From Planctomycetales bacterium 71-10 (GTDB taxonomy: Bacteria > Planctomycetota > Planctomycetia > Isosphaerales > Isosphaeraceae): DNA of 64,000 nucleotides. Where the stretch lies: assembly GCA_001898385.1 (NCBI GenBank), contig MKTT01000109.1:54903-118902 (forward strand), given 5' to 3'. The notes under the pieces are model-generated. The model was not told where the DNA came from. It saw only the letters and a program-made list of their open reading frames with translations, and ran no database searches. A program made the position numbers and the translations under genes. The stretch's first letter is position 1; every line of letters begins with the position of its first letter. Below, piece after piece: positions 1 to 64,000 of this stretch.

Positions 1-287
1 CGCTGGACCGGCTCGACGAGGCCGAATCGCTCGCGACTTTCGTCGCCTGGGTCGCCGAGGCTTCCGACCTGGACGAGCTGCGCGCCCTGGCCGACGTCGA
101 CGGCGCGGCGAGCGTCGTCGTCGAGCCCCCGGCCGGCTCCGAGGAGCCCCTGCCGGCCGTCGCGGAGCCGGCGGTCGCGGAGCCGGCCCCCGTCGAGCCG
201 ACCCCGGCCGATCCCGAGCCGGCCCCGGGAAGCGGGCGAAGGTGGTGGAGACGGTCCGCGTGGACAGCGACCGCCTCGACGACCTGA
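1..287 (+). pseudogene. cheA: CheA N-terminal part, tail of acidic/proline linker (partial, out of frame with the rest)
   Basis: An open frame enters from the left edge (codons starting at base 3) and runs to a TGA at 285-287. It has G/C-rich third positions and encodes an acidic stretch followed by a Pro/Glu/Ala-rich linker with repeated EPA-type units. That composition is typical of the linker between the Hpt/P2 part and the dimerisation domain of CheA. The kinase core lies in the next frame starting near 220, so the two halves of cheA are separated by a one-base shift somewhere around 210-232, next to a CCCCGGG run. Either the gene is broken, the sequence has an error, or two polypeptides are made. 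The start lies outside the window. Confidence 0.6.
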
Positions 288-1666
288 TGAACCTGGCCGG
301 CGAGCTGGTCATCAACAAGGCGCGGTTCGTCGACGTGGCGAGGGGGCTCGACGACGCCCTGCGCGGGTCCGACGCCCGCGGCCTGGCCGCCGAGACGGAG
401 GAGCGGCTGGAGGTCATCCTCCGCGGCCTCGACCAGTTCACCGCCGCGGCGGGGGGCAAGGGCGACGCGACGGTCGACCGCTGGGCGGGGCACGTCCGAC
501 GGCTCCGCGAGGACTTCCGCGCGATCCGAGGCGAGCTGGACCGCCTGCGCCAGGGCCGCGAGCGGCTGAAGTCGCTGGGCGACGCCATCCACAGCCTCGG
601 GCGCGTCGCCGACGGGCTCCAGAAGGGCGTCCTCGAAACCCGCATGGTCCCCATCGGCCCCCTCTTCGAGCGCTTCCGCCGCGTGATCCGCGACCTGACG
701 GTGGCCTCGGGCAAGGAGGTCGTCCTCAAGATCGACGGCGAGAAGACCGAGCTGGACAAGCGGATGATCGACGAGCTGTCCGACCCGCTGATCCACATGG
801 TCCGCAACTCGGTCGACCACGGCCTGGAGCCGCCCGAGGCCCGCGAGGCCGCCGGCAAGCCTCGGGCGGGGACGGTGTCGCTCCAGGCGTCGCACCGGGG
901 GAACCGCGTGGTCGTCACCGTGGCCGACGACGGCCGCGGGATCGACTGCGAACGGCTGCGGAAGAAGGTCGTCTCCAAGGGCCTCGTCGGCCGGGACGAG
1001 GCCGCCGCGATGACCGACCGCGAGCTGATCCCCTTCATCTGGCACCCCGGCCTCAGCACGGCCGAGGCCGTGACGGAGATCTCCGGCCGCGGCGTGGGGA
1101 TGGACATCGTCAAGGAGCGCATCGACAACCTCAGCGGCGGCGTCGACGTCCGCTCGACGCCCGGCGTCGGGACCGTCTTCACGATCCGGCTGCCGCTGAC
1201 GCTGGCGATCATGTCCAGCCTGCTCGTGCGCATCTACGACGAGGCGTACGCCCTGCCGCTCGACCACATCGACGAGATCGTCGAGGTCCGCGGCGACCGG
1301 ATCGCCCGCGTACAAGGACGGCCGACGATCGAGATCCGCGGCCGGTTCCTGGCCCTGGCGACGCTCGGCGACATCTTCCGCTGGGGGGGCGGCGCGCACC
1401 CGTCGGCCCTCGAACCGCCCCGCTTCGGCGACGCCTCGGAGTCGTTCCGGATCGTGATCGTCCGCGACGGCGACACGTCGGTCGGCCTGGTCGTCGACGA
1501 GCTGATCGGGATGCAGGAGGTGGTGTTGAAGTCGCTGGAGCGGAACTATCGGCCCGTCGCCGGCCTCTCGGGGGCGAGCATCCTGGGCGACGGCCGCGTC
1601 TCGCTGATCCTCGACGTCGACGCCGTCATCGGCGCGGCGTCGCACCGTCGGGGGGCCCTGGCATGA
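242..1666 (+). CDS. cheA: Chemotaxis histidine kinase CheA, core (dimerisation, ATPase and CheW-like domains)
   Basis: This is the kinase that autophosphorylates in response to chemoreceptors and passes phosphate to CheY and CheB. The protein opens with the dimerisation (P3) motif RLDDLMNLAGELVINKARF. It continues with LETRMVPIGPLFERFRRV, the ATPase N-box HMVRNSVDHGLE near residue 185, the G1 box DDGRGID near 228, and the G2 box GRGVGMDIV near 282. A CheW-like P5 domain follows from about 323 to the end. The Hpt domain with the phosphorylated histidine is not in this ORF; it should be upstream in the other frame. GTG 242 is the first start codon offered by the ORF track, but coding in this frame seems to begin about 20 bases earlier, so a true start here is doubtful. 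The stop overlaps cheC by 4 bases (ATGA), so the genes are translationally coupled. Confidence 0.85.
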   Translation: MVETVRVDSDRLDDLMNLAGELVINKARFVDVARGLDDALRGSDARGLAAETEERLEVILRGLDQFTAAAGGKGDATVDRWAGHVRRLREDFRAIRGELDRLRQGRERLKSLGDAIHSLGRVADGLQKGVLETRMVPIGPLFERFRRVIRDLTVASGKEVVLKIDGEKTELDKRMIDELSDPLIHMVRNSVDHGLEPPEAREAAGKPRAGTVSLQASHRGNRVVVTVADDGRGIDCERLRKKVVSKGLVGRDEAAAMTDRELIPFIWHPGLSTAEAVTEISGRGVGMDIVKERIDNLSGGVDVRSTPGVGTVFTIRLPLTLAIMSSLLVRIYDEAYALPLDHIDEIVEVRGDRIARVQGRPTIEIRGRFLALATLGDIFRWGGGAHPSALEPPRFGDASESFRIVIVRDGDTSVGLVVDELIGMQEVVLKSLERNYRPVAGLSGASILGDGRVSLILDVDAVIGAASHRRGALA

Positions 1667-2286
1667 TCGAGCTGACCGACGTCCAGAGGCGCATGCTGCG
1701 GACCGTGCTGGGCCTGGGGGCCGAGGGGGCGTCGCGGGCGCTCTCGCGCTGGCTGGGGATGGACGTCCGCCTGACGCTCGGCGAGGTCGAACAGGTCGAC
1801 CTGGAGGCGGCGGCCGGGGCGCTCGGCCCGCCCGAGTCGCTGGTCGCGGCCTGCGCGATGGGCCTGACGGGGGGGCTCGGCGGGTCGATGCTCCTCTGCT
1901 TCGAGGACCGCGCCGGGCTGGCGCTCGCGGACCTGCTCCTCCGCCAGCCCGTCGGGACCTCGGCGGAGTGGGGCGAGGTCGAGCGGTCGGCCGCGATGGA
2001 GACGGCGAACATCGTCGGCTGCGCGTACCTCAACGCCCTGGCCGCCCACCTGCCGGCCGGGGCGGATTCGGGCCTGGCCCCGACGCCGCCGACGTTCCTG
2101 CACGAGTTCGCCGGCAGCCTGATCGAGTTCGCCGTGATGGGCCAGGCGGCCGAGCTGGACCGCGTGCTCCTGGCCGGGACGACGTTCGAGGCGGCCGGCG
2201 CAGGCGACCTGGGCTGGACGCTCCTGTTCGTGCCCGACGCCCCCTCGCTCGCGGCGCTGGCGGCGGCGCTCGACGGATCCGCCTGA
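1663..2286 (+). CDS. cheC: CheC-type CheY-phosphate phosphatase
   Basis: A 207-residue protein of the CheC/CheX/FliY family, which dephosphorylates CheY-P and binds CheD. It contains the phosphatase helix signature S-x3-E-x2-N in RSAAMETANIVG, about residues 107-118. Only one such signature is clear; canonical CheC often has two. The N-terminal half carries a glycine-rich segment (GLTGGLGGSMLLC) typical of the fold. The gene starts at an ATG overlapping the cheA stop and is followed after 17 bases by cheD, its usual partner. The CheC/CheD pairing points to a Bacillus/Thermotoga-like adaptation system rather than the CheZ type. Confidence 0.8.
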   Translation: MIELTDVQRRMLRTVLGLGAEGASRALSRWLGMDVRLTLGEVEQVDLEAAAGALGPPESLVAACAMGLTGGLGGSMLLCFEDRAGLALADLLLRQPVGTSAEWGEVERSAAMETANIVGCAYLNALAAHLPAGADSGLAPTPPTFLHEFAGSLIEFAVMGQAAELDRVLLAGTTFEAAGAGDLGWTLLFVPDAPSLAALAAALDGSA

Positions 2287-2303
2287 TCGGGAGGACGACC
2301 GGC

Positions 2304-2801
2304 ATGCCGAACGACCCCGCCGCCCCCGTGGTCCCCGTGGCGATCGGCCGATGGGCCGTGGCCGCCGCGCCGGCGCAGCTCCGGACGCTGCTCGGCTCGT
2401 GCGTCGGGGTGGCGCTCCACGACCGGGCGGCGAAGGTCGGCGGCCTGGCCCACGTCGTCCTGCCCGACTCCCGCGGGGACGTCGCGCATCCGGGGAAGTA
2501 CGCCGACACCGCGATCCCCGCCCTGATCGCCGACATCGAGCGGGCGATCCGCGGCAAGGCCGCCGGGCGGCTCGTCGCCAAGCTGGCGGGGGGGGCCAGC
2601 ATGTTCCAGACGGGCCCCGACCCGCCGTCCCGCAACATCGGCCGGATGAACCAGGAGGCGGTCGAGGCGATCCTCGCGGCCTTGCGGATCCCGATCCTGG
2701 GGCGGGACCTCGGCGGCGAGGGGGGCCGGAACATGATCCTCGACCCGGCGACCGGCCGCGTCTGGATCCGGTCCCCGGGGGGCGACGGGCGCGAGATCTA
2801 G
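2304..2801 (+). CDS. cheD: Chemoreceptor glutamine deamidase CheD
   Basis: A 165-residue protein that deamidates receptor glutamines and is modulated by CheC. The catalytic cysteine lies in LLGSCVGVALHD (Cys33) and the catalytic histidine in GGLAHVVLP (His50). The family motif KLAGGASMF and the C-terminal GRDLGGEGGRNMILDPATG are present. The ORF track gives a longer ORF from 1968, but that part is a shadow of cheC. The ATG at 2304 has a good ribosome site, GGGAGGA, about 8 bases upstream, and gives the family's usual length. Confidence 0.9.
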   Translation: MPNDPAAPVVPVAIGRWAVAAAPAQLRTLLGSCVGVALHDRAAKVGGLAHVVLPDSRGDVAHPGKYADTAIPALIADIERAIRGKAAGRLVAKLAGGASMFQTGPDPPSRNIGRMNQEAVEAILAALRIPILGRDLGGEGGRNMILDPATGRVWIRSPGGDGREI

Positions 2802-2851
2802 CGCGAGGATGGTAGACTCGTTCGGCCCCGGTCGGGGCGCTGGAGGGCGGG

Positions 2852-3235
2852 ATGAAACGGCTCCTGATCGTCGACGACGCGCTGTTCATGCGGCGGCTCA
2901 TCGCCGGCGTCGCGCGCGAGGCCGGCTGGGACGTGGCCGGCGAGGCGGGCGACGGCGCGCAGGCCGTCGCCATGTATTCCGAGCTGAAGCCCGACCTGAC
3001 GACGATGGACCTGGTCATGCCCGTGATGGGCGGCCTGGAGGCCCTGGCGCGGATCCGCGAGCTGGACCCCGACGCCCGGGTCGTCGTCATCACGGCCGTC
3101 GACCAGAAGCAATCCGTAATGGATGCGATCCGCCTCGGCGCGCTCGACTTCGTCGTCAAGCCGTTCGACCGCGACCGGGTCGCGTCGCTGCTCCGCAAGG
3201 TCGCCGGGCGAGAGGAGCGGCCCCCCGATGCGTGA
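2852..3235 (+). CDS. cheY: Chemotaxis response regulator CheY (single receiver domain)
   Basis: A 127-residue stand-alone receiver domain. The acidic pocket is in LLIVDDALFMRR, the phosphoacceptor Asp53 in TTMDLVMPVMGG, a Thr in VVITAVDQK, and the conserved lysine in FVVKPFDR. It would carry the signal from CheA to the flagellar or other motor switch. GGAGGG lies 5 bases before the ATG. The end overlaps cheB by 8 bases. Confidence 0.9.
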   Translation: MKRLLIVDDALFMRRLIAGVAREAGWDVAGEAGDGAQAVAMYSELKPDLTTMDLVMPVMGGLEALARIRELDPDARVVVITAVDQKQSVMDAIRLGALDFVVKPFDRDRVASLLRKVAGREERPPDA

Positions 3236-4301
3236 TCCCGACCCGCGCCCGGTCCGCGCCCTGGTGGTCGACGACTCGGCCCTGATGCGGCGGCTGATCT
3301 CCGACGTCCTGAACGCCTCCGGGCGGATCGAGGTCGTCGGCGTGGCTCGCGACGGCCGCGAGGCGGTGGCCCAGACGGCGAAGCTCAGGCCCGACGTCGT
3401 CACGCTCGACGTCGAGATGCCCGAGGTCTCGGGCCTCGACGCCCTCCCGACCATCCTGGCCGTCCACGAGGTCCCCGTCGTCATGGTCAGCGCCCTGACG
3501 CAGGAGGGGGCCGACGTGACGCTGAAGGCCCTGGAGTTCGGCGCGGTCGACTACCACCCCAAGCCGGCGAAGAACCAGCTCGCCGAGATGCGGGCCGAGG
3601 GTGACCTCCTCGTCGCCAAGGTCCTCGGCGCCGCCCAGGGCCGCGTCTTCCGCCCGCGTCGCGCGACGGCCGCTGCGCCGCCGTCGCGCATCTCTCCCGC
3701 CCCGCCGCCGGGGCCGGCGGCCGGTTGCATCGCGATCGGGATCTCCACCGGGGGCCCGCAGGCGCTGGCGCGGGTGATCCCCCTGCTCCGCCCCCCGACG
3801 CCGCCGATCCTCATCGTGCAGCACATGCCGGCGCAGTTCACCGGCGTCTTCGCCGCGCGGCTCGACCGATCCTCGGACCTGGAAGTGAAGGAGGCGGCCG
3901 ATGGCGACCTCGTCGAGCCGAACCGGGTGCTGGTCGCGCCCGGGGGCCGGCACCTGACGATCGTCGGCCGCGCGGCTCGCGCCCGCGCGTCGCTCTCCGC
4001 TCCCGACGACCCGGCCGTCAGCGGCCACAAGCCGTCGGCCGACGCTCTGTTCCGGTCGGTCGCCCGGGTCTTCGGCGCGGAGGCCGTCGGCGTCATCATG
4101 ACCGGCATGGGCCGCGACGGCGCCGACGGCTGCCGCGCGATCCTGGACGCCGGCGGCACGACCATCGGCCAGGACGAGGCCACGTCGGTCGTCTACGGCA
4201 TGAACAAGGCCGCGTTCCTGGAAGGCGCCGTGAGGCTCCAGTTCCCGCTCGACGACCTGCCGGACCTGATCCGCAGCCTGTCGACGGCGCGCAAGGGCTG
4301 A
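3228..4301 (+). CDS. cheB: Protein-glutamate methylesterase CheB
   Basis: A 357-residue receptor demethylase. An N-terminal receiver domain (VVDDSALMRR; phosphoacceptor Asp61 in LDVEMPEVSG) is joined by a Pro/Ala linker to the methylesterase domain. The catalytic triad is visible: Ser near 173 in GISTGGPQAL, His in VQHMPAQFTG near 199, and Asp in MTGMGRDGADG near 295. The ORF track start at 3123 lies within cheY. ATG 3228 is preceded by AGAGGAG and overlaps the cheY stop by 8 bases. No cheR, cheW or receptor gene is visible downstream, so the operon's other members should lie to the left of the window. Confidence 0.9.
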   Translation: MRDPDPRPVRALVVDDSALMRRLISDVLNASGRIEVVGVARDGREAVAQTAKLRPDVVTLDVEMPEVSGLDALPTILAVHEVPVVMVSALTQEGADVTLKALEFGAVDYHPKPAKNQLAEMRAEGDLLVAKVLGAAQGRVFRPRRATAAAPPSRISPAPPPGPAAGCIAIGISTGGPQALARVIPLLRPPTPPILIVQHMPAQFTGVFAARLDRSSDLEVKEAADGDLVEPNRVLVAPGGRHLTIVGRAARARASLSAPDDPAVSGHKPSADALFRSVARVFGAEAVGVIMTGMGRDGADGCRAILDAGGTTIGQDEATSVVYGMNKAAFLEGAVRLQFPLDDLPDLIRSLSTARKG

Positions 4302-4327
4302 GGGCCGCCTACTAGGATTCGCGGCCC
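4302..4327 (+). terminator. Possible hairpin terminator after cheB
   Basis: A perfect 7-bp inverted repeat, GGGCCGC / GCGGCCC with a 12-base loop, begins immediately after the cheB stop codon and lies before the next gene at 4420. There is no T-run, so intrinsic termination is only a possibility. Its position at the end of the che operon supports the reading. Confidence 0.35.
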
Positions 4328-4419
4328 CGTCGGCGATATCCTGATGACATATGGGAATCCCTCCGCCGCGGCGTGGCCCTTGATCGTCGCCACCCCCCGG
4401 AGGGCCCGGGAGGCCGCGC

Positions 4420-5796
4420 ATGCTGAAGCTCTCCAGCGACGGACGGACGACGACCTGCGACGGCGTCACCCGTCGCGACTTCCTGAACGTCGGGGCCCTG
4501 GGCGCGCTCGGCTTCGGGCTCCCCCAGTGGTTCGCGGCGCGGGCGGCCGGGGCGGTCCGGCCCGAGGCCAAGGACCGCTCGTGCATCATGATCTTCAACC
4601 TGGGCGCGCCCAGCAACATGGACCTCTGGGACATGAAGCCGGACGCCCCCACGGAGGTCCGCGGCCCGTTCAAGCCCATCGCCACCAAGTCGACCGCGAT
4701 CCAGTTCTCCGAGATCCTCCCCCGCCACGCCGAGATCGCCGACAAGGTCTCGCTGGTCCGCTCGGTCCACCACGGCGGCGCGGCCGTCCACGACGCCGGC
4801 TGGCAGATGATGCAGACCGGCCGGCTGTTCACCGGCGGCGTCAACACGCCGCACATCGGTTCGGTCGTCGGCTACCTCGAAGGCCGCCGGACCGACCTGC
4901 CGCCGTTCGTCGTCCTCCCCGAGCTGATGGGCCGGGGCGGCGGCAACCTCCCCAACGGCCAGGCGGGGGGCTTCCTGGGCAAGGCGCACGACCCGTTCGT
5001 CCTCAACGCCGACCCTTCCAAGCCCGATTTCCGCGTCCCCGACCTGCTGCCGCCGAAGGAGATCGGCGAGATCCGCCTCGACCGCCGCCGCAAGATCCGC
5101 AGCCTCGTCGACGACGCCGTGGCCACGTTCGAGGCGTCCGAGAACGCCGCGCTCCTGGACGACAACTTCCAGTCGGCGTTCCGGCTGATGACGAGCCCGG
5201 CGGCCCGCGAGGCGTTCGACCTCTCGCGCGAGCCGTCCGAGGTCCGCGAGCGCTACGGCATGACGCGGTTCGGCCAGTCGTGCCTGCTGGCCCGGCGGCT
5301 GATCGAGGGGGGCGTCCGGTTCGTGACCGTCAACGCCTTCCTGACCGTGTTCGACGAGATCACCTGGGACATCCACGGCTCGAAGCCGTTCACGTCGGTC
5401 GAGGGGATGCGCGACATCGTCTGCCCGATGTACGACCAGGCGTATTCGGCCCTGATCGAGGACCTGGACCGTCGCGGGATGCTCGACGCGACCCTCGTCT
5501 GCAACCTGGCCGAATTCGGCCGGACCCCGCGCGTGAACCCGGCGGGGGGTCGCGACCACTGGCCGCTCTGCTACACGGTGGGATTCGCGGGGGGCGGCGT
5601 GCAGGGCGGGCGTGTGGTGGGGGCCAGCGACCCCATCGGGGCCGTGCCGGCCGACCGGCCCGTCGGCCCGGGGGACGTCGCCGCGACGATCTTCCACAGC
5701 CTGGGCCTCGACCTGGAGGCCACCCTCCCCGGCCCCGCCGGCCGCCCGTTCCCGCTGGTCGACTTCGGCTGCCGCGAGATCCGCGAGCTGTTCTGA
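4420..5796 (+). CDS. DUF1501 family protein with Tat signal
   Basis: A 458-residue member of the DUF1501 family (alkaline-phosphatase/sulfatase-like fold), abundant in planctomycetes and nearly always encoded beside DUF1549/DUF1553 proteins. The N-terminus carries a twin-arginine motif, TRRDFLNVGALGALGFGL, so export folded through Tat is likely. The family features SCIMIFNLGAPSNMDLWDMK and the C-terminal NLAEFGRTPRVNPAGGRDHW are visible. GGGAGG precedes the ATG. The next gene, 35 bases downstream, encodes its usual partner. The biochemical function of the family is not established, and no substrate can be named. Confidence 0.85.
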   Translation: MLKLSSDGRTTTCDGVTRRDFLNVGALGALGFGLPQWFAARAAGAVRPEAKDRSCIMIFNLGAPSNMDLWDMKPDAPTEVRGPFKPIATKSTAIQFSEILPRHAEIADKVSLVRSVHHGGAAVHDAGWQMMQTGRLFTGGVNTPHIGSVVGYLEGRRTDLPPFVVLPELMGRGGGNLPNGQAGGFLGKAHDPFVLNADPSKPDFRVPDLLPPKEIGEIRLDRRRKIRSLVDDAVATFEASENAALLDDNFQSAFRLMTSPAAREAFDLSREPSEVRERYGMTRFGQSCLLARRLIEGGVRFVTVNAFLTVFDEITWDIHGSKPFTSVEGMRDIVCPMYDQAYSALIEDLDRRGMLDATLVCNLAEFGRTPRVNPAGGRDHWPLCYTVGFAGGGVQGGRVVGASDPIGAVPADRPVGPGDVAATIFHSLGLDLEATLPGPAGRPFPLVDFGCREIRELF

Positions 5797-5831
5797 TCCG
5801 CCGCCCCTCCCCTCCCCAGGTGATCCGGACC

Positions 5832-8321
5832 ATGATCCGAACCCCGCTCGTCCTCGCCGGGCTCCTCGTCGCGAACGCCGCCGCCCGCGCCGAAGGGCCC
5901 ATCGCGGCGCTGCCCGCCGAGGTCTCCCTGAGGACGCCCGAGAGCCGACAGCGGCTCATCGTCCAGGAATCCGCGGGCGGCGAGGCGGGCCGCCAGGTCC
6001 GCGAAGGGATCGCGTGGTCCTCCAGCGATCCGGCGATCGCCCGGGTCGACGACGGCCTGGTGACCCCCGTCGCCGACGGCCGCGCGACCATCACGGCGAA
6101 GGTGGGCGACCGGACGGCCGACGTCAAGGTCGAGGTCGCCGGCATGGGCGGCCCCTTCGAATGGAGCTTCCGCGGGCACGTCGAGCCCGTGTTGACGAAG
6201 CAGGGATGCAACTCGGGGGCCTGTCACGGCGCGCTGGCGGGCAAGGGCGGATTCCGGCTCTCGCTGCTGGGCTACGACCCGGACGCGGACTTCTTCAACA
6301 TCGTGAAGCAGGACCGCGGCCGTCGCGTCGAGTTCGCCGACCCCGGCCGCAGCCTGGTGCTGGCGAAGCCCTCGGGCGCGATCGCCCACAAGGGGGGCGT
6401 CCGGTTCTCGACCGACTCGCTGGAATACCGCATCCTCTCGCGGTGGATCGCCGCCGGGGCGCCTCGACCGACGGCCGACGACCCGCGCGTCGAGCGCCTG
6501 GAGGTCGCGCCGGAGCGGTCGATCCAGGAGGTCGGCGCGGCGCAGCAGGTGCTCGTCCGGGCCTATTACTCGGACGGCCGGGCCGAGGACGTGACGCGGT
6601 GGGTCAAGTGGTCGTCGGCCGACGAGTCGGTCTGCCGGGTCGACGACCGGGGCGAGGCCCAGGTGATCGGGCCCGGCGAGGGCGCCGTCTCGGCCCGGTT
6701 CGGCAGCCGGCTGGCGATCGCGCGCGTCACGGTCCCGTACAAGAACGAGCCGCCCCCCGCGGGCGTCGCCGACGACCGCAAGCCGCGCAACTTCATCGAC
6801 GAGCGGATCGACGAGCAGCTCGCGCGGCTGAACCTGCCGGCCTCCCCCGCGTGCAGCGACGCCGAATTCGTCCGCCGCGCGTACGTCGACGCCGTCGGCC
6901 GGATCCCGACCGTCGACGAGTCGCGGGCGTTCCTCGCCGACCCCTCGGAGGGCCGCCGCGACGCCCTGATCGACCGATTGCTGTCCATGCCGGAGTTCGT
7001 CGACTACTGGACCTACAAGTGGTCCGACCTCCTCACGCTCAACGGCACGCGGCTGCGGCCCCAGGCGCTCAAGGCGTATTACGAGTGGATCCGCCGGCAG
7101 GTGGCCGAAGGCGTCCCCTGGGACCGCTTCGTCCGCCAGGTCGTCACGGCGACGGGCGAGAGCGTGGAGAACGGGGCGACCAACTTCTACGCACTGAGCC
7201 AGTCGCCCGAGGAGATGACCGAGAACGTGAGCCAGGCGTTCCTGGGGCTCTCCATCGCCTGCGCCAAGTGCCACGATCACCCGCTGGAGAAGTGGACCAA
7301 CGATCAATATTACGGCATGGCCAGCCTGTTCGCCCGGGTCCGCGCCAAGGGCTGGGGGGGCGAGGGCCGCGTCGGCGACGGGCTCCGCACCGTGTACGTC
7401 GCCGAGTCCGGCGAGCTGGTCCAGCCGAGGACCGGCAAGCCCCGGCCCCCCGCCCCGCTCGACGGAGAGACGTTGAGCTTCGACGACCCGGCCGACCGTC
7501 GCGAGGCCCTGGCGAGATGGCTCACCGCGCCGGAGAACCCGTACTTCGCCCGGTCGATCGCGAACCGCGTCTGGGCCAACTTCTTCGGCGTGGGCCTGGT
7601 CGAGAAGGTCGACGACATGCGGGCCTCGAACCCCGCCAGCAACGAGACCCTCCTCTCGGCCGCGGCGGCGTTCGTGGTCGAGAACAAGTTCGACCTGAAG
7701 GCGCTGATGAAGGCGATCCTCCGGTCGAACGCCTACCAGCGCACCAGCAAGCCGCTCCCCGGCAACGAGGCGGACCGGCGGTTCTACTCGCGATACTACC
7801 CGCGCCGGATGATGGCCGAGGTCCTGCACGACGCGATCGTCCAGGTCACCGAGGCGCCGACGAAGTTCGAGTTCATCGGCTTCCCGGGCAACGACCGCGA
7901 GAAGACCGACTTCTACCCGCTGGGGACGCGGGCGATCCAGCTCTACGACGCCGCCGTGGACAACTACTTCCTCCAGTCGTTCGGCCGCAACGCGCGGCGG
8001 ATCGTCTGCGAGTGCGAGCGGTCGGACGAGCCGACGATGATCCAGGTGCTGCACCTCTCCAACGGGTCGACGCTCAACGAGAAGCTGCACGCGCCGGGGA
8101 ATCGGCTGGCGAAGCTGATGAAGCTCCGCCGCGCCGGCATGTCCCCCGCGGCGATGGTGGACGACCTGTACCTCGCCTGCCTCTCGCGCTACCCGACCGA
8201 CCCCGAGCGCGGCCGGCTGCTCGACCTCCTGCCGCCGTCGGGCGATCCCGCCGAGGCGGAAGTCCTGGAAGACCTGTTCTGGGGCGTGATGAGCAGCCGG
8301 GAATTCCTGTTCAACCACTGA
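5832..8321 (+). CDS. DUF1549/DUF1553 cytochrome-type protein with Ig-like domains
   Basis: An 829-residue exported protein. After a signal peptide (about 1-20) comes a BIG_2-type Ig-like domain (about 25-105), then a cysteine motif CNSGACHGA (C-x4-CH rather than the standard C-x2-CH). A second Ig-like domain follows (about 215-310), then DUF1549 (about 320-520, containing CAKCHDHPLEKW, a haem-type CxxCH), and DUF1553 (about 560-829, ARSIANRVWANFFGVGL and YYPRRMMAEVLHD). The ORF track start at 4344 is out of context. ATG 5832 begins the signal peptide (TPLVLAGLLVANAAARA). It pairs with the DUF1501 gene 35 bases upstream and the WD40/cytochrome gene 13 bases downstream, which suggests one exported redox or carbohydrate-related complex; the function is unknown. 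Confidence 0.85.
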   Translation: MIRTPLVLAGLLVANAAARAEGPIAALPAEVSLRTPESRQRLIVQESAGGEAGRQVREGIAWSSSDPAIARVDDGLVTPVADGRATITAKVGDRTADVKVEVAGMGGPFEWSFRGHVEPVLTKQGCNSGACHGALAGKGGFRLSLLGYDPDADFFNIVKQDRGRRVEFADPGRSLVLAKPSGAIAHKGGVRFSTDSLEYRILSRWIAAGAPRPTADDPRVERLEVAPERSIQEVGAAQQVLVRAYYSDGRAEDVTRWVKWSSADESVCRVDDRGEAQVIGPGEGAVSARFGSRLAIARVTVPYKNEPPPAGVADDRKPRNFIDERIDEQLARLNLPASPACSDAEFVRRAYVDAVGRIPTVDESRAFLADPSEGRRDALIDRLLSMPEFVDYWTYKWSDLLTLNGTRLRPQALKAYYEWIRRQVAEGVPWDRFVRQVVTATGESVENGATNFYALSQSPEEMTENVSQAFLGLSIACAKCHDHPLEKWTNDQYYGMASLFARVRAKGWGGEGRVGDGLRTVYVAESGELVQPRTGKPRPPAPLDGETLSFDDPADRREALARWLTAPENPYFARSIANRVWANFFGVGLVEKVDDMRASNPASNETLLSAAAAFVVENKFDLKALMKAILRSNAYQRTSKPLPGNEADRRFYSRYYPRRMMAEVLHDAIVQVTEAPTKFEFIGFPGNDREKTDFYPLGTRAIQLYDAAVDNYFLQSFGRNARRIVCECERSDEPTMIQVLHLSNGSTLNEKLHAPGNRLAKLMKLRRAGMSPAAMVDDLYLACLSRYPTDPERGRLLDLLPPSGDPAEAEVLEDLFWGVMSSREFLFNH

Positions 8322-8334
8322 CGGAGCCGTCGCC

Positions 8335-11172
8335 GTGCCGATCCCCCTCGTGGCGACGCTGATCGCCTCCGCCACCGTGGCCCTCGCCGACGACGCGAAG
8401 GCGCCCGACTATCAGGCCCAGGTCGCGCCAGTCCTCAAGAAATACTGCGCGGGCTGCCACAACGACGAGGACCGCGAAGGCTCGTTCTCGGTCGAGACCT
8501 ACGCCTCCCTCCAGCGCGGGGCCGAGCACGGCCCGGCGCTGCTGCCAGGCGACCCGAAGGGGAGCCTGATGGTCCGCGTCCTGACCGGCGCGGCGAAGCC
8601 CGTCATGCCCCCGAAGGACGAGCCGAAGCCCTCGCCCGAGGAGGTCGCGATCCTGGAAGCCTGGATCGCCGCCGGGGCGCGCGGGCCGGACGGCGCGGAG
8701 CCCTCGCGGCTGACGCTGATGGTCCCGAAGGTCGCCTCGCGCGCGACGATCCGCCCGGTCGTCGCGATGGACGCCTCGCGCGACGGCCGCTGGACGGCCG
8801 TGGCCCGCGACGACGGCGTGACGCTCTACGAGGGGAACGGCGATCCCGTCACGCGCGGCGAGCGTCCCGGCCGGCCGATCGGGACCTACCCGGGCAAGGT
8901 GACGGCCGTGCATTTCTCGGCCGACGGCTCGCGGCTGGTCACGGCGTCGGGCGTCGCCGGCCTGGGGGGCGCGGCGGCGGTCTGGGACGTCGCGTCGGGC
9001 TCGCTGGTCCGCTCGTTCGAAGGCCATCGCGACCTGCTGTACGACGCCGAGCTTTCGCCCGACGGCCGCCTCCTGGCGACGTGCAGCTACGACAAGACGA
9101 TCGAGATCCGCGACGCCGAGTCCGGCTCGCTCCGGCATACGCTCGACGGCCACACGGGGGCCGTCTACGACGTGGCCTTCAGCCCCGACGGCCGATTCCT
9201 CGCGAGCGCCAGCGCCGACGGCACCTGCAAGGTGTGGCGGGTCGAGGACGGCTTGAGGATGGACACGCTGCCCCAGCCGCTCAAGGCCGAATCGTGCTGC
9301 CTCTTCAGCCCGGACGGCCTGTCGATCGTCGCCGGCGGGGCCGACGCCAACATCCGCGTCTGGCGGTTCGTCTCGCGGGAGAAGCCCGAGATCAACCCCA
9401 TGACGACCGCGCGGTTCGCCCACGAGGGTGCCATCGTCCGCATGGCCTTCTCGCCCGACGGCTCCACGCTGGTCACGCTGGCGGAGGACCGCACGATCAA
9501 GGCGTGGCGGGCCGACGACTACACCGAGATCCACGCCTGGGACGACCAGCCCGACGTGGCCTCGGCCGTCGCCTTCGCCCCCGACGGCTCGCGGATCGAC
9601 GTCGGCCGGATGGACGGCTCGCTGGCGACGTACGCGGTCCCGAGGCCGGGGTCGATCTCCGCGCCCGCCGCGGATCCCCCGCCGGCGAAGCTCGCCGGGC
9701 AGGTCGCCGAGACCGTGCAGGAAAGCCGCGAGGTCGAGCCCAACGACGCCCCCGACCGCGCCACGCCGATCACGCTCCCCGCCCGCGTGGCCGGGACGAT
9801 CGCCGAGGGGAAGGACGGGGCCGTCGACGTCGATTTCTTCCGGTTCTCGGCCCGCGCCGGAGAGCCCTGGATCTTCGAGGTCGACGCGGCCCGGTCCAGG
9901 TCGAAGCTCGACTCGTTCATCGAGGTCCTGGATGCGCGGGGCGGGCGCATCCCTCGGGTCGCGTTGCAGGCGGTCCGCGATTCCTACTTCACGTTCCGGG
10001 GGAAGAACGGCACGGAGACGGGCGACTTCCGGGTCTTCAACTGGGAAGAGATGTCGATCAACGACTGTCTCTATGCGAACGGCGAGGTGGTCAAGCTCTG
10101 GCTGTTCCCGCGGGGGCCCGACTCGGGGTTCTTCGTCTATCCGGGCCAGGGGGATCGCTGGGGCTATTTCGACACGACGCCCCTCGCCCACGCGCTGAAC
10201 GATCCCTGCTACATCGTCCGCCCCCACCCGCCGGGCGCGAAGCTCGTGCCGAACGGGCTGCCGGTCTTCACGCTGAACTACGAGAACGACGACGACGCCC
10301 GGCGCGAGCTGGGCAAGGACTCGCGGCTGCACTTCACCGCCCCGGCCGATGGCGAATACCTGGTCAAGCTCCGCGACGTGCGCGGGCTGCAAGGGCCGGA
10401 CTTCGGCTACACGCTCGTCGCCCGCGCGCCCCGCCCCGACTTCCACGTCGCGCTGGCGGGGGCGAACCCGACGGTCGGCGCGGGGTCCGCCCGGGAATTC
10501 AAGGTCTCGGCCAAAAGGACCGACGGCTTCGACGGGCCGATCCGGCTGGAGTTCCGCGACGTCCCCGCCGGATTCCACGTCACGTCGCCGCTGGTCATCG
10601 AGGCGGAACAGCTCGACGCCTTCGGCGTGGTCTACGCCGACGCGGTCGCGGCCGCCCCGGCCGCCGACGCCCCGCCCGTCCGGGTCGTCGCGACGGCCGA
10701 GATCGACGGCCGCGAGGTCGCGCACGACGTCGACCCGCTCGGCGCGATCAAGCTCGACCCGGCCCCGAAACTTCGCGTCGCGATCGAGCCGGCCGACGAC
10801 GGGCCGAAGCCGTCGACGTCGGAGGGCGGGCTACCCGAATACGTCGTCGAGGCCGGCGGGCGGATCACGCTCAAGCTCAAGGTCGAGCGGGTCGACCTCG
10901 CCGGCCCGATCCCGTTCGGGAACGAGGGGGCGGGCCGGAACCTGCCGTTCGGGACGATCGTGGACGACCTCGGCCTGAACGGGCTCCTCGTCGTGGAGGG
11001 GAAGGACGAGCGGACGTTCTTCGTGACCGCCGACCCGATCGTCCCGGAGCAGGCCCGGCCGTTCCACCTGACCACCGCCGCGGCCGGCGGCGCATCGAGC
11101 CGTCCCGTCCTGATCCGGGTCGTCAGGCCCGGGGCCCGGTCGGCGAGCGTCGAACCATCGAAGGGCGATTAA
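8335..11172 (+). CDS. Exported cytochrome-type / WD40 beta-propeller protein
   Basis: A 945-residue protein starting at GTG 8335. A short signal peptide is followed by a planctomycete cytochrome-c-like domain with haem motif CAGCH (residues 38-42). Next comes a WD40 propeller of roughly six or seven blades (about 130-440), with repeats such as LSPDGRLLATCSYDKTIEI and FSPDGRFLASASADGTCKV. The C-terminal half (about 460-940) has a pre-peptidase-C-like segment beginning EVEPNDAPDRATPITL and further beta-rich domains. It is the third gene of the DUF1501 operon. It probably works outside the cytoplasm with its two neighbours; the role is unknown. Confidence 0.8.
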   Translation: MPIPLVATLIASATVALADDAKAPDYQAQVAPVLKKYCAGCHNDEDREGSFSVETYASLQRGAEHGPALLPGDPKGSLMVRVLTGAAKPVMPPKDEPKPSPEEVAILEAWIAAGARGPDGAEPSRLTLMVPKVASRATIRPVVAMDASRDGRWTAVARDDGVTLYEGNGDPVTRGERPGRPIGTYPGKVTAVHFSADGSRLVTASGVAGLGGAAAVWDVASGSLVRSFEGHRDLLYDAELSPDGRLLATCSYDKTIEIRDAESGSLRHTLDGHTGAVYDVAFSPDGRFLASASADGTCKVWRVEDGLRMDTLPQPLKAESCCLFSPDGLSIVAGGADANIRVWRFVSREKPEINPMTTARFAHEGAIVRMAFSPDGSTLVTLAEDRTIKAWRADDYTEIHAWDDQPDVASAVAFAPDGSRIDVGRMDGSLATYAVPRPGSISAPAADPPPAKLAGQVAETVQESREVEPNDAPDRATPITLPARVAGTIAEGKDGAVDVDFFRFSARAGEPWIFEVDAARSRSKLDSFIEVLDARGGRIPRVALQAVRDSYFTFRGKNGTETGDFRVFNWEEMSINDCLYANGEVVKLWLFPRGPDSGFFVYPGQGDRWGYFDTTPLAHALNDPCYIVRPHPPGAKLVPNGLPVFTLNYENDDDARRELGKDSRLHFTAPADGEYLVKLRDVRGLQGPDFGYTLVARAPRPDFHVALAGANPTVGAGSAREFKVSAKRTDGFDGPIRLEFRDVPAGFHVTSPLVIEAEQLDAFGVVYADAVAAAPAADAPPVRVVATAEIDGREVAHDVDPLGAIKLDPAPKLRVAIEPADDGPKPSTSEGGLPEYVVEAGGRITLKLKVERVDLAGPIPFGNEGAGRNLPFGTIVDDLGLNGLLVVEGKDERTFFVTADPIVPEQARPFHLTTAAAGGASSRPVLIRVVRPGARSASVEPSKGD

Positions 11173-11311
11173 ACGTGGACGACCTCCGGCGCGCATGCCG
11201 ATCATGAAGAGACGGGCTCTCGCCGACGGTCGAACGCGTGCGGCGGGGCCCGGCCATGCGGACTCGGGATCCATGCGACGACTTCCATCCTCGCGAGATA
11301 GGACGGCTGCG

Positions 11312-11704
11312 ATGCACAGGAGAGCTTTCCGACCGGAGTTCTCCGGCTGTCTGGAGGGCCGGGCGTTGGCGTCGGGCTTCGCTCGACCGTCCATGCATTC
11401 CGTGGAGTTCTCACGCGAGCGGTTCGAGCAGGTCACGCTGGGGGTGCAGCTCCGTTTCTCGACCTTCGCCCGGCTCCGGCAGGTCTCGCTGCTTCGAGAC
11501 GGCCTGGCGGACGTCGTCGTCCTCGTCCCCTTCCGGCGGGAGGACGGCCTCGGCGAGTCGATCGAGCGCATCGTGGACCGGATGGAGCAAGGTCTCGCCT
11601 CCGGGGCGCGAGGGGCCATTCTCTCGGCCCAGCGCGAAGTGATCGCGACGATCCATGCGGACGTCGCGGCGCGCGTCAGGGCCGGAGACGTCTCCCTGCG
11701 GTGA
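11312..11704 (+). CDS. Small hypothetical protein with planctomycete LExR-type N-terminus
   Basis: A 130-residue protein of unknown function. The N-terminus (RRAFRPEFSGCLEGRALAS) resembles the short basic leader ending in LE-x-R-x-L-x-S seen on many secreted planctomycete proteins. The remainder is a mixed region with no recognised domain (QLRFSTFARLRQ, IERIVDRMEQGLASGARG). The ORF track extends it upstream to 11195, but the ATG at 11312 begins the leader motif and is the more likely start. It is convergent with the phytochrome kinase gene, and a 12-bp palindrome CGCCCCGGGGCG lies between the two. Confidence 0.5.
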   Translation: MHRRAFRPEFSGCLEGRALASGFARPSMHSVEFSRERFEQVTLGVQLRFSTFARLRQVSLLRDGLADVVVLVPFRREDGLGESIERIVDRMEQGLASGARGAILSAQREVIATIHADVAARVRAGDVSLR

Positions 11705-11728
11705 TCGCCCCGGGGCGTGCGGGGCGGG

Positions 11729-14578
11729 TTAGATCCTGTCGACGAGGCTGGCGACGACGGCCGTGATCTCCGCCGGCTCCACCGGCTTCGCTACATGAGA
11801 CTGGAACCCCGCGACCAGGGCCCGACGACGGTCCTCCGCGCGGGCGTAGGCCGTGAGGGCGACCGCCGGGCGTCGCGGGCGGCCCGACGCGGCTTCGATG
11901 GCCCTGAGCCGGCGGATGAACTCGTAGCCGTCGACCGTCGGCATGCCCACGTCGCTGACGACGGCGTCGAACGCGCCGTCGCGATAGGCGGTGAGGGCCT
12001 CGTCGGCGGTCGCCGCCGCGACGACCGTGGCGCCCCGCTCCTCGAAGACCCTGCGCAGCATCTCCCGCGCGTCCGACTCGTCGTCCAGGACGAGGAGGCG
12101 GACGTCCCGCAGGTCGAAGGCGTCCTCCTCCATCGCGCCGGCCGGTGCCCGACGGTCGCGACCGGCCCGCGACACGGCGCGGAGCGGCAGGGAGACGACG
12201 AATTCCGCCCCCTTCCCCTCGCCGTCGCTGCGGGCGTAGATCGTCCCGCCGTGCAGCTCCACCAGGTTGCGGACGATGGAGAGGCCCAGGCCCAGGCCGC
12301 CGTGGGTGCGATTGCTGGCCGCGTCCTGCTGGCGGAAGCGGTCGAAGACGTGGGGGAGGAACTCGGGCGCGATCCCCCGCCCCGAGTCGGCGACGATGAC
12401 CTCGACGTGCGAGTCCACGCGCTCGATGACGACCTGCACCCGGCCCCCCTTCGGCGTGAACTTCACCGCGTTGGAGAGGAGGTTCCAGAAGATCTGCTGG
12501 AGCCGCGTGGGGTCGCCGGTGATCTGGAGGTCGTCCCCCGGGTTGAAGATGCGCTCGATCCGCACCCCCTTGGCCGCGGCCGCGGGGGAGACGGTCTCGA
12601 CGGCCGCGGCGACGGCCCCGGCCAGCGCGGTGGGCTGGACGTCGATCCGAAGCTTGCCCGAGGCGATCCGGCTGACGTCGAGCAGGTCCTCGATCATCGC
12701 CACCTGGGCGCGGGCGTTGCGCTCGATGACCTCGCAGGCCGACTCGACGCTCGGGCCGTCGCCGCCGCGGCGGAGGAGGTGGACCCAGCCGAGGATGGCC
12801 GCCAGCGGCGTGCGCAGCTCGTGCGAGAGGGTCGCCACGAACTCGTCCTTCAGGCGGTTGAGCCGCTCGGCCTCGCCCCGCGCGGCGCGCTCGCCGGCCA
12901 GCATCTCCTCCTTCTCGTCGCCCCGGCGCTGCAGCACTCGATTGCGGCTGGCCAGCTCGCCGGCGCGAGCGGCGAGGATCTCGGCCAGGTCGCGGCGGAA
13001 GTCCAGGGCCGCGGCGACCTCGCCGGGGCTCCAGGGCCGGCAGCGTCCCCGGACGACCTCTTTCCACAGGGCGAAGGAGCCGCGCGGGCTGAGCCGCGCC
13101 GCCCCCTCGCCCTTCGTCACGGACTTGGCCGGATCCCCCGCCCAGTTCACCTCGCGCACCTGCTCGGGGCGGAACCACATGACGCGGTCCCGGCCGTCGA
13201 CCGCGATCGGCACCGTCAGGAGCCCGGCGGCCACCGCGCCGACGGCCTCCAACCCCAGTTCGGGCCCCAGGCGGTCGGTCGCGAAGACCTCGCCGACCTC
13301 CCGGCCCGCCAGCCGGTCGGAGATCTCCAGGATCTCATCCTCGCCGGGCGTCGCCCCGACGCGATGGACCTCGCCGCCGGCCACGACGGCCGCCCCCGTC
13401 GCGTCCAGGAACTCGATCAGCGCGGCGTCGGGTTCGGTGAGGGCGAGGGCCACGTCGTCCATCCGGCCGATCCGCGCCGCCAGGCCCGCCCGGATCGACT
13501 GCATCCGGGCCCCGTAGCGCGACCGCTCCTCCTCCTCCCGCGCCACGAGCTGCATCGACATCACCTGGGCGAGCAGCTCGCACGTCGTCCGGACGTCGTA
13601 CGGGACGTAGCGGGGCGACTCGTGATGGCAGGCGATCAGCCCCCAGAGCCGATCCCCCTTCAGCAGCGAGATCGACATCGACGCGCCGACGCCCATGTTC
13701 CGCAGGTACTGGAGATGGACCGGCGAGACGCTCCGCAGGACCGACCGGCCCAGGTCCAGCGGATCGGGCGAGCCCGGGCCGCAGGGCGGCAGGATCTCGC
13801 GAGGCGTGTAGTCGCGATCGGCGATGAACCGCAGCCAGTTGCGGGCGTACAGCTCGCGGGCCTGGCGGGGGATGTCGGAGGCCGGATAGTGGAGGCCGAG
13901 GAACGGCTCCATGTCGTCGCGCCTCGCTTCCGCGGCCACCACGCCGTTCCAGTCGTCGTCGAACCGATAGACCATCACCCGATCGAAGCCGGAGATCTCC
14001 CGCACCCGCCGGGCGCACTCCTCGTACATCCCGGCCAGCGACGGCGCGCGGCGGAGCGCGGCGACGGCCGCCCGCGTCCCGTGGTGCAGGTCGGCGGCCG
14101 AGCCGTCCGACCGCCCGCGGCCGGGCTCGAACTCCAGGATGATCCTCCCCCCCGCCCTGTGGACGATCGCGTCGCAGCCCGCGCCCTCGGGTCCGGGGAG
14201 CGCCGTGAAGAGATAGGCCGGGGGCGGACCGTCCTCCAGGCCCCCCACGTCCCTCGCGCCCGGCCCCAACGCGGCCTCGCCGACGAGGTCCGAGAGGCGA
14301 CGGCCGATCGCCTCCATCGGTCCGATCCCGAGGAAATCGGCCAGGTTCTCGCTGGCGTGAGACACCACGCCGTCGTCCGCCCCGGCGGCGATCAACGCCC
14401 CATGGGGCTGGATCACGCCGGGGATGCGGATCGGCTCGTCCTCGCAGTTGGTCAGGTCGATCGCGGCGATGTCCATGAAGCGGGCTCGATCGGTGATGCC
14501 GTGGGGCCGACGCACGCGGCCGTCATCGAAGAGCCACACATGGCGTGCCAGTCGCTCCCGAATCGGCTCGCCCACCAT
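11729..14578 (-). CDS. Bacteriophytochrome hybrid histidine kinase
   Basis: A 949-residue red/far-red photoreceptor kinase. The order is PAS (about 35-140), GAF (about 155-325), PHY (about 335-510), HisKA, HATPase and receiver (about 825-949). The chromophore cysteine is present (Cys45 in DLTNCEDEPIRIPG, before IQPHGAL), which indicates biliverdin attachment, and the GAF motif PASDIPRQARELY is intact near 231. The H-box ATLSHELRTPLAAILG lies near 580, the N-box LLSNAVKFTPKGG near 700, and the receiver Asp in VVSDVGMPTVDG near 874. The ORF track start at 14794 reads back through the iterons. The ATG at 14578 removes that and leaves the usual short N-terminal extension. No haem oxygenase gene is in the window. 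Confidence 0.88.
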   Translation of the reverse strand: MVGEPIRERLARHVWLFDDGRVRRPHGITDRARFMDIAAIDLTNCEDEPIRIPGVIQPHGALIAAGADDGVVSHASENLADFLGIGPMEAIGRRLSDLVGEAALGPGARDVGGLEDGPPPAYLFTALPGPEGAGCDAIVHRAGGRIILEFEPGRGRSDGSAADLHHGTRAAVAALRRAPSLAGMYEECARRVREISGFDRVMVYRFDDDWNGVVAAEARRDDMEPFLGLHYPASDIPRQARELYARNWLRFIADRDYTPREILPPCGPGSPDPLDLGRSVLRSVSPVHLQYLRNMGVGASMSISLLKGDRLWGLIACHHESPRYVPYDVRTTCELLAQVMSMQLVAREEEERSRYGARMQSIRAGLAARIGRMDDVALALTEPDAALIEFLDATGAAVVAGGEVHRVGATPGEDEILEISDRLAGREVGEVFATDRLGPELGLEAVGAVAAGLLTVPIAVDGRDRVMWFRPEQVREVNWAGDPAKSVTKGEGAARLSPRGSFALWKEVVRGRCRPWSPGEVAAALDFRRDLAEILAARAGELASRNRVLQRRGDEKEEMLAGERAARGEAERLNRLKDEFVATLSHELRTPLAAILGWVHLLRRGGDGPSVESACEVIERNARAQVAMIEDLLDVSRIASGKLRIDVQPTALAGAVAAAVETVSPAAAAKGVRIERIFNPGDDLQITGDPTRLQQIFWNLLSNAVKFTPKGGRVQVVIERVDSHVEVIVADSGRGIAPEFLPHVFDRFRQQDAASNRTHGGLGLGLSIVRNLVELHGGTIYARSDGEGKGAEFVVSLPLRAVSRAGRDRRAPAGAMEEDAFDLRDVRLLVLDDESDAREMLRRVFEERGATVVAAATADEALTAYRDGAFDAVVSDVGMPTVDGYEFIRRLRAIEAASGRPRRPAVALTAYARAEDRRRALVAGFQSHVAKPVEPAEITAVVASLVDRI

Positions 14579-14726
14579 GCTATGCGATCTCCCGGCCCGC
14601 CCGCCCCCCACCGATGCCCGGGGGAGGATTTCCCGGGCCCCGAATCGCCCCATCCCGCCCCCCCATCGCCCCCATCCGGCGTCGATCGTCGCGGGGCCGG
14701 CGTGCGCCTTCCAGGTCCGAAATTCG
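14579..14726. other. Non-coding stretch between phytochrome kinase and iterons
   Basis: This 148-base segment separates the start of the leftward kinase gene from the iteron array. It should contain the kinase promoter. It is rich in C runs and no convincing ORF, hairpin or promoter was recognised. Confidence 0.5.
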
Positions 14727-14834
14727 ACCGATATCCCGGGGAGGAACCACCGATATCCCGGGGAGGAACCACCGATATCCCGGGGAGGAACCACCGATAT
14801 CCCGGGGAGGAACCACCGATATCCCGGGGAGGAA
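14727..14834 (+). repeat. Five 22-bp direct repeats (iterons), likely replication origin
   Basis: Five tandem copies of a 22-bp unit (ACCGATATCCCGGGGAGGAA plus CC) start at 14727, 14749, 14771, 14793 and 14815. The first four are identical; the last diverges only at its final bases, where an AT-rich stretch begins (AAATTTTCCG). Each unit holds two overlapping palindromes, GATATC and CCCGGG. Regularly phased 22-bp repeats about two helical turns apart, directly upstream of a replication initiator gene, are the classic layout of an iteron-controlled origin. They would be the binding sites of the Rep protein encoded at 14955. Confidence 0.85.
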
Positions 14835-14858
14835 ATTTTCCGTAAGTCCTTGCAGGGA

Positions 14859-14887
14859 TTGCTTCTTTTTCTGACTAACTATATAAC
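14859..14887 (+). promoter_or_regulatory. Predicted sigma70-like promoter of the rep gene
   Basis: TTGCTT (14859-14864) and TATAAC (14882-14887) are separated by exactly 17 bases, in the only clearly AT-rich stretch of the region. They lie between the last iteron and the rep start. The same AT-rich stretch could also serve as the strand-opening region of the origin. The call rests on matches to the general -35/-10 consensus; planctomycete promoters are less well known. Confidence 0.5.
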
Positions 14888-14906
14888 CTTGTAACCCTGT
14901 AAAACT

Positions 14907-14936
14907 AGCAACAACAGGCCGCAGGGTGTTGTTGCT
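14907..14936 (+). promoter_or_regulatory. Perfect 10-bp inverted repeat in the rep leader
   Basis: AGCAACAACA and TGTTGTTGCT form a perfect 10-bp inverted repeat around a 10-base spacer. It lies downstream of the predicted -10 box and 18 bases before the rep ATG. It could act as an operator bound by Rep dimers, as in autoregulated iteron plasmids, or as an mRNA hairpin that limits rep translation. Confidence 0.55.
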
Positions 14937-14954
14937 CTCTTGAAGGGCCCAGGA

Positions 14955-16421
14955 ATGGACGATTCTCGCGATCCGGACGGCCCTCGCACGACCCCCGACG
15001 GGACGCCGGACGAGCGTCTCCTCGGCAAGGACGAGATGAACCTGGCGGAGTTCCCGATCACGCTGCTGGCGGATCGGAAGGGGGTGTCGATCATCGTCCG
15101 CGAAGTCCCGACGCGCGACGAGCAGACGGGGAAGATGGTGCTGCGGAAGGTGACGGTGTCGGGGTCGGAGCTGTACGGGCTCCCCTCGGCGCAGGACAAC
15201 CTGATCCTGCTGGGGCTGATCTACTTGACCAAGAGGGCGAACAACTTCCGCGAGCGCCGGGTGGAGTTCAGCCGGAGCGAGATCATCAGGGTCCTGGGCT
15301 GGCCCGACTCCGGCCAGTCGTACACGCGGATCGAGCTGTCGCTGAAGCGCTGGGCCAACGTCTTCGTGCTGTATGAGAACGCCTGGTGGGAGAAGCCGCG
15401 GCAGACGTACTCGTCGAAGGGCTTCGGGATCATCGACGACTTCGAGATCCACGACGGTTCGGCGGTGCGTTCGTCGGGGGCCTTGAAGTCGAACATCGCG
15501 TGGAACGAGGTCTTCTTCCAGAGCCTGGAGGCGGGCTTCGTCCGGACGATCGACCTGAAGCTGCTGCTGCGGCTGAGATATCCCAGCTCGCAGCAGATGT
15601 ACCGATTCCTGGGCAAGCACTTCTACCACTCGCCGACGCTGACGCTGGACCTCCGGACGTTCGCCTGCGAGCACGTCGGCCTGGACCGGGGCTACAAGGA
15701 CAACGGCAAGCTCAAGGAGAAGCTCCAGCCGGCCATCGAGGAGCTGGAGGGGATCGGCTTCCTGGAGCCGATGAGCCGCGAGGATCGCTACGCCAAGGTC
15801 GGCCCCGGCCAGTGGACGATCACCCTCCGTCGTCGCGCCGACCTGGAACTGGCCGACGACCCGATCGACGCCGCCCCCCTGTCCGGCCCCGAGCCGACCG
15901 AGCAGGAGAAGGCGCTGATCGAGCGCGGTGTGACGCCCGCCACCGCGGCGGAGCTGGCCCTGGCCCACCCGGCCGACCGGATCGCGGCCAAGGTCGAGGT
16001 GTTCGACTGGCTCGTCGATCGCAAAGACCGGCGGGTCTCCAAGAACCCGGCCGGCTACCTCGCCGAATCGATCCGGAAGGACTACGCCCTCCCCCGCGGC
16101 TTCGAGTCCGAGGCCCACCGCCGCGAGCGGGCCGCCGCCTTGGAGGAGCAGCGCCGCAAGGTCGAGGAGGCGCGGCGCAAGGCCGCCGAGGAGCAGCGCG
16201 CGAGGGACGACGTCGACGCCGCCCGGGTCCGGGCCTACTGGGACGGACTCTCGGCCCCCGGCCGCGAGCGCCTGCAAGCCGAGGCCCTGGCCTCCCCCGC
16301 CCTCGCGTTCCTGGTCAAGCGCTATCGCGCCCAGAAGGACCCCGAGGCCGCCGCCCGCAGCCTCCGCACGATCCTCGACGGCTACATCCTGGAACTCCTG
16401 GATGCGAAGGCGTCGCGCTAA
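14955..16421 (+). CDS. Replication initiator protein (RPA/RepA-like)
   Basis: A 488-residue protein resembling the plasmid 'replication initiator protein A' family. The N-terminal two thirds (about 20-290) carries family-like segments such as FRERRVEFSRSEIIRVLGW, WWEKPRQTYSSKGFGIIDDF and SSQQMYRFLGKHFYHS, which would form winged-helix DNA-binding domains. The C-terminal third is a charged helical region (RRKVEEARRKAAEEQRARDD). ATG 14955 is preceded by GAAGG 8 bases upstream; the ORF track start (TTG 14940) is less likely. Its position directly behind iterons and a promoter supports the role of opening the origin. The replicon family cannot be named without a search. Confidence 0.82.
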   Translation: MDDSRDPDGPRTTPDGTPDERLLGKDEMNLAEFPITLLADRKGVSIIVREVPTRDEQTGKMVLRKVTVSGSELYGLPSAQDNLILLGLIYLTKRANNFRERRVEFSRSEIIRVLGWPDSGQSYTRIELSLKRWANVFVLYENAWWEKPRQTYSSKGFGIIDDFEIHDGSAVRSSGALKSNIAWNEVFFQSLEAGFVRTIDLKLLLRLRYPSSQQMYRFLGKHFYHSPTLTLDLRTFACEHVGLDRGYKDNGKLKEKLQPAIEELEGIGFLEPMSREDRYAKVGPGQWTITLRRRADLELADDPIDAAPLSGPEPTEQEKALIERGVTPATAAELALAHPADRIAAKVEVFDWLVDRKDRRVSKNPAGYLAESIRKDYALPRGFESEAHRRERAAALEEQRRKVEEARRKAAEEQRARDDVDAARVRAYWDGLSAPGRERLQAEALASPALAFLVKRYRAQKDPEAAARSLRTILDGYILELLDAKASR

Positions 16422-16445
16422 TCGGGCCGAGGGGCTTTCGCCGTG

Positions 16446-16458
16446 TCAGATCATCTGA
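16446..16458 (+). promoter_or_regulatory. Palindromic operator upstream of the FadR-like regulator
   Basis: TCAGATCATCTGA is a perfect 6-bp inverted repeat around a single central base, 36 bases before the chosen start of the GntR/FadR-type gene. Size and symmetry fit a dimeric GntR-family operator. It lies inside the longer ORF that starts at GTG 16443, which argues for the downstream start at 16494. Confidence 0.55.
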
Positions 16459-16493
16459 TAATCTCCCGGCAGGACCGAGCCGAGGGGGGGGCG

Positions 16494-17171
16494 ATGCTGG
16501 ACACCGTGGGAAGGCCGAAGCTCAGGGACGTCGTGGCGGACCGGCTGAAGTCGTACATCGTGGACGAGGACCTGAAGCCGGGCGACCGCCTCCCCACGGA
16601 GTCGGACCTGGCGAGGCGCTTCGGGGTCAGCCGGCTGAGCCTGCGCGAGGCGACGAAGTCGCTGGAGTTCCTGGGGATCCTGGAATCCCGGCCGGGTCGC
16701 GGGCTGAGCGTGGGCCAGGTGGACATGGACCGGGTCACGGAATACCTGGGCTTCCACCCGGCGTTGCAGGACCTGCCGTCGCGGGTCCTGATCGACACGC
16801 GGGTCGTCCTGGAATCGGGGGTCCTGCCGCACGTCGCCCGGCGCATGGCGGCCGACCCTTCGCTGTTCGAGGCGCTCGACGCGACCAATCGGCGGCTCGC
16901 CTGTTGCCGCGGCCTGGCCGAAGGGGTGGAGCTGGATCGCCGGTTCCACCACCAGCTGGTCGCCGCCAGCGGCCTGACGCCGTTCCTGGCCTTCGGCGAC
17001 CTGCTGGCGGTCTTCTTCCGGCGCTTCGGCGAACACCTGGACGTCGACGCCGCGGTGAGGGGCCATCGGATCATCATCGACGCCCTCCGATCCGGCGACG
17101 TCGCCGAGGCCGACCGGGAGGTCCGGGAACACGTCGAGTTCTACCTCACGCTGCTGGAGACGCCGGAATGA
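16494..17171 (+). CDS. FadR-type GntR family transcriptional regulator
   Basis: A 225-residue regulator. The N-terminal winged helix (about 9-75) has the GntR motif LKPGDRLPTESDLARRFGVS followed by LSLREATKSLEFLGI. The C-terminal helical FCD domain (about 95-220) contains metal-site-type residues (LDRRFHHQL, GHRIIIDALRSGD). GAGGGGGGG precedes the ATG at 16494. The stop overlaps the next gene (ATGA), so regulator and DUF1592-type protein are made from one message. The FCD ligand, often an organic acid or sugar acid, is unknown here. Confidence 0.85.
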   Translation: MLDTVGRPKLRDVVADRLKSYIVDEDLKPGDRLPTESDLARRFGVSRLSLREATKSLEFLGILESRPGRGLSVGQVDMDRVTEYLGFHPALQDLPSRVLIDTRVVLESGVLPHVARRMAADPSLFEALDATNRRLACCRGLAEGVELDRRFHHQLVAASGLTPFLAFGDLLAVFFRRFGEHLDVDAAVRGHRIIIDALRSGDVAEADREVREHVEFYLTLLETPE

Positions 17172-20100
17172 GCCTCCTCGCAAAGGTCGCCCTCGCCCTG
17201 GCTCTGCCGGCCGCGCTCGCCGCGGCCGACGAGCCCGACTCCTTCGACGCCCTGGGCCGCGACTACGCCGGGACGGTCCGCCCCCTGATGGCGCGCCTCT
17301 GCCTGGGCTGCCACTCGACCGAGGACAAGGAAGGGGACCTCGACCTGGAGGCCCTGGCCGGACTGCCCGAGATCCGCAAGTCGCCCGGGGTCTGGAAGAA
17401 GGTCGCCGAGCAGCTCGATTCCGGCGAGATGCCCCCGAAGGACGCCGACCAGCCGACCGCCGACGAGCGCGCCGCCGTCCGCGGCTGGGTCGGCCGCTAC
17501 CTCCGCGCCGAGGCGTACGCCAACGCCGGCGACCCCGGCGCGGTCGTCCTGCGACGGCTCAACAACGCCCAGTATGCGTACACCCTCCGCGACCTGACCG
17601 GCCACGACTACAACCCCACGCGCGACCTTCCGGCCGACAGCGCGGCCGGCGAGGGGTTCACGAACACCGGCGACGCGCTGGTGATGTCCCCCGCCCTGCT
17701 GGGCAAGTACTTCGACGCCGCCAAGCGCGTCGCCGCCCACGCCGTCCCCTTGCCCGACGGCTTCCGGTTCTTCGCCGGCGAGACCCGGCGCGACTGGACG
17801 GAGGAACTGCTGGCCTCGATCCGGGCGATCTACGCCCGCCACGCCGACGCCGACGGCCGCATCCCCCTGGGCAAGTACCTGGCCGCCGCGCTGGAGGGCC
17901 GCGACGGCGCGCACGGGACGCATGAAGAGATCGCCAGGCGTCACGGCCTCGACGCCCGCTACCTGGCGGCGCTCGCGAAGGTGCTGGAAGGGGGCGATCC
18001 TTCGCCGGTCCTCGACCCGATCCGCGCCCGCTGGAAGGCGGCCGGGCCGGACGACCTGCCTGGCCTGGTCGCCGAGATCGACGGCTGGCGCAACGCCCTG
18101 ACGCGGTTCCAGAACGTCGGCCACATGAAGCCCTGGATGGTGGACGTCGACCCGGTCGTCCCCCGTCAGGAGCTGCGGGCCAAGTTGCCGGACGCCCCCG
18201 AGGGCCGGGAGGTGGTCGTCCATCTCGCGGCCGGCGGCGGCGAGCGTCCCGGGGTCGTGGCGTGGGAGAACCTGCGGCTCGTCCGCCCCGGCCGGCCCGA
18301 GATCGCGATCCGCGACGTCCGGGCCATCGCCGAGGGGATGGCGGCGCGACGGGCGAAGGTCGTCGGCTCGGTCGTCCCCTGCCTCGCCGCCGCGGCCGAG
18401 GTCCTCGCGAAGCCGGGAGACGGCGACCGCGACGCGCTCGCGGCCAGGCACGGCGTCGACCCGGAGATCCTCGGCGCGTGGCTCGAAACCCTGGGCGTCG
18501 GCCCCGGCTCGTCGGTCCACCTGGACCTCTTCGACGGCCGGCTGGCCAAGGTCGGCGGCTACGACGCCGCGGCGGGGTGGGGGACGAACGAGACGCCGCT
18601 CGTGGTCGCCAACGCCTCGGACGAGACCTTGCACATCCCCGGCGAGTTGAAGGGCCGGGGCGTGGTGGTCCACCCCTCGCCGACCCTCCGCGCCGCCGCC
18701 GGCTGGGCCTGCCCGATGGCCGGCGAGTACCGGCTCGAGGCGAAGGTCCAGCATGCGCACCCGGCCTGCGGCAACGGCACCACCTGGCGGCTGGAGCTGC
18801 GCCGGGGCGCGGTGCGGATCGCCCTGGGCGAAGGCGCGACGGCCGGCCCCGCGATCGTCCCCGTCGGGCCGTTCGGGCCGATCGCCCTGAACGCCGGCGA
18901 CCTGGTGTCGCTGACCATCGGACCCCGCGACGGCAATCACGCCTGCGACCTGACCGCCGTCGACCTGACGATCGCGGGCGGGGACAAGACGTGGGACCTG
19001 GCCCGCGACGTCTCGGGCGACGCCCTGGCGACCAACCCGCACGCCGACGGCCACGGCAACGCCGACGTCTGGCGGATGTTCCGCGAGCCCGACGCCCCTT
19101 CCGCCGGCCTGTCGATCCCGGCCGGCTCCGTGCTGGCCCGCTGGCTGGAGGTGCCCGACGCGGCCGGCAAGGCCGGCCTGGCCGAGAAACTGCGGGGGCT
19201 GCTGGCCGACGGGCCCGCCGGGGCCGATCCGGCCGACGTCGCCCTGCTCCAGAGCCTGACGACCCCGGGCGGGCCGATCATCCCCGCGAAGCCCTCGGCC
19301 GGCGTCGTCCTCGACGATTCGCCCTGGGGCGTCGCCCCCGCCGCGTTCGGCGCGGACGGCGTCGGGCCGAACGACCTGGCGACCCGCGGGGCGTCGACTC
19401 TCGCGATCCGAATCCCGGCCGAGCTGGCCGCCGGCGCCGAGCTGGTCGGCGCGGCGAGCCTCCGGCCGGTCGAGGGGGGCGACGACTTCGCCCAGGCCCG
19501 CGTCGCCGTCGGCGCGCCGACGGCCGTCGCCGGGATCCGGCCCGACGTCCCGGTGCTCGCCGCCGGACCCGACGCCGAGGCCCGCCTCAAGCGGGCGTTC
19601 GAGGAGTTCCGCGGCTGGTTCCCGGCGGCCGTCTGCTACGGCAAGATCGTCCCGGTCGACGAGGCCGTCACGCTGACCCTGTTCCACCGCGAGGACGAGC
19701 CGCTCCGCCGCCTGATGCTCGACCCCGCCGAGGCCGCCGCGCTCGATCGCCTCTGGGTCGAGCTGCACTTCGTCAGCCGCGACGCCTTGACCCAGGTCGA
19801 GGCGTTCACGCACCTGATGGAGTACGCCACCCAGGACGGCGACCCTCGCCTGTTCGAACCTTACCGCAAGCCGATCCACGACCACGCCGAAGCGTTCCAG
19901 AAGGAGCTGGCCGCGACCGAGCCGAGGCACGTCGACGCCCTCGTCGCGTTCGCGCCGCTCGCCTACCGCCGGCCGTTGTTGGATCGCGAGGAGAAGGAGC
20001 TTCGAGGGCTTTACGCCCGGCTCCGCGCCGAGGAGCTGCCCCACGAGGAGGCGTTCGCGCTGACGCTCGCGCGGATCCTGGCCGCGCCGGCGTTCCTGTA

Positions 20101-21187
20101 TCGGCTGGAGAAGGCCCCGGAGGGCGTGGCGTCGGCCCCGGCGTCGGACTGGGAGATGGCCGGCCGGCTCAGCTATTTCCTCCGCTCGTCGGCCCCCGAC
20201 GCCGAGCTGCGCGAGACCGCCGCGGCCGGCAAGCTCCGCGACCCCGACGAGCTGGCCGCGCAGGCCCGCCGGCTGCTGCGGTCGCCCGACGTCCGACGGC
20301 TCGCCGAGGAGTTCGCATGCCAGTGGATTCATATCTACGACTTCGACGCCCAGGATGAGAAGTCGGAGCGCCACTTCCCCGCGTTCAAGGCCCTGAAGGG
20401 GGCGATGTACGAGGAGGCCATCCTCCTGTTCGCCGACCTGTTCCGCTCCGACGCGCCGGTCTCGGCGATCTACGACGCCGACCACACCTTCCTGAACCAG
20501 GCGCTCGCGGAGCATTACGGGATCCCCGGCGTGACGGGGCCGGAGTGGCGTCGGGTCGACGGGATCCGCAAGCACGGCCGCGGCGGGATCCTGGGCCTCG
20601 CGGCTACGCTGGCCAAGCAGTCGGGCGCCTCGCGCACCAGCCCGATCCTCCGCGGCAACTGGGTGGCGGAGGTCCTGATGGGGGATCGCGTGCCCAAGCC
20701 GCCGAAGGACGTGCCGATCCTCCCGGACGAGGCGGAAGGCGAGGGCGGCCTGTCGGTCCGCCAGCTCACCGAGCGCCACACTCGGGACGTCCGGTGCTCG
20801 GGATGCCACGCGAAGATGGACCCTTACGGGTTCTCGCTCGAAGCCTACGACGCCGTCGGCCGGTTCCGCGCGAGGGACGCCGCCGACCTGCCGATCGACG
20901 CCCGCGCGAAGCTCGCCGACGGGACCGAGTTCGACGGCCTCGACGGCCTGCGGTCGTTCCTGCTGACGCAGCGCCGCGAGGCGGTCGAGCGTCAGTTCTG
21001 CAAGAAGCTCCTCGGCTACGCGCTGGGGAGGGGCGTGCAGTTGACCGACGAGCCGCTGCTCGACGAGATGCGGCGTCGCCTGGATTCCGAGGGCGGACGG
21101 ATCTCGACCGTGGTCGACGCCATCGTCCGCAGCCGCCAGTTTCGCGAGGTCCGCGGGGCCTCGCCCGTCGTCGCCGAGGCCCACTGA
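17168..21187 (+). CDS. Large exported DUF1587/1592/1588/1585 cytochrome-type protein
   Basis: A 1339-residue planctomycete protein. A signal peptide (about 1-20) is followed by a cytochrome-like domain with haem motif CLGCH (residues 45-49) and DUF1587 (LRRLNNAQYAYTLRDLTG). A long central region (about 200-800) with beta-rich carbohydrate-binding-like segments comes next. The C-terminal block is DUF1595/DUF1592/DUF1588/DUF1585 (FAPLAYRRPLLDREEKEL, LNQALAEHYGIPGV, CSGCHAKMDPYGFSLEAYD with a second CxxCH, and RRLDSEGGRIS). ATG 17168 overlaps the regulator's stop. The DUF1552 gene follows 34 bases downstream, the usual pairing. A role in extracellular redox or polysaccharide breakdown has been suggested for such proteins, but none is shown here. 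Confidence 0.85.
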   Translation: MSLLAKVALALALPAALAAADEPDSFDALGRDYAGTVRPLMARLCLGCHSTEDKEGDLDLEALAGLPEIRKSPGVWKKVAEQLDSGEMPPKDADQPTADERAAVRGWVGRYLRAEAYANAGDPGAVVLRRLNNAQYAYTLRDLTGHDYNPTRDLPADSAAGEGFTNTGDALVMSPALLGKYFDAAKRVAAHAVPLPDGFRFFAGETRRDWTEELLASIRAIYARHADADGRIPLGKYLAAALEGRDGAHGTHEEIARRHGLDARYLAALAKVLEGGDPSPVLDPIRARWKAAGPDDLPGLVAEIDGWRNALTRFQNVGHMKPWMVDVDPVVPRQELRAKLPDAPEGREVVVHLAAGGGERPGVVAWENLRLVRPGRPEIAIRDVRAIAEGMAARRAKVVGSVVPCLAAAAEVLAKPGDGDRDALAARHGVDPEILGAWLETLGVGPGSSVHLDLFDGRLAKVGGYDAAAGWGTNETPLVVANASDETLHIPGELKGRGVVVHPSPTLRAAAGWACPMAGEYRLEAKVQHAHPACGNGTTWRLELRRGAVRIALGEGATAGPAIVPVGPFGPIALNAGDLVSLTIGPRDGNHACDLTAVDLTIAGGDKTWDLARDVSGDALATNPHADGHGNADVWRMFREPDAPSAGLSIPAGSVLARWLEVPDAAGKAGLAEKLRGLLADGPAGADPADVALLQSLTTPGGPIIPAKPSAGVVLDDSPWGVAPAAFGADGVGPNDLATRGASTLAIRIPAELAAGAELVGAASLRPVEGGDDFAQARVAVGAPTAVAGIRPDVPVLAAGPDAEARLKRAFEEFRGWFPAAVCYGKIVPVDEAVTLTLFHREDEPLRRLMLDPAEAAALDRLWVELHFVSRDALTQVEAFTHLMEYATQDGDPRLFEPYRKPIHDHAEAFQKELAATEPRHVDALVAFAPLAYRRPLLDREEKELRGLYARLRAEELPHEEAFALTLARILAAPAFLYRLEKAPEGVASAPASDWEMAGRLSYFLRSSAPDAELRETAAAGKLRDPDELAAQARRLLRSPDVRRLAEEFACQWIHIYDFDAQDEKSERHFPAFKALKGAMYEEAILLFADLFRSDAPVSAIYDADHTFLNQALAEHYGIPGVTGPEWRRVDGIRKHGRGGILGLAATLAKQSGASRTSPILRGNWVAEVLMGDRVPKPPKDVPILPDEAEGEGGLSVRQLTERHTRDVRCSGCHAKMDPYGFSLEAYDAVGRFRARDAADLPIDARAKLADGTEFDGLDGLRSFLLTQRREAVERQFCKKLLGYALGRGVQLTDEPLLDEMRRRLDSEGGRISTVVDAIVRSRQFREVRGASPVVAEAH

Positions 21188-21221
21188 CTCCCTCCTCACC
21201 CCCTTCAAGCCGAGGTGAACC

Positions 21222-22529
21222 ATGCCCGCCCCCGATCTCTCTCGCCGCATGTTCCTGCGAGGCGTCGGCGTCACGATGGCGCTCCCCTGGCTGGAGTCCC
21301 GCAACGTCTGGGGCGTCGAGGCCCCCGCGGCCCGGCCGTCGAGCGAGGCCCCGGTGCGCGTCGGGGTCCTCTTCGCCGGCAACGGCTTCCACGGCAAGGA
21401 GTGGTGGGCGAAGGGGAAGGGCCGGGACATGGAGCTGGGCCAGGTCCTGGCCCCGCTCGCCGACTTCCGCGATAAGCTGGTCTTCATCCGCGGCCTCTAC
21501 AACGAGGAGGCCCTGAAGGGGAACATCCACAGTTCGCAGACGGGGAACCTCCTCTCCGGCGCGCCGCTGGCCTCGGGCGGCGAGATCCGGTCGGGGACCA
21601 GCTTCGACCAGCTCATCGCCCAGAGTCACGCGGGGTCGACGAAGGTCCCCAGCCTGGTCCTCGGCTGCGAGCAGCCGAACCCGGCGGTGCACAAGAATTA
21701 CTCGATGCTCTACAGCTCGCACATCTCCTGGTCGTCGCCGACCAGCCCGACGCCGCTGGAGCTGTTCCCCGCCCTGGCGTTCGACCGCCTGTTCAAGGAC
21801 GAGTCGGCGAAGGGGGACGAGAGCGTGCTCGACGCCGTGCTGGCCGATGCGCAGGACTTCCGCCGCGACGTCAGCGTCTCCGACCGCCGCAAGCTCGACG
21901 AGTACCTGGACTCCGTCCGCGAGGTCGAGCAGCGGCTCGCCCGCGCCGGCGAGCGGGGCGAGCTGCAAGGCTGGAAGCCGACGCTCGACAAGCCCAACAT
22001 CCCTCGCCCCGCCGACGGCATCCCCCAGGACATCGCCGAGCACATGAAGCTCATGTGCGACATCCTGGTCCTCGGCTTCCAGACGGACACGACCCGCGTC
22101 AGCACGCTGAAGCTGAACAACGACCACAGCTCGCTGCGGTTCCCCCAGCTCGGCGTGGACTACATGATCCACCACCTGCTGTCGCACACCGACACGCCCG
22201 ACTGGCTGAAGGTCAACCAGCTCTTCACCGGCCAGCTCGCCTACATCGCCCGCAAGCTGGACGCGATCCAGGAGGGGGACCGCACGGCGCTCGACAACAC
22301 CATGCTGATGATGTGCTCCAGCATGCTCTCCGGCGGCACCCACGACGCCACCCAGCTCCCCGTCGTGCTGGTCGGCGGCGGCGGCGGCAAGCTCCAGGGG
22401 GGCCGCGTCCTCGACTACCTCAAGTCCGACAACCGCAAGATGTGCAGCCTGTTCCTCTCCATGCTCGACAAGGCCGGCCTGCACGTCGACGCCTTCGGCG
22501 ACTCGACCGAGCCGCTGGGCGAGGTGTGA
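21222..22529 (+). CDS. DUF1552 family exported protein
   Basis: A 435-residue member of the DUF1552 family, the constant partner of DUF1592-type proteins. The N-terminus has a signal with an RR motif (LSRRMFLRGVGVTMALPW), so Tat export is plausible. Family-like segments include GVLFAGNGFHGKEWW, NLLSGAPLASGGEI, LVLGCEQPNPAVHKNYS and the C-terminal LVGGGGGKLQGGRVLDY. It is the third gene of the FadR-led operon. The function is unknown. Confidence 0.82.
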   Translation: MPAPDLSRRMFLRGVGVTMALPWLESRNVWGVEAPAARPSSEAPVRVGVLFAGNGFHGKEWWAKGKGRDMELGQVLAPLADFRDKLVFIRGLYNEEALKGNIHSSQTGNLLSGAPLASGGEIRSGTSFDQLIAQSHAGSTKVPSLVLGCEQPNPAVHKNYSMLYSSHISWSSPTSPTPLELFPALAFDRLFKDESAKGDESVLDAVLADAQDFRRDVSVSDRRKLDEYLDSVREVEQRLARAGERGELQGWKPTLDKPNIPRPADGIPQDIAEHMKLMCDILVLGFQTDTTRVSTLKLNNDHSSLRFPQLGVDYMIHHLLSHTDTPDWLKVNQLFTGQLAYIARKLDAIQEGDRTALDNTMLMMCSSMLSGGTHDATQLPVVLVGGGGGKLQGGRVLDYLKSDNRKMCSLFLSMLDKAGLHVDAFGDSTEPLGEV

Positions 22530-22544
22530 CTCGGAGGCCCGACC

Positions 22545-22916
22545 ATGCGCGTCACATTCCGCGCCGACCAGGTCGTCGTCCAGGAAATGGACGGCGTCCT
22601 GGTCGTGGGGGGCTCCGCCTCGGAGAGAGCCGGGGTCGGCGATCTCGACTGCATCGTCTTCCAGCGGATGGAAGGTGATGAGGACGGCCTCCACTTCGAG
22701 TACCGGGACCAACGGCACGGCGGCTATGGCCTCGTCGCCGCCTGCAGGCTCCGTCGCAACCGGCTCGAAATCGACCTGTCGCACTCGATCGACGGGCTTG
22801 AGGGCGTCGATGGCTTCACCGTCGATCTGGACATCGACGACGAGGCGTACCATCGCTTCCAGGACGGTTTGAAGCGAATCCTCGACGGCACGGGACCGAG
22901 GCTGACGGTCGACTGA
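22545..22916 (+). CDS. Imm10-like small protein
   Basis: A 123-residue cytosolic protein without signal or membrane segment. The pattern TFRADQVVVQEMDGVLVVG, CIVFQRM, a central GGYGLVA and an acidic C-terminal VDLDIDDEAYHRFQDGLKRI resembles the immunity protein 10 (Imm10) family found with polymorphic toxins. No partner toxin is recognisable next to it, and it begins 15 bases after the DUF1552 gene. It could be an orphan immunity gene. The assignment rests on recall of the family pattern. Confidence 0.5.
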   Translation: MRVTFRADQVVVQEMDGVLVVGGSASERAGVGDLDCIVFQRMEGDEDGLHFEYRDQRHGGYGLVAACRLRRNRLEIDLSHSIDGLEGVDGFTVDLDIDDEAYHRFQDGLKRILDGTGPRLTVD

Positions 22917-22947
22917 ATCCGCGCGTGCGGCCGACGGCAGGCGGGGG

Positions 22948-22964
22948 TTATACCCCGCGTATAG
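22948..22964 (+). repeat. parS-like inverted repeat, site 1
   Basis: TTATACCCCGCGTATAG: arms TTATAC/GTATAR around CCCGC. It lies between the convergent Imm10-like and YafQ-like genes and is one of five near-identical sites in 22.9-29.5 kb. Confidence 0.65.
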
Positions 22965-22993
22965 GCCAGGACTCGATGAGCTGAGGGCCTCGA

Positions 22994-23317
22994 TCAGAAG
23001 AGATCCGAGTGCGTCCCGGTCCGGTGGAGGATCAGCTCGGTCGGCGTGACTTCATAGATCAAGATCCAGTCGGGCTCGACGTGGCAATCGCGGCAGCCCG
23101 ACCAGGGGCCCGTCAAGGCGTGGTCTCGCAGGGCCGCCGGCAGGGTTTGCCGCGCGACGAGAAGCCGCATGACGGCCGCGAACCGCCTCGGATCCCTGCC
23201 TCGCCGTAGTTGGCGTTCGAGATCCTTCCCGAACCGCGAGGTTTCCACCACGATGAGGAACGGTTGTGGTTCGGAAGGCTGGGGAGGGTTGGAATTCGGC
23301 GGTTTCTTCCGTGACAT
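22994..23317 (-). CDS. YafQ/RelE-family toxin
   Basis: A 107-residue type II toxin, expected to be a ribosome-dependent mRNA interferase. The C-terminal signature LTGPWSGCRDCHVEPDW, then LIYEV and RTGTHSDLF, is the YafQ hallmark with conserved histidines. An N-terminal extension of about 17 proline-rich residues precedes the fold. It follows the antitoxin gene after 6 bases on the same strand, the usual antitoxin-first order. In a replicon with rep and parAB it may serve as an addiction module. Confidence 0.82.
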   Translation of the reverse strand: MSRKKPPNSNPPQPSEPQPFLIVVETSRFGKDLERQLRRGRDPRRFAAVMRLLVARQTLPAALRDHALTGPWSGCRDCHVEPDWILIYEVTPTELILHRTGTHSDLF

Positions 23318-23323
23318 GATCGG

Positions 23324-23641
23324 CTACAGGCCGTGGGCCGCGAAGAAGTCGTCCAGGCTCTCATACCGGGTGAGATTCTTCCCCGCCCGCGCGTCTTCGA
23401 TCACCTTCCGCGTCTCCTCGTTGAAGTCGGGCTCGTCGGGGAGGGGACCAGACTTGTCGATGCGGAGCTTGGCCTTGGCCTGGGTCATCCGGACGAGTTG
23501 ATCGGCCAGGGTCTCGCCCTTCTTCGGGCGGCCGGGCTTGCGCATGGCGGCCAGCGACGCGACGACCTCGGCCGAAAGGCGGTCGAGGACGGCGTCGAGC
23601 AGGTCGTCGAGCGTCGGGATTTCCTGTCGCGCGGTAGCCAT
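23324..23641 (-). CDS. Antitoxin paired with YafQ-like toxin
   Basis: A 105-residue acidic protein directly upstream of the toxin. The C-terminal segment (RYESLDDFFAAHGL) resembles the toxin-wrapping tail of RelB/DinJ-type antitoxins. The N-terminal half (LDDLLDAVLDRLSAEVVASL) could form the dimerisation part, although a clear ribbon-helix-helix is not obvious. Identification rests mainly on gene order and size. Confidence 0.65.
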   Translation of the reverse strand: MATARQEIPTLDDLLDAVLDRLSAEVVASLAAMRKPGRPKKGETLADQLVRMTQAKAKLRIDKSGPLPDEPDFNEETRKVIEDARAGKNLTRYESLDDFFAAHGL

Positions 23642-23679
23642 AGGGGCATCTTATCCGAGGTCGTCCCGATCGTCGAGGG

Positions 23680-25299
23680 TCAGAACAGCAGTTGCAGCCG
23701 CGCCCAGTAGAGGTCGCTGTTGACGTAGAACCGGCCGGGTCCGAAGGTGACGGGGCGGCCGAACTCGGTGTGCTGCCAGTCGAGGTAGACCTTCAGGTAT
23801 TGATTCAAATACCAGTTGAATCCGATGTCCGTCACCTGGGCGTCGTTCGACCAGAGGTTGCGGTCGGCCAGGCCGGCGGTGAAGACCTCGTCCCCGACGC
23901 GGAGCGTGGCATAGCGGGCGGCCAGCTCGACGGCGCCCAGGCCGAAGTCCTCCCCTCGCTTCAGGTTGAACGGCCGCTTGACGTCGAACGGGCCGCGACG
24001 GGTGACGTTCTCGCCGGTCAGGAAGAACCCGGCCTGGACGTAGTAGGCGTCGACCGGGACGTCGACCCGCGCGAACGGCTGGGCGTTGGGCGTGGCGACA
24101 TAGTTGACGACGCCGCGGTCCCACTCGGCCAGCAGCGAGAGCCGCTTGTAGAACCAGGCGGCGTGGACCGATCCCATCGCCCGCATGCCGTTCTCGCGGA
24201 CTCCGTTGTTGAACGACAGGAAGGCCGGCGAGGCCGTCGACGCGCCCGACGCCAGCGAGGCGTTCACCGAGGTCCGCAGCGCCAGCGGGGCCTGCGTGTT
24301 GTTGCCCTGGTTGCCGACGTCCGTCGAGGCCCCCACGTTCAGGTAGTTGAGGAACGGGAACCGCTCCGAGTGCCGGAACGGGCGGGCGTTGAAGAAGCCC
24401 ACGAAGCTGGGCTCGTCGTTGAAGTCCTCGAAGCCGTTGCGGACGCCGTTGAAGATCCCCGCCGCGTAGTCGATCCGGTCGTCGGCCAGCAGGCCCCAGG
24501 CCATGGCCCCGATCTCGCGGAGGTTGCTGAAGTTCAGCGCGAAGACGGACCGCTCGGGCGAGATCAGGTCCATGTTCGCGACGGCGTAGAATTCATAAGT
24601 GTAGGGGACGCGGTAGCGGCCGACCTTGATCATCAGCCGGTCCTTCTCCAGGACCTTGAAGTTGACCAGGGCGTCGCGCAGCTCGAAGGCGCCGAGGCCG
24701 CGCTGGAACGAGGCCAGGTACTCGACGTTCCTCGTGAACCGGCCGTTGAAGGTCCAGATCTGGCGCGGGATGAAGAACCCGTTGTGGACGGTCCCCTGGC
24801 CGGTGTGGTCGAAGAGGCGGTAGTCGACCTGGGTCTCGTTGTGGAACTGGAGCTGATACTCATCGTCCTCGCTGGCCAGTTCGAAGCCCTGGCCGAGCCA
24901 CGCATTCAGGGGGATCCGCTTGCGGGCGCCGCGGGCGTTGAACGCGGCGGCCGTGGGGCCGACGCGGGCCGTCGGCGCGCCCGAAGCGCCGGCCGCCGCG
25001 GAGTCTCCGGCCGTCGAGGGGTTGGGGTTCGGCGTCGTCGCGGACGCCGCGCCGGCGGATGTCGTCCCGCCCGAGGCGTCGAGGGCGACGGCCTTCGATT
25101 CGGCCAGCTCCCGGACCTGCTCGCGGAGCGCGCGGTTCTCGTCCTCCAACGCCTTGAGGCGTTCTTCGAACCGCTGGAGGGCGTCGGCCGGCGGCGGTTC
25201 CTGGGGGCGGGCGACAGCCGGCATGGACAGGGACGCGAGGGCCAGGATCAGCCCTCGCGTCGGCCGGTTCGCCTTCTTCATGAGATGGGAGAGTCGCAT
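23680..25299 (-). CDS. Phosphate-selective-porin-like outer membrane protein (OprO/OprP type)
   Basis: A 539-residue protein. A signal peptide (about 1-32) is followed by a coiled-coil stretch (LQRFEERLKALEDENRALRE, about 42-70), an Ala/Gly/Thr-rich linker, and a porin domain to the C-terminus with alternating beta-strand patterns. Typical motifs are GRFTRNVEYLASFQRG, KVGRYRVPYTYEFY and YLNQYLKVYLDWQHTEF. The last residues (YWARLQLLF) end in an aromatic, as outer membrane porins do. It begins 22 bases after parB on the same strand, so it may be read from the par operon. ATG 25299 or the ATG six codons later are both possible starts. Confidence 0.8.
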   Translation of the reverse strand: MRLSHLMKKANRPTRGLILALASLSMPAVARPQEPPPADALQRFEERLKALEDENRALREQVRELAESKAVALDASGGTTSAGAASATTPNPNPSTAGDSAAAGASGAPTARVGPTAAAFNARGARKRIPLNAWLGQGFELASEDDEYQLQFHNETQVDYRLFDHTGQGTVHNGFFIPRQIWTFNGRFTRNVEYLASFQRGLGAFELRDALVNFKVLEKDRLMIKVGRYRVPYTYEFYAVANMDLISPERSVFALNFSNLREIGAMAWGLLADDRIDYAAGIFNGVRNGFEDFNDEPSFVGFFNARPFRHSERFPFLNYLNVGASTDVGNQGNNTQAPLALRTSVNASLASGASTASPAFLSFNNGVRENGMRAMGSVHAAWFYKRLSLLAEWDRGVVNYVATPNAQPFARVDVPVDAYYVQAGFFLTGENVTRRGPFDVKRPFNLKRGEDFGLGAVELAARYATLRVGDEVFTAGLADRNLWSNDAQVTDIGFNWYLNQYLKVYLDWQHTEFGRPVTFGPGRFYVNSDLYWARLQLLF

Positions 25300-25321
25300 C
25301 GAGGATCCCGAGGGTCGTCGT

Positions 25322-26254
25322 TCAGGCGGCCTGTTCGGCGCGGGTTTCGAGCTGGGCGAGGGCGTCGCGGAGGGCGGCGACGAGCGTCGCGTCGTCGACC
25401 CCCTTCTTGCACTCGACCGTGACCTTGCACCCCGCGGCGCGGAGGGTGCGGACGGTCGGGAGCTTGGCCGCGGCCTTCGCCCCCCTCCCCTTGCCGACGG
25501 TCGACGGCGCGCGGCGGGCGGCGACCTTCACAGCCTCCACGGCCTCGGCGCGGCTGAGGCGCTCGGCGACGACCCGCTCGGCCAGCTCGCCCTGGATCGC
25601 GGGGTCCTGGACCTTGCCGATCTCGTAGGCGGTGGCCGGCGAGAGCGCCCCCTGCTCCACCTTCTCCTGGACGGGCTCGGGGAGGTCCAGCAGCGCGAGC
25701 GCACGGACGACGGTCGGCTGCGCGACGCCCAGGGCCTTCGCCGCCTGGTTGCCCGACCAGCCGTTGCGGTCCATCAGGGCGCGGAACGCCTTCGCCTGTT
25801 CGATCGGCTTCAGGTCTTCGCGCAGGCAGTTCTCGATGAGTTGCAGCGCCCGCAATTCCCCCTCGTCGACGGGGCCCTCGGAGACGACGCACGAGAGCGT
25901 CGCCAGGCCGGCGAGGCCGGCGGCGCGCCAGCGGCGCTCGCCGCAGACGACGACGTAGCGGTCGCGGGCCTCGTCCCAGCGGACGCGGATCGGCTGGAGT
26001 TGGCCGCGGGTCTTGAGCGACTCGGCCAGCCGGGCCAGCGCGTCGGGCTCGAACTCCTCGCGGGGCTGGTCGGGGTCGGGGACGATCTTGTCCACGGGCA
26101 CCTCGACGGCGTTCTTGCTCTTGGCGACCCCCTGCCATCGGCTGGGGACGGCGGACGTGCGGACCTCCCCCGCGGCCGGCCGCGACAGCCCCGCGCCCAT
26201 GCTCTCGGCGATGTTCGCCCCGCCGGCCTTCAGCAGCTCGTCCAGCTTCCCCAT
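25322..26254 (-). CDS. parB: ParB partition protein
   Basis: A 310-residue centromere-binding CTPase-type protein. The N-terminal domain has PDQPREEFEPDALARLAES and the nucleotide-binding motif GERRWRAAG. The central helix-turn-helix is WSGNQAAKALGVAQPTVVRA. The C-terminal region (LAQLETRAEQAA) would dimerise. It starts one base after the parA stop. The five 17-bp inverted repeats nearby are its probable binding sites; none matches the chromosomal parS consensus TGTTTCACGTGAAACA. Confidence 0.9.
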   Translation of the reverse strand: MGKLDELLKAGGANIAESMGAGLSRPAAGEVRTSAVPSRWQGVAKSKNAVEVPVDKIVPDPDQPREEFEPDALARLAESLKTRGQLQPIRVRWDEARDRYVVVCGERRWRAAGLAGLATLSCVVSEGPVDEGELRALQLIENCLREDLKPIEQAKAFRALMDRNGWSGNQAAKALGVAQPTVVRALALLDLPEPVQEKVEQGALSPATAYEIGKVQDPAIQGELAERVVAERLSRAEAVEAVKVAARRAPSTVGKGRGAKAAAKLPTVRTLRAAGCKVTVECKKGVDDATLVAALRDALAQLETRAEQAA

Positions 26255-26255
26255 G

Positions 26256-27071
26256 TCAGGCGGCCTCCCCCGCGGCCGTCGGCTCGTCGGCCGCGGCCAG
26301 TCGCGCGAAGATCTCCTCCCCCAGCGCCTTCATCACCTTGGTCGCCGCCCCCCTGGGCTTGTACTGCGCGACCGGCTGGCGCTGGACGATCGCCTCCTTG
26401 AAGTCGGTGGAGATCGGGATCGTGGTCGTGAACACGGCGTCGCCGTAGTGCGTCCGCAGGAGTTGTTCGAACCCCTTGTGGACCGACAGGCGGGGGTTGG
26501 ACATCGTCACCAGGAACCCCAGCAGCCGCAGCGCGGGGTTGGGGCCGGAGACGACGCGGTCGATGGACTCCTGGACGTCGGCGATCCCCTGCGCCCCGAA
26601 GTCCTCGGGCTGGAGCGGGACGAGGAGCCCGTCGGAGGCGACGAGCGACGTCCACGACGCCAGGTGGAGGTTCGGCGGGCAGTCGATCAGGACGAGGTCG
26701 TACCCGCCGGAGACGTCCGCCAGGAAGTCCCGCAGCGAGGTCTGGAGCGGCCAGTCCGTCAGGTGGGGATCCGGGACGTTGAAGCTCCCCGCGGCTCGGC
26801 CGCCGCAGAGGAGGTCGACGCCGGGGACGTGCGTGCCCCGGATGACCTGCTCGGCCATCGCCTCCTGGTGGTAGACGGCGGCGATGGTCTCCGAGGGATC
26901 CAGGGCCCGCGTCGCCTGGGGCCCGAGGAACCCCTGAGTGAGGCTGGCCTGGGGGTCGTTGTCGACGAGCAGCACCCGCCTCCCCCCGAGGGCCAGCGCC
27001 CCTGCCAGGTGGTAGCAGGTGGAGGTCTTCCCGACCCCCCCCTTCTGGTTCAATGCCGTGACGACCGACAT
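26256..27071 (-). CDS. parA: ParA partition ATPase
   Basis: A 271-residue Walker-type ATPase that moves replicons along the nucleoid with ParB. It has the deviant Walker A NQKGGVGKTSTCYHLA (residues 8-23), the A' motif LLVDNDPQASLTQGFLG, and the Walker B region YDLVLIDCPPNLHLAS. There is no N-terminal helix-turn-helix, so it is the short type. The ORF track start (27524) is too long; ATG 27071 has a strong GGAGGAGG site and begins the Walker fold as usual. Two of the 17-bp inverted repeats lie 51 and 96 bases upstream, so autoregulation by ParB or ParA is likely. Confidence 0.9.
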   Translation of the reverse strand: MSVVTALNQKGGVGKTSTCYHLAGALALGGRRVLLVDNDPQASLTQGFLGPQATRALDPSETIAAVYHQEAMAEQVIRGTHVPGVDLLCGGRAAGSFNVPDPHLTDWPLQTSLRDFLADVSGGYDLVLIDCPPNLHLASWTSLVASDGLLVPLQPEDFGAQGIADVQESIDRVVSGPNPALRLLGFLVTMSNPRLSVHKGFEQLLRTHYGDAVFTTTIPISTDFKEAIVQRQPVAQYKPRGAATKVMKALGEEIFARLAAADEPTAAGEAA

Positions 27072-27121
27072 GCGTCCTCCTCCCCCGGAATGGTTTCCCG
27101 ACGGGTGAGGTATCGGACGGG

Positions 27122-27138
27122 TTATACCCCGCGTATAA
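27122..27138 (+). repeat. parS-like inverted repeat, site 2
   Basis: TTATACCCCGCGTATAA: perfect 6-bp arms TTATAC/GTATAA around CCCGC. This is the most symmetrical copy and lies 51 bases upstream of the parA start. Confidence 0.75.
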
Positions 27139-27166
27139 GCCTTTCCCCGGCGCATCCGGAAGCCCC

Positions 27167-27183
27167 CGATACGCGGGGTATAA
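27167..27183 (-). repeat. parS-like inverted repeat, site 3 (inverted)
   Basis: CGATACGCGGGGTATAA; on the minus strand this reads TTATACCCCGCGTATCG. It is in opposite orientation to site 2, with 28 bases between them, and lies about 96 bases upstream of parA. Confidence 0.7.
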
Positions 27184-27636
27184 TCCCCGGCCCGCGGGGC
27201 CTCAGGCGTTGGGTCCGTTCGCCGCCGTCGGGCCGTCGCGGGACGATGGTGTTCGGTGTCGCAAGTCGTTTGCGGATCGTCGATTGACGCCTGGACGAAG
27301 CGGCCGGGAAGTTGGCTTTGAACGTCGAAATCGATCAAGTTTTCGAGCGTCCCCGCCGACCGTCTCTGGTGCGTGGGCCTGGAATGGACCATGGGGCGAC
27401 GATCGCGCGGCGCGGCGGCCTCGGCGCAGGCGCGGACGACCGCCGACCAAGCGCCTGTTTCGCCGCCCCCGTTTGCGATCGTCCACCGTCCCATCTCAAG
27501 CCTCCGGGTCCCGCCGTGCTCCATTTCCGAGTACGATCGCCGGGACGAGATCGGGGATTTCAGGATTCCGCGGAATCTTGAGAGAGGGCTCGAGGTCGGC
27601 CCCTGCGCTGTGCCCGCTAGGCGGCCCGACGGCCGG

Positions 27637-27653
27637 TTATACCCCGCGTATAG
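27637..27653 (+). repeat. parS-like inverted repeat, site 4
   Basis: TTATACCCCGCGTATAG, identical to site 1 in all 17 bases. It lies 141 bases before the prepilin-like gene. Confidence 0.7.
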
Positions 27654-27794
27654 CCCACCGGGGCGACCAATCCAATCGACGCACCGACTGTCGACTTCAT
27701 CGGATTATGACAGATGTGGTAGGGTGGACCGGTACGTCGGTTCGCGGTGGAACGCGCCCCTACCTCGGGCCCGGGGCGTGAGGAGCCTACGGCC

Positions 27795-28766
27795 ATGCGA
27801 GAGACGTTCGCACGCGGATCGTGGAGGCTCCATCGGGGGCTCACCCTGGTCGAAGTCCTGGTGATCCTGGCGATCCTGGGGGTCTTGATCGGCATACTCT
27901 TGCCCGCGAGGCGGACCGCCGGAGAGGCGGCGCGGCGGGCCCAGTGCATGAACAACCTGAAGAACATCGCCCTCGCCGTTTCGAACTACGGGATGGCCCA
28001 CGGCGTCTTGCCGCCCGCTTCCACTGTGGATGTTGATGGACGTCCGCTGCATGGCTGGCGGACGCTGACCTTGCCCCACAACGAAGAGGATGTGCTGTAT
28101 AGCACGATCGACCTCGCGAAGCCCTGGGACGATCCGGCGAATGCCCGAGCCGGCGAGGAGCGCCTCTCGGTCTTCATCTGCCCGAACGCGACGACGCCCA
28201 GGAACGCGACGACTTATCTCGCGACCCTGGAGCCGGGCGGATGCCTGATCCCAGGAAAGTCCCGACGGCTCGCCGATGTGTCCGACGGGACGGCGAATAC
28301 CTTGTTGATCATCGAGGCCGGCGACGACCGGGCGGTCCCCTGGATGGCTCCGAGGGATGCGGACGAGTCCGTCCTGACGGGCTTCGCTTCGGCGAAGCTG
28401 CACCATTCGGGAGGGGCCCACGCCGCGTTCCTGGTCCGCGAGGGGCGGGAGGTCGTCCGGGATCCCGAGGAGCCCTATCCTCGAACCGCCCTCGGGCTGG
28501 ACAGGAGCCGGGATCGCCTCTGGCTGGTCGTCGTGGACGGCAAGCAACCGCGATACAGCGAGGGGATGACCCTCCGCGAACTGGCCCGGTTCCTCGTCCA
28601 GATCGGGGTCGAGGACGCCATCCAGCTCGACGGCGGCGGCTCCGCGACGATGGTCGCGCGCGATGGGGCTGGCGATGCGATCCTCCTCAACCGACCCTGC
28701 CACACGAAGGTCCCCGGCAGGCAACGGCCGGTCGCGAACTTCCTGGGGGTGATCTTCCCGAAATGA
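27795..28766 (+). CDS. DUF1559-type prepilin-like protein fused to the C-terminal part of an NAGPA glycosidase domain
   Basis: A 323-residue protein. The N-terminus has a type IV prepilin-like segment (GLTLVEVLVILAILGVLIG) followed by RRAQCMNNLKNIALAVSNY and LADVSDGTANTLLI, all hallmarks of planctomycete DUF1559 (SBP_bac_10) proteins. From about residue 235 the sequence changes to the conserved C-terminal part of phosphodiester glycosidase (NAGPA/DUF2233) domains: YPRTALGLDRSRDRLWLVVV, DGKQPRYSEGMTL, AIQLDGGGSATMV. The N-terminal part of a normal NAGPA domain is missing, so activity is doubtful. ATG 27795 has GAGGAG about 9 bases upstream. The protein would sit at the cell envelope. Confidence 0.75.
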   Translation: MRETFARGSWRLHRGLTLVEVLVILAILGVLIGILLPARRTAGEAARRAQCMNNLKNIALAVSNYGMAHGVLPPASTVDVDGRPLHGWRTLTLPHNEEDVLYSTIDLAKPWDDPANARAGEERLSVFICPNATTPRNATTYLATLEPGGCLIPGKSRRLADVSDGTANTLLIIEAGDDRAVPWMAPRDADESVLTGFASAKLHHSGGAHAAFLVREGREVVRDPEEPYPRTALGLDRSRDRLWLVVVDGKQPRYSEGMTLRELARFLVQIGVEDAIQLDGGGSATMVARDGAGDAILLNRPCHTKVPGRQRPVANFLGVIFPK

Positions 28767-28817
28767 CGCCCGCGCGTTCGGCCCGGGACCGTCGGGGTCG
28801 ATCAAGGGGAGGGGGCC

Positions 28818-29099
28818 GTGCGGGCCTTCATGCGCGCGACCGCCTCGTCGCAGAGGACGCGGAAGATCCGGTACGCGGGGCGAGGCGTTGCGAAGGGCAA
28901 GAGCGGGGCGAACCGAGTTTGCTATGTCCTCTACCCCGAGTTCGGGACCGTAGCTCTGGTGGCTGTCTTCGGCAAGAATGAGAAAGCCGATCTGAGCGCC
29001 GTGGATCGACGCGCCGTCGCGAAGATGGTCGATGCGTTCCGCGACGAGTTGAGGGATGTGGCGAGTCGAGGGCGCGGGAGGGGACCGAACGATGGGTAA
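28818..29099 (+). CDS. HigB/RelE-family toxin, N-terminally shortened
   Basis: A 93-residue protein beginning at GTG 28818. The segment RKIRYAGRGVAKGKSGANRV, then CYVLYPEFGTVALVAVFGKN and EKADLSAVDRRAVAKMVDAF, matches the C-terminal two thirds of HigB2-type toxins (LRKIRWA...GKNEKADLS pattern). The N-terminal strand and helix of about 30-35 residues usual for the family are missing, and no frame upstream restores them. The toxin is probably inactive or a minimal form. It overlaps the antitoxin gene by 8 bases. Confidence 0.65.
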   Translation: MRAFMRATASSQRTRKIRYAGRGVAKGKSGANRVCYVLYPEFGTVALVAVFGKNEKADLSAVDRRAVAKMVDAFRDELRDVASRGRGRGPNDG

Positions 29100-29478
29100 G
29101 ATGCTTGACGGTCGGTCCCGAGGACGCGGAGGAAATCGGTCGCTCACGGCCGCAGGCTCGAAGATCGTCGCGGCCTTTGAGGAGGCGATCGAGGTCGTCC
29201 GCGCGGAGGGCGAAGGGCCCAGGCTGACGGCGCGGACCTACCCGCTGGCGTTCGCGCTCGTCGACTACGGCCCGGGGGACGTGCGGCGCGTCCGCGACCT
29301 GCTTGATATGAGCCAGGTCGTCTTCGCCCGCTTCCTGGGGGTCGGCCCGAATACCGTCCGCTCCTGGGAGCAGGGGACGCGACCCCCAAGCCCCATCGCC
29401 CGCCGATTCATGGTCGAGATCGAGGCCGATCCCGACTACTGGCGTCGACGCACGGCCTCCCCTATACGCGGCGTATAA
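29092..29478 (+). CDS. HigA-type helix-turn-helix antitoxin
   Basis: A 128-residue Xre-family protein. The C-terminal HTH MSQVVFARFLGVGPNTVRSW followed by EQGTRPPSPIARRFMVEIEA is typical of antitoxins paired with HigB-type toxins. ATG 29092 overlaps the toxin stop region and is preceded by GGAGGGG; the longer start at 29056 is less likely. The last codons (CGC GGC GTA TAA) lie inside a parS-like site, so the stop codon is part of the inverted repeat. Confidence 0.8.
   Translation: MGKMLDGRSRGRGGNRSLTAAGSKIVAAFEEAIEVVRAEGEGPRLTARTYPLAFALVDYGPGDVRRVRDLLDMSQVVFARFLGVGPNTVRSWEQGTRPPSPIARRFMVEIEADPDYWRRRTASPIRGV
29462..29478 (-). repeat. parS-like inverted repeat, site 5, overlapping the end of the antitoxin gene
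   Basis: CTATACGCGGCGTATAA; on the minus strand TTATACGCCGCGTATAG, one base different from sites 1 and 4. It covers the last five codons and stop of the HigA-like gene. Confidence 0.6.
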
Positions 29479-29484
29479 CCCCCG

Positions 29485-31182
29485 TCAGGGGACGTTGCGG
29501 CCGAGCTTCAGCAGCAGGCGTTCGACGCGATAGACGACCTCGACGTCCTTGTCGCGGAGGGCTTCCTCCAGCGCGGGGACGGCGGCGGGGCCGAGGGATT
29601 GGAGGCGGGATTCGGCCTCCTCGCGGGCCTTCCACGAGTCGTCGCCGAGCTGCCGCACCAGGGCCTTCGCGCGGTCTTGCAGGCGCGGGTCGACGCCGCG
29701 GACGACGACCAGGGCGACGCGCGTGAACTTCTTCGGCGTCGGGAAGACGTCGAGCGGGACGGCCTCGTCGATCGCCTCGCGCGAGAGATGGGCGACGACG
29801 ATCAGTTCGCCAGGCTCGAACAGGTCCTTCGCGTAGGCGTCGAGGATCGTCGCGACGACGTCCTTGCGGACGCCCCGTCCTTCGAGCCGGCGGGCGAGGG
29901 CGTCGCGGGTGAACTCGCGGTAGGATGGGTCGGCCGCCTTCAGGGGCTGCGACATGCCGACCTTCACCGGCGGGCCCTCGATCGGCCCCCCCTTCTTCTC
30001 CGAGGCGGCGGCCAGGCGGGCGGCGGTGGTGATGTAGAGCCGGCCCTCGTCGGTGACGCGGTAGCTCAGGTTCACGGGGCCGAGGAGGTCGGCCAGGGCG
30101 TCGCGCGCGGGGACCTCGGCCGCCTTCAGGCTCGTCGGCTTGGCGAGGTCCACCTTCTCCTTCGCCAGCGTCTTGTCGTCGAACTCCAGCCGCAGCCGCG
30201 CCTGCGAGGCGGCCATCCCCAGGAGGTCGCGCCGGGGGGCCGACTCGACGGCCGCCGTGACGCGACGGTTCAGGAACTGGTCGACGCGAGCCTTCATGTC
30301 GGCGTCCCCCTCGGCGGGGAGCGGGGGGGGCTCGTCGTCGGCCTTCTTCTCCTCGGGCTTCTCGGCGTCGGCGAAGACGGCGTCGGCCTGCTTCGCCGGA
30401 TCCGGCTTCGCGGCTTCGGCCTTCTTGGCCTCGGCCTCCTTCTTCGCGGCCTCGGACTTCTCGGCGTCCGCGTCGGCGGCGGCGGACGGCAGCTCGTCGA
30501 GCCAGCCGACGCGCAGGCCGGCGTCGGCCGGGGCGACGACGGCGACGTCGATGAGGCGACGGTTCGTCATATTCTGGATCGTATATTCGTCCGGGCCGCC
30601 GCGGACGCGCACCGGGGAGGGGAGGGCGGGCTCGGCGTCGTAGGCGAGGAAGCGTTCGAAGCGGGTCTCGTTCTTGAGGTAGAGCGCCCCGGGCGCGGCG
30701 CGGAGCTTGCCGAGCAGGCCGCCGTCGTCGGGGAGGTAGCTGGGGGGGATGTCGGCGGGGGGCTCCGCCAGCAGGTCGGAGCCGAACCAGCGGACGCGGC
30801 CGGCGTGCTCCTTGCCGGCCGGCCAGTGGGCGAGGAAGCTCCCGGACTTGATCTTGAGGTCGACGTCGACGTCGCGGCAGGGGTCGCCGAAGAACTGGAC
30901 GAACGAGATCGGGGCGATCGGGAAGAGGCCGTCGGCCTCCTTCCCCTCGCGCCGCGGGCGGCTCGTGCCGACGACGCCCGGCATCGCGTTGCGGTAGACC
31001 TTGGCCGTGTTGAGCGTGGTCTGCGCGGGGTCGGCGACCCAGACCGAGACGTCGCTCACCTCGACCGGGATCTGCGCCGCCTCGTCGCGGGGCCGCGCCG
31101 GCGGCTCTTCGGCGACGGCCGCGGCCAGGACGAGCGCGAGGGCGACGAACGTCCCCAGGGGGCGGATCGGGCGGCGGGTCAT
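29485..31182 (-). CDS. Exported planctomycete protein with STN-like segment
   Basis: A 565-residue protein of unknown function. It has a signal peptide (about 1-25), a beta-rich N-terminal half, and a long Ala/Lys/Glu-rich linker (about 250-300). Next comes a segment resembling the short secretin/TonB N-terminal fold (ARLRLEFDDKTLAKEKVDLA ... SYRVTDEGRLYITT). The C-terminus (ALVRQLGDDSWKAREEAESR, AVPALEEALRDKDVEVVYRV) looks like HEAT-type repeats. It is the last gene of a long leftward operon and overlaps the preceding gene by 4 bases. The domain readings are tentative. Confidence 0.6.
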   Translation of the reverse strand: MTRRPIRPLGTFVALALVLAAAVAEEPPARPRDEAAQIPVEVSDVSVWVADPAQTTLNTAKVYRNAMPGVVGTSRPRREGKEADGLFPIAPISFVQFFGDPCRDVDVDLKIKSGSFLAHWPAGKEHAGRVRWFGSDLLAEPPADIPPSYLPDDGGLLGKLRAAPGALYLKNETRFERFLAYDAEPALPSPVRVRGGPDEYTIQNMTNRRLIDVAVVAPADAGLRVGWLDELPSAAADADAEKSEAAKKEAEAKKAEAAKPDPAKQADAVFADAEKPEEKKADDEPPPLPAEGDADMKARVDQFLNRRVTAAVESAPRRDLLGMAASQARLRLEFDDKTLAKEKVDLAKPTSLKAAEVPARDALADLLGPVNLSYRVTDEGRLYITTAARLAAASEKKGGPIEGPPVKVGMSQPLKAADPSYREFTRDALARRLEGRGVRKDVVATILDAYAKDLFEPGELIVVAHLSREAIDEAVPLDVFPTPKKFTRVALVVVRGVDPRLQDRAKALVRQLGDDSWKAREEAESRLQSLGPAAVPALEEALRDKDVEVVYRVERLLLKLGRNVP

Positions 31183-33890
31183 CGCGGGGGCTCCGGGGCG
31201 TTCGCGGCCGTGGCGGGGGCGTCGGCGCGGAAGAGGCGGGCGTCGGCGAAGATCACGCGATCGCCGGCGTCCTGCCCCGCGCCGAAGTCGACGACGATTT
31301 TGAGCTGCGAGGCCCCCGCGACCTTCAGCTTGAGCGGGACCGGCGGGGCGTCGCCGCGGAGGTCCGGGTTCGCGTAAAGCTCACGGTCGTCGGCGAGGAC
31401 GCGGCAGTCGACGCGGCCCCGGCCCCGGGCCTCGTCGTCGAAGCCGACGAGGGCTTCGAAGGTCTCGTACCGGCCTTCGAGGTCGTAGGTCAGGACGCAT
31501 CGCGCGTGGACGGCGACCCCGCGCTCGTAGAGGCGGCCGTCCATCTTGAGCTTGCCGCCGGCGAGGTTGACGTCGCGACGCCAGGGGGCGCGGCGGCCGA
31601 AGAACGCGGTCTCCTCCACCTGGCTCGGCTCCAGGTCGGACAGGTACGTCATCTTGCCGCCGCGGAAGCGGACCTGCTGGACCTCGGCGGCGGGGATCTT
31701 CAGCTCCTGGCCCCAGGGCGCCTCCACCTTCCACGAGGCCCCCTCGATCGCCTTCCAGCGGCCGGGGACCGAGACGTCGCCGGCCAGGAGGAACGTCGAC
31801 TGGAGATCGGCCGCCGAAGCGGCGGGGCGGGCGGCCAGGACGATCCCCTCGACCTGGCCGACCGGCAGCGACCGGGACTTGCCCTGATAGGTGAACTTGA
31901 GCCGGCCGGCCTCCACGCCTTCCAGCACGCCGGCGATCGGCACGACCTCGCCGTTCTTCGCGCGGGCGAGGAGTAGGTCTTCGGTCCCGCGGGCCTTCAG
32001 CCGGCGGCCGAACGAATCGGGCGATTCCTTGCGGTCCGCCAGGACGACGTGGACGCCGGCGATCCGCGCGAGCGGGACGGCGAGCGTCTCCTTCCAGGGG
32101 GTCGCGAGCTTGAGGACGTCGCCGGCCACGCCTTCGAGCTTGCCGAACAGCTTCGCGTCGCCGTCGAGGAAGACCCAGGCGTCGGGGGCGTCGGCGGGGG
32201 CCTTGTCGTCGAACGCGAGCTTGGCGTCGGAGTGGCCGTCGGCCTGGAAGTTGGTCGCCGCGGCCTGGCCGTCCTCATAGTTCACGTTCACCGTGAATTG
32301 CTTCTGGTGGCAGTCGGCGGGGGGCGGTTCGAGGAACACGTCGGCCGTGGGGTCGGTCCCCGCGCGGCGGAGGACCAGCGGCCAGCCGCCGGCGCCGTCG
32401 AGCTGCCACGACGTCTGGCCTTTGTCGGTCTGGCAATTGATCTGGATCTGCTGGATCTTCGCCGGGCGGAGGCCGGAGAGGGAGAGCTGGATGTCGCGGA
32501 TGCCGTTCTTCTTCGCCTCGATCTTCGGCGGCGGCTTGACGGCGACCGTCCCCGGCGGCGGCGCGGCGACCTCGTCGGGTTGGTCCTTCTTCGCTGGCTC
32601 GTCCTTCTTCGCGGGCTCGGCCGCCTGGCCCGGGGCGGGGGCCCCCTGCGTGACGTCGACGTTCGGCTGGCCGACGAACCGGGCCGCGAACGCGGCCTCG
32701 CGCTCGAAGCGCACCCCCTCGACCTCGGCGAGCGGGATGACGGCCTTCGGCTTCGGCGGCTGGGGCGCGGCGGCCGGGGCGAAGACGTCGGCGGGCAGGG
32801 CGCCGGAAACCGGGGGCGTCGGCGGGGCCTGCGAGGGGGGCGCATTCGGTGCGACCTGGGCCGGGGCCGCGGCGACGACGACGCCCGCCGGGGGGGCCGG
32901 CGCGGGGGCCGTCATGATCGCGAGGCCGGCGGGGGGCGCGGCGACGACGACCGACGGCGCGGCGACCGCGACCGCGACGCCCGGCGGGGCGGCCCCCGGC
33001 GCGGGCGCGGGCGAGGCGGAAGGCGGGCCGCCGATCACGAGCTTGTCGCCGTCGATGGCGGTCGGCTCGCCGTAGATGACGCGGTCGAACACGGTGCGGA
33101 CGGACGTCCCCAGGCCGGTGATCCGGTCGGCCCGGATGGACAGCCTCTTGAAGACGACGTCCACGGGGCCCGCGCCGCTGCGGTTCGCGGCGAACAGCTT
33201 CACCGCCGCGACGTCCTGCGGCTGGAGCGTCGCCTGGCCGAGGTATCGGGGCTCGTCGGACTTCGCGTCCGTGACGAGGAAGCGGAGGATCTGGCCCTCG
33301 CGTTTCAACTCCAGGCGGAAGGTATCGCCGGCGGCGGGGAACATCTTGCGAGGGGGCGGGCCGGGCTTGGCCGCGTTCGGCATCCCGCCTCCCATCATCA
33401 CCATGCCCATGCCGTTCACGAACATCATGCCCTGTTGCATCATCATCGCTTGCGGCATCCCGCCGCCGCCGGCCTTCTCCAGCGTGCGATAGACGGCCGA
33501 GCCGTCGGGCTCGACCTCGCGGAGGAAGGTGGCGTCGGGCTGGTCGATCGACTGGAAGGCGAGGGCCAGGCCGACGGCCACCCCGTCCGCGGCGCCGGGC
33601 TTGGGCATCGCCTTCACGACCATGTCGGCCGAGACGGTGAAGTCGCCGCCGAAGCGGAGCTGCTGCGGCGGCTTCCAGCCGGTCTCGTCGGCGCCGGCCG
33701 CGATCGCCACGCGGAGGCCGTCGTCCTCGCGCTTCAGGGCCTTCTTGTCGCCGAAGCCCTCGGCGTCCAGCGCGGCCTGGTCGAGCGCCTTCGCGTCGAG
33801 CGCGCGGACGTAGTCGCCGGTCCCGGGGCCGGCGGCGACGAGGCAGCAGAGCAGGGGGGCGAGCCAGGTGAGTCCGCGGGGGGCGTGCAT
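31179..33890 (-). CDS. Exported protein with C-terminal NPCBM domain
   Basis: A 903-residue secreted protein. A signal peptide (about 1-25) is followed by a lectin/LamG-like beta region (about 40-260), a low-complexity Pro/Ala linker (about 290-420), and further beta-rich segments. The C-terminal NPCBM (putative carbohydrate-binding) domain shows KMDGRLYERGVAVHARCVLT and YDLEGRYETFEALVGFDDEA. The Pro/Ala linker is expanded (repeated AAPP/VVVAAP runs). It probably binds or organises surface polysaccharide; no catalytic site was seen. Confidence 0.7.
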   Translation of the reverse strand: MHAPRGLTWLAPLLCCLVAAGPGTGDYVRALDAKALDQAALDAEGFGDKKALKREDDGLRVAIAAGADETGWKPPQQLRFGGDFTVSADMVVKAMPKPGAADGVAVGLALAFQSIDQPDATFLREVEPDGSAVYRTLEKAGGGGMPQAMMMQQGMMFVNGMGMVMMGGGMPNAAKPGPPPRKMFPAAGDTFRLELKREGQILRFLVTDAKSDEPRYLGQATLQPQDVAAVKLFAANRSGAGPVDVVFKRLSIRADRITGLGTSVRTVFDRVIYGEPTAIDGDKLVIGGPPSASPAPAPGAAPPGVAVAVAAPSVVVAAPPAGLAIMTAPAPAPPAGVVVAAAPAQVAPNAPPSQAPPTPPVSGALPADVFAPAAAPQPPKPKAVIPLAEVEGVRFEREAAFAARFVGQPNVDVTQGAPAPGQAAEPAKKDEPAKKDQPDEVAAPPPGTVAVKPPPKIEAKKNGIRDIQLSLSGLRPAKIQQIQINCQTDKGQTSWQLDGAGGWPLVLRRAGTDPTADVFLEPPPADCHQKQFTVNVNYEDGQAAATNFQADGHSDAKLAFDDKAPADAPDAWVFLDGDAKLFGKLEGVAGDVLKLATPWKETLAVPLARIAGVHVVLADRKESPDSFGRRLKARGTEDLLLARAKNGEVVPIAGVLEGVEAGRLKFTYQGKSRSLPVGQVEGIVLAARPAASAADLQSTFLLAGDVSVPGRWKAIEGASWKVEAPWGQELKIPAAEVQQVRFRGGKMTYLSDLEPSQVEETAFFGRRAPWRRDVNLAGGKLKMDGRLYERGVAVHARCVLTYDLEGRYETFEALVGFDDEARGRGRVDCRVLADDRELYANPDLRGDAPPVPLKLKVAGASQLKIVVDFGAGQDAGDRVIFADARLFRADAPATAANAPEPPR

Positions 33891-33923
33891 GGGCTTCGGG
33901 CCTCGTCGCGACGGTCGGTCGAA

Positions 33924-34445
33924 TCAGGGGGCCTCGGCGGCCGGGGCCTCGGCGGGCTTGCCGGACGCGGCGGATTGCTCCTCCGCCAGCCGGCGATAGT
34001 AGCGCTCCAGGACGGTGCGGTACTCGGGCGGGAAGCCCTCGGACATCGATTGCAGGATCCGGTCGCGCTCGCGGGGAGTGAGCTTGGCCCACTCCTTCTC
34101 GCTCGCGCCCGGATCGACGAGGTCGCCGACGCCGCCGGTCCCGCCGTGGATGTTGGAGTCGGCGGCGGGCTTCTTCGGGCGGTTGGAGGCGATGCCGTTC
34201 TTGCAGCCCTGGCATTCCTTCTCCAGCGCGGCGATCAGCGCGTCGAGGTCGCGCAGGACGGCCTTCTGGGGCTTCTGGGTGCGCTCGCCGGTGTGCGAGG
34301 TCGAGAGCGACTTCATCACGCCGTTCATCTTGATCGCGATGGCGGACATGGTGGGCGGCGTCGCGGACTTCTCCGGGATCGGCGCGGCGTGGGCGGCGGC
34401 CCCGGTCGCCAGGGCGACGGCGAGTATGCGTAAGAACTTCCGCAT
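33924..34445 (-). CDS. Small exported hypothetical protein
   Basis: A 173-residue protein with a signal peptide (RKFLRILAVALATGAAAHA), a CxxC pair (ECQGCKNG near residue 80) and a C-terminal helical segment with LTPRERDRILQSMSEGFPPE and YRTVLERYYRRLAEE. That last segment is also seen in planctomycete proteins encoded beside BatA/MoxR clusters. The function is unknown. Confidence 0.6.
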   Translation of the reverse strand: MRKFLRILAVALATGAAAHAAPIPEKSATPPTMSAIAIKMNGVMKSLSTSHTGERTQKPQKAVLRDLDALIAALEKECQGCKNGIASNRPKKPAADSNIHGGTGGVGDLVDPGASEKEWAKLTPRERDRILQSMSEGFPPEYRTVLERYYRRLAEEQSAASGKPAEAPAAEAP

Positions 34446-34482
34446 GACAAATTCCTTTCGATGGGAGCCGATCGGAGCCCGG

Positions 34483-36069
34483 TCACGGCCCTGATTCGGA
34501 AGGGGCCTCGTAGCGTTCGACGAGCCGGGACAGGGCGGCCCGGATCTCGTCCTGGGATAGGGACAGGCCCGCGATGTCGCGGCGCAGGGCGGGGGAGAGG
34601 ACGGCCTCGTCGGGGCGGCCCTGGTCGACCTTCACGGTGTCGTCGTTCAGGCGCGACTGGAGGAGGCGGATCATCTTCAACTCGGCGATCAGGCGGTTCA
34701 GCTCCTTCTCGCGCTCGCGCAGATCCTTGGGGAGCGGCGTGCCGGGCTTGGGGGGCGAGGAGGGGGGGAGCCGGCGCATGGCCTCGGCGAGGGCCATCAG
34801 GTCCTCCTCGATCCGCTTCTCCAGGGTCACCGTGGGCTCGGTCGGGTCGCCGGCCTTGAGCAGCTCGGCGGCGCGGGTCATCTCGCGGCCGATGACGCGG
34901 AGGGAGGTCGGCAGGGCGACGCCGAACTCGGTCTCCTCGGTCAGCGCGCGGAGCTGATCGATACGATCGGCCAGCTCGGCCTCCCTGGGGGCCATGCCGG
35001 TGACGATCAGGGTGGCGGCGCGCGACTTCTGGGCGACGCGCGGGGCCTGGGCCTCGGTGGTCTCGCGGATGGTGACCTGGATCTCGTGCATCTCGTGCAG
35101 CTCGGCGAGGATCCGCGCCTGGAGTTCGGTGCGAAGCTCCACGAGCAGGGCCTCGGCCGCCTTGTTCAGGTCGTCGCGGCCCTTGGTGAGGTGCTTCAGG
35201 GCCTCGTCCTGCTTGACGGCCGCGGGGTCCGCGGCCTCCTTGTTGAGCTGGCCCTCGGCCTCGCCCATCGCCCCGGAGGCGCGGATGAGGTCCTTCTGGA
35301 GCGCGACGCCCTGGCCGCCCAGTCGCGCCGAGGCCGAGGCCAGCATGTCGGCCGCCTCGCGGTTGCGCGCCTGGTCCTTCTCAAACTTCTCGAACTCGGC
35401 CTTCGGGGGCTTGGCCTCGGTCGCCTCTTTCGCGGACCTGGACCACGCGAGTTCCCGCTTCTCCTCGTGGACGATGCGGTCCAGGTGCTCCAGCGTCTCG
35501 CGGATCTGGCGGAGGCGGGCCAGCTTCATCTGGAAGTCGAGGTCCTCGGCGAGGAGCAGGCGGCGGAGGTGTTCGAGCTTCGCGAGCATCTCGCGGACCT
35601 CGGTCTCGGCGCGGGCGAGCTGGGCCTCTTTCAGGAGCTTCTGGGAGTCCTTCATCTGCTGGAGGATCAGCTCCTCGCGCGAGAACTTCAGCGCGAGCTT
35701 CAGGCGCGAGGCGTTCTCGGGCTCCAGGCTGCGGAGGGCCTCGGAGAGGCGGAACATCCGCTCCTCCAGCTCGTTCATCTGGGCCGCGACGTTCTCCTGC
35801 GTGAACTCGATCGTCTCGCGGTCGGTGACGTTCGGGTCGGCCCCGGCGTCCTTCTTCGGCGTCGGCGCGGCGTCCTTGGGATCCGCCTTCGCCTCGTCCT
35901 TCTTCTCGGGCTCCGGGGCCTTGTCGTCCTTCTTCTCGGCGTCGGCCTTGGCGGCCGGCTCGTCGTCGAAGACGTCGGCGGCGTCCTGCGCGCGGGCGAC
36001 GGACGGGGCGGCCCAGAGGAGCGCCAGGGCGAGGAGGACGAGCGGTCGTCGCCGGTCACGGCTTGTCAT
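34483..36069 (-). CDS. Exported coiled-coil protein
   Basis: A 528-residue protein with a signal peptide (PLVLLALALLWAAPSVARA), an Asp/Lys/Glu/Pro-rich segment (about 30-75), and then long heptad-rich helices over most of its length (for example NELEERMFRLSEALRSLEPE and KLEHLRRLLLAEDLDFQMKL). The chosen ATG has AGGAGG 6 bases upstream and overlaps the preceding gene by 14 bases; the ORF track start is six codons earlier. It is probably a periplasmic structural partner of the upstream membrane protein. Confidence 0.65.
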   Translation of the reverse strand: MTSRDRRRPLVLLALALLWAAPSVARAQDAADVFDDEPAAKADAEKKDDKAPEPEKKDEAKADPKDAAPTPKKDAGADPNVTDRETIEFTQENVAAQMNELEERMFRLSEALRSLEPENASRLKLALKFSREELILQQMKDSQKLLKEAQLARAETEVREMLAKLEHLRRLLLAEDLDFQMKLARLRQIRETLEHLDRIVHEEKRELAWSRSAKEATEAKPPKAEFEKFEKDQARNREAADMLASASARLGGQGVALQKDLIRASGAMGEAEGQLNKEAADPAAVKQDEALKHLTKGRDDLNKAAEALLVELRTELQARILAELHEMHEIQVTIRETTEAQAPRVAQKSRAATLIVTGMAPREAELADRIDQLRALTEETEFGVALPTSLRVIGREMTRAAELLKAGDPTEPTVTLEKRIEEDLMALAEAMRRLPPSSPPKPGTPLPKDLREREKELNRLIAELKMIRLLQSRLNDDTVKVDQGRPDEAVLSPALRRDIAGLSLSQDEIRAALSRLVERYEAPSESGP

Positions 36070-38278
36070 CGAAGACCTCCTGGGCACGGGTCTCGCGGGC
36101 CTTCTCGGTCTGCTGGAGGACCTTCTGCTCCATCTTGATGACCTCCGCGACCTGGTTGACGACGTCGACGAAGCTCTCCCACTGCGACATTTGTTCGAGG
36201 ATCTGTTTCATCGTTGTAACAACCTCGGCGTGCCGGCGTCGAGCTTCATCCTTGGCGGGCCCCCTGGCGTCGGCCGCGGCGAGGGCCTGGAGGGCGGCCT
36301 GGAGCTGCGGCAACGGCCCGGCGGCCAGGGCGCGGAGCGGGTCGACGACGCCGTCTTGCAGCAGGCGGTGCGACTTGGGCGAGCCGATCTGGTTGAGCTT
36401 CATCTCCTGGAGCGCGTCGGCGATCCGGCCGGCGATCTGGCCGACCTGCCGCGTCGCCGACTGGCCGGCGCGGGCGATCGCGACGACCTCCTCGGGCTTC
36501 GCGTCGCCTTCGAGGGCGGGCGTCTGCTTCTCGGCGGCGTCGACGAGCGCGACGAACTTGGCCCGCTCGGCGCGCTGGCGGATGAGGATCTCGTAGAAGA
36601 GCTCGTCCGGGGAGACGACGGAGAAGGCCAGGACGCCCGATCGACCGGTCTGCGCGCCGCGGGCGCAGCGGTCGTCGGCCTCGCCGGTGAAGCGGAGGAG
36701 GGTCCCGACGGCGGGCGGGTCGGCTTGCAGGGCGACGTCGTGGCGGGCCTGGTGGTCGAGCGTCGGTCGGGCGGGGTCGGACTCGAACGGGATGGGGATC
36801 GCGGCCCTCTTCGTCTGCGGCTCGGGCTTGTCGGAGTCGGCGACGACGACGCTGCGGTCGGCCTGGATGCGGAGCGCGGCCAGGCCGAAGTCGTCGGTCG
36901 CGGCGAGGGCCAGCGGGATCGTCGCCGTGGGCGTCACCCGGCCGCCGACGCCCGTCGCGCGGAGCGTCACGCGGGGTTCGCGGTCGCGCAGCAGGCCGAC
37001 GGAGAGGAACGACGGCTTCGACGTCAGCCCCGTCTCGGATGAGGTCAGGACGATCTCGAAGGTCACGGCCTCCTTCAGCGTCCATCGCGTCGTGAAGGTG
37101 CGGGGGCCGGTGCGCGTGAGCGCCGGCGGCGGGCCGGGGTTGGCGGTGAGCTTCGCGGCGGCGAGGTCCTGCGTCCCTTCGAGCGTCAATTCCACCTCGG
37201 AATCGGGGAGGAACATCATCCGCGAGGGGGAGTCGTCGACGTCGCGGAAGTCGGGGTCGGCGGTGCCGGGCTCCTTCACGCGGATCCGGGTTTTCGCCAG
37301 GGCCGGTCGGTCGACGCGCTCCAGCGTGATCGGGCCGAGCCAGTCGTCGCCGCCGGCCAGTTCGAACGTCGAGGACTCGAACGCGGGCGGGAACTCGTAC
37401 TGGTAGCGGGCCGGCGAGGTCTCCGTCATGTTCGCCGAGCGGGTCGGGGCCTTCGGCGAGCGTTCGCGGACGGCGACGACCTCGGGGTTCTGGAGGGCCT
37501 GCGGCCGGCGGCGGAGGAGCAGGGGGGCACCGCGGCCGCCGACGGACCAGCGGTCGCCGATCGGTTCGATCAGGGGGAGGTCGCTGCGGACTTCGAGCAG
37601 CGCCCGCTCGTCGCGAGGGGCGACGAGTCGGCCGCGGGCGTCGAGGTTCATGACGGACAGGTAGGTCGATTGCGGCCAGCGCTCGTCGGAGCCGCGGAGC
37701 CAGCGGGCGAGGCTCAGGCGGGCGGCGTCGGGGGCGATCGCCGCGAAGGCGGCGGGGAGGGCCAGCGCCGCGATCCCCAGCGCGACGTGGGCCGCGGTCC
37801 GGCCGCGGTTCCAGAGCCGGGTCCAGTCGGACGAGCCCAGGGCTTCGGACGCGCGGCGCACGGCCAGGCGGATCATGGCGGGGGACGCCGAGCCGGCGGG
37901 GTCGTCGAGCTGGCCCGGGAGCTGGAGGACGTCGGCGACCTGCTGGCCCAGGCCGGGGCGGAGGCGGTCGAGCGTCAGGGCGAGCGACAGGTCGTCCAGC
38001 CTCGCCGTGCGCCAGCGGCTCGCCGCGCGGACGGCGAGGAACGCCAGGATCGCCGCGGAGGCGACGGCCAGCAGCGCGCCGCGGGCGGGGAGGCCGGGCC
38101 GCAGCCGCCAGTCGAGCGCCGCGAGCAGCGCGCCGGCCGCCGCGGCGACGGCGAGGGCCTCGGCCAGCACTTCCAGGCCGAGCTGGAGCCGCAGCCGTCG
38201 CCGCAGCCGCGCGAGGTCGGCGCGCAGGCGGGCGCGGGCGTCGGCCAGGTCTTCGGTGGTCGGGGTCGGGATCGACAC
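36056..38278 (-). CDS. Membrane protein, DUF4175-like
   Basis: A 740-residue protein. The cytosolic N-terminus has a helical segment (ARARLRADLARLRRRLRLQL), then two close membrane helices (about 40-60 and 68-82) and a third near 165-185. A large periplasmic part with Ig-like strands follows, and a helical C-terminus (VVDVVNQVAEVIKMEQKVLQ). The architecture resembles DUF4175 proteins found in BatA/VWA clusters. The function is unknown; the gene lies 13 bases after the VWA gene. Confidence 0.6.
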   Translation of the reverse strand: MSIPTPTTEDLADARARLRADLARLRRRLRLQLGLEVLAEALAVAAAAGALLAALDWRLRPGLPARGALLAVASAAILAFLAVRAASRWRTARLDDLSLALTLDRLRPGLGQQVADVLQLPGQLDDPAGSASPAMIRLAVRRASEALGSSDWTRLWNRGRTAAHVALGIAALALPAAFAAIAPDAARLSLARWLRGSDERWPQSTYLSVMNLDARGRLVAPRDERALLEVRSDLPLIEPIGDRWSVGGRGAPLLLRRRPQALQNPEVVAVRERSPKAPTRSANMTETSPARYQYEFPPAFESSTFELAGGDDWLGPITLERVDRPALAKTRIRVKEPGTADPDFRDVDDSPSRMMFLPDSEVELTLEGTQDLAAAKLTANPGPPPALTRTGPRTFTTRWTLKEAVTFEIVLTSSETGLTSKPSFLSVGLLRDREPRVTLRATGVGGRVTPTATIPLALAATDDFGLAALRIQADRSVVVADSDKPEPQTKRAAIPIPFESDPARPTLDHQARHDVALQADPPAVGTLLRFTGEADDRCARGAQTGRSGVLAFSVVSPDELFYEILIRQRAERAKFVALVDAAEKQTPALEGDAKPEEVVAIARAGQSATRQVGQIAGRIADALQEMKLNQIGSPKSHRLLQDGVVDPLRALAAGPLPQLQAALQALAAADARGPAKDEARRRHAEVVTTMKQILEQMSQWESFVDVVNQVAEVIKMEQKVLQQTEKARETRAQEVFDDKP

Positions 38279-38291
38279 GGCGGCTCCTCGT

Positions 38292-40745
38292 TCACACCAG
38301 CCGGAAGCGTTTGCGCAGGATCCATTCGGCGGTCAGGCCGGCGACGACGAGGCCGTAGAGCAGGGGGGCGTCCCACAGCTCGTCGCGCTCCTCGATCGTG
38401 CGGGCGACCTCGCGGGTCGGGATGGCGGCGTCGAGCTGGTCGACGTCGGACAGCTCGAAGACCCGGCCGCCGCTGAGGCGGGCGAGGTCGGCGAGGAGCG
38501 GGCGGTTGAGCGCCGGCTCGTCGATCTCGCGGCGCGGGGGCTCGACGCGGAACGCCGTGGTCGAGACCCGGGCCGTCCCCGCGGCGAGGTCGGGCGCCGA
38601 GGCCGGCGCGACGCGGAGCGAGTACGCGCCGGCCTGCGTCGCGGGGAACTCGGCCGTCGCCAGCGCGGGGTCGTCGGGCGACTTCTCGAACCGGATCGGC
38701 TCCGGGGGCTGGCCCGCGCCTTCCAGCTCGGCGACCAGCTCGGACGCCTCGGCCAGCGCCGCGGGGTCGTTGTAGCGGACGGAGGCGTGGACGCGGTCGC
38801 CCACGCGGTATACGCCCTTGTCCAGGCCCACCAGGAACGGGAACCGCCCCCCCAGCGCCTTGTTGCGGCCCACGCGGTCGACCAGCCGGGCCCAGAAGCC
38901 GTCGAAGAAGTCCTCGCCGAGGTAGCGCCATCGATAAGTGCTGTCGAACCCGATGAACACGGTCCGGCCCGGCCCGTAGAGCTGCGAGGCCAGCAGGACG
39001 TGCCGGCCGTGCTGGTTCGACATCCGGGGGTCGCCGTGGCGGGACAGGACGACCGCGCCGGGGCGGGCGCGGGTGACGGGGAAGCTCCAGTACATGCCGG
39101 GGAGGCTGGTGAGCATGGCCCGGTTGCGGATCGGGTCGGGGTTGAACTCGAAGACCGGGTCGCCGCGGCCCTCGGGGGTGAGGTCCAACGTATAGGTGTT
39201 CTGCGAGCTGAGGCGGACCTCGGCGTCGGTGCGGAAGAGGCCCGCGTCGCGGACGATGGGGAGGATCTTGGTCCAGTCGCCGCCGGGCGTCTTCGAGTCG
39301 GCCGCCTCGAAGAGCTGCTGCGAGAAGAGTTCGCCGGCGACGAAGATCAGCCCGCCGCCGTCGCGGCCGACGAAGTTGAGGATCATCTCCGGCCACTGCG
39401 GGCCCATCGAGCGGACGTCGGGGTCGACGAGCAGGAGGGCGTCGTAGCGGCCAAGCTCCTCGTCGTTGGCCGGGAGTCGCGTGATGGGGCGGTCGCCGGG
39501 CTGGCGGAAGCCGGGGTCGGCGTGCTGGAGCCAGCCGGCGAACTCGACCTGCTGGTCGCGCATCAGCGCGTTGCGCAGGAACTGCATCTCGGGCGACGGC
39601 CCGCCCGCGACCATCAGGACGCGGATCTGCCGGCGCACCACGCGGGACGTGGCCGTGGCCTGGTTGTCGTCCTCGGTCAGCTCGGGGCCGGCGTCCTCGA
39701 CCTTCGCGCGGTACTCGTACTGGCCGATCACGGCCGGGGTCACGCGGAACGTGGCGCGCGTCAGGACGCCGTCCTCGCCGAGCGCCACCCGCTGCGTCCC
39801 GACGGGCTCCCAGGCGCCCTCGTTGACCCGGCGCTCCAGGACGACGTTCGCCTCGGCGTCGCGGAGGCCGCGGGAGTCGACGACGACGGCGACGGTGGTG
39901 GGGTCGCGGGCGAAGACGACGGGGTCGACCTGGAGTTCCGCCAGGCGGACGTTGCGCGGGCCCTCGTCGGCCCCGGCGGCGACGGCGTAGATCGGGATCC
40001 GCTGGCGGGCCGCGGCCTCGACGACCCGCGCGGGATCCTCGCCGGCGTTGGAGCGGCCGTCGGTGGCGATGACGATCCCGGCCACCGGCTGGCCCCGGAG
40101 CGACGACAGCACGCCGGCCAGGGCGTCGCCGATCGGCGAGACGGGCCGCTTCGGCTGGACGTCGTCGAGCTTCCGCGATCGCGCCGCGTCGCCGCCGCCG
40201 GGCTTCGCGGCCGAGTCGAGGTCGTAGATCCGGAGTTCCCGCCCCTTCGCGAGCGCCTCCAGGTTCGTTCCGAGCGCCTTCTGCGCCAGCGCCAGCCGGG
40301 GCGACTCGCGGAGGCGGTCGACGGCCGACTTGCCGTCCTTCGCCTCGACGCCGAGTTTGCCGGCGATCGCGGCGGCCTTCGCGGCGTCGGTGTAGGGGTC
40401 GGAGAAGCGCATGCTCTCGGAGTCGTCCAGGATCACCGCCAGCCGCGACGGCGTCTCCTCGCGGCGGACGAGGACCAGGACGGGTTCCAGCAGCATCGCC
40501 GCGAGCGCAGCCAGGGTCAGCAGCCGGAGCGCGGCGAGCGTGGCCCGTTGCGGCCCCGTCAGGTCCTTGCGACCCCAGTTGGTCAGCTTCCAGACGAGCC
40601 ATGCGACGGCGACCGCGGCGAGCGCGAGCCAGACGGCCGACGCCCCTTGCGGCAGCGACGCGAGGTCCAGCCGGACGTCGTCCGGCGGCGGGGCGCCGGG
40701 CGAAGGGGGCTCGATTCCCAGGAGGTGTTGCCAGAAGCGGTTCAT
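38292..40745 (-). CDS. Membrane VWA-domain protein (BatB/GATase-like)
   Basis: An 817-residue protein. Two N-terminal membrane helices (WLALAAVAVAWLVWKL and LRLLTLAALAAMLLEPVLVL) are followed by a von Willebrand A domain with the MIDAS motif DDSES. Next is a region with an amidotransferase-like fold (YDALLLVDPDVRSMG, GGLIFVAGELFSQQ), Ig-like parts, and a C-terminal helix (LLYGLVVAGLTAEWIL) before a basic tail. Such proteins accompany MoxR, DUF58 and BatA. The metal-binding MIDAS suggests protein-protein contacts at the membrane. Confidence 0.75.
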   Translation of the reverse strand: MNRFWQHLLGIEPPSPGAPPPDDVRLDLASLPQGASAVWLALAAVAVAWLVWKLTNWGRKDLTGPQRATLAALRLLTLAALAAMLLEPVLVLVRREETPSRLAVILDDSESMRFSDPYTDAAKAAAIAGKLGVEAKDGKSAVDRLRESPRLALAQKALGTNLEALAKGRELRIYDLDSAAKPGGGDAARSRKLDDVQPKRPVSPIGDALAGVLSSLRGQPVAGIVIATDGRSNAGEDPARVVEAAARQRIPIYAVAAGADEGPRNVRLAELQVDPVVFARDPTTVAVVVDSRGLRDAEANVVLERRVNEGAWEPVGTQRVALGEDGVLTRATFRVTPAVIGQYEYRAKVEDAGPELTEDDNQATATSRVVRRQIRVLMVAGGPSPEMQFLRNALMRDQQVEFAGWLQHADPGFRQPGDRPITRLPANDEELGRYDALLLVDPDVRSMGPQWPEMILNFVGRDGGGLIFVAGELFSQQLFEAADSKTPGGDWTKILPIVRDAGLFRTDAEVRLSSQNTYTLDLTPEGRGDPVFEFNPDPIRNRAMLTSLPGMYWSFPVTRARPGAVVLSRHGDPRMSNQHGRHVLLASQLYGPGRTVFIGFDSTYRWRYLGEDFFDGFWARLVDRVGRNKALGGRFPFLVGLDKGVYRVGDRVHASVRYNDPAALAEASELVAELEGAGQPPEPIRFEKSPDDPALATAEFPATQAGAYSLRVAPASAPDLAAGTARVSTTAFRVEPPRREIDEPALNRPLLADLARLSGGRVFELSDVDQLDAAIPTREVARTIEERDELWDAPLLYGLVVAGLTAEWILRKRFRLV

Positions 40746-40776
40746 GCCGCGTGCGATCCTCGTTCCGGGTTGATCC

Positions 40777-42945
40777 TCATCGGGACCGGCTCGCCCACGC
40801 CGCGAAGGCCGCCTCGGCGACGAGGAGGACGAGCAGGCCGGCGGCCAGGTCGCGCCAGATCTCGCGGCCGACGGGGCCGAGGGATTCCACGCCGCGGGCC
40901 TCGACGACGTCGACGTCCAGCGGCTCCATCAGCTTGCGGACCTCGTCGGCCGGGATCCGCTCCAGCAGGCTCTCCCGCGGGTCGGGGTCGGCGGCGAAGA
41001 CGTCCTCGCGTGCGCCGAGCGGGCCCTCCTCCCACGACAGCCGGTAGACGCCCGCGCGGCGGGTGTCGGGGACGTCGATCCGCGTCGCCGGCCCGCGGTC
41101 GTCGGCCGGGTCTTCCGGCATCGGGACGGGCGAGAGCGCGACGGGGTCGGAGCCGTCGGGGGGCTTGAGCTGGGCGTTGGCGATCTCGTGGCTCGAATGG
41201 ACGACGCGGCGGATCGGATCGCCGGCCGCGACGGTGTTGGTCATGGGCGTCGCGCGGGCGGCGCCCTTGACGGCCTCGCGGATCGCCATGACGAAGCTGG
41301 GCTCCACAGGCCAGTCGTTCCCGGCGCGGTCGGCGGTGGTCGTCCAGAGCAGGACGCGGCCGTCGCCGACGACGCGCTCGGCCACGGCGGGGGAGCGGTC
41401 GGGGTCGTTCCAGCGGGCCAGCGTGCGGGCGTCGTCGGCCCCCTCGCCCGAGGTCCCCGCCGCCTCGTCGACCGTGGCGATCCAGCGCACCGGGACGCGC
41501 TCGAAGGCCGACGCCTTCAGGTCGAGCAGCTTCTCAATCGGCGAGGGCCGGGCGGGCTCGATCGCCAGGCCGCGGAACGGCTGGTCGGACGTGGCCTTGA
41601 ACGGGAACGGGAGGAGGCGGGCGTCCGGGCGGAAGAACAGCTCGTTGTACAGGCCGAGGTCGGTCCGCGCGCCGGGGAAGATCATCAGGCCCATCCCCTC
41701 GCGGACCAGGCGACGCAGCCGGTCGGCCTGCTCGGGCGTGGGGGCGGCGACGTTCGCCAGGACGAGGACGTCGGGCGTCTCCATCCGGGGCGAGAGGAAG
41801 TCCTGATCGGTCACGACCTCCACCCGCCACGCCTCCGCCGAGCCCACGCCGATCGACAGCGGCGCGGCGAGGAAGTCGACCTCGGACGCGAACGGCTCGG
41901 TCGAGGGCTCGCCGTCGACCAGGCGGATCAGGAGCGAGTCCTTCACCGGCACGGCCGCCCATCGGCGGGAGTCGGCCGGCAGCTCGTCGTCGGGGAGCTG
42001 CAAGGAGAACTCGTGCGGGCCGGCACCGGGGAAGGCGACCGAGAGGGGGACGCGGATGATTTCGCCCGGGGCGATCTCGGGCAGGGGGACCTCGCCCGGC
42101 TTGTCGTCTACGCGGAGCACGGCCTTCGCGCCGACCAGAGCCCGGGGCGAGTCGTTCTTGACCACCGCTTCCCACGCCGACGGCGCGCCGGCGAGGATCG
42201 TGCGGTCGAGCGGCGCGAGCGACTGGAGCGACACGTTCGCCGTCCCTTCCGCGCCGACGTCGACCAGGCGGACGACGATCTTGTCGTCGGCCCAGCGTTT
42301 CGCCACGTCCTTCACGGCGGAATCCCAGCCGCTGCGGCGGAGATCGGTGACGATCGTGAGGCGACGGCTCGGGTAGGTACAGGACTTCAGGACGTCGTCG
42401 AGGCCCGCGAGGACGGTCGGCCAGGAGGCGTGCGTGGCGGCCTGACCGACGCCCGCGACGGCCGCGGCCAGCTCCTCGCGGCGCGACGCCTCGACGTCGT
42501 GGATGACGGGGGCGTTCGGGGCCGAGGCCGTCGCCAGCGTGCAGCGGTCCTGCGGGGGCGTGGCGTTCAGCAGGGCGCCGGCGACCTGCAACGCCTTCTG
42601 CAAGGCCGGGCCCTCGTCCGAGGCGTAGCCCATGCTCAGGGAGTCGTCGATCAGGACGACCTCGCTGGATCGCCCGCCGCGGCCGATCCAGCGCTCCAGG
42701 CCGGTCGGGCTGAGGACGGGCCGGGCCAGGGCGAAGAAGAGGAGGACGGGGAGCGCGATCCGGAGGAGGAGCAGCAGCAGCTCTTCGAGCTGGATCCGCC
42801 GCCGGTTGCGCTGGACGGTCAGCTTCAGGTACTTCATGGGGGCCCATTCCACGCGGCGGAACCGGCGGCGGTTCAGCAGGTGGATGATGACGGGGATCGC
42901 GCCGAGCAGGGCGCCCCAGATCAGCAGTGGGCTCAGGAAGGTCAT
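40777..42945 (-). CDS. BatA-domain membrane protein with VWA domain
   Basis: A 722-residue protein with the BatA (aerotolerance regulator N-terminal) signature PLLIWGALLGAIPVIIHLLN followed by RRRFRRVEWAPMKYL. A second helix (LLLLLLRIALPVLLFFALAR), a VWA domain with MIDAS DDSLS near residue 97, a large periplasmic portion and a C-terminal helix follow. It sits between the DUF58 gene (37 bases) and the second VWA gene (31 bases). Confidence 0.85.
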   Translation of the reverse strand: MTFLSPLLIWGALLGAIPVIIHLLNRRRFRRVEWAPMKYLKLTVQRNRRRIQLEELLLLLLRIALPVLLFFALARPVLSPTGLERWIGRGGRSSEVVLIDDSLSMGYASDEGPALQKALQVAGALLNATPPQDRCTLATASAPNAPVIHDVEASRREELAAAVAGVGQAATHASWPTVLAGLDDVLKSCTYPSRRLTIVTDLRRSGWDSAVKDVAKRWADDKIVVRLVDVGAEGTANVSLQSLAPLDRTILAGAPSAWEAVVKNDSPRALVGAKAVLRVDDKPGEVPLPEIAPGEIIRVPLSVAFPGAGPHEFSLQLPDDELPADSRRWAAVPVKDSLLIRLVDGEPSTEPFASEVDFLAAPLSIGVGSAEAWRVEVVTDQDFLSPRMETPDVLVLANVAAPTPEQADRLRRLVREGMGLMIFPGARTDLGLYNELFFRPDARLLPFPFKATSDQPFRGLAIEPARPSPIEKLLDLKASAFERVPVRWIATVDEAAGTSGEGADDARTLARWNDPDRSPAVAERVVGDGRVLLWTTTADRAGNDWPVEPSFVMAIREAVKGAARATPMTNTVAAGDPIRRVVHSSHEIANAQLKPPDGSDPVALSPVPMPEDPADDRGPATRIDVPDTRRAGVYRLSWEEGPLGAREDVFAADPDPRESLLERIPADEVRKLMEPLDVDVVEARGVESLGPVGREIWRDLAAGLLVLLVAEAAFAAWASRSR

Positions 42946-43871
42946 GGCGTGGCGGTCTTCCCCGTCGTGGCTTCGGTTCGCGTCAACGGCCGCGGCGGTC
43001 GAGCCGGCCGGACTCCAGCCGGGCGTGCAGGAATCGGCTGAGGGCGTCGGCGAGCGGCTCGTCGGTCAGGAACCGGACGTGGTCGTAGCCCCGCGCGCCG
43101 CTGGCCTTGCGCACCTCGTTCAGGAAGTCGTCCATCGCCGCCCGGTAGGAACGCTGGAAGGCGCGGGGCTCGGCGAACAGCTCCTCGTCCCCTTCCATGT
43201 CCTGGAACAGCGTCGGGCCGTCGAACGGCAGGTCGATTTCGTCGCGGTCGAGCACCTGCATGAGCAGCACTTCGTGCCCGCTGAAGCGGAGGCGGTCGAG
43301 GCCCTGGTACAGCGCGTCGAGGTCGGTGAGCAGGTCGGAGACGATGACGATCATGTTCCGCCGCCGGAACTGGTCGCCCAGGGCCAGGAGCATCGAGCCC
43401 AGCTCGGTCTTGCGCGCCGGACGGCACTTCTGGAGCATGCCGGCGAGGAGCTGGACCTGGGCCTGGGTGGCGCGGGGCGGGACGTTGGTCGTCGCCTTCT
43501 CGTCGAAGAGGACCAGGCCGACGGGGTCCTGCTGGCGCGTCAGCAGCATGGAGAGCGCGACGACCATCGTCGAGGCGTACTCGAACTTGCTCAGGGCCGC
43601 GCGCGTCCCCTTGTAATTCATGGAGGCGCTGGCGTCGGCGAGGAACGTCACCCGGACGTTGCTCTCCTCCTCGTACTGCTTGATGTAGTGGCGGTCGGAG
43701 CGGGCGAAGACGCGCCAGTCGAGGCGGCGGAGGTCCTCGCCGGGGGTGTACTCGCGGTACTCGGCGAACTCGACGTTGAAGCCGTGGAACGGGCTGCGGT
43801 GCAGGCCGCTGATGGCGCCCTCGACCAGCCGGCGCGACCGCAAGGTCAGGTCGGCGATCCGCGCGACGGCG

Positions 43872-44918
<1,047 letters not shown>

Positions 44919-44942
44919 GGGGGCGTCCTTTCTCTCGCTCTC

Positions 44943-46022
44943 TCAGCGCTGGAAGACCGGGAGGAACTTGAACGGCAGTTGGAGGATGATGGCGGCGACC
45001 GAGGTGCCGAACACCTGGCCGATGCCGTCGCCGTTCCACGAGCCGTCGGGCTGCTGCTGGGCCAGGAGCTGGTCGCGGGCCCTGGGGAAGTACTCGTCCC
45101 AGTAGGCGTCGCCGGCCATGTAGAAGCCCTGGGAGGCGTAGAGGTGGGCGTAGTAGTCGTGCCCGCCCCCCTTGCTCCAGCCCTCGACGGTGCGGAACTG
45201 GTCCCAGACGTATTTGAGGCAGTCGGTGGCGATGGGGCCGTCGAACTGGCCGGCGTTGTACAGGGTGGCGACGGCCGCGGCGGAGATCGGCAGCCGGGGG
45301 CCGGTGGGGCTGGAGAGCGAGTACTGGATGCCCCCCTCGGGGGTGCGGCACTTGTCCAGGTACTTCACGGCCTCCTCGATGACCGACCGCGGGACCAGGA
45401 ACCCGGCGTTCTGCGCGGCGCGGAGGCCCTGGACCTGGGTGACGGTGACGGAGCCCTCGTCGCCGGTGCCGGGGGTGTAGGTCCAGCCGCCGGCGCCGCT
45501 CTGGCCCTGGCTCGTCAGGACGACGGCCTTGCGGACGACCGTCTGGACCTGCTTGCGCAGCGCCTCCTTGGTGATCATGCCGTAGACGCTGGCCAGGAAC
45601 AGGAGCGCGAAGCCGTGCCCGTGCATCGGGATGCCGCCGTCCTGGCCGGGGCCGGTGATCAGGCCGGTCTCGGTCCCGCAGCGCACCAGGTATTCGACGG
45701 CCCCCTGCACGTTGCGGGAATACTTGCCGCGCGTGGGGGTGTCGCCGTGGGCCAGCAGCGCCATGCCGGCGAGTCCGGTCATCGCGACGGGGTAGACCTG
45801 GCCGCCGCCGGTGATCCACGAGCCGTCGTCGGCCTGCTGCGCGGCGAGGTAGTCGAGCCCCTTCACGACGGCCCGGATCGTCTCGGGCGTGACATGCTTG
45901 GGCAGGACCTCCTCGACCGCCAGGGCCGAGACGACGCCGGCGAGCCAGCCGCCGCCGGCCGCCAGCGCGGGGGCTGCCACCCCGCCGAGCCTCAGGAAGT
46001 CGCGACGGGTGGCGACGCTCAC
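44943..46022 (-). CDS. Exported prenyltransferase/terpenoid-cyclase-like repeat protein
   Basis: A 359-residue protein starting at GTG 46022, which overlaps the upstream stop (GTGA). A twin-arginine signal (TRRDFLRLGGVAAPALAAGG) leads into an alpha/alpha-toroid with QW-like repeats: YLAAQQADDGSWITGGG, SGAGGWTYTPGTGDEGS, TPEGGIQYS and LLAQQQPDGSWNGDGIG. The cyclase catalytic DxDD motif is not visible, so a structural or binding role is more likely than terpene chemistry. It is the gene just before moxR. Confidence 0.75.
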   Translation of the reverse strand: MSVATRRDFLRLGGVAAPALAAGGGWLAGVVSALAVEEVLPKHVTPETIRAVVKGLDYLAAQQADDGSWITGGGQVYPVAMTGLAGMALLAHGDTPTRGKYSRNVQGAVEYLVRCGTETGLITGPGQDGGIPMHGHGFALLFLASVYGMITKEALRKQVQTVVRKAVVLTSQGQSGAGGWTYTPGTGDEGSVTVTQVQGLRAAQNAGFLVPRSVIEEAVKYLDKCRTPEGGIQYSLSSPTGPRLPISAAAVATLYNAGQFDGPIATDCLKYVWDQFRTVEGWSKGGGHDYYAHLYASQGFYMAGDAYWDEYFPRARDQLLAQQQPDGSWNGDGIGQVFGTSVAAIILQLPFKFLPVFQR

Positions 46023-46882
46023 GGCCTGGCCCCCGCCCTGGGCTTGATCGCGAAGCGGATCGACAGCTCGACCCGGATCGGGACCTCCTGGAACTTCGGC
46101 GTCGTCAGGCGATCGCGGGGGTCCTCGCCGTCGGCCTGTTCGGGATAGCCGTTGTAGTAGATCACGTTGGGGCCGCCGGGGCCGGAGACCTCGCGGACGG
46201 CCTCGACGGGCCCCAGATCGACGCCGCTGAGCCGGGCCAGGCGCTCGGCCTTGGCGCGGGCGTCGGCCGCGGCCCTGGCGTAGGCTTCTTCCTTGATCTT
46301 GTCGTAGTCCTCGACGACGAAGCGGACGAGGCCGCTCGACGGCATGTTGCCGTATCGGTAATACATGTATGGATTGTTCTGCGGGCCGACGTGGGCGCCG
46401 GCGTCCTGGGCGACGTCGAGCAGGCGGCCGACGAGCTGGAGGACCGCCTCCTCCTCCATCCCCTCGATCTTCGTCGCCTTGACGACGAGCTTGCGGGAGA
46501 GCTGGACCTCGGCCTTGGACTTGGATTGCATCCCCATGTCCATCATGTAGGGGTTGAAGGCGGCCCCCTTCTGGTCGACGGCCAGCCCGCGCTCCTCGAC
46601 GGCGACGTCGGGGAGCTTGAGGGCGGCGAAGGCGTCCTGCACGCGCTTGCGGGCGTCGCGGAATTTGACGATGGCGTCGCCGGTCAGCTCGGCCGCGGCG
46701 GAGACGTCCAGGTCGATCTCCGCGAGCGTCGGCTTCGCGCGGGCGGTCCCCTTGCCGACGACGGTCAGGCCCTCGTCGCGGCCGTCCTGGGCGGCGGCGG
46801 GGCGGGGGGCCGTCGCCGCGAGGGCGAGCGCCAGGGCCGCGGCGAGGCCGAGGCCGTTCCGGCATGGGCGGTGGGGGCTCAT
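46019..46882 (-). CDS. SIMPL (DUF541) domain exported protein
   Basis: A 287-residue protein with a signal peptide (about 1-32) and a SIMPL/DUF541 domain. Motifs include LTVVGKGTARAKPTLAEIDL, the central LVVKATKIEGMEEEAVLQ and EAYARAAADARAKAERLARL with SGVDLGPVEAVRE. A Tyr/Met-rich insertion (NPYMYYRYGNM) is unusual. ATG 46882 overlaps the stop of the PQQ-like gene (ATGA). It is probably periplasmic; the function is unknown. Confidence 0.82.
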   Translation of the reverse strand: MSPHRPCRNGLGLAAALALALAATAPRPAAAQDGRDEGLTVVGKGTARAKPTLAEIDLDVSAAAELTGDAIVKFRDARKRVQDAFAALKLPDVAVEERGLAVDQKGAAFNPYMMDMGMQSKSKAEVQLSRKLVVKATKIEGMEEEAVLQLVGRLLDVAQDAGAHVGPQNNPYMYYRYGNMPSSGLVRFVVEDYDKIKEEAYARAAADARAKAERLARLSGVDLGPVEAVREVSGPGGPNVIYYNGYPEQADGEDPRDRLTTPKFQEVPIRVELSIRFAIKPRAGARP

Positions 46883-48951
46883 CGCGGGGCGTTCTCCTTG
46901 GGGTTCGCCGGGGCGTCGGCCGGCCGCCGGGGGTAGGCAGTGATCGCGCGGTTGGAGACGGTCAGGAGCCTGTCCGGGGTCGTCAGCAGGTCGGCCGATT
47001 CGGCCCCGAGGTCGTCGCCGCGGAAGATCCGGCGGACGGTCCCGTCCCCCGGGTCGAGTTCGAACACGCCGCGCGGCGTGGCCTGCCAGACGCCGTCGGG
47101 GCGGGCGACGACCGTCTCGCGGAAGCTCCCGCCGGGGAGTCGCGTCGCCCAGCGAAGCTCCCGGGTCTTCGCGTCGAGCGCGGCCAGGTCCTCGCCCCCG
47201 AGGTAGATCGAATCGCCGTCGACGGCCGCGACGCGCGCCGCCTTGCCGATGGGGCGTCGCCAGGCGACGGTCATGCGATTGGGATCGATGGCGTAGATCC
47301 GGCTGGACTGCGCGCCCTTGAAGATCAGCGCGTCGCCGCGGTCGACCGGGGGCTCGCCGGCGGCCTGGGGCTCCTGCGGCTGGTAGCCGTAGAAGAAGTA
47401 TTGCTGGGTCTGCAACGGCGCGGTCTCGTAGCCGTATCCCCAGTCGAGCGAGCCCGAGTCGGCGTCGAGCCTGGCGAGGATCCCGGCGTGGGTGTCGACG
47501 TAGAGCGCCCCGGCGAGGAGCAAGAGCCGGACCTGGGGCTTCTGCTCGCGTCGGGCGTAATAGTAGTACTGGTTCTCGGCCTGGCGGGAGACGGCCACCT
47601 CGGCCTTCCAGATCGGCCGGCCGTCCTCGGGCCGGACGGCCAAAATCCATTGCTGGGGGAGCGGCTGATTCTGCTGGGATTTGGCGGGGATGAACAGCTT
47701 GCCGTCGGCGAGCAGGGGGGGGCCGGTCGGCTCGTACCCCGCATATTCGGGCAGGTCGGCCAGCTTCCAGAGGATTTCGCCGTCCTCGGCGCGCCGGCAT
47801 TCGAGCTGGAAGGGGGCGGAGTAGTTCTGGTCTTTCAGGTCCCGCGTGACGGTCCAGATCCGCTTGCCGTGCGCGAGGATCGCGTAGCGCGAAGGGTCGA
47901 GCATCTGCGCCGCGGGCTGGCCGGCGAGTTGCCTCGTGTCGTGGAACGACCCCGTGCGCCAGCGGAGTTTGCCCGTCGCCAGGTCGAGGGCCATCAGCCG
48001 GCCGAGGTAGTTGAGGTAGAGCGTCCCGCCGTCGACGGCCGCCGCCGGGGCCGCGGAGGACAGCGGACCGGCCCGCCACTGGTTCAGCTCGATCACGCCC
48101 ATCCCGGCCTCGACCGTCTCGGCGATCTTGAGCTGCCAGAGCGGCGCGACGGCCTCGGCCGGCGCGATCGGCCCCGCGTCGGCGCCGGCCGGCCGGTTGT
48201 CGTTCGAGGTCGCGGCGTCGGCGCCGAGGATCCGCCGGAGGGCTTGCGGGGCCGTCTCGGTGCGGCCGGCGACGTCGACCGTCTCGTCGCGGTGGCGATC
48301 CTCGATCTCGGCCCGGATCTGGTCGAACTCCGAACGCCTCCCGGCGCGGGACAGGGCGACGGCCGCCTTGGTCGCCAGCGGGGCGGGGGGGAGGTCGACG
48401 TCGTTGCGCCGGAGGATGGCGAGCCAGCAGTCGGCCGCCCGGTCGAACCGGCCTTCCTCGAAGTAGAGGTCGCCCAGCCGATCGGCCGCCGCCGCGCCGA
48501 CCGTCGTGGTGAAGTAGGCCGAGAAGAGGCGTTCCAGGTTGGCCTTCTCGGCGTCGCCCCGCGCCTGGTCGTAGAGCTTGCGGGCCTCGGCGTCGTAGAA
48601 CAGGCGATAGGCGGCCTGGCCCTCGGGGGGGAGGGCGGAGAGGACCTCGCGGCGCTTGCGGGCGACGGGGACGATGAAGCCGTCGGCACCGTCGACGAAC
48701 CGGAGGGCCTGGTCCTCGTTGATCGTGTACAGGGCCTTCAGGGCCCGCTCCCACGCCCCCCGCTTGCGGAAGCGTTCGAAGTCCTCCAGCGCCTCCTTGA
48801 CCTCGGTCGTCGCCGGGGGCATCTGGAGGGGACGCGCGGGGTCGTCGTTCGAGACCTTGTCGGGGTCCGGTTTCGGGGCGTCTTGCGCCCGGGCCATCCC
48901 CGGCGACGCGAGGCAGGCCAGAGAGAGGAAGATCCGGTGCCAGACCCGCAT
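46879..48951 (-). CDS. Exported PQQ-binding-like beta-propeller protein
   Basis: A 690-residue protein with a signal peptide (FLSLACLASPGMARA), a helical tetratricopeptide-like region (about 45-220, ADRLGDLYFEEGRFDRAADC), and a PQQ-like beta-propeller (about 270-690) with blade motifs such as GTLYLNYLGRLMALDLATGK and LRWRTGSF. GGAGGGG lies just before ATG 48951; the longer ORF to 49362 crosses the promoter region. It is the first gene of the thirteen-gene leftward cluster. Without PQQ-dehydrogenase motifs it is more likely a scaffold than an enzyme. Confidence 0.75.
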   Translation of the reverse strand: MRVWHRIFLSLACLASPGMARAQDAPKPDPDKVSNDDPARPLQMPPATTEVKEALEDFERFRKRGAWERALKALYTINEDQALRFVDGADGFIVPVARKRREVLSALPPEGQAAYRLFYDAEARKLYDQARGDAEKANLERLFSAYFTTTVGAAAADRLGDLYFEEGRFDRAADCWLAILRRNDVDLPPAPLATKAAVALSRAGRRSEFDQIRAEIEDRHRDETVDVAGRTETAPQALRRILGADAATSNDNRPAGADAGPIAPAEAVAPLWQLKIAETVEAGMGVIELNQWRAGPLSSAAPAAAVDGGTLYLNYLGRLMALDLATGKLRWRTGSFHDTRQLAGQPAAQMLDPSRYAILAHGKRIWTVTRDLKDQNYSAPFQLECRRAEDGEILWKLADLPEYAGYEPTGPPLLADGKLFIPAKSQQNQPLPQQWILAVRPEDGRPIWKAEVAVSRQAENQYYYYARREQKPQVRLLLLAGALYVDTHAGILARLDADSGSLDWGYGYETAPLQTQQYFFYGYQPQEPQAAGEPPVDRGDALIFKGAQSSRIYAIDPNRMTVAWRRPIGKAARVAAVDGDSIYLGGEDLAALDAKTRELRWATRLPGGSFRETVVARPDGVWQATPRGVFELDPGDGTVRRIFRGDDLGAESADLLTTPDRLLTVSNRAITAYPRRPADAPANPKENAPR

Positions 48952-49165
48952 GTCCCCTCCGTCGATTCGACCGGCCTTCGGGGTTGTCCAGGCGCGTGAC
49001 GGCCAAGAACTGGGCGCGCCATGGACAAATCCTGTCCAGGAACAAGACATTTGTAGTGCTACCAATTCCCTCGTGCAAGCCTGAACCGATCGGAACTCGG
49101 CGCGGGCCGTGCGAGCGAAGGGCCGGGAGTTCGACTTTCCATCGATCCTTCCGAGATGAACGCGC
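48952..49165. promoter_or_regulatory. Divergent promoter region with nested inverted repeats
   Basis: This 214-base region between the leftward PQQ-like gene and the rightward UV endonuclease gene contains several inverted repeats in 49023-49066: GGACA/TGTCC, CCTG/CAGG, ACAAAT/ATTTGT and GTAG/CTAC (within TTGTAGTGCTACCAA). These could bind regulators of either gene, for example a damage-response repressor. No -10/-35 pair was assigned. Confidence 0.4.
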
Positions 49166-50068
49166 ATGATCCGCCTGGGCCTTTGCTGCACGTTCCGCGA
49201 CGAGCCGATCAAGTTCCGGGTGGCGACGGCCGCCGCTCTTTCGCGCCTGGACCGGGCCGAGGCGGATGCGCGACTTGTCGCCCTGTGTCTCGCGAACGCC
49301 GACTCCCTGCTCGCCGCGCTGAGGTTCTGCGCCAGGGCCGGGATCGGCTGCTTCCGGGTCAACAGCCAGGTCTTGCCGCTGAAGACGCAGCCGACGTTCG
49401 CCTACGACGTGGCGGGCCTCCCCGACGGTGATGCGATCGTCGCGCGCTTCCGCGCGTGCGGGGAATTCGCCCGCGTCAACGGCCTGCGGACGTGCTTCCA
49501 TCCCGACCAGTTCGTCGTCCTCAACTCGCGCAAGCCCGAGGTCGTCGCCGCGTCGATCCGCGAGCTGGAGTACCAGGCCGAAGTCGCCGAATGGATCGGG
49601 GCCGACGTCATCAACATCCACGGCGGCGGGGCCTTCGGCGACAAGTCCGCGGCCCTGGCGGATTTCGCGCGGGCGCTGGACCTCCTGTCGCCCCGCGCGC
49701 GGTCGCGGCTGACCGTCGAGAACGACGACCGGGTCTTCACGCCGACGGACCTGCTGCCCGTCTGTCGGGCCGCGGGGATCCCGCTGGTCTACGACGCCCA
49801 TCACCACCGCTGCAACCCCGACGGGCTCTCCGTCGAGGAGGCCACCGCCGCGGCCCTGGAGACCTGGGGCCGCGAGCCGATGTTCCACATCTCCAGCCCC
49901 ATCGCCGGCTGGGACGGCCCCCGCCCCGAGCGGCATCACGACTTCATCGACCTCGCCGACTTCCCCGCCTGCTGGCGAGGACTCGACGCGACCGTGGAGG
50001 TGGAGGCGAAGGCGAAGGAGGTCGCCGTCCTGAAGCTCAAGGCCGACCTGGACGCGATGGGGCGGTGA
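49166..50068 (+). CDS. UV-damage endonuclease (UvsE/UVDE family)
   Basis: A 300-residue TIM-barrel nuclease that nicks DNA 5' of UV photoproducts. Family motifs are LGLCCTFRDEPIKFR at the N-terminus, ALRFCARAGIGCFRVNSQVL, TCFHPDQFVVLNSRKPEVV, INIHGGGAFGDKSAAL, RLTVENDDRVFTPTDLLPVC and LVYDAHHHRCNP; these carry the metal-binding His, Glu and Asp residues. The ribosome site before ATG 49166 is weak. It is a single-gene unit, convergent with the PfkB kinase gene 4 bases away. Confidence 0.88.
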   Translation: MIRLGLCCTFRDEPIKFRVATAAALSRLDRAEADARLVALCLANADSLLAALRFCARAGIGCFRVNSQVLPLKTQPTFAYDVAGLPDGDAIVARFRACGEFARVNGLRTCFHPDQFVVLNSRKPEVVAASIRELEYQAEVAEWIGADVINIHGGGAFGDKSAALADFARALDLLSPRARSRLTVENDDRVFTPTDLLPVCRAAGIPLVYDAHHHRCNPDGLSVEEATAAALETWGREPMFHISSPIAGWDGPRPERHHDFIDLADFPACWRGLDATVEVEAKAKEVAVLKLKADLDAMGR

Positions 50069-50072
50069 CGGG

Positions 50073-51044
50073 TCAGACGGCCTCGACGGTCAGCTCGTTG
50101 CGGGCGATGAAGGCGTCGGCCTCCGCCCGGGTGAAGACTCCGGCCGTCGTCCCGACGGCGCGGACGCAACTGGCGCCGACGGCGCTGGCCAGGCGCAGAC
50201 AGCCCAGCTCGTCCAGGCCGTCGAGCAGCCCGGCGATGTAGCCGGCGTCGAAGGCGTCGCCGCCGCCGGAGCCGTCGACGCAGGATACGGGGTAGCTCCC
50301 GAGGCGCACCCGCAACCCATCGGAGACGGCGACCGCGCCACGCTCGCCGCGGGTGACGACCACCCGCCGCGCGCCCAGGTCGCGGAACCCCAGCGCCTGG
50401 CGCAGCGGGTCGTCCTCGCCGAGGATCAGGGCGGCCTCGTCGGTGTTGGGCAGGAACACGTCGGTCTCGGGCAGGATCGGCCGCAGGCGATCCAGGTGGT
50501 CGCTCGGCCCCGGGGTCACGACGTCCAGCACGGTGATCGTCCCGGAGCGTCGAGCCCACGCGAACCGCTCGGCGACCGCCTCGGGATCCAGGCCGGGCAT
50601 GACCAGGTAGCCGCCCAGGTACAACACGCGGGGAGGGTCGGCCAGGGCGTCGTCGAGGTCCTCGGCCGTGAACCCTCGGTTCGCCCCGAAGCTGTGGATG
50701 TAGCGCCGGTCCTCGCCTCGCACGTTGACGACCAGGGTCTGGCTCGTCGCCCGCTCGGGGTCGACCCGCAGGGACCGGACGTCGACGCCGTGCTCCGCGA
50801 GCGTCTCGGCCACGAAGCGGCCGAAGGCGTCGTCGCCCACCTTGCCGCAGATCGCCGAGCGGACGCCCAGTCGCGCCAAGTCCATCGCGGCGTTGGAGGC
50901 GCAGCCGCCGATGTTCAGGACCAGGTCGTCGGCCGTCATCAGCTCGCCGGCCGCCGGCATGCGCTCGATCGGCGTGCAGAGGTGATCGGCCACGACGATC
51001 CCCGCGCAGACGACGGGCGGTCTCGATCCGGTGGTGATGGGCAT
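50073..51044 (-). CDS. PfkB-family carbohydrate kinase
   Basis: A 323-residue ribokinase-like enzyme that would phosphorylate a sugar or sugar acid. The N-terminal substrate motif is LNIGGCASNAAMDLARLGVR. The C-terminal PfkB signature is DGSGGGDAFDAG, with the catalytic Asp present and GAGD changed to GGGD. It is the last gene of the DeoR-led operon, 52 bases after the E1 gene. With an aldolase in the operon, it likely makes the phosphorylated substrate that the aldolase cleaves (inference). Confidence 0.85.
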   Translation of the reverse strand: MPITTGSRPPVVCAGIVVADHLCTPIERMPAAGELMTADDLVLNIGGCASNAAMDLARLGVRSAICGKVGDDAFGRFVAETLAEHGVDVRSLRVDPERATSQTLVVNVRGEDRRYIHSFGANRGFTAEDLDDALADPPRVLYLGGYLVMPGLDPEAVAERFAWARRSGTITVLDVVTPGPSDHLDRLRPILPETDVFLPNTDEAALILGEDDPLRQALGFRDLGARRVVVTRGERGAVAVSDGLRVRLGSYPVSCVDGSGGGDAFDAGYIAGLLDGLDELGCLRLASAVGASCVRAVGTTAGVFTRAEADAFIARNELTVEAV

Positions 51045-51096
51045 GGCGGCTGGCCCCCGGGGGTGGAACTCCTCGGCCCGCGGCCGAGGCGTGTCG

Positions 51097-53157
51097 TCAC
51101 AACAGGCTGCGGATCCCCTCGACGATGCGGTCGACGTCGGGGCGATAGGCGTCTTCCAGGATCGGGGTGAACGGCACGGGGACGTCGGCCGACGCCACCC
51201 GAACCACCGGCGCGAGCAGGTGCTCGCCCAGCCGCTCCATGATCCCGGCGGCCAGCTCGGCCGAGACGCCGCCGGTGCGGGGGCCTTCCTCGACGATCAC
51301 CACCCGCCCCGTCTTCCGCACCGATTCGCCGATGGTTTCGTAGTCGATCGGCGAGAGGCTGCGCACGTCGATCACCTCGACGTCGACCCCATCGGCCGCG
51401 AGCCGCTCGGCCGCCTGGAGGGAGTAGTGCAGCATCAGGAGCCAGCCGAGCACCGTGACGTCCTCGCCGCGCCGGCGGACGGCGGCGCGATCCAGGGCCA
51501 CGACGTAATCCCCTTCGGGTACGTCGCTGGTGGCGTCGACGGCGCCGGGCTCGGCCCGTGCCCCTTTCGAGCCGTACAGCAGCTTGTGCTCGAAGATCAG
51601 GACCGGGTCGTCCTCGCGCACGGCCGCCTTGAGGATCCCCTTCGCGTCGTAGGCGTCGGACACGGCCACGACCTTCAGGCCCGGCACGCCGATGAAGTAG
51701 CGCTCCAGGCTCTGCGCGTGCTGCGAACCGCGCCCCGTCGCGCCGATCGGCGCGCGCATCACGAGCGGCACCTTCGCGGTCCCGCCCGACATGTAGCGCA
51801 GCTTGGCGGCGTTGTTGACGATCTGGTCCATCGCCAGGAACAGGAAGTCGCCGTACTGCACGTCGACGATCGGCCGCTGGCCGACCATCGCCGCGCCGGT
51901 CCCTGCGCCGAAGAAGCCCAGCTCGGCGATCGGCGTGTTGAGCATCCGGTCGGGGAACTCCTTCTCCAGCCCGAGCGTCACCGTGAAGGCCCCGCCCCAC
52001 CCCCCCGGCACGGCGATGTCCTCGCCCATGCAGAAGACGGTCGGATCGCGCCTCATCTCCTCCACGATCCCCGCGCGTAACGCCTCGGCGATGCTCAGCC
52101 GCCGCGTCGGCGTCCCGGCGGGGAGTTCCGCGGGGATCGGGCCCGAGGGGCCCGCCAGCACGTCGGTGGTCAGGTCGGCGAGGGTGGGCATCGGCTGCCG
52201 CTTGGCCGCCGCCACGGCCTCGCGGAACTGCTCCTCCGCACGCGCCCGCACGTCGGCCACCCCGGCTTCGTCGATCAGGCCGCGGTCCATCAGCACCCGC
52301 GCGAAGCGGTCGAGCGGGTCGCGTTGGAACCAGGCGTCGCGCTCGTCCTGCGGCTGGTAGGCGCAGGCGTCGCGGCGCGAATGCCCGGTGCGGCGGTAGG
52401 TCAGAAGTTCGAGCAGGACCGGCCCCTTCCCGGCGCGGCATTCCTCCGCGGCGCGGAGGGTGGCCTCATGGACGGCCAGCACATCGTTGCCGTCGACCGT
52501 CTCGCCGCGCATCCCGTACGACGCCGCTCGCTCCGCTACGGTCTTCGCGCGCATGACCTGGTCGATCCGGGTCGAGGCGCCGTAGAGGTTGTTCTCGCAG
52601 ACGAAGACGACCGGGAGGTCCCAGATGGCGGCGAGGTTGACGCCCTCGTGGAACGCCCCCTCGGCGACGGCGCCGTCGCCGAAGAAGCAGGCGACGACGT
52701 GCGGCTCGCCGCGCATCTTGAACGCCAGGCCCATCCCCGCCGCCAGCGGGATGCCGCCGCCGACGATCGCGATCCCCGGGACCATGCCCTTGCCCATGTC
52801 GCCGACGTGCATCGAGCCGCCCTTGCCGCGGCAGCAGCCGGTGGTCGCGCCGTAGAGTTCGAACAGCACCTCCTCGACCGTGAGCCCCTTCGCCAGCGCG
52901 TGGCCGTGGCCGCGGAACGTCGAGGTGATGAAGTCGTCGGGCCGGAGCGCCGAGCAGACCCCCACCGCGGTCGCCTCCTGGCCCTGACACTGGTGGATCG
53001 TCCCCGGCATCGAGCCTTCGAGGAAGAGGAACTTCACACCCTCCTCGAACTCTCGGATCAGGACCATCCGCTCGTACATCGACAGCCAGAGTTCGCGGTC
53101 TCCGGCGGCGACCGTCGGGGCGGCCTCGGCCCCCGCGGCGCGGGTCGTCTCGCTCAT
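51097..53157 (-). CDS. Fused 2-oxoacid dehydrogenase E1 (alpha-beta), thiamine-dependent
   Basis: A 686-residue protein with both E1 subunits in one chain. The alpha part (about 1-330) shows MVLIREFEEGVKFLFLEGSM, HVGDMGKGMVPG and the thiamine diphosphate motif beginning GDGAVAEGAFHEGVNLAAIW and ending CENN. The beta part (about 360-686) shows GEDIAVPGGWGGAFTVTLGL, DVQYGDFLFLAMDQIVNNAA, VVRVASADVPVPF and a typical C-terminus. It resembles acetoin/branched-chain-type E1. The ORF track start at 53607 lies inside the E2 gene; ATG 53157 follows the E2 stop by 5 bases. It decarboxylates a 2-oxoacid and passes the acyl group to the E2 lipoate. No E3 gene is in the window. Confidence 0.87.
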   Translation of the reverse strand: MSETTRAAGAEAAPTVAAGDRELWLSMYERMVLIREFEEGVKFLFLEGSMPGTIHQCQGQEATAVGVCSALRPDDFITSTFRGHGHALAKGLTVEEVLFELYGATTGCCRGKGGSMHVGDMGKGMVPGIAIVGGGIPLAAGMGLAFKMRGEPHVVACFFGDGAVAEGAFHEGVNLAAIWDLPVVFVCENNLYGASTRIDQVMRAKTVAERAASYGMRGETVDGNDVLAVHEATLRAAEECRAGKGPVLLELLTYRRTGHSRRDACAYQPQDERDAWFQRDPLDRFARVLMDRGLIDEAGVADVRARAEEQFREAVAAAKRQPMPTLADLTTDVLAGPSGPIPAELPAGTPTRRLSIAEALRAGIVEEMRRDPTVFCMGEDIAVPGGWGGAFTVTLGLEKEFPDRMLNTPIAELGFFGAGTGAAMVGQRPIVDVQYGDFLFLAMDQIVNNAAKLRYMSGGTAKVPLVMRAPIGATGRGSQHAQSLERYFIGVPGLKVVAVSDAYDAKGILKAAVREDDPVLIFEHKLLYGSKGARAEPGAVDATSDVPEGDYVVALDRAAVRRRGEDVTVLGWLLMLHYSLQAAERLAADGVDVEVIDVRSLSPIDYETIGESVRKTGRVVIVEEGPRTGGVSAELAAGIMERLGEHLLAPVVRVASADVPVPFTPILEDAYRPDVDRIVEGIRSLL

Positions 53158-53162
53158 CGGTC

Positions 53163-54194
53163 TCAGCCTCCCAACGATTCCAGTTCGCCCACGATCGCGT
53201 TCAGGAAGCCGGCGGCGTACTTGCCGCTCGCGACGCGATGATCCACCGAGAGCGTGAGGTTCACCCGCTGCTGCACGACGACCTGGCCGTCGACCACCGC
53301 GACGACCGGCATCACCTTGCCCACGGCGAGGATGGCCGACTCGGGCGGGTTGATCATCGCGGCGAACGACTCGACGCCACTCCCCCCGAGGTTCGAGATC
53401 GTCAGGCACGCCGACCGGGAGACGCGCGCTTCGGGGTCGCCGGCTCGCAGCCGCTCCGCCGCGGCGACGATCTCTCGCGAGATCGCCTCCAGAGACTTGT
53501 CCCCGGGCCCTTCGATCGACGGCGTGAAGAGGTCGCCCTCGACGTCCACGGCCACGCCGATTGCGACGACCGGGGCCGGGATCAGGCGGTCGTCCTCGTA
53601 ACGGCATCGGAAGCGGTCGAACGTCCGCAGGGCGCGGGCCGTCGCCCGCACGAAGAAGGCGTCCCAGGCGAGGCCGCCGGCCGCGGCCTTCCGCCGGGCG
53701 ACCATCGGGCCGGCGTCGGCCGAGGTCTGGAGGTAGAAATGCGGGACCGTCCGCTGACTCTCCGCCAGCCGACGCGCCGCGACCTTCTGGGGGACGCTCA
53801 GCGGGGTCGCGGCGGGCGCGCCCGACGACCTGGCCTCGCGGTTGCGGGCGAAGAACGATCGCCGCTCCCCGATCTCCGGCGTCGCTACCCGCGTCGGGGG
53901 AGGCGAGGGCGCCCGCGCGACCTGGGGCGAGATTTCCGCGGCCGGCGAGGCCGCCGCGTCCCCTTCCAGGACGGCGATCGTCTCGCCGGCGTCGATCTCG
54001 GCCCCCTCGCCCGCCACGATCGTCTTCAACATCCCGGACGCGACCGCCTCGACCTGCATGACGGCCTTGTCGGTCTCGACCTCCAGGATCGGCTCCCCGC
54101 GCCGGACCGTCGCCCCGGGCGCGACGAGCCAGCGGACGACCTTGAGCGTCGCCCCGGTGGTCGCCAGGTCGGGCATCTTCAGGGGGACGTCCAT
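53163..54194 (-). CDS. Lipoyl-dependent acyltransferase (E2) with altered catalytic motif
   Basis: A 343-residue protein. The lipoyl domain (about 1-78) has the lipoylated lysine in EVETDKAVMQVEA. A Pro/Ala/Arg linker follows, then a catalytic domain (about 130-343) with SVPQKVAARRLAESQRTVPH, ISNLGGSGVESFAAMINPPE and SVDHRVASGKYAAGFL. The usual DHRVVDG is DHRVASG here, so the Asp of HxxxDG is Ser. A peripheral-subunit-binding domain is not recognisable in the linker. ATG 54194 shares one base with the aldolase stop. Confidence 0.82.
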   Translation of the reverse strand: MDVPLKMPDLATTGATLKVVRWLVAPGATVRRGEPILEVETDKAVMQVEAVASGMLKTIVAGEGAEIDAGETIAVLEGDAAASPAAEISPQVARAPSPPPTRVATPEIGERRSFFARNREARSSGAPAATPLSVPQKVAARRLAESQRTVPHFYLQTSADAGPMVARRKAAAGGLAWDAFFVRATARALRTFDRFRCRYEDDRLIPAPVVAIGVAVDVEGDLFTPSIEGPGDKSLEAISREIVAAAERLRAGDPEARVSRSACLTISNLGGSGVESFAAMINPPESAILAVGKVMPVVAVVDGQVVVQQRVNLTLSVDHRVASGKYAAGFLNAIVGELESLGG

Positions 54195-55105
54195 CAGCGT
54201 TCCTCCGAGTGGGGCGAGGGCGCCCGGCCGCAGCAGCCCAGCAGGCCGATCCGCTCCATAACGGCCTCGCGCACGGCCAACCGCCCGGCCGTCATCACGT
54301 CGTCCTCGCCCCCCATGCCGAGCCTTTGGTGGGGATCGGAGCACTCGCGATCGAGGTGGGCGCGGACGGCTCGTAGGTATCGCTGCTTCAGATAGGTCCC
54401 GAAGTTCACCTTGGCGACGCCCCGCGCGATCGCCTCGCGGAGCGAGTCGGGCTCGATGCCGGTCCCGCCGTGCAGGACGAGGGGGACGCTCGTGCGCTCG
54501 CGGATTCTCTCCAGCAGCGCCAGGTCGAGCGTACGCGTCCCGTCCAGCTTGACGTGGACGTTGCCGACGCTGACCGCGAGCAGGTCGACCCCCGTGGCCT
54601 CGACGAACGCCGCGGCCTGGTCGGGGTCGGTGGCCTCCCCCGCGGCGCTGCCGTGCCCGGGGCTGCCGGCGGGCAGTTCCCCCAGCTCGGCCTCCACGGC
54701 CACGCCTCGCGCGTGGGCGATCTCGGTGAGCCGGGCGACCCGTCGCGTGTAGTCTTCGAGCGATGCGGCCGGGTCGGCCGGCATGACGAGATTGAACCCG
54801 AGCGTGATCGCCGAACGGACCTGCGAGTCGTCCGGGCATTCGTTGAAGATGAGGCCGCACGGGACCGCGGCGGATTCGGCGGCGGCCCGGCCCAGCGCCG
54901 CGTACCAGGAGAGCCGCTCCTCGCACTTCCGGCCCGGATCGCTCAGGAACGCGCCGTTGAAGCCGACGATCGTCGGCGACCCGGCCTGCTCCGCGGCGTC
55001 GATCACGCCCGCGAGCGAGTCGAGGTTCCAGCTTTCGAAGTAGCCGAGGGCGTACCCGCCCGCGACCGCCCTGGAAACCATCCCGCGCACGTCCTCAAGA
55101 GGCAT
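54194..55105 (-). CDS. Class II aldolase, fructose-bisphosphate/tagatose-type, divergent active site
   Basis: A 303-residue TIM-barrel protein of the class II aldolase family. Family features are ALGYFESWNLDSLAGVIDAA, TIVGFNGAFLS, VEAELGELPAG, VGNVHVKLDG and VPLVLHGGTGIEPD (two metal-ligand histidines). The canonical HLDHG segment, which supplies the catalytic Asp and another metal-ligand His, reads IFNECP here, so Asp is replaced by Asn and His by Glu. It may cleave an unusual substrate or do other chemistry. It begins within the end of the DeoR regulator gene (11-base overlap). Confidence 0.8.
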   Translation of the reverse strand: MPLEDVRGMVSRAVAGGYALGYFESWNLDSLAGVIDAAEQAGSPTIVGFNGAFLSDPGRKCEERLSWYAALGRAAAESAAVPCGLIFNECPDDSQVRSAITLGFNLVMPADPAASLEDYTRRVARLTEIAHARGVAVEAELGELPAGSPGHGSAAGEATDPDQAAAFVEATGVDLLAVSVGNVHVKLDGTRTLDLALLERIRERTSVPLVLHGGTGIEPDSLREAIARGVAKVNFGTYLKQRYLRAVRAHLDRECSDPHQRLGMGGEDDVMTAGRLAVREAVMERIGLLGCCGRAPSPHSEER

Positions 55106-55901
55106 GAATTGTCTCCTCCGGCCGGGCCGGCTCGCTCCCGGACACGATGACGCGTTTGCCGGCGTATTCCAGCCGCTTCACCTCCGCCTCGGGGGCCGCG
55201 GCATCGGTGACGACCGTGTGGATCTGCCCCGGATCGAGGGCCTTGCACAGGGCACGAAGGCCGAACTTGGTGTGATCGACCAGCAGGACCAGTTCCGAGC
55301 ACCGCCGGGCGGCCGCCTGCTTGATCCGGATCGATTCGATGGCCGCCTCGAAGGTCCCCTCGGCCGGGAGGAACCCCTTGGTCGAGACGAACGCTCGGTC
55401 GACGAGGAACCGGTCGAGCCATTCCTCGCTCGCCAGGCCGACGAACGACCCGCTGGCCGGGTCGAACTGGCCGCCGACGCCGATCGTCGTGTTCCGGCCG
55501 CCTCGCCCCAGCTCCAGGCAGGCCACCGCGGAGTTGGTGACGACGGTCACGGCCTCCCGCTCCCGCGCGATCCGCCTCGCCAGCTCCAGGCAGGTCGTGC
55601 TGGGGTCGAGGAAGATGGTCTGCCCCGGCTCGATGAGGTCCAGCGCCCGCTCGGCGATCGACCGCTTCTCCGCGACGTTGACCGCGAATCGATCGGACAG
55701 GGCCGTCTCGTAGTAGCCCGGCGGCGCCGTCGCCTTCTGGATCCCGCCCAGGGTCTTGATTACCGCGCCCCTGGTGGCCAGCCGGTCGACCTCCCTCCGG
55801 ACGGTCATCGTGCTGACGCCGAGCGCCTCGGCCAGCTCCTGGTAGCTGCACGCCCCGCGGAGTTCCAGCCGCTCAAGGATCGACCGCCCTCGATTCATCA
55901 T
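55095..55901 (-). CDS. DeoR-family transcriptional regulator
   Basis: A 268-residue repressor-type regulator. The N-terminal HTH is ACSYQELAEALGVSTMTVRR followed by EVDRLATRGAVIKTLGG. The C-terminal sugar-phosphate sensor domain (about 75-250) has FLDPSTTCLELARRI, VVTNSAVACLELG and LLVDHTKFGL. The ATG at 55901 (or the adjacent ATG) begins the HTH domain; the ORF track extension to 56090 runs through the operator region. It is first in the operon deoR-aldolase-E2-E1-pfkB. The inverted repeats upstream are likely its operators, with a phosphorylated sugar as inducer. Confidence 0.87.
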   Translation of the reverse strand: MMNRGRSILERLELRGACSYQELAEALGVSTMTVRREVDRLATRGAVIKTLGGIQKATAPPGYYETALSDRFAVNVAEKRSIAERALDLIEPGQTIFLDPSTTCLELARRIAREREAVTVVTNSAVACLELGRGGRNTTIGVGGQFDPASGSFVGLASEEWLDRFLVDRAFVSTKGFLPAEGTFEAAIESIRIKQAAARRCSELVLLVDHTKFGLRALCKALDPGQIHTVVTDAAAPEAEVKRLEYAGKRVIVSGSEPARPEETIHAS

Positions 55902-55962
55902 CGGACGCCTGCTTAACTCGACGGGCGGACGACCCCCTCGCCGCTCCGACCAGACTTCCACG

Positions 55963-56114
55963 CATGATAAAGTGCCGGGACCGTCCTTGCAATCGCTCGA
56001 CGTGATTTTTTCACACCTGCTCCGACTCGATGTGAAAAATTCACGACCCCGACTCGACGGCGAGGGCAGGCCGATTGCACCATAAACCATGGTCCTGTGA
56101 GCACTTTATCCATG
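55963..56114. promoter_or_regulatory. Long-range inverted repeat pair upstream of the DeoR operon
   Basis: CATGATAAAGTGC (55963-55975) and GCACTTTATCCATG (56101-56114) are inverted copies differing by one inserted base, about 125 bases apart. They bracket the control region of the DeoR operon. Two half-operators at this distance could support looping by a DeoR tetramer. The right copy overlaps the end of the ISAs1 remnant. Confidence 0.5.
56004..56042. promoter_or_regulatory. Central operator-like inverted repeat of the DeoR operon
   Basis: GATTTTTTCACA and TGTGAAAAATTC form 12-bp arms with one mismatch around a 15-base spacer, about 100 bases upstream of the DeoR regulator start. The T/A runs make it stand out from the GC-rich surroundings. 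It is a candidate operator overlapping the promoter. Confidence 0.55.
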
Positions 56115-56500
56115 TTGCGTGTATTTCACGCGGCGACGAGGCGTTTTCTTCTCGGGAGTCTCGCTCTTGAGCAGGCCCAACGCGGCGCGGCGGACGACGC
56201 TGGGGTCGGCGTCGGCCAGGCCCTTGCGGACGCGGCAGGGGTCCTCGCCGAAGGTCGCGTCGAGTCGCCGGTGCTGCGAATTCTCGATCCCCAGCGGCCC
56301 CGCACCGCGTCGACGAGCTCCTGCGCCACCAGACGGCGGCTGAGGATGTAGTAGCGCGTCGCGTCGGCCTGCTTGCCGTGGCGCGTGGATATGTTGATTG
56401 CCGCGTCGATCGTCGCCGGGACCCTCCAACGCTCGCGGTCGGCACGCATTGCATTCGCGGGCGTCGAGCGGGCGAGTGTGTCGTCGGGATCTTGCACCAC
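56106..56500 (-). pseudogene. ISAs1-family transposase remnant (C-terminal, frameshifted)
   Basis: Two overlapping frames on the minus strand join into the C-terminal part of an ISAs1-type transposase. The first gives RWRVPATIDAAINIS, then ATRYYILSRRLVAQELVDAV and RGRWG. The second continues with GIENSQHRRLDATFGEDPCR and VRKGLADADPSVVRRAALGL, then LKSETPEKK. The frame changes near 56300. The N-terminal part is missing, and no terminal inverted repeats were identified. It is a dead insertion sequence separating the DeoR operon from the SDR-led cluster. Confidence 0.75.
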
Positions 56501-56737
56501 GGCTAGGTCGCCGCGAGCCCTCGCCGCCCAGAGCCCGGCGGTTCCGTCGTCGAGCCTCCGGATGGGTCGGTCGGACCTCGCGAGCGGATCACGCGGGGAA
56601 GGTTCGGACGCCTATCGCTTGTGGGGAGGGTCGTCGGCGGATAACCTCGCTTCCGAGGTCGCCCCTCTCCGGCCGGCCGCGGGCGAGGTCCCCTCGCCCG
56701 ACCTGATCCTTATGAAGGCTCCACGGAGTTCGCCCCA

Positions 56738-57490
56738 GTGATCGGGATCGACCTCGGCGGCAAGGTGGCCCTCGTGACGGGCGCGGGGCAGGGGCTCGGT
56801 CGCGCCGCCGCGACCCGCCTGCACGCGGCCGGCGCCGCCGTCGTCGTCAATTACCCGCCCGACGAGGCCGGCCGGAACGCCGAGCTGGCCCGGGACGTCG
56901 TCGCCGGCCTGGGCGACCGTGCCGCGGCCTTGTCCGCCGACGTGCGCGACCCGGAGCAGGTCGACGCCATGCTCTCGGCGATCCGCGAGCGATTCGGCGG
57001 GCTCGACGTGGTCGTGAACAATGCGGCCGTCATCCGAGACCGGACGATCAGGAAGATGACCGCCGAGGACTGGGACGTCGTCATCGGGACGGACCTCACG
57101 GGAGTCTTCCACGTGTGCCGGGCGGCGGCCGCGATCATGACGGACGGCGGCCGGATCGTGAACATCGCCTCGATCTCCGGCGTCGTCGGCTTCTATGGGC
57201 AGGCCAATTACGCGGCGGCCAAGGCCGGCGTCATCGCGCTCACCAAGGTGCTGAGCAAGGAGCTGGCGTCGCGGCGGATCACGGTCAACGCCGTGGCCCC
57301 CGGGGTGGTGCTGACGGACATGGGCAAGACGATCCCCGAGGAGGTCCGCGCCAAGATGCTGGCCCAGATCCCGCTCAACCGCTTCGGCGAGCCCGACGAG
57401 ATCGCCCACGCGATCCTGTTCCTCGCCAGCGACCTGGCGTCCTACATCACCGGCCAGACCGTCCACGTCAACGGCGGCTGGTGGTCGTGA
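56738..57490 (+). CDS. SDR-family oxidoreductase (FabG/acetoacetyl-CoA reductase or hydroxybutyrate dehydrogenase type)
   Basis: A 250-residue NAD(P)-dependent enzyme starting at GTG 56738. The cofactor motif is [12 protein letters not shown], then [10 protein letters not shown] and the catalytic Ser/Tyr/Lys in [20 protein letters not shown] (Tyr near 158). The C-terminal segment is [13 protein letters not shown]. The gene order with CoA-transferase, thiolase and permease suggests interconversion of 3-hydroxybutyrate or hydroxybutyryl-CoA with the keto form. The exact substrate cannot be told. Its stop overlaps the next start. Confidence 0.85.
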
Positions 57491-59037
57491 GCGGCCGCAT
57501 CGGGCGCCTGCTCTGCTCCGCGTCCGAAGCGGCGCGAATCCTCGAGGACGGGCAGACCGTCGTGAGCGGCGGTTTCGTCGGCGCGGCCCACCCGGAGGCC
57601 CTCACGCAGGCGATCGAGGCCCGTTTCCTCGAATCCGGCCGCCCGCGCGGGCTGACGCTGCTCTACGCCGCCGGGCAGGGCGACGGGGCCGGCCGCGGGC
57701 TCAACCACCTGGGGCACCGGGGGCTCCTGGCCCGCGTGATCGGCGGGCACTGGGGGCTCGCCCCCCGGATCGGCCGCCTCGCCCTCGCCGGCGACATCGA
57801 GGCCTACAACTTCCCCCAGGGCGTCATCTGCCACCTGCTGCGCGACATCGCCGCGGGCCGGCCGGGGTGCATCACCGCCGTCGGGCTGGGGACCTTCATC
57901 GACCCGATCCACCAGGGGGGGCGGCTGAACTCGCGGTCCACGGCCGAGATGGTCAGCCGCATCGAGATCGACGGCCGCGACTGGCTCTTCTATCGCGCCT
58001 TGCCGGTCCACGTCGGGCTGATCCGGGCCACGGCCGCGGACGTCCACGGCAATCTCCTGATGGACGAGGAGGCGATCGTCGGCGAAGTCCTGGCGATCGC
58101 CCAGGCCGTCCACAACAGCGGCGGCACGGTGATCGCCCAGGTCCGGAGCCTGCTGCCCCATGCGGCGCCGCCGATGTCGGTGAAGGTCCCCGGCGTCCTG
58201 GTGGATCGCGTCGTCGTGGCGGCCCCCGGGCAGCACGACCAGACCTTCGCCGAGCGCGACAACCCCGCGTACTATCGCGCCGCCGGACGAGAAGGGCCCG
58301 GCCGACGGCCGGAGCTGCCGGCGGGGCCCCGCCGGATCATCGCGTCGCGGGCCTGCGACGAGTTGAAGCCCGGCGCGATCGCCAACCTGGGGATCGGCAC
58401 GCCGGAGGGCGTCGCGCTCATCGCGGCCGAGCGCGGGCTCCTCGACGAGGTGACCCTCACGGTCGAGAGCGGGCCGATCGGCGGCGTCCCGGCCGGCGGC
58501 CTGAGCTTCGGCGCGTCGTCCCACCCGCAGGCGATCGTCGACCAGCCGTCGCAGTTCGACTTCTACGACGGCGGCGGCCTGGACTTCGCCGCCCTGGGCG
58601 CCGCCGAGATCGACCGTCGGGGGAACGTGAACGTCTCGCGATTCGGCGACCGCCTGGCGGGCGTCGGCGGGTTCGTCAACATCTCCCAGAACGCGCGAAG
58701 GGTGGTATTCTGCGGCACCTTGACGTCCGACGGGCTCGAGGTCGAGGTCGCGCGAGGCCGCCTGCGGATCGTCCGCGAGGGCCGGGTCCGCAAGTTCGTC
58801 GCCGACGTCGCGCAGCTGTCGTACGCCGCCGACGTCGCCCGTCGGAAGGGGCAGGAGGCGCTCTACGTCACCGAGCGGGCCGTGTTCCGGCTCGCGGACG
58901 AGGGCCTCGAATTGATCGAAGTCGCGCCGGGGGTCGACCTCGGACGCGACGTGCTCGACCAGATGGAATTCCGCCCGATCGTCCGGGAGCCGCGCCCGAT
59001 GCCGGCCTCGTCGTTCGACCGGGACGCCGGAGGCTGA
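57487..59037 (+). CDS. Acetate/propionate-type CoA-transferase (family I, fused subunits)
   Basis: A 516-residue protein with both halves of a family I CoA-transferase in one chain, like YdiF/propionate CoA-transferase. The N-terminal half has [17 protein letters not shown]. The C-terminal half has [20 protein letters not shown] and the catalytic Glu in [16 protein letters not shown] (near residue 325). The start GTG 57487 overlaps the SDR stop. It would activate acetoacetate or another short acid by moving CoA from a donor such as acetyl-CoA or succinyl-CoA. Confidence 0.85.
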
Positions 59038-59039
59038 TG

Positions 59040-60191
59040 ATGGCGGGAGTCTGCATCGTCGCGGCGAGGCGGACCGTCCTGGGACGCTTCCTCGGGAAGC
59101 TCCGGGACGCGTCCCCGGTCGACCTGGCGTGCGCGGCGGCCCGGCCGGCCCTGGACGGCCTCGACGCCTCGGCGATCGACCAGGTGATCGTGGGCAACGT
59201 CCTGGGCGCCGGCCAGGGGATGAACATTGCGCGACAGGTCGGCGTCCGGGTCGGGCTGCCGCCGGAAGTCCCGGCGTTCACCGTGAACATGATGTGCGGG
59301 TCGGGATTGCAGGCCGTCCGCCTAGCGGCCCAGGCGATCCGGGCGGGCGAGGCGAGGGCGATCCTCTGCGGCGGGACCGAGTCGATGTCGGGCTCGCCGT
59401 ATCTCGTCCCGCGCGCCAGGCAGGGCTTGAAGCTGGGCGACGCCGCGATGGTCGATTCCATCCTCCGGGACGGGCTGATCGACGCCTTCGACGGCCGGCA
59501 CATGGGGGTGCTGGTCGAGGCGATGGCCGCGTCCCGCGGCATCGGCCGTCGTCGGCAGGACGAATGGGCGGTCCGGAGCCAGTCGCGCTGCGCGGCCGCC
59601 GAGGCGTCCGGGGCCTTCAACGACGAGCGCGTGCCGCTGGACGGGCTGGACGTGGACGAGCATCCGCGGCCCGGGGCGACGCTCGACGGGCTCGCACGGC
59701 TGGGCGGGGCCTTCTCGCCGGACGGCTCGGTCACGGCCGGGAATGCGAGCGGCATCAACGACGGGGCGGCCATGCTGCTGCTGGCCGATCGCGACTTCGC
59801 GCGGCGGGAATCCTGGCCCATCCTCTGCGAATGGGTCGATTCAACGGCCGTGGGCTGCGAGCCGGCGTCGATGGGGCTCGGGCCGGTCTACGCGCTGCGG
59901 CGGCTCTGCGAGCGGGGGCGCTTCGACCTCGCGGAATGCGACATGATCGAGATCAACGAAGCCTTCGCCGCGCAGGTCCTGGCGTGCCTCCAGGACCTCG
60001 GAGTCGACGAGGGCTCGGTCAACCGCTGCGGCGGGGCGATCGCGCTGGGGCATCCGATCGGGGCCAGCGGGGCGAGGCTGGTCGTCCACGCCGCCCATCG
60101 GATCCGGCGAGGCGCGGCGCGGCGGGCGGCCGTCGGCCTCTGCGTGGGGGGCGGCATGGGCGTCGCCGCCCTGTTGCGCAGCCCGGATTGA
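59040..60191 (+). CDS. Thiolase (acetyl-CoA C-acetyltransferase)
   Basis: A 383-residue thiolase. The nucleophile is Cys86 in NMMCGSGLQAVR. The histidine motifs are NEAFAAQVL and GHPIGASGARLV, and the C-terminal base is in CVGGGMG. GGAGG sits 6 bases before ATG 59040; the ATG one codon earlier overlaps the previous stop (TGATG). With the CoA-transferase it would cleave acetoacetyl-CoA to two acetyl-CoA. Confidence 0.88.
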   Translation: MAGVCIVAARRTVLGRFLGKLRDASPVDLACAAARPALDGLDASAIDQVIVGNVLGAGQGMNIARQVGVRVGLPPEVPAFTVNMMCGSGLQAVRLAAQAIRAGEARAILCGGTESMSGSPYLVPRARQGLKLGDAAMVDSILRDGLIDAFDGRHMGVLVEAMAASRGIGRRRQDEWAVRSQSRCAAAEASGAFNDERVPLDGLDVDEHPRPGATLDGLARLGGAFSPDGSVTAGNASGINDGAAMLLLADRDFARRESWPILCEWVDSTAVGCEPASMGLGPVYALRRLCERGRFDLAECDMIEINEAFAAQVLACLQDLGVDEGSVNRCGGAIALGHPIGASGARLVVHAAHRIRRGAARRAAVGLCVGGGMGVAALLRSPD

Positions 60192-60223
60192 TCCACGAAC
60201 CGCGAGTCGGAGGGACGCCCGCC

Positions 60224-61612
60224 ATGTCGATCGAGGTCGGCGCCATCGCCCTGGCCCTGGGCCTGCTGATGACCGTCGCGTATCGCGGCCTCCCGGTGAT
60301 CGTCTTCGCCCCCCTGTGCGCCCTGCTGGCCGCGGGCTTGTCCGGCCTGCCGGTCCTGCCCAGCTACACCGATATGTTCATGACGGGGGCGGCCGGCTTC
60401 ATCCGGGCCTTCTTCCCGCTCTTTTTGCTGGGGGCCGTCTTCGGCAAGCTCATCGATGGCAGCGGCTCCGCGGCGGCGATCGCCGCGGCGATGATCCGGG
60501 CGCTGGGGCCTCGCCGCGCGATCCCGGCGGTGGTGCTCGCCGGGGCCGTTTTGACCTATGGGGGCGTGTCGCTGTTCGTGGTCGCGTTCGCCGTCTACCC
60601 GCTCAGTGCCGCTCTTTTCCGCGACGCGGGCATACCCAAGCGGCTGCTCCCCGCCGCGATCGCCCTCGGGGCGTTCACGTTCACCATGGACGCGCTGCCC
60701 GGCACGCCGCAGATCCAGAACATCATCCCGACGCGCTTCTTCATGACGGACGCCTACGCGGCCCCGGTGGTGGGTTTGATCGGGGGGCTCTCGGTGCTGC
60801 TCGGCGGCCTGTACTGGCTGGATCGGCGTCGGGCCTGGGCGGCGGCCGCGGGGGAGGGCTACGGCTCCGGCCATCTCCACGAGCCCGAGCCCCGGGGCGC
60901 GGACGATCTCCCCTCGCTCGGCGCGGCGGTTCTGCCGCTGGCGCTGGTCCTCGCGATCAACTTCGTCCTCAGCCGGACGTCGTGGTCGATCGACGCGTGG
61001 TATCCCGAGGCCGCGCTGCGGCGGGCCTTCCCCGCGACCAACCCTCGGGACGCGGCGCCGACCTGGGCGGTGATCGTCGCCCTCTCGGCCGGGATCGCGG
61101 CCACGCTGGCCCTGCACGCGAGGCGGATGCGGCTCCCCCTCTCGACGCTGCTCTCGACGGCGACGGCGGGCGCGCTGCCGGCCGTCTTCAACACGGCCTC
61201 GGAGGTGGGCTTCGGCACGGTCGTCAAGTCCCTCCCGGGCTTCGGCGCGGTCCGCAGCCGGGTCCTCGACGTCAGCTCCAACGTCCTCGTCTCCGAGGCC
61301 GTCGCCGTGAACGCCCTGGCCGGCATCACGGGCTCGGCCTCCGGCGGCCTATCAATCGCGCTGGAGGTGATGGGCGGGCATTATCTGGAGGCGGCCCGGG
61401 CGCAGGGGATCGGCCCCGAGCTGCTGCACCGGATCGCCGCGATGGCCTCCGGCGGCATGGACACGCTCCCGCACAACGGGGCGGTGATCACGCTCCTGGC
61501 CATCACCGGCCTGACCCATCGGCAATCGTACCCGGACATCTTCGCGATCACGCTCATCAAGACCGCGGTGGTCTTCGCCCTGGCCATGTCGGCGGCCTGG
61601 TTGCCGGGCTGA
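60224..61612 (+). CDS. GntP-family permease
   Basis: A 462-residue inner membrane protein with about 12 hydrophobic segments. Family-like parts include PVIVFAPLCALLAAGLSGLP, AGFIRAFFPLFLLGAVFGKL, GSGSAAAIAAAMI, GGVSLFVVAFAVYPL and the C-terminal ITGSASGGLSIALEVMGGHY. GntP proteins carry gluconate, 3-hydroxybutyrate or related acids with protons. The neighbouring thiolase and CoA-transferase favour a hydroxybutyrate/acetoacetate-type substrate (inference). CGGAGGGA lies 8 bases before the ATG. Confidence 0.85.
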   Translation: MSIEVGAIALALGLLMTVAYRGLPVIVFAPLCALLAAGLSGLPVLPSYTDMFMTGAAGFIRAFFPLFLLGAVFGKLIDGSGSAAAIAAAMIRALGPRRAIPAVVLAGAVLTYGGVSLFVVAFAVYPLSAALFRDAGIPKRLLPAAIALGAFTFTMDALPGTPQIQNIIPTRFFMTDAYAAPVVGLIGGLSVLLGGLYWLDRRRAWAAAAGEGYGSGHLHEPEPRGADDLPSLGAAVLPLALVLAINFVLSRTSWSIDAWYPEAALRRAFPATNPRDAAPTWAVIVALSAGIAATLALHARRMRLPLSTLLSTATAGALPAVFNTASEVGFGTVVKSLPGFGAVRSRVLDVSSNVLVSEAVAVNALAGITGSASGGLSIALEVMGGHYLEAARAQGIGPELLHRIAAMASGGMDTLPHNGAVITLLAITGLTHRQSYPDIFAITLIKTAVVFALAMSAAWLPG

Positions 61613-61717
61613 CGCGAAGAGCCGGGGCGGGGCGCGGGCCGGACATCTTCGCGAGTTCCGTGGAACCGGCCGAACCTCCGGTGGCGTTCGGCCCGCATCA
61701 GAAGGGTTTGAACGGCA

Positions 61718-61894
61718 TCACGAGCCGAGGTCGTATTCGCGGATCTTGTTGAAGAGCTGGCGACGGCTGATCCCGAGCCGTTCGGCCGTCCGGGTGCGAT
61801 TGCCGCTGCAGGCTTCGAGGGCCCTCTGCACGGCCTGCCGCTCGACCTCGGCGGGCAGGGCCCGCAGGGGCACGACCTCGGCCGGGTCGCCGGG
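61718..61894 (-). pseudogene. C-terminal Fis-type HTH of an NtrC-like regulator (truncated)
   Basis: The last residues of the minus-strand ORF read LPAEVERQAVQRALEACSGN and RTRTAERLGISRRQLFNKIR, ending YDLGS. This is the C-terminal Fis-like DNA-binding helix pair of sigma54-dependent response regulators. The receiver and AAA+ domains that should precede it are absent; upstream sequence in this frame has no resemblance to them. It is therefore a remnant. Confidence 0.65.
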
Positions 61895-61961
61895 CATAGG
61901 GCGAAGCTGGCGAGCCCGGCCGACGCCGGCCCTGCGTCCATCGCGGTCTCCTGGCCCGCGG

Positions 61962-62446
61962 GGCCTTGTGACCCTGGCCACGGTCGGCCTCTTCTTCGCC
62001 GGGGCGCCGATCGCGGCCTCGGCGCTCGTCGCGGCGGCGGTCCTGACGCTCGACCGGCTCCGTCCGGAGCGCGCGTACGAGGCCGTGGACTGGCCGCTGC
62101 GATCATGTTCGCCGGCCTGTTCGTCGTGGTCCACGCCTTCGAGGTCGACGTGGTCCGGCGATGGGACCTGTCGCGGCTTGCGCCGACGCACGGGTCGCCG
62201 GTCGGCCCTGTGAGCCTGGCCTCGGTCTTCCTGTCGAACCTGGCGTCGAACGTGCCGGCCGTCTTGCTGTTCCGGCCCGTGATCGAGGCCCTACCAGACC
62301 GCGAGCAGGCCTGGATCGCGCTCGCGATGTCCAGCACGATCGCCGGAAACCTAGCTCTGCTGGGGTCTGTCGCGAACCTGATCGTCGTCGAGAGCGCCCG
62401 CCGCGCCGGGACGGAGTTGGGCTTCGTCGAGTACCTGAACCCCTGA
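61962..62446 (+). pseudogene. Truncated, frameshifted ArsB/CitT-type anion permease
   Basis: Two frames make the C-terminal part of an ion-transporter (ArsB/SLC13-type) protein. The first frame gives TLATVGLFFAGAPIAASALV followed by AAAVLTLDRLRPERAYEAVD and WPL. After a shift near 62100 the second frame gives IMFAGLFVVVHAFEVDVVRR, FLSNLASNVPAVLLFRPVIE and STIAGNLALLGSVANLIVVE. The N-terminal half and the last helix are missing. It stops at 62446, right where the RND adaptor fragment begins. Confidence 0.7.
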
Positions 62447-62463
62447 CCGACGCGGGGGTCGCG

Positions 62464-62934
62464 ATGGAGATGGGGCTCGGGGACGACGAGGGCTATCCTT
62501 ACTCGGGGGTGGTCGACTTCATCGACCCGACCATCGACGCCGGAACGGGGACGGGCCGGCTGCGCGCCACGTGCGCGAACCCCGACGGCGTGATCGCCCC
62601 CGGCCTCTTCATCCGCGTCCGCATCCCGCACGGACGCCGGGCGGACGCGCTGGTCGTCCCCGAGCGTGCCGTCGGTTCCGACCAGGGGAAGCCGTTCGTC
62701 CTGGTCGTCGGCGAGGGGGGTCGGGTCGAACGGCGCGCCGCCCGCCCGGGCTCCGACCTCGGCGCGGGCCGGGTCGTCGAGTCCGGGGTCGGCCCGGACG
62801 ACCGCGTCGTCGTCGAGGGCCTGTTGAAGGCCAGGCCGGGGATCAAGGTCTCCCCGAAGGATCGGCCCGCGGGCGAGGCCGCCCCGGCCGAGGGAAACGC
62901 CGCAACCCGGACGAGCGAGGCCAACGGCTCCTAA
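62464..62934 (+). pseudogene. RND efflux periplasmic adaptor, C-terminal fragment
   Basis: A 156-residue ORF matching the C-terminal beta-barrel and membrane-proximal part of AcrA/MexA-type adaptors: GVVDFIDPTIDAGTGTGRLR, NPDGVIAPGLFIRVRIP, ADALVVPERAVGSDQG. The N-terminal signal/lipobox, hairpin and lipoyl parts (about 200 or more residues) are missing. The preceding sequence belongs to an unrelated permease fragment, so a deletion joined the two. It lies one base before the RND pump gene. Confidence 0.72.
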
Positions 62935-62935
62935 C

Positions 62936-64000
62936 ATGTTCTCGAAATTCTTCATCGAGCGGCCGATCTTCGCCAACGTCATCGCCATCTTCACGATGCT
63001 GGTGGGTGCCGTCACCGTCCTGTCGCTGCCGGTCGAGCAGTATCCGCAGATCCTGCCGCCCACGGTCCAGGTCGCCACGACCTACCCCGGGGCGAACGCC
63101 CAGGTCCTCTCCGACGTCGTCGCCTCGCCGATCGAGCAGGCCGTCAACGGCGTCGAGGGGATGATCTACATGTCCTCGTTGTGCTCCAGCAACGGGGCCT
63201 ACGCGCTGACGGTGACGTTCGAGGTCGGGACCGACCTGGACAAGGCCCAGATCCTCGTCCAGAACCGGCTCTCGACGGCGCTGCCGCGGCTGCCCCAGGA
63301 GGTCCAGAGGCAGGGGGGGACGGCAACGAAGCAATCGCCGAACATCCTCCTGGTGGTCGGCCTCTACTCGCCCGACCGCCGCTACGACGACCTCTACATG
63401 AGCAGCTACGCCACGCTCCAGCTCAAGAACGCGCTGGCGCGGATCGACGGCGTCGGCGAGGTCCAGGTCTTCGGGTCCAGCAGCTACGGCATGCGGATCT
63501 GGATCGACCCGGAGAAGCTGCGGGCCCGCGACCTCACGACCGAGGACGTCCTGGTCGCGATCGCCGAGCAGAACGTCCAGGTCGCCGCGGGGCAGGTCGG
63601 CCAGGCCCCCTCGCCCAAGGGGCAGGAGTTCCAGTACACGGTCGCCACCCGGGGCCGGCTGAGCGAGCCCGAGGAGTTCGGCGACATCATCGTCAAGACG
63701 GCGAGCGATCCCTCGTCGCGCATGCGGCTGACGCGGATCCGCGACGTGGCCCGGATTGAGCTGGGGGCCCAGGACTACGACACCTTCACCGAGATCGACG
63801 GCGCCCCGCCGCCGGCCTGGGCGTCTTCCAACTCCCGGGCGCCAACGCCCTCAGCGTGGCCGAGGCCGTGATCGAGGCGATGAAGGAACTGAGCAAGTCG
63901 TTCCCCGAGGGGATGGCCTACTCGATCCCGTTCAACCCGACGACCTTCGTCGAGGAGTCGGTCCACGAAGTCTACAAGACCCTCTTCGAGGCCGGGGTGC
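62936..64000 (+). pseudogene. RND (HAE1/AcrB-type) efflux pump, frameshifted, partial at window edge
   Basis: The N-terminus of an AcrB-like inner membrane pump: FFIERPIFANVIAIFTMLVG (first membrane helix), LPVEQYPQILPPTVQVATTY and PGANAQVLSDVVASPIEQAV. The reading frame breaks after FTEIDG near 63802. The continuation GRPAAGLGVFQLPGANALSV, then AEAVIEAMKELSKSFPEG, is in another frame, as if one C were missing from GGCCGCCCC. It remains open to the right edge. Either this is a real frameshift in a decaying gene or a sequence error. The upstream adaptor is truncated too. Confidence 0.75.

Follow-up and report, generated by a model that had tools for sequence, protein, structure and literature searches.

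A clade of class II aldolase-fold proteins with replaced catalytic-acid and metal-ligand residues, encoded beside a sugar kinase and a TPP/lipoyl dehydrogenase-like complex

In E. coli FbaA, zinc is held by His110, His226, and His264, joined in the buried site by Glu174, while Asp109 acts as the acid of aldol cleavage and Glu182, situated on a flexible loop, acts as the base (PMC11194214, PMC5434028). FbaA also acts as an epimerase in a side reaction for which Asp109 is dispensable (PMC5434028). YdjI of E. coli (PDB 6OFU), a DHAP-dependent aldolase accompanied by the kinase YdjH, is another described enzyme of this fold. The protein described here is encoded by Planctomycetales bacterium 71-10 in the window, i.e., the whole stretch of 64,000 nucleotides that was analysed. 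Of the residues held essential for the fructose-bisphosphate aldolase (FBA) reaction, only two histidines and one glutamate remain in it, and the strong E-values with aldolase models mean that such genes would be annotated as fructose-bisphosphate aldolase.

The gene was correctly placed by the first-pass annotation and forms a single intact ORF on the minus strand within that interval (Table 1). Its product matches the PF01116 profile with 194.1 bits (4e-57; gathering cut-off, 25.5 bits), residues 6–294 covering profile positions 3–277 of 277. The AF2 model, built from an input alignment of 36 family members, has a pLDDT of 90.9 and folds into a class II aldolase TIM barrel; a Foldseek search with this model returned class II aldolases or models of them at all of the top 50 places, with TM values of 0.8–0.9. 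The product is a PF01116 member by score and fold. Against the NCBIfam equivalogs for class II aldolases, it reaches less than half of every curated cut-off, the best being TIGR01859 (160.3 bits vs a cut-off of 343.05). Since the catalytic Asp, the three-His site, and the catalytic loop are not retained and the scores lie below the curated cut-offs, filing the protein as a fructose- or tagatose-bisphosphate aldolase is unwarranted, though it may still work like an aldolase. That the gene encodes the glycolytic FBA of the organism was rejected, because the source genome carries an FbaB-type class I FBA (517 bits vs a cut-off of 327), 10 of the 12 host genomes checked contain a second, canonical PF01116 gene that scores higher, and the aldolase-like gene is distributed patchily within its genus (three of six genomes searched).

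Table 1. Features of the aldolase-like gene and its operon in the window
Feature	Position	Strand	Basis
PF01116 aldolase-like protein, 303 aa (P0001)	54194..55105	-	profile, fold, alignment
Glu24 codon, replacing the canonical FN Asn (E. coli FbaA Asn35 position)	55034..55036	-	alignment
Asn88-Glu89-Cys90, replacing Asp-His-Gly (FbaA Asp109-His110)	54836..54844	-	alignment
Glu138-x-Glu140, EAE(L)G segment (Glu140 = FbaA Glu174 position)	54686..54694	-	alignment
His184 (GNVH), metal-ligand position kept (FbaA His226); Glu in Steroidobacter	54554..54556	-	alignment
His212 (LHGG), metal-ligand position kept (FbaA His264), invariant in clade	54470..54472	-	alignment
Likely operators: pair of GTGAN5TCAC palindromes, spaced 30 bp, upstream of deoR	56001..56045	.	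pattern count
DeoR-family regulator, 269 aa; 11-nt overlap with the start of the aldolase-like gene	55095..55904	-	profile
Lipoyl + E2 acyltransferase subunit, 343 aa; 1-nt overlap with the stop of the aldolase-like gene	53163..54194	-	
E1 alpha-beta fusion of a TPP-dependent 2-oxoacid-dehydrogenase-like complex, 686 aa	51097..53157	-	
PfkB-family sugar kinase, 323 aa; best solved relative YdjH	50073..51044	-	

The active site was compared with YdjI (6OFU), B. anthracis FBA (3Q94), the B. methanolicus FBAs, T. aquaticus FBA, and a SqiA. In both profile and single-sequence alignments with the solved class II aldolases, residues 88–90 (N-E-C, in IFNEC) fall ungapped on x-x-D-H-G, with Asn88 in the column of the catalytic Asp, Glu89 in that of the metal-ligand His, and Cys90 in that of the Gly. 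The exchanges of Asp to Asn and His to Glu, which had been read by eye, are thereby confirmed; the two later histidines previously said to remain, His184 and His212, indeed align with metal-binding histidines. An alternative Asp-His pair filling the metal site was ruled out, as no D-H pair occurs anywhere in the 303 residues, and the substitution stands. With the mapping to FbaA anchored by the FbaA-type rows L123 and L124 of the joint alignment, the zinc ligands His110, His226, His264, and Glu174 correspond to Glu89, His184, His212, and Glu140, and Asp109 corresponds to Asn88. Glu182 has no conserved acid counterpart; residues 143–158, in the loosely aligned Glu182-type loop, contain no conserved acid. 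Furthermore, Ile86 replaces the first His of HxDH, and Gly236 replaces the Asp of N-x-D-T. In place of the DPR arginine, which binds the distal phosphate in canonical class II aldolases, stands His259. The three-His metal site (FbaA 110, 226, and 264) thus keeps two of its histidines in the window protein and one in the Steroidobacter branch, where His184 is changed to Glu, Glu140 is changed to Asp, and the catalytic-type loop is deleted.

Around the donor-phosphate pocket, Gly213, Thr/Ser215, Lys232, Asn234, and Thr237 are kept, with Gly236 at the Asp of N-x-D-T. The kept residues would suit a conventional class II DHAP aldolase whose aldehyde partner is unusual and which, like YdjI, would split a ketose-1-phosphate into DHAP and an aldehyde, the exchanged residues tuning specificity and metal; the nearest solved relatives, YdjI and B. 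anthracis FBA, and the neighboring kinase, nearest to YdjH, point in the same direction. However, the acid Asp109 and the base Glu182 (PMC11194214, PMC5434028) are without counterpart, and the Asn..Asp-His set is retained in all other surveyed rows, distant ones included. Such an ordinary aldolase is considered unlikely.

A scan of genome contigs yielded 40 loci encoding relatives with 52–68% identity, whose hosts belong to the Planctomycetota, Verrucomicrobiota (Opitutae, Chthoniobacter), Anaerolineae, and Steroidobacter/Peristeroidobacter, spanning four phyla. None of the 41 members in the first alignment (the 40 relatives and the window protein) departs from Asn88 and Glu89, a count possibly biased by the seed patterns of the scan, which contained the N-E motif itself. 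A motif-blind sample was drawn from the PF01116 hits of 199 genomes of the phylum and 12 host genomes, with 68 loci kept or fetched. In the joint alignment, N-E is present in 54 of 54 clade rows (45 distinct sequences) and D-H in 59 of the 59 other rows readable at that column; four further odd-looking rows (L097–L099, L131), taken at first for another altered PF01116 group in which Tyr replaces His, are misaligned and also HLDH. Simultaneously, position 24 is Glu in all 54 N-E rows and Asn in all 54 D-H rows having a residue there. The acid is apparently swapped between the two positions (Asn/Asp to Glu/Asn), while the metal His becomes Glu. In the tree, the N-E rows occupy one side of a single branch with support of 100/99, and the clade, on this phylogeny, is of single origin. 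The title of the first-pass annotation could be read as a change in one gene; the substitutions are real but are the defining feature of a whole subfamily.

Glu24, Asn88, Glu89, and His212 are invariant across the four phyla, and 12 of the 15 active-site columns, chosen by the author from the known mechanism, are among the 60 invariant columns (hypergeometric, 5e-7). Compared with an 89% identical orthologue from another genome of the genus, dN is 0.06 and dS is 0.33 (dN/dS about 0.19), and third codon positions vary far more than first and second positions; the gene is under purifying selection. A sequencing error, frameshift, or local degeneration as the source of the altered residues deserves practically no credence: the ORF is intact, genes of the operon overlap, the same residues recur in the 89% identical orthologue, and sequencing error and pseudogene alike are ruled out by the orthologues and dN/dS. 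A paralogue that has lost catalysis and serves the operon as a structural or regulatory partner would account for simultaneous changes at the catalytic Asp, at one His ligand, and in the Glu loop. However, a dead site is expected to drift, and here the new residues show no variation across four phyla, all three co-segregating; His212, Asn234, and Thr237 are also conserved under the purifying selection described above, making this explanation quite improbable.

The most distant Asn-Glu relative (L137:913–1809, the same as L096) retains GYFESW and FNE, with FNES, GQAHLHG, and LHAASS replacing FNEC, GNVHI, and LHGGTG. It adjoins a formyltransferase gene, the operon is absent from its 3.1-kb contig, and it perhaps has a second function within the clade. 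In the plasmid collection, only distant matches were found, all below 60% identity. No description of the clade or the operon was found in the open-access literature searched.

The gene is the second in an operon with the order deoR, aldolase-like gene, E2, E1alpha-beta, and pfkB, which, as predicted from these genes, is a sugar-catabolic module. In most sufficiently long loci elsewhere, the usual order is deoR, aldolase-like gene, pfkB, lipoyl/E2, E1alpha, and E1beta, with members sometimes missing or interleaved (L028 has the kinase only). At many loci, the match to E2 is confined to its lipoyl part. This part is about 77–84 aa long in L004, L009, L018, L030, L031, L033–L035, L037, and L040, the E2 places of which show no catalytic acyltransferase domain; E1 at the lipoyl-only loci may feed a stand-alone lipoyl carrier. 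Among 13 compared genomes of the family group, E1 is 81–100% identical in three (G000, G001, and G003), which are those with the aldolase-like gene; in the 10 without it, the best E1 is only 43–44% identical and matches a separate housekeeping copy that is also present in G000. By this co-occurrence, the dehydrogenase complex is therefore tied to the aldolase-like gene. In addition, the two GTGAN5TCAC palindromes upstream of deoR are the only ones in the 64-kb window (0.4 expected). The same pair occurs at 31 bp in L020 and L024, and a single site occurs in L017, L023, and L043; the pair probably forms autoregulatory operators of DeoR.

Beyond the operon, the window contains divergent genes on the plus strand (56738–61612) for an SDR reductase, a CoA-transferase-like protein, a thiolase, and a GntP-like transporter, which probably serve short-chain hydroxyacid use, and a UvdE-family UV-damage endonuclease gene (49166–50068, plus strand) that is convergent with the operon. 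GH38 alpha-mannosidase-family genes lie near the operon in several Planctomycetota (L001, L006, L013, L027, and L039; profile-checked in L013, L027, and L039), and phytanoyl-CoA-dioxygenase-like genes lie amid or near it in Verrucomicrobiota (L036, L040, L021, and L007; profile-checked in L040, 8127–8918, only). In the Steroidobacter loci, including L037/L115/L135 (Peristeroidobacter soli), the cluster extends with an LsrF-type thiolase, an RPE-like epimerase, a PF00596/short-chain dehydrogenase bifunctional aldolase, a D-lyxose isomerase-family protein, and a sugar MFS transporter. This extended cluster stands under an RpiR regulator, and its LsrF lies outside a recognised AI-2 operon.

The preferred reading, held with rather better than even confidence, is that of a neofunctionalised metal enzyme with a class II (class IIB-like) aldolase fold, acting on a kinase-made sugar phosphate. 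The divalent-metal site would be retained as Glu89-His184-His212 (plus Glu140), compared with the canonical His-His-His-Glu, and would presumably still bind metal. The canonical Asp and the Glu loop used in catalysis are lost, and Glu24, which in the family alignment faces the site of the former Asp, would most likely be the replacement acid/base; we infer the active-site geometry of Glu24, Glu89, His184, and His212 from the alignment. Against a uniform site, the Glu at position 184 and the deleted loop in Steroidobacter mean that the site differs even inside the clade. The substrate would be a sugar phosphate supplied by the neighboring YdjH-like PfkB kinase, from which the aldolase-like protein would form or use a metal-stabilised enediolate. 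Its product would then pass, directly or via further steps and presumably in this order, to the co-encoded TPP E1 and lipoyl/E2, which would yield acyl-CoA.

As for the reaction, retro-aldol cleavage with a relocated acid is given slightly less than an even chance. That the aldolase scaffold carries an isomerase, epimerase, or dehydratase, which would merely rearrange the sugar phosphate first and leave C–C cleavage to the TPP E1 or the Steroidobacter LsrF-like thiolase, is a serious possibility that nevertheless falls somewhat short of even. It would explain why exactly both cleavage residues are lost with the metal ligands and a new carboxylate conserved; C–C cleaving, CoA-using enzymes are co-encoded (E1/E2, and the LsrF-type protein in Steroidobacter and L039, with 500 bits vs a cut-off of 297), and the FbaA epimerase activity is independent of Asp109 (PMC5434028). 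However, epimerisation by FbaA used Asp288 and Glu182, which here are Gly236 and absent, respectively. A YdjI-like retro-aldol step and an isomerase-, epimerase-, or dehydratase-type step upstream of a TPP-dependent cleavage fit about equally. Within the preferred reading of a neofunctionalised metal enzyme, the boldest version is proposed tentatively, as somewhat less than an even prospect: the class II aldolase scaffold would have acquired a new function, with a carboxylate in the metal site, a relocated acid/base, a non-aldol step, and an undescribed sugar-phosphate-to-acyl-CoA pathway via a dedicated TPP/lipoyl complex. The metal site in that version, Glu-His-His, or Glu-Glu-His in Steroidobacter, is put forward just as tentatively.

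Because the residues are replaced in every member and the sugar-kinase and CoA-forming dehydrogenase neighbors are near-constant, the clade probably performs a different step of sugar breakdown. The suggestion of the first-pass annotation that metal choice or chemistry may differ from FBA finds good support in the clade invariance, the exchange of Asn24 to Glu, the absent Glu182-type loop, and the operon, and is kept as a predicted difference; Glu24, the loss of that loop, the change of His184 to Glu in Steroidobacter, and the operon go beyond it. Evolution has here fixed three exchanges (His to Glu, Asp to Asn, and Asn to Glu) in the metal site of a textbook metalloenzyme, so that metal choice and acid/base placement can be probed by mutation in both directions. 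The clade also suggests that a sugar pathway still to be characterised exists in Planctomycetota, Verrucomicrobiota, Anaerolineae, and Steroidobacter.

For IolJ (6-phospho-5-dehydro-2-deoxygluconate aldolase), among the known systems, genes for inositol dehydrogenase, IolE, and IolB were not noticed near the aldolase-like gene, and the PfkB kinase scores 134 of 300 for IolC. The SqiA sulfofructose-phosphate aldolases (8Q57–8Q5A) have the class II fold and a similar length but keep D-H, unlike the window protein, and no sulfoquinovose gene was recognised in the operon neighborhood. LsrF (3-hydroxy-5-phosphonooxypentane-2,4-dione thiolase) belongs to PF01791 and is a neighbor, not a homologue, of the PF01116 protein; its gene type lies behind the E1 gene in Steroidobacter, is absent from the window operon, and suggests acetyl-CoA and triose phosphate as end products there. 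With the class II FBA/TBP aldolases (TIGR01859, GatY, KbaY; PF01116), the window protein shares fold, length, His184, His212, Glu138/Glu140, and several donor-phosphate loop residues, but it is altered at the Asp, the first metal His, the following Gly, and the FN Asn, as well as at the Glu182-type loop, the Asp of NxD-T, and the DPR arginine. The top PDB sequence match is YdjI, with about 33% identity, which is also second in the fold search, and YdjH is likewise the best match of the neighboring PfkB kinase. The ydj cluster is not known to include a counterpart of the TPP E1/E2 genes. YdjI has FN..WDHG, whereas the window protein has FE..FNEC, and the N-E clade stands separate from YdjI.
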